In this document: positions 1 to 12,718 of the stretch, piece by piece
Layout of the letters: each line of letters begins with the position of its first letter
Numbering within the stretch: the first letter of the stretch is position 1
Assembly (NCBI GenBank): GCA_012514355.1
Contig: JAAZAL010000055.1
Span: forward strand, 1 to 12,718
DNA: 12,718 nucleotides
Direction of reading: 5' to 3'
From: Candidatus Dojkabacteria bacterium
GTDB lineage: Bacteria; Patescibacteriota; Dojkabacteria; SC72
Position numbers and translations under genes: made by a program
Notes under the pieces: generated by a model
What the model was told of the DNA's origin: nothing
The model's input: only the letters and a program-made list of their open reading frames with translations
Database searches by the model: none

Positions 1-2245
<2,245 letters not shown>

Positions 2246-2268
2246 ATTTTTGCTATATATTCAGTTTT

Positions 2269-2343
2269 GAGTGTGCAAACACTCTTTTGCTCTTTAGAAT
2301 TAAGTCCTGATGATTATTGTTAGTAATAACAGTAGTCGTCAGG
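2269..2343 (+). other. 23S-5S spacer hairpins, probable rRNA processing stems
   Basis: The spacer holds two clear hairpins. GAGTGT/ACACTC (2269-2284) is closed by a GCAA tetraloop. CCTGATGA (2306-2313) pairs with TCGTCAGG (2336-2343), eight pairs with one G-U, and encloses a TTATT/AATAA hairpin (2314-2329). Such stems commonly position rRNA processing cuts; that role is inferred. The first is followed by a few Ts but is unlikely to stop transcription before the 5S gene. Confidence 0.55.
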
Positions 2344-2373
2344 CGATAGTAATTCATATATTGGATTATTTTC

Positions 2374-2491
2374 GCCTGGCGATTGTAGCAGAGTGGAACT
2401 ACCTGATCTCCATCCCGAACTCAGAAGTAAAACACTCTAGCGCCGAAAATACTTGAACCTTTGGTTCTGGGAAGATAGGTCATTGCCAGGA
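2374..2491 (+). rRNA. rrf: 5S ribosomal RNA
   Basis: This is the large-subunit 5S rRNA, about 118 nt. The terminal helix is CCTGGC (2375-2380) paired with GCCAGG (2485-2490). The conserved core CCCGAACTCAGAAGTAAAAC and the following TAGCGCCGA match bacterial 5S rRNA in the expected order. It lies about 130 bp after the 23S end, so it is most likely co-transcribed with it. Exact ends are estimated from helix I. Confidence 0.95.
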
Positions 2492-2505
2492 TTTTGAATT
2501 CGAAT

Positions 2506-2538
2506 CCCCACTTGTAATAGAGTGGGGTTTTTATTTTT
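2506..2538 (+). terminator. Intrinsic terminator of the rRNA operon
   Basis: CCCCACT (2506-2512) pairs with AGTGGGG (2521-2527), a 7-bp G/C-rich stem with an 8-nt loop, followed directly by a T-rich run interrupted by one A. It lies 15 bp after the 5S gene. Confidence 0.88.
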
Positions 2539-2814
2539 ATAGGTTCTTTCGCCTTTAAATTCCCAACGGCGGAAGTGACAAATCTGTCTCGCAATTACAG
2601 TATAAGGTTTGGTACGGACAATTACGTAACAAAAACCGAAATTTTACCCCATAATTATAATTAATACGATGATATTTGGTATAGGCAATCCGTAGCCTTT
2701 TTTTGTATGCGGTTCAAAACCTTTTGTTAATACAATATATAGCGCGAGTAAGAAAGTTGCTCAAAACTCTTTCATTTATAATTCTTTTGATTTACTTTTT
2801 CAATTTCTGTAATC
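2539..2814. other. Gene-free interval with several potential hairpins
   Basis: No convincing reading frame or tRNA is seen. Potential hairpins are CTTTCGCC/GGCGGAAG (2546-2575, 8 bp with one G-U), CTGT/ACAG (2585-2600), and GGTTT/AAACC enclosing TACG/CGTA (2606-2637). A 4-bp AGGC/GCCT stem (2683-2698) runs into seven Ts. The series could be a small RNA of about 160 nt ending near 2704, but no promoter for it is clear and no family is recognised. The part from 2705 to 2814 is A+T-rich leader sequence of the next gene. Confidence 0.35.
2683..2704 (+). terminator. Weak terminator-like hairpin
   Basis: AGGC (2683-2686) and GCCT (2695-2698) flank an 8-nt loop, and the right arm merges into a run of seven Ts. 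The stem is only 4 bp, so termination would be weak or this may be chance. Confidence 0.28.
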
Positions 2815-2823
2815 TGATATACT
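2815..2823 (+). promoter_or_regulatory. Extended -10 promoter of the kinase-nth cluster
   Basis: TGATATACT is an extended -10 (TG, one base, TATACT). No good -35 is seen 17 bp upstream. The predicted transcription start near 2830 would leave a leader of about 11 nt before the ATG at 2841. It matches the TGATATAAT elements before rpsA, clpC and the last gene. Confidence 0.55.
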
Positions 2824-2840
2824 TAATTACTACTTAAATT

Positions 2841-3872
2841 ATGGGCTACTCATTTTGTATGGCTTCCAACTCATTTTCTATAGATTTCGAAGGAGGTGAT
2901 CAGGTAGGCAAGGGAGATGCAGTTAAAAATTTCTCTCTTCATTTATCCTCTCTTGGATATCCAGTTTCCGTTATTTCTTTCCCATATTATTCAACCCCAT
3001 TAGGATTTTTAATTAGGCAAATTCTGTTAAATGGTTTTGATGATTCAACTCATATTGATACTAAAAGGATTTTAGATATTAAGATGGCTCTTTTTGCACT
3101 GAATAGGTTGGAAATATTAAATTGTATTCTTTCTTTAAAACAACGATATATTTACCTCTTTGATAGGGGTCCTTTCAGTAATGCTTTAACTATTTCTTAC
3201 CATCTTTTTTCTCAAGGATGCGATTTCCAAAGATGTGAAGAGTATGTAAATACAGCAATTAATTTAGATTCATTTTTTCTAAAAAGTTTAAATATTAACA
3301 ACTGTGTTATACGTTTGAAATACTGTGATATTGATTGGGAGAAGAGTAGAAAAGGAGATATAAGTGATCTGTATGAAAGAAAAGAGGTTCAAGATATCAG
3401 TGAGTATGTTTACACTATTTTTGAAAAAAGTGTAGGAAAAGGATGGGTCAATATCACAACAAAGGATAGGAATGGGTGGAGAGAAAGAGAAGAAATTAGA
3501 GAGGAGTGTATGAGATTTGTTTTAAATAGAGGGCTTTTAGATAGTATTCAGAAGAAGAAGGTTAAGAGGATAAAGTATTTGGGTATTGGAGATATACAAA
3601 AATCTTTGTATCTGGGCTGTGATATTTCTAATAGATTAAAAAGAGAATGGAGGGATGCAATTGGGACAAATAACAAGAAGAAGGTGTACACAGTAGCAGA
3701 AAGTATTTCGCAGGCCTTTGTGGTCACTACAGAGTCTGTAAGTTGGTGTAATGAAGAGATTGCATTGGAAGTAGGGCATTTCTTTAGGGAGTATCCCGAA
3801 ATATCTGATATTATTAAGAATAAATATGGGAAAGAATTCCTAACAAAATTTCTTAAAAGGGTAAAGATATGA
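2841..3872 (+). CDS. tmk: Thymidylate-kinase-like P-loop protein with C-terminal extension
   Basis: The N-terminal part resembles dTMP kinase, which phosphorylates dTMP to dTDP in the cytoplasm. Residues 14-24 read IDFEGGDQVGK, corresponding to the family's P-loop FEGxDGxGKT. The usual final Thr/Ser and its neighbour are replaced by Gly-Asp. LFDRG (residues 106-110) matches the DR(Y) nucleotide-binding motif, and WEKSRKGDISDLYER (166-180) lies where the lid is expected. The usual family length is about 205-215 residues. Here about 115 extra residues follow residue 228; I do not recognise this helical, Lys-rich extension. No Shine-Dalgarno precedes ATG 2841, and ATG 2859 (Met7, MASNSF) is an equally possible start. 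The TGA stop overlaps the nth start (ATGA), indicating one transcript. The substitution pattern may mean a different nucleoside or nucleotide substrate, so the symbol is provisional. Confidence 0.75.
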   Translation: MGYSFCMASNSFSIDFEGGDQVGKGDAVKNFSLHLSSLGYPVSVISFPYYSTPLGFLIRQILLNGFDDSTHIDTKRILDIKMALFALNRLEILNCILSLKQRYIYLFDRGPFSNALTISYHLFSQGCDFQRCEEYVNTAINLDSFFLKSLNINNCVIRLKYCDIDWEKSRKGDISDLYERKEVQDISEYVYTIFEKSVGKGWVNITTKDRNGWREREEIREECMRFVLNRGLLDSIQKKKVKRIKYLGIGDIQKSLYLGCDISNRLKREWRDAIGTNNKKKVYTVAESISQAFVVTTESVSWCNEEIALEVGHFFREYPEISDIIKNKYGKEFLTKFLKRVKI

Positions 3873-4462
3873 GAAAGAAAGAAAAAGCTTATCTTTTACT
3901 ATCTAAATTAGAGGAGATGTATCCTAATGCCCAAACGGAGTTGCAAAATTGGAGTACACCTTTCCAATTTTTAATTTGTATTATGCTCTCTGCTCAAACA
4001 ACTGACAAGCAGGTAAATAAGGTAACAGGCAGGCTCTTTGAGATATACCCCGATGGGTATACGATGTCACTTGCATCTCCTTTGGAAATTGAGAAGTTTA
4101 TCTCTTCAATTAACTACTATCATACTAAAGCAAGGCATATTCAGAAAATGTCTGAGATTATAACTAAAGAGTACTCTGGAGAAATCCCTTTATCTTTAGA
4201 AAAGCTCTTAAAGCTACCAGGAGTAGGGTATAAAACAGCGAATGTGTTTTTAAATGACCTTTATCAATTAAATCAAGGTATAGCAGTAGATACTCATGTT
4301 AAGAAAACAGCACTTAAATACGGTTTAACTAAAAATACAAATCCAGATAAGATATCTAAAGATTTAGAGAAGTTGTATAAACAAGAAGACTGGTATAAGA
4401 TAAATAGGTATTTCGTTTTGTATGGAAGATACGATTTTAAAATAAATTTAGTACTTACATAA
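3869..4462 (+). CDS. nth: Endonuclease III-like DNA glycosylase/AP lyase lacking the Fe-S cluster
   Basis: This is a base-excision repair enzyme that removes oxidised pyrimidines and cleaves at abasic sites. LSAQTTDKQVNK (40-51) matches the conserved N-terminal signature. INYYHTKARHI (81-91) is the next conserved segment. The helix-hairpin-helix is LPGVGYKTAN (116-125), with the catalytic Lys at 122, and VDTHV follows with the catalytic Asp at 141. The family usually ends with a Cys-X6-Cys-X2-Cys-X5-Cys [4Fe-4S] loop after HGRY. Here the equivalent YGRY (185-188) is followed by only nine residues, none of them Cys, giving 197 residues instead of about 211. Neither of the other two frames supplies the cysteines, so a simple frameshift does not explain the loss. 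It overlaps the upstream gene by 4 bp, and a weak AAGGG lies before the start. The fold assignment is firm; activity without the cluster is inferred from the retained Lys and Asp. Confidence 0.9.
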   Translation: MRKKEKAYLLLSKLEEMYPNAQTELQNWSTPFQFLICIMLSAQTTDKQVNKVTGRLFEIYPDGYTMSLASPLEIEKFISSINYYHTKARHIQKMSEIITKEYSGEIPLSLEKLLKLPGVGYKTANVFLNDLYQLNQGIAVDTHVKKTALKYGLTKNTNPDKISKDLEKLYKQEDWYKINRYFVLYGRYDFKINLVLT

Positions 4463-4464
4463 TA

Positions 4465-5208
4465 ATGTTTAGTGAAACTCAGGGAGGTGACCCAGCTAAT
4501 ACAGCAAATTTCCAATTCGACGGTTTAGAAATGGATCCCTTGCTTTCTCAGTTTGCTAAATCTACTGAAAAAGAGAGTCTTTTAAACGATCCTCTTTCGA
4601 TTTATGTTACCGATAAAGTAAGGCATGAGCCTTATCTAGGTCGTGCTAATAGGGAGGACTGCTCAATGTTATTTCCTTATCAACAAAAAAAAGAGCAGGC
4701 TACTTTATGGACCTCTGCAAAGCTTCGAACAAGGAGAGATTGTTCTTTTATGGCCTCAATAGTTAACCCTGCTCTTGTAGATGATATAGAAAAAAGAAAA
4801 AAAAGTGATAGAAGTGATGGTATTAATAGGGGATTAGCAGTACAGTATAAACCTACAACATCCGCAAAGGATACTTTAGGAACTGCAATTCAAAGGGTCG
4901 ACCACGTCTTGCTTGATACTTTCTCTGTAATGCTTCCAATTGAAGGCAAAGAAGAAGAAATGCAACTTTATGTAATTCAGAAACACAAAGTTGTCTCTGG
5001 GTTAGGTGATAACAAGGAAGAGATATTAAAACTAACAGTTAAAAGAAAGAATCCAAGAACAGATAGTTTTCAGGATTTTAAAAAATTTGACCAAGTCCCA
5101 GATAAATTCCTTTCTGTTTCTCAATTTGATTCCATTATCAATAAAAGTAAGGGAGTAATAGAAAAGAGATTAAGAGAAGATTCTCAGAGAAGAAGGACTT
5201 CGCAATAA
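4465..5208 (+). CDS. Hypothetical protein, unrecognised
   Basis: A 247-residue soluble protein of no family I recognise. It has no signal peptide or membrane segment. The N-terminus (1-60) is acidic and polar. The middle (65-110) is Cys- and Arg-containing, including NREDCSMLFPYQQKK and LRTRRDCSF. A part likely rich in beta strands (145-190) includes TFSVMLPIEGKEEEMQLYVIQKHK. The C-terminus is strongly basic and charged (RLREDSQRRR). The ATG is 2 bp after the nth stop, so it is probably the last gene of the kinase-nth transcript. There is no Shine-Dalgarno upstream, but an unused-looking GGAGGTGA lies just inside the gene (4483-4490). Codon use resembles that of its neighbours. Its position suggests, without proof, a role linked to DNA or nucleotide metabolism. 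Confidence 0.75.
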   Translation: MFSETQGGDPANTANFQFDGLEMDPLLSQFAKSTEKESLLNDPLSIYVTDKVRHEPYLGRANREDCSMLFPYQQKKEQATLWTSAKLRTRRDCSFMASIVNPALVDDIEKRKKSDRSDGINRGLAVQYKPTTSAKDTLGTAIQRVDHVLLDTFSVMLPIEGKEEEMQLYVIQKHKVVSGLGDNKEEILKLTVKRKNPRTDSFQDFKKFDQVPDKFLSVSQFDSIINKSKGVIEKRLREDSQRRRTSQ

Positions 5209-5227
5209 CTCATTTTTCTGATATAAT
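5199..5227 (+). promoter_or_regulatory. Promoter of the S1 gene (extended -10)
   Basis: TGATATAAT (5219-5227) is an extended -10 with a perfect TATAAT. A poor -35, TTCGCA (5199-5204), lies 17 bp before it. Transcription from about 5234 would give a leader of roughly 66 nt. The leader contains AAGG about 7 nt before the ATG at 5301, the best ribosome-binding sequence in the window. Confidence 0.65.
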
Positions 5228-5300
5228 CCCAACTGCAGTAACATTATTTTAGTGTATGTATGTGATACTGCTAATTCATACATCGCCATAAGGTATATAT

Positions 5301-5795
5301 ATGGTAAACACAAAAAAAGTTGATACAGAGATTAAAGACAAGTCTTTGTACTCAGAGTTAGATAGTTTCCTAGAAGATAGTGCACATAAGATAAAACAAC
5401 TCTCAAGAGGAGATATTGTTGAAGGAGAGGTTGTTGATATTAATAATGGCGTCGTTATCGTAGATGTTGGCTTTAAGTCAGAGGGTATTATCGCAGGTAG
5501 AGAACTAAAATCTGATACGCTTGATTGGACTCAACTTAAGGTTGGAGACAAGGTGTTAGTATATGTTGTAAAACCAGAAGATGATAAAGGTCAGTTAGTT
5601 CTCTCAATTAGAAGGACTCAACAGGCAAGTGCATGGTTAAGTTTGGAGAATGCTAAAAAGAATAACGAAGTAGTAGACGCTGTTGTTGTTGAATCTAATA
5701 ACGGAGGATTAATTGTTGAGATTGGTAAAGGTATTAGAGGCTTTATTCCTACATCCCAATTAGATGCTACAAGAGTGTATGCTAACGGAGTATGA
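5301..5795 (+). CDS. rpsA: Ribosomal protein S1, N-terminal part up to in-frame TGA
   Basis: S1 binds mRNA on the 30S subunit and helps start translation, which matters in a genome with few Shine-Dalgarno sequences. S1/OB domain 1 spans about residues 36-105 (RGDIVEGEVVDINNGVVIVDVGFKSEGII). Domain 2 begins near 122 (NEVVDAVVVESNNGGLIVEIGKGIRGFIPTSQL). The frame meets TGA at codon 165, inside domain 2, straight after ANGV. Without interruption the same frame continues to a TAG at 6531-6533, giving a four-domain protein of 410 codons. The sequence after TGA (QVGKDISSKVQKRLNSLIGEGIKTRIIELDREKNRIILSEK) is a normal end of an S1 domain. So this is one gene with a single nonsense codon, not two natural genes. 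Trp is encoded by TGG here, and other genes have no internal TGA. Confidence 0.85.
   Translation: MVNTKKVDTEIKDKSLYSELDSFLEDSAHKIKQLSRGDIVEGEVVDINNGVVIVDVGFKSEGIIAGRELKSDTLDWTQLKVGDKVLVYVVKPEDDKGQLVLSIRRTQQASAWLSLENAKKNNEVVDAVVVESNNGGLIVEIGKGIRGFIPTSQLDATRVYANGV
5793..5795 (+). other. rpsA: In-frame TGA at codon 165 of the S1 gene
   Basis: Reading frame 5301-6533 has one stop, TGA, followed by C (UGA-C), a context known to favour readthrough in bacteria. No frame change is needed to continue. The only other TGA in a coding frame is the normal stop of the kinase gene, so a genome-wide TGA reassignment is unlikely. The options are a real nonsense mutation, a sequencing or assembly error, or readthrough. 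Confidence 0.9.
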
Positions 5796-5918
5796 CAGGT
5801 TGGTAAAGATATTTCATCTAAAGTTCAGAAGAGATTAAACTCATTAATAGGTGAGGGTATTAAGACTAGAATAATTGAATTAGATAGGGAAAAGAACAGA
5901 ATAATACTTTCCGAAAAG

Positions 5919-6533
5919 ATGGTTACCCAAGCTAGAGATTTAGAGAAGAGAGCAGCTACACTAAAAAAGGTAAAAGAGGGAGATGTTTTAGAGGGTACAG
6001 TAAGTGGTATTACTCCTTTTGGTATTTTTGTTAACGCTCAAGGTTTGGAGGGATTAGTTCATCTTTCCGAGCTTTCTTGGGATAAAGTTGAGGATATTGG
6101 TGCAATTTACACTGTAGGAAATTCTGTTAAAGTTGTTGTAATTGGTCTTTCTGATGGAGGAAAGAGAGTAGCATACAGTGTTAAAAGATTACAGCAAGAT
6201 CCTTGGTCTCAAGCAATTTCTAAGTTTAAGATTGGAGATGTTGTTGATGGTGTAGTTCAAAAGGTTGTTCCTTACGGTGCTTTTATCAGAATTGGAGAGG
6301 GTTTAAATGGTTTAATTCATATCTCTGAGCTTTCTGATAAGTTAGTTAAAAATCCTGAAGATATTGTTAAGGTAGGACAGGAGGTTAAGGTTAAGATACT
6401 TTCCATATCTTCTACTGAAAGACACCTAGGATTAAGTCTAAAGGCTTCTTCAGAAGTTTCTTCTCAAAAGAAGTTAAACAAGGAGGAGTTAGCAGAGGCA
6501 ATTGATGAGGCAATAGATTTAGAGATTAAATAG
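5919..6533 (+). CDS. rpsA: Ribosomal protein S1, C-terminal part after in-frame TGA
   Basis: This is the continuation of the S1 reading frame, starting at the first possible start codon after the TGA (Met207 of the full frame). Two complete S1 domains follow. Domain 3 includes EGDVLEGTVSGITPFGIFVN and LEGLVHLSELSWDKV. Domain 4 includes IGDVVDGVVQKVVPYGAFIR and LNGLIHISELSDKLV and ends near LGLSLKASS. An acidic tail finishes the protein. No Shine-Dalgarno or promoter precedes Met207, and residues 166-206 between the TGA and this ATG are coding-like. Independent expression is therefore doubtful; more likely this belongs to a 410-residue S1 protein. The gene ends with TAG 18 bp before a terminator. 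Confidence 0.8.
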   Translation: MVTQARDLEKRAATLKKVKEGDVLEGTVSGITPFGIFVNAQGLEGLVHLSELSWDKVEDIGAIYTVGNSVKVVVIGLSDGGKRVAYSVKRLQQDPWSQAISKFKIGDVVDGVVQKVVPYGAFIRIGEGLNGLIHISELSDKLVKNPEDIVKVGQEVKVKILSISSTERHLGLSLKASSEVSSQKKLNKEELAEAIDEAIDLEIK

Positions 6534-6550
6534 TTTAATAGAAATATATT

Positions 6551-6578
6551 AAAAGAGGGTCTTTGGGCCCTCTTTTTT
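6551..6578 (+). terminator. Intrinsic terminator after the S1 gene
   Basis: AAAAGAGGG (6551-6559) pairs with CCCTCTTTT (6568-6576), a 9-bp stem with an 8-nt loop that continues into a T-run ending at 6578. It closes the S1 transcript. Its last T is the first base of the clpC extended -10. Confidence 0.88.
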
Positions 6579-6586
6579 GATATAAT
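6578..6586 (+). promoter_or_regulatory. clpC extended -10 promoter; leaderless start predicted
   Basis: TGATATAAT is an extended -10 whose last base is only 5 bp before the clpC ATG (6592). The expected start of transcription, 6-8 bp after the -10, coincides with the A of the ATG. The mRNA should thus be leaderless, which fits the absence of a ribosome-binding site. No -35 is apparent. Confidence 0.7.
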
Positions 6587-6591
6587 TAAGT

Positions 6592-9057
6592 ATGGAAAAA
6601 GTAATAAAGAAAGATATTTTTAAAAGGATATCTAAAAATGCAAGGATATCACTGCGAACATCTTCATTGATATCTGAACATTTAAAGAGTGAATTTGTAC
6701 AACCAGAGCATCTCTTGGTAGGTATTCTGTTAAATGAAAATGCCCTTGCAACAAAGATTGTTGCTAGTATGGGTTTAGAAATTAAGGAGATAGTCGGAAA
6801 GGTGCTGGATAATATTGGGGTTGATATAACTGCAGATATTAATACCAGTAGGGATTTAAAATTCTCTCCTAGTTCAAAGGAGGTACTGCGAAGAGCGTAT
6901 GACTGGTCTTTGCGGCTTTCCCATGTTTATGTTGGTACTGAGCATTTAATGTTAAGCATATTAGAGTCAAAAGATTTGTATATTAAAGATATTGTTAATA
7001 TGGGTTTGACCCAAAGAAGATTTCATAAATATCTTTTTGAACATGCAACATATCCTCTTGGGGTGTTAGCTAAACCAGAGATGTCAAACAGTGTCCCGTC
7101 CCAAGGCAAAATTCTAGATGTAATTGGTAGAGATTTAGTTGAAACTGCAAAGACAGGGAAGTTAGATCCTCTTGTAGGAAGAGAGGAGGAGTTGGGAGAT
7201 ATAATAAAGATTTTGAGTAGAAGGAAAAAGAACAATCCAATAGTAGTTGGAGATGCAGGTGTAGGTAAGACAGTATTAATCGAAGGGTTAGCACAAAAGA
7301 TTGCTGATGATAGAGTTCCTCCATCTCTAAGAGATATGAGAATTGTTTCTTTAGATGTAGCAAGTATTATGGCAGGGAGTAGAATGAGGGGGGATGTTGA
7401 AGAGAAGGTCTTAGAGATTGTTAATGAGGTTATTGAATCAAACAACACCATCCTCTTTATCGATGAAATCCATAATATCCTAACTTCAGGTGTCCCTGGT
7501 GGTTCCTCGGAGATTGCTGCAATTCTTAAGCCTGCACTTTTAAAAGAGGGTTTTAGGTGTATTGGAGCAACTACTACAGATGAATATTCAGCATATTTTG
7601 AAAATGATAATGCACTTGCAAGAAGGTTTCAACCAATCTTTCTGAAAGAGCCAACCCTAGAAGAGAGTATTCAAATACTTAGAAATCTTAGGCCAATTTT
7701 TGAAGCACATCATAATATTAATATTAATGATGAGGCTATTAAATTAGCTGTTACTCTCTCAGATAGATATATTAGTGATAGATATTTACCTGATAAAGCT
7801 ATAGATCTTTTAGACGAGGCCAGTGCTACTAAAAGATTAAGTGTTGAGAGTGGGTATGAGAGTATTTCCTCTCTTACTTCTAAATTAAGAAGTATTCAAA
7901 ATGCTAAAAAGGAATTCATTTTACAGGGTAGAATGGAGAGAGCAGAGAAATATCAAAAGAGTGAAGATACATTACTAAAGAAAATAGATAAGTTAGAGAA
8001 ATTACAGGAAAAGAGTAAGAAAGAGAAGGATAGTGAGGTCAATGTTGAAGATATTAGAAGGGTTGTTTCAAATTGGACAGGTATCCCCTTAAATACTTTA
8101 GGTAGCAAGGAAAAGACGGCACTGCTTAGGTTAGATTCTAGGATTAACAGATTAGTAATTGGCCAGAAAGAGGCTGTAAATAGTGTTGTTTCTGCAATAA
8201 AAAGAGCTAGAATAGGGATCTCTGATGTGAGTAGGCCTTGGGCATCATTTCTGTTTTTAGGTCCTACAGGTGTTGGTAAAACGCAGTTAGCAAAAGTACT
8301 AGCTTCTGAGCTTTTTGGGCACGAAGATAGGTTAGTACAGATCGATATGAGTGAGATGATGGAGATGCATAGTGTTTCTAAGTTAATAGGTTCTCCTCCA
8401 GGATATGTAGGCTTTCAAGAGGGGGGTTGGTTAACTGAAAAGGTTAGAAGGAATCCTCACTGTGTAATACTTTTTGATGAAATAGAAAAGGCTCATCCTG
8501 ATGTGTTAAATATACTTTTACAAATATTGGAGTATGGTCATTTAACAGATGGTAGGGGAAGAAGAGTAAATTTTAAAAATACCATAGTGATACTTACTTC
8601 AAATATAGGAGCAGAAGAGATAAGTAAGGATAAGGTACTAGGGTTTTCTTCATCAAAAGATGCAGGGAAGAGTAAATCAGAGCAAGCTTACAGCACTATG
8701 AAGACAGAGCTAATGTCAGAGCTTCGAAGAACTCTGCGTCCAGAGCTACTTAATAGGTTAGATGATATTGTAATATTTAGAGCTTTAAATAGTAGGGATG
8801 CCAAAAAGATAGTAGAGTTACTAGTAATAGAACTTAATGAGAGGTTAAAGACTCAAGATAAAACTATTATATTAAGTAAGGCATTGCTTTCATATATTGT
8901 TAAGGAGGGTTTTAGTGAGGAGTATGGAGCAAGACCTCTTAGAAGGGTATTGCAAGATTTAGTAGAGAGTACTGTTGCCAACTATATTCTTAAAAATGAA
9001 GAAGTTAGTGAGATTAAGTTAGATATTAAAGATGGTAGGGTTAATATATTAAAATAA
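6592..9057 (+). CDS. clpC: ATP-dependent Clp protease ATPase subunit ClpC
   Basis: A Hsp100 AAA+ unfoldase that feeds substrates to the ClpP peptidase. At 821 residues it has the usual ClpC length. Two N-terminal Clp repeats lie at about 11-150 (SEFVQPEHLLVGIL; HVYVGTEHLMLSIL). AAA1 has Walker A GDAGVGKT (220-227) and Walker B ILFIDE (287-292). A short coiled-coil middle domain, Lys/Glu-rich, spans about 421-485, typical of ClpC rather than ClpB. AAA2 has Walker A GPTGVGKT (557-564), Walker B VILFDE (625-630) and the pore-side segment GSPPGYVGF. The ClpP-docking tripeptide LGF is at 683-685 within DKVLGFSSS, so it should partner ClpP. The second-region arginines in LRPELLNRLDD are present. 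It has its own promoter after the S1 terminator and is followed 12 bp later by radA, suggesting a clpC-radA transcript. No CtsR-type operator was identified. Confidence 0.96.
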   Translation: MEKVIKKDIFKRISKNARISLRTSSLISEHLKSEFVQPEHLLVGILLNENALATKIVASMGLEIKEIVGKVLDNIGVDITADINTSRDLKFSPSSKEVLRRAYDWSLRLSHVYVGTEHLMLSILESKDLYIKDIVNMGLTQRRFHKYLFEHATYPLGVLAKPEMSNSVPSQGKILDVIGRDLVETAKTGKLDPLVGREEELGDIIKILSRRKKNNPIVVGDAGVGKTVLIEGLAQKIADDRVPPSLRDMRIVSLDVASIMAGSRMRGDVEEKVLEIVNEVIESNNTILFIDEIHNILTSGVPGGSSEIAAILKPALLKEGFRCIGATTTDEYSAYFENDNALARRFQPIFLKEPTLEESIQILRNLRPIFEAHHNININDEAIKLAVTLSDRYISDRYLPDKAIDLLDEASATKRLSVESGYESISSLTSKLRSIQNAKKEFILQGRMERAEKYQKSEDTLLKKIDKLEKLQEKSKKEKDSEVNVEDIRRVVSNWTGIPLNTLGSKEKTALLRLDSRINRLVIGQKEAVNSVVSAIKRARIGISDVSRPWASFLFLGPTGVGKTQLAKVLASELFGHEDRLVQIDMSEMMEMHSVSKLIGSPPGYVGFQEGGWLTEKVRRNPHCVILFDEIEKAHPDVLNILLQILEYGHLTDGRGRRVNFKNTIVILTSNIGAEEISKDKVLGFSSSKDAGKSKSEQAYSTMKTELMSELRRTLRPELLNRLDDIVIFRALNSRDAKKIVELLVIELNERLKTQDKTIILSKALLSYIVKEGFSEEYGARPLRRVLQDLVESTVANYILKNEEVSEIKLDIKDGRVNILK

Positions 9058-9069
9058 TGATAGATATAT

Positions 9070-10416
9070 ATGAAATATGTATGCAACTCCTGTGGGAGTG
9101 AATTCTTAAAATGGTCTGGTAAATGTAACTCATGTGGGGAGTGGGGTACTCTGGAGGAATTAAGTGAGAATGTAGTATCTACAGGGAACACAAAGGTTAG
9201 TAATGAAAAATCCCCCTATAGGTCTATTACAGAGTATAGAGAAAGTTCCGATAGTAAAAAGGGGTCAAAGAATAGAATAAGTAGTGGCTTTGAAGAGTTT
9301 GATAGGGTGCTGGGTGGAGGATTAATAGAGGGGGAGATTGTTTTGATGAGTGGTGAACCAGGTGTAGGGAAATCGACACTTCTTTTGCAAATTGCTTTAA
9401 AGCTAGCTCAAAAAGAGAGGATTTTGTATGTTTGTGGAGAAGAGTCTCCCTCTCAGTTACTCTCAAGGTTGGATAGATTATCTTCAAAAAAGGGTGAATC
9501 AAAAAATGTTTTTGTAACAAATGATATTCTAGTTGAAAATATTTTTAACCTGGTATCAGAGGAGAAATTTGGGTTGGTAATTGTTGATTCAATTCAAAGT
9601 GTTTCTTCCCTTACCTCAAAAGGGTATCCTGGAAGTATTAGTCAGGTAAGAGCTTCAGGAGCTGTATTAACTAGATTATCAAAATTAACAGGTACTCCTT
9701 GTATATTGGTAGGGCAGATGAACAAGGTCGGAGATATCGCTGGTCCAAAGATATTGGAGCATATTGTAGACTGTGTTTTGTACATAGAGGGGGGAGAATT
9801 TAATCAGTACAGGGTAATTAGAAGTATGAAAAACAGGTTTGGTTCCACGAATGAAATCGGCGTATTTGAGATGACATCTGTAGGTTTAAACGAAGTAGGT
9901 AATCCCTCTTTAGTATTTTTGGATTCTAAGAGTGCAGTCTCTGGTAGTGCTATTGGTGCTATAGTGCAGGGATCAAGGGTAGTGTTTGTAGAGGTACAGG
10001 CCTTAGTTGTTGAAAGAGGTGCAGAGGTTGGACCTTTAAGAAGAGTTGCAAATGGTATTAAAAAGCCTAGATTAGATATGTTGTGTGCAGTACTTTCAAG
10101 AAGAGGGGGAGTATATTTAGGAGATAAGGATGTGTTTGTAAATGTAGTGGGAGGAGTAACAGTTACTGATCCAGCTGTTGATTTGGCTGTATGTAGTGCA
10201 ATAAAGTCGGCAGTTAAAGATGAGGTATTAGATAAGGAGTATATATATTTTGGAGAGGTAGGATTAACAGGAGAGATTAGGGGTACATGGGGATTGGACT
10301 CGGTATTAAGTGAGGCACAAAGGGTTGGTTACAAGGGAGCGTATATAGGTAATACATCAGTAAGAGGAAAGAAAGAACTAAAAATTTCGGTAGTAAAGAA
10401 CATCAAAGATATCTAG
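9070..10416 (+). CDS. radA: DNA repair protein RadA (Sms)
   Basis: A RecA-like ATPase that helps process recombination intermediates, driving branch migration at D-loops. The N-terminal zinc finger has Cys5, Cys8, Cys19 and Cys22 (CNSCG...CNSCG). Walker A is GEPGVGKST (95-103) and Walker B LVIVD (169-173). The RadA-specific motif KNRFG is at 254-258. The C-terminal third is the Lon-like domain (VQALVVERG, RRVANGIKKPRLDMLCAVLSRR, DLAVCSAIKS). At 448 residues it is full length. It starts 12 bp after the clpC stop without a Shine-Dalgarno; AGATATAT precedes the ATG, like the A+T stretches before rpsA and rho. No terminator lies directly after it, so transcription may continue into the downstream RNA region. 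Confidence 0.96.
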   Translation: MKYVCNSCGSEFLKWSGKCNSCGEWGTLEELSENVVSTGNTKVSNEKSPYRSITEYRESSDSKKGSKNRISSGFEEFDRVLGGGLIEGEIVLMSGEPGVGKSTLLLQIALKLAQKERILYVCGEESPSQLLSRLDRLSSKKGESKNVFVTNDILVENIFNLVSEEKFGLVIVDSIQSVSSLTSKGYPGSISQVRASGAVLTRLSKLTGTPCILVGQMNKVGDIAGPKILEHIVDCVLYIEGGEFNQYRVIRSMKNRFGSTNEIGVFEMTSVGLNEVGNPSLVFLDSKSAVSGSAIGAIVQGSRVVFVEVQALVVERGAEVGPLRRVANGIKKPRLDMLCAVLSRRGGVYLGDKDVFVNVVGGVTVTDPAVDLAVCSAIKSAVKDEVLDKEYIYFGEVGLTGEIRGTWGLDSVLSEAQRVGYKGAYIGNTSVRGKKELKISVVKNIKDI

Positions 10417-10454
10417 ACACACGAACAGCGGTTTCCCACAATTTGCGTAACATA

Positions 10455-10535
10455 CCTAAGACCTATGGTGTTTCGTAACAACTAGGGTGGGGGTAGGCGA
10501 GAAAAGTCCGGAGATATAGGGTAGCGCGGTGTTGT
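10455..10535 (+). ncRNA. RNase P RNA-like 5' core segment (tentative)
   Basis: GAGAAAAGTCCGG (10499-10511) resembles conserved region I of bacterial RNase P RNA (GAGGAAAGTCCGG). Six bases later comes ATAGGGTAG, close to E. coli's ATAGGGCAG at nearly the same spacing. Directly upstream is a hairpin (10461-10488) with CCTA/TAGG and TGTT/AACA stems and a TCGT loop. It is flanked by a CCTA/TAGG pair (10455-10458 with 10494-10497), the P3-inside-P2 arrangement expected there. Farther on, TAGTTGCTCG (10718-10727) and TCGGTT (10768-10773), which can pair with the core, resemble 3' elements. The canonical ACAGAA...GGCTTA element is missing. This may be a very divergent rnpB reaching about 10800, or coincidence. 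Confidence 0.33.
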
Positions 10536-10561
10536 ATGAAATGTGAATAAATGTTATGGGG

Positions 10562-10591
10562 TTGACATATATAATATATTGGGGTTATAAT
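10562..10591 (+). promoter_or_regulatory. Near-consensus sigma-70 promoter in the radA-rho gap
   Basis: The -35 TTGACA (10562-10567) and -10 TATAAT (10586-10591) are both perfect, 18 bp apart. A second TATAAT (10570-10575) sits in the spacer without a good -35. Transcription is expected from about 10598. It points to the hairpin-rich segment that ends at the 10764 terminator, not to a protein gene. Confidence 0.75.
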
Positions 10592-10597
10592 ATGTAG

Positions 10598-10802
10598 TTC
10601 ATTTAACATACTATGTGTATATCTTAACTTTCTCCCTTTGTCTGGGGTGCCACAAACACATCTGGGCAATAGGAAAAGGTTAAGATATTGCTTTTGTGTT
10701 ATAGTGAGGGAAGCACTAGTTGCTCGTCAGTGTTATCCTTTAATATATTTAATGGATAAAACTGGGGTCGGTTGGGGCAGTACCGATCCCTCTTTCTTTT
10801 TT
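10598..10802 (+). ncRNA. Predicted small RNA, about 205 nt, family unknown
   Basis: The segment is bounded by a near-consensus promoter and a strong intrinsic terminator and has no credible protein. Several stems are visible. ATATCTTAAC (10619-10628) pairs perfectly with GTTAAGATAT (10679-10688), and the helix continues inward with interruptions. Next come TAGTG/CACTA (10702-10718) and TTATCC/GGATAA (10733-10759) with an inner TTAA/TTAA, then the terminator stem. A chain of hairpins does not fit the single long rod of 6S RNA. No tRNA-like end typical of tmRNA and no SRP RNA apical motif is seen. It could be the 3' part of a divergent RNase P RNA, or an independent regulatory RNA. The nearest gene downstream, rho, has its own promoter, so this is probably not just its leader. 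Confidence 0.55.
10764..10802 (+). terminator. Strong intrinsic terminator of the radA-rho gap RNA
   Basis: GGGGTCGGT (10764-10772) pairs with ACCGATCCC (10782-10790) in nine pairs with one G-U and a 9-nt loop. TCTTTCTTTTTT follows. It may also end read-through from clpC-radA. Confidence 0.9.
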
Positions 10803-10806
10803 CCTG

Positions 10807-10835
10807 TTGACTTCTTTTAAATGATTAAATATACT
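10807..10835 (+). promoter_or_regulatory. rho promoter
   Basis: The -35 TTGACT (10807-10812) and -10 TATACT (10830-10835) are 17 bp apart, directly after the terminator T-run. Transcription from about 10842 gives a leader of around 47 nt. The leader contains a small GGG/CCC hairpin (TTGGGTTTATTGCCCGAA) and no Shine-Dalgarno. Confidence 0.72.
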
Positions 10836-10888
10836 AAAGAAGTTATTGGGTTTATTGCCCGAAATATTAATTTCCCTGTTTTATATAT

Positions 10889-12154
10889 ATGGTAAACAAA
10901 ACAAAGAGTATTAAAGAGTATGAAGATATGACTCTTGCGATGCTTCGTGCAGAGGCAAAAAAGATTGGTCTTGAAGACTTTATGGAGCTCCAAAAAAGAG
11001 AGCTTATAATTGAGATATTAAAGAAATCTACTGCAGATGAAGGATTTGTCTTTGTTGATGGTATATTAGAGGTTCAAAAAGATGGCTCCCATGGTGTACT
11101 TAGGACAGATGGATTACTTCCAGGAGATAATGATGTATACATATCTGGCTCTCAGATTAAGAAATTTAGCCTTAGAACTGGTGATGTTGTATCTGGTCCT
11201 GCGAGACTTCCAAAAGAGAAAGAGAAATACCTCAGTTTGTTAAGAGTAGACACTGTATATGGCAAGCCTGCCCTAGAGGCGGCAAATAGGCCTCAATTTA
11301 TGAAAATGACTCCAATATTTCCAAACAAACAGATTAAATTAGAAACTACACCAGATGTACTTTCTACCAGAATAATTGATTTACTCTCTCCAATTGGATT
11401 TGGTCAAAGATCTATGGTTGTTTCTCCTCCTAAGGCTGGTAAGACTTGGTTACTTAAAGATATTGCAAATGGTATAGCTGCTAACAATCCTAAAGCGAAA
11501 TTAATAGTAGTATTGGTTGGTGAGAGACCCGAAGAGGTAACAGATATGAAGAGATTTGTTAAAGGTGAGGTATACGCTTCTAACTTTGATGAACTACCAG
11601 AGCAAAACTGTAGAATAGCGGAGATGGCACTTCAAAAAGCAATGTGTATGGTTGAGTTTGGAGAAGACGTCATTATGTTAATGGATAGTATTACAAGGCT
11701 TGCGCGTGCATACAATATTACTATGCCTACCTCAGGTAAAACTCTTTCTGGTGGTTTTGATCCTGTAGCACTATATCCTCCAAAGAGGTTTTTTGGTGCT
11801 GCTAGAAATTTTGAAGAGGGTGGTAGTCTAACCATCATTGCAACAGCTTTAGTTGATACTGGAAGTAGAATGGATGATTTGGTATATGAAGAGTTTAAGG
11901 GTACAGGTAACATGGAACTTCACTTAGACAGGTCATTGGCTAATAGAAGGATATACCCCTCTATAGATGTAACAAGTTCTGGTACTAGAAATGAAGAGCT
12001 ACTATTAAGTAAAGAGGTGTTAAATCAGTCTTGGAGAATTAGAAGAATGATTGAGATATTAGGTCAAAATGAGAATCCTACAGAGGTATTGATAAGTCAA
12101 CTAAAAAAGACAAAATCTAACGAGGAATTTTTGGCAACTTTACACGAAGCGTAA
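10889..12154 (+). CDS. rho: Transcription termination factor Rho
   Basis: A hexameric RNA-dependent ATPase/helicase that ends transcription at unstructured C-rich RNA. At 421 residues it is the common length (E. coli 419), with no insertion. The Rho N-terminal helical domain covers about 12-47 ([19 protein letters not shown]). The primary RNA-binding OB domain covers about 51-125 ([20 protein letters not shown]). The catalytic domain has Walker A SPPKAGKT (179-186), the [10 protein letters not shown] segment (211-220) and Walker B VIMLMDS (261-267). [14 protein letters not shown] and the C-terminal [19 protein letters not shown] are typical. The promoter is its own. Upstream the ATG lacks a Shine-Dalgarno, and the 17 bases around it (TATATATATGGTAAACA) are identical to those at the S1 gene. 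The 5' leader may carry autoregulation, as known for rho in other bacteria; nothing here proves it. Confidence 0.97.
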
Positions 12155-12156
12155 TC

Positions 12157-12165
12157 TGATATAAT
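12157..12165 (+). promoter_or_regulatory. Extended -10 promoter after rho
   Basis: TGATATAAT begins 2 bp after the rho stop. TTTACA (12139-12144) is a possible -35 but at a short 15-bp spacing. Transcription near 12172 would give a 23-nt leader before ATG 12195. Confidence 0.6.
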
Positions 12166-12194
12166 AGAAAATAGATTAATATTCCTTGTATACA

Positions 12195-12718
12195 ATGGAG
12201 AGAAGTAATCATAAACAAAAAATATCAGGTTTGAGTTTCAGAGATCTTTCATTAGTTAGTGAAGATAATGAGGAGTATATACTTCTTGATAGTGATATCT
12301 CAGATGAGAGAGATTTAAGCAGAATAAGAAGATGGTTTAGGTTTCTAACAAGGAGATACAACTCTAATAAAGGTTTTTTTGCTTTCATAGTTGATTTAGG
12401 TGAGTATGTCTTTTCTAGACTAAGAGTTATTTGGATTTTAATATCCGTTATATTCGAGATATTTTTTAAGTCCTTTGATACTGTAAAAAATCAGATAGTA
12501 AAGAAAATGTTCTGGGGAAGGGGTTCTTTTCTTAAGTATGTTGTTCAGATTGCTTTTATGATTTTAGCTGTAATATTAAGCATCTCATATATCTATAGGA
12601 CTCCTACTATTATTAATGCAAATGAAGAGGATCTAGACTATATATCTGTTGCTGAGACGGATGTCTTGGCAATGAATGCAACATTGAACACCTCTATTCC
12701 TAAGGATAGAGAGGAGAG
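12195..12718 (+). CDS. Membrane-anchored protein, N-terminal part (runs off window)
   Basis: The open frame from ATG 12195 to the window end gives 174 complete codons without a stop. The start reads MERSNHKQKISGLSFRDLSL. The first 75 residues are charged and presumably cytoplasmic. Residues 77-91 (RVIWILISVIFEIFF) are hydrophobic, possibly amphipathic or membrane-lying. A clear membrane segment follows at about 113-134 (FLKYVVQIAFMILAVILSISYIY), then a polar, probably external part (RTPTIINANEEDLDYISVAETDV). There is no cleavable signal peptide, so a single-pass or hairpin anchor is likely. In candidate-phylum bacteria such N-termini are often found on cell-envelope proteins, for example M23-type peptidases, but the diagnostic domain would be beyond the window and I cannot confirm it. 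No Shine-Dalgarno precedes the ATG. Confidence 0.75.
   Translation, partial: MERSNHKQKISGLSFRDLSLVSEDNEEYILLDSDISDERDLSRIRRWFRFLTRRYNSNKGFFAFIVDLGEYVFSRLRVIWILISVIFEIFFKSFDTVKNQIVKKMFWGRGSFLKYVVQIAFMILAVILSISYIYRTPTIINANEEDLDYISVAETDVLAMNATLNTSIPKDREE

Follow-up and report, generated by a model that had tools for sequence, protein, structure and literature searches.

The ribosomal protein S1 gene of a Candidatus Dojkabacteria genome was interrupted by a single in-frame TGA, which was probably a one-codon sequencing, consensus or assembly error at a conserved arginine position of an otherwise ordinary S1 gene, in an organism using the standard genetic code. Arginine was found at this position in otherwise identical copies of the protein, release factor 2 was present in the genome, and TGA ended long reading frames. 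The TGA very probably reflects either an artefact or a private mutation, and no novel decoding; of the two, an error is the more likely from the sequence comparisons.

The DNA analysed (the window, 12,718 nucleotides) was the entire contig C58 of a 688,760-base genome in 151 contigs. Part of a 23S rRNA and a 5S rRNA were located ahead of the protein genes, which were ordered thymidylate-kinase-like, endonuclease III-like, an unassigned frame, S1, ClpC-like, RadA-like and rho (the names nth, clpC and radA are our reading of Pfam matches). The features of the S1 region were:

5301..6533, + strand: ribosomal protein S1 gene with four S1 domains and one in-frame TGA (from the frame, the Pfam S1 model and intact 410-aa relatives)
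5301..5795, + strand: upstream open frame of 164 aa, covering S1 domain 1 plus roughly half of domain 2
5661..5912, + strand: S1 domain 2, which holds the TGA (Pfam S1 model)
5793..5795, + strand: in-frame TGA, codon 165, with arginine in the relatives examined (sequence and alignments)
5919..6533, + strand: downstream open frame of 204 aa from the first ATG after the stop, with S1 domains 3 and 4

As originally predicted, the frame 5301–6533 contained one TGA at codon 165, in the middle of domain 2, with C as the next base and no shift of frame. The TGA was followed by CAG, and the frame continued to a TAG at 6531–6533. Four consecutive matches to the Pfam S1 model, the mark by which an S1 protein was recognized, were obtained in this one frame (5406–5612, 5661–5912 with the TGA inside, 5967–6185 and 6222–6443), and an intact copy, P0001, likewise showed four such stretches. 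A second S1 gene was not found in the genome; one other S1-domain match fell on contig C25, in a distinct frame of 717 codons.

The closest named relatives by S1 were Candidatus Dojkabacteria UBA2222, UBA2259 and HGW-Dojkabacteria-1 (87–91% protein identity). The window gene resembled the S1 of Dojkabacteria (WS6) in its length, its four S1 domains and its neighbours, an endonuclease III-like gene before it and ClpC-like, RadA-like and rho genes after it being common to the relative loci L089, L090 and L091, but it alone had an in-frame TGA at codon 165. Five of the six other closed window genes aligned almost end to end with relatives, the exception being the frame 4465–5208, and no independent mark of poor quality was seen elsewhere on the contig. 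The frame 4465–5208 (247 aa), between the endonuclease III-like gene and S1, had no Pfam match; it looks like an insertion, since no tblastn match at E 1 or better was obtained in 36 loci (L089–L124) and only ~110 bases separated its two neighbours in L089. The thymidylate-kinase-like gene (2841–3872, 343 aa) matched its Pfam model over residues 16–164 only and, at 42–50% in its four best matches, was less conserved than the genes downstream. Another frame (12186–12716, 177 aa), also lacking a Pfam match, ran off the end of the window.

The S1 frame, with X at the stop, was searched against a 5.8-billion-protein collection. The 7,999 candidates sharing most words were scored; 971 of them matched at E 1e-100 or better, and the best 120 of these were listed. 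The collection holds no internal stops by construction, so these numbers cannot show how often the TGA allele occurs. P0001 was the same as the window frame at all 409 other residues and had arginine at 165. Its longest contig was 8,424 bases, against 12,718 bases for the window contig, indicating that it came from another contig. Seven further full-length proteins (P0002–P0008), 98.5–99.5% identical with 2 to 6 differences including the stop, all had arginine at 165. Thus the residue at codon 165 of close homologues, which the original prediction had proposed to check, was arginine in all eight near-identical full-length copies, which together represented 33 contigs according to the listing. 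When 136 proteins were aligned (the best 120 of the 971 and all 16 from a second protein search), 126 had arginine at 165, nine fell short of the site and one (P0131) had methionine in a diverged tail. TGA at position 165 was seen in this contig only, and in none of the copies compared.

Four broken or partial S1 copies were also encountered. P0121 (178 residues, from a 4,436-base contig) was identical to the window frame through residue 164, had arginine at 165 and left the S1 frame after residue 166; to judge from its sequence, it appears to have been broken differently, by something like a frameshift, in a separate assembly of this species or one very close to it, and a break of this type would suit errors better than a maintained device. 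P0187 (114 residues, 97%) was a C-terminal piece whose contig was also 4,436 bases. P0159 (158 residues, 99%) was a C-terminal piece starting at residue 253, on a contig of 6,837 bases, and may simply be cut by the contig end. These three copies probably represent errors or contig ends in other assemblies. The fourth, P0137 (204 residues, 12,718-base contig), was the window's own downstream product.

The DNA of 57 relatives was read in six frames, a reading in which stops would be visible; 48 of them gave a long S1 match and nine did not. An arginine codon stood at position 165 in all 29 loci taken as the best of those 48 (AGA in 18, AGG in nine, CGA in one and CGT in one), and none of the 48 genomes had a TGA listed within its S1 match. 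Recurrence of the TGA in related genomes, another check raised by the original prediction, was therefore not borne out. TAA or TAG was listed in the S1 row of five relatives, and the one examined (L035) had no stop inside the alignment. Named loci of 67–91% identity, largely from the same genomes as the 29-locus set, had arginine at 165 in 28 of 28 cases; at eight distant named loci the position was a gap in seven and glutamine in one. AGA was the commonest arginine codon in the window genes (90 of 155).

Residue differences before and after the stop were 17 of 164 and 17 of 244 for L089, 18 of 164 and 20 of 243 for L091, and 24 of 164 and 26 of 243 for L090. The part after the stop was as conserved as the part before it, which argues that there was no long decay. 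Decay as a pseudogene was rejected on this ground, yet a recent mutation would leave no decay either. A genuine nonsense mutation carried by part or all of the strain's cells, that is, a recent and probably harmful variant caught in the consensus, is the main rival to an error and is itself unlikely. Its product would be a 164-residue fragment, perhaps with a separately started 204-residue C-terminal half. A single codon change would be enough for it, both flanks are otherwise conserved as they would be after a recent mutation, and the contig is otherwise clean; against it, this is the only S1 gene found in the genome, an otherwise identical copy has arginine, and by our reading no clear Shine-Dalgarno sequence precedes the restart ATG at 5919. 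In these data, a nonsense mutation newly arisen in a single strain would have the same appearance as an error. A sequencing, consensus or assembly error is preferred because the change was isolated and confined to one contig, and fell at an arginine position of a gene that was found only once, while an intact and otherwise identical copy exists elsewhere. By such an error in a single contig of this fragmented metagenome-assembled genome, one codon would have been altered at a conserved arginine position of an ordinary Dojkabacteria S1 gene; the organism's actual S1 would be a normal 410-residue protein, and UGA would be read as a stop by release factor 2.

In Gracilibacteria and Absconditabacteria UGA is recoded to glycine, according to PMC8629427, the consulted passages of which do not name Dojkabacteria, WS6 or Patescibacteria. 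The S1 case is comparable in that the bacterium is small and uncultured and the UGA lies within a conserved gene, but here one such codon was found, at an arginine position, release factor 2 was kept, TGA served as a terminator, and no tRNA with a UCA anticodon was found. The release factor 2 gene (prfB), for which a search had been suggested, was found as two pieces without internal stops: C8:4034–4831, covering model positions 2–270 on a contig ending at 4832, and C1:3813–4004, covering positions 290–353 on a contig ending at 4012. prfB was the best match for both (306 bits against 163 for prfA for one piece, and 75.8 bits with no other family for the other); each was below the family cut-off of 370 bits, as expected of fragments, and a separate complete gene on C87 passed the prfA cut-off. 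From these matches, release factor 2 is judged to be present, its gene being divided over the ends of two contigs. Because each piece is under the curated cut-off, the gene might be scored as missing in an automatic search.

No UCA anticodon was present among 32 tRNAs (31 Rfam matches and one more by ARAGORN), a set that is incomplete and by itself weak evidence; the UGA-decoding tRNA proposed for searching was thus not recovered. The tRNA-Trp had the anticodon CCA. A tRNA-Trp with a four-pair anticodon stem, an idea prompted by the abstract opening of PMC13092985, was rejected, as five anticodon-stem pairs, the top one G-U, were drawn by ARAGORN. The tRNA-Arg(TCT) that reads AGA was not found in the tRNA set of this genome; it was present in both same-genus genomes looked at, and its absence here is probably an assembly gap.

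Stops were scanned in a sample of 20 of the 151 contigs (158,033 of 688,760 bases, 23%), chosen for tRNA, release-factor or S1-domain matches. Among 101 stop-to-stop frames of at least 200 codons, TAA ended 71, TAG 20 and TGA 10. When stops were sought that had 50 or more stop-free codons with coding-like codon usage on either side, three places emerged. At two of these a start codon followed the stop in second or third position, the pattern of an ordinary gene end, leaving the S1 TGA as the sole interior case in the 158-kb sample. Within the window, the statement that other intact genes lack internal TGA held for six closed genes (2,477 codons, with no TGA and 17 TGG), and the kinase-like gene did terminate with TGA (3870–3872), overlapping the next ATG at 3869.

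Since release factor 2 was present, 10 of the 101 long frames ended in TGA and no other interior TGA was seen in the sample, UGA most likely acts as a normal stop here, read by release factor 2. The signs of a recoded UGA, namely loss of release factor 2, frequent UGA in genes together with its disuse as a terminator, and a tRNA with a UCA anticodon, were not found. Recoding to glycine or tryptophan was rejected, since the close relatives examined have arginine at the position and the genetic code appears standard; the judgement that a glycine code of the Gracilibacteria/SR1 type or a tryptophan code of the Mycoplasma type was unlikely therefore stands. A genome-wide reassignment of UGA to glycine, tryptophan or arginine, for which the recoding known in Absconditabacteria and Gracilibacteria offers a precedent, is barely credible here: it would have to accommodate release factor 2, the TGA-ended frames, the lack of further interior TGA in the sample, and tRNAs that include no UCA anticodon and a tRNA-Trp with CCA and a five-pair stem. 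With an incomplete tRNA set and a stop scan of 23% of the genome, the evidence against recoding is strong though short of complete.

A C after UGA is a leaky stop context. The S1 TGA has such a context, and the frame is unbroken past it, which speaks for programmed or leaky readthrough giving a short and a full-length S1; such readthrough is nevertheless extremely doubtful. The eight near-identical copies have arginine and not a stop, as do the relatives examined, so the stop is not conserved with coding sequence on both sides as a programmed readthrough site would be, and no TGA was listed in the 48 long S1 matches. The fold after the stop was not unusual: in the 101 bases from the TGA on, z was 0.40 and 129 of 200 shuffles folded at least as well. 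A selenocysteine or structured readthrough element was rejected on this account. Release factor 2 is present, and one long frame among the sample's 101 likewise ends in the TGAC context. Of the two readings offered by the original prediction, a point error or mutation agrees with the arginine at 165 in the otherwise identical P0001, and two S1 forms made by readthrough gained no supporting evidence. A real allele maintained in part of the population beside cells with the intact gene, and leading to a truncated S1, a split S1 or some limited readthrough, is very improbable. In the titles and abstract openings of the literature searched, nothing was found on UGA codons within the S1 genes of Dojkabacteria.

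Isolated in-frame stops occur in metagenome-assembled genomes through sequence error or minor alleles. The window TGA resembles these in being single and non-recurring, and in lying within a conserved gene of which near-identical copies elsewhere are intact; an error is deduced here from sequence comparison. Before recoding or readthrough is invoked for a single stop of this kind in a metagenome-assembled genome, the stop should be compared with near-identical copies and with the way the genome itself uses stops. A real and maintained TGA allele would bear on the need for a full-length S1 in such small bacteria.
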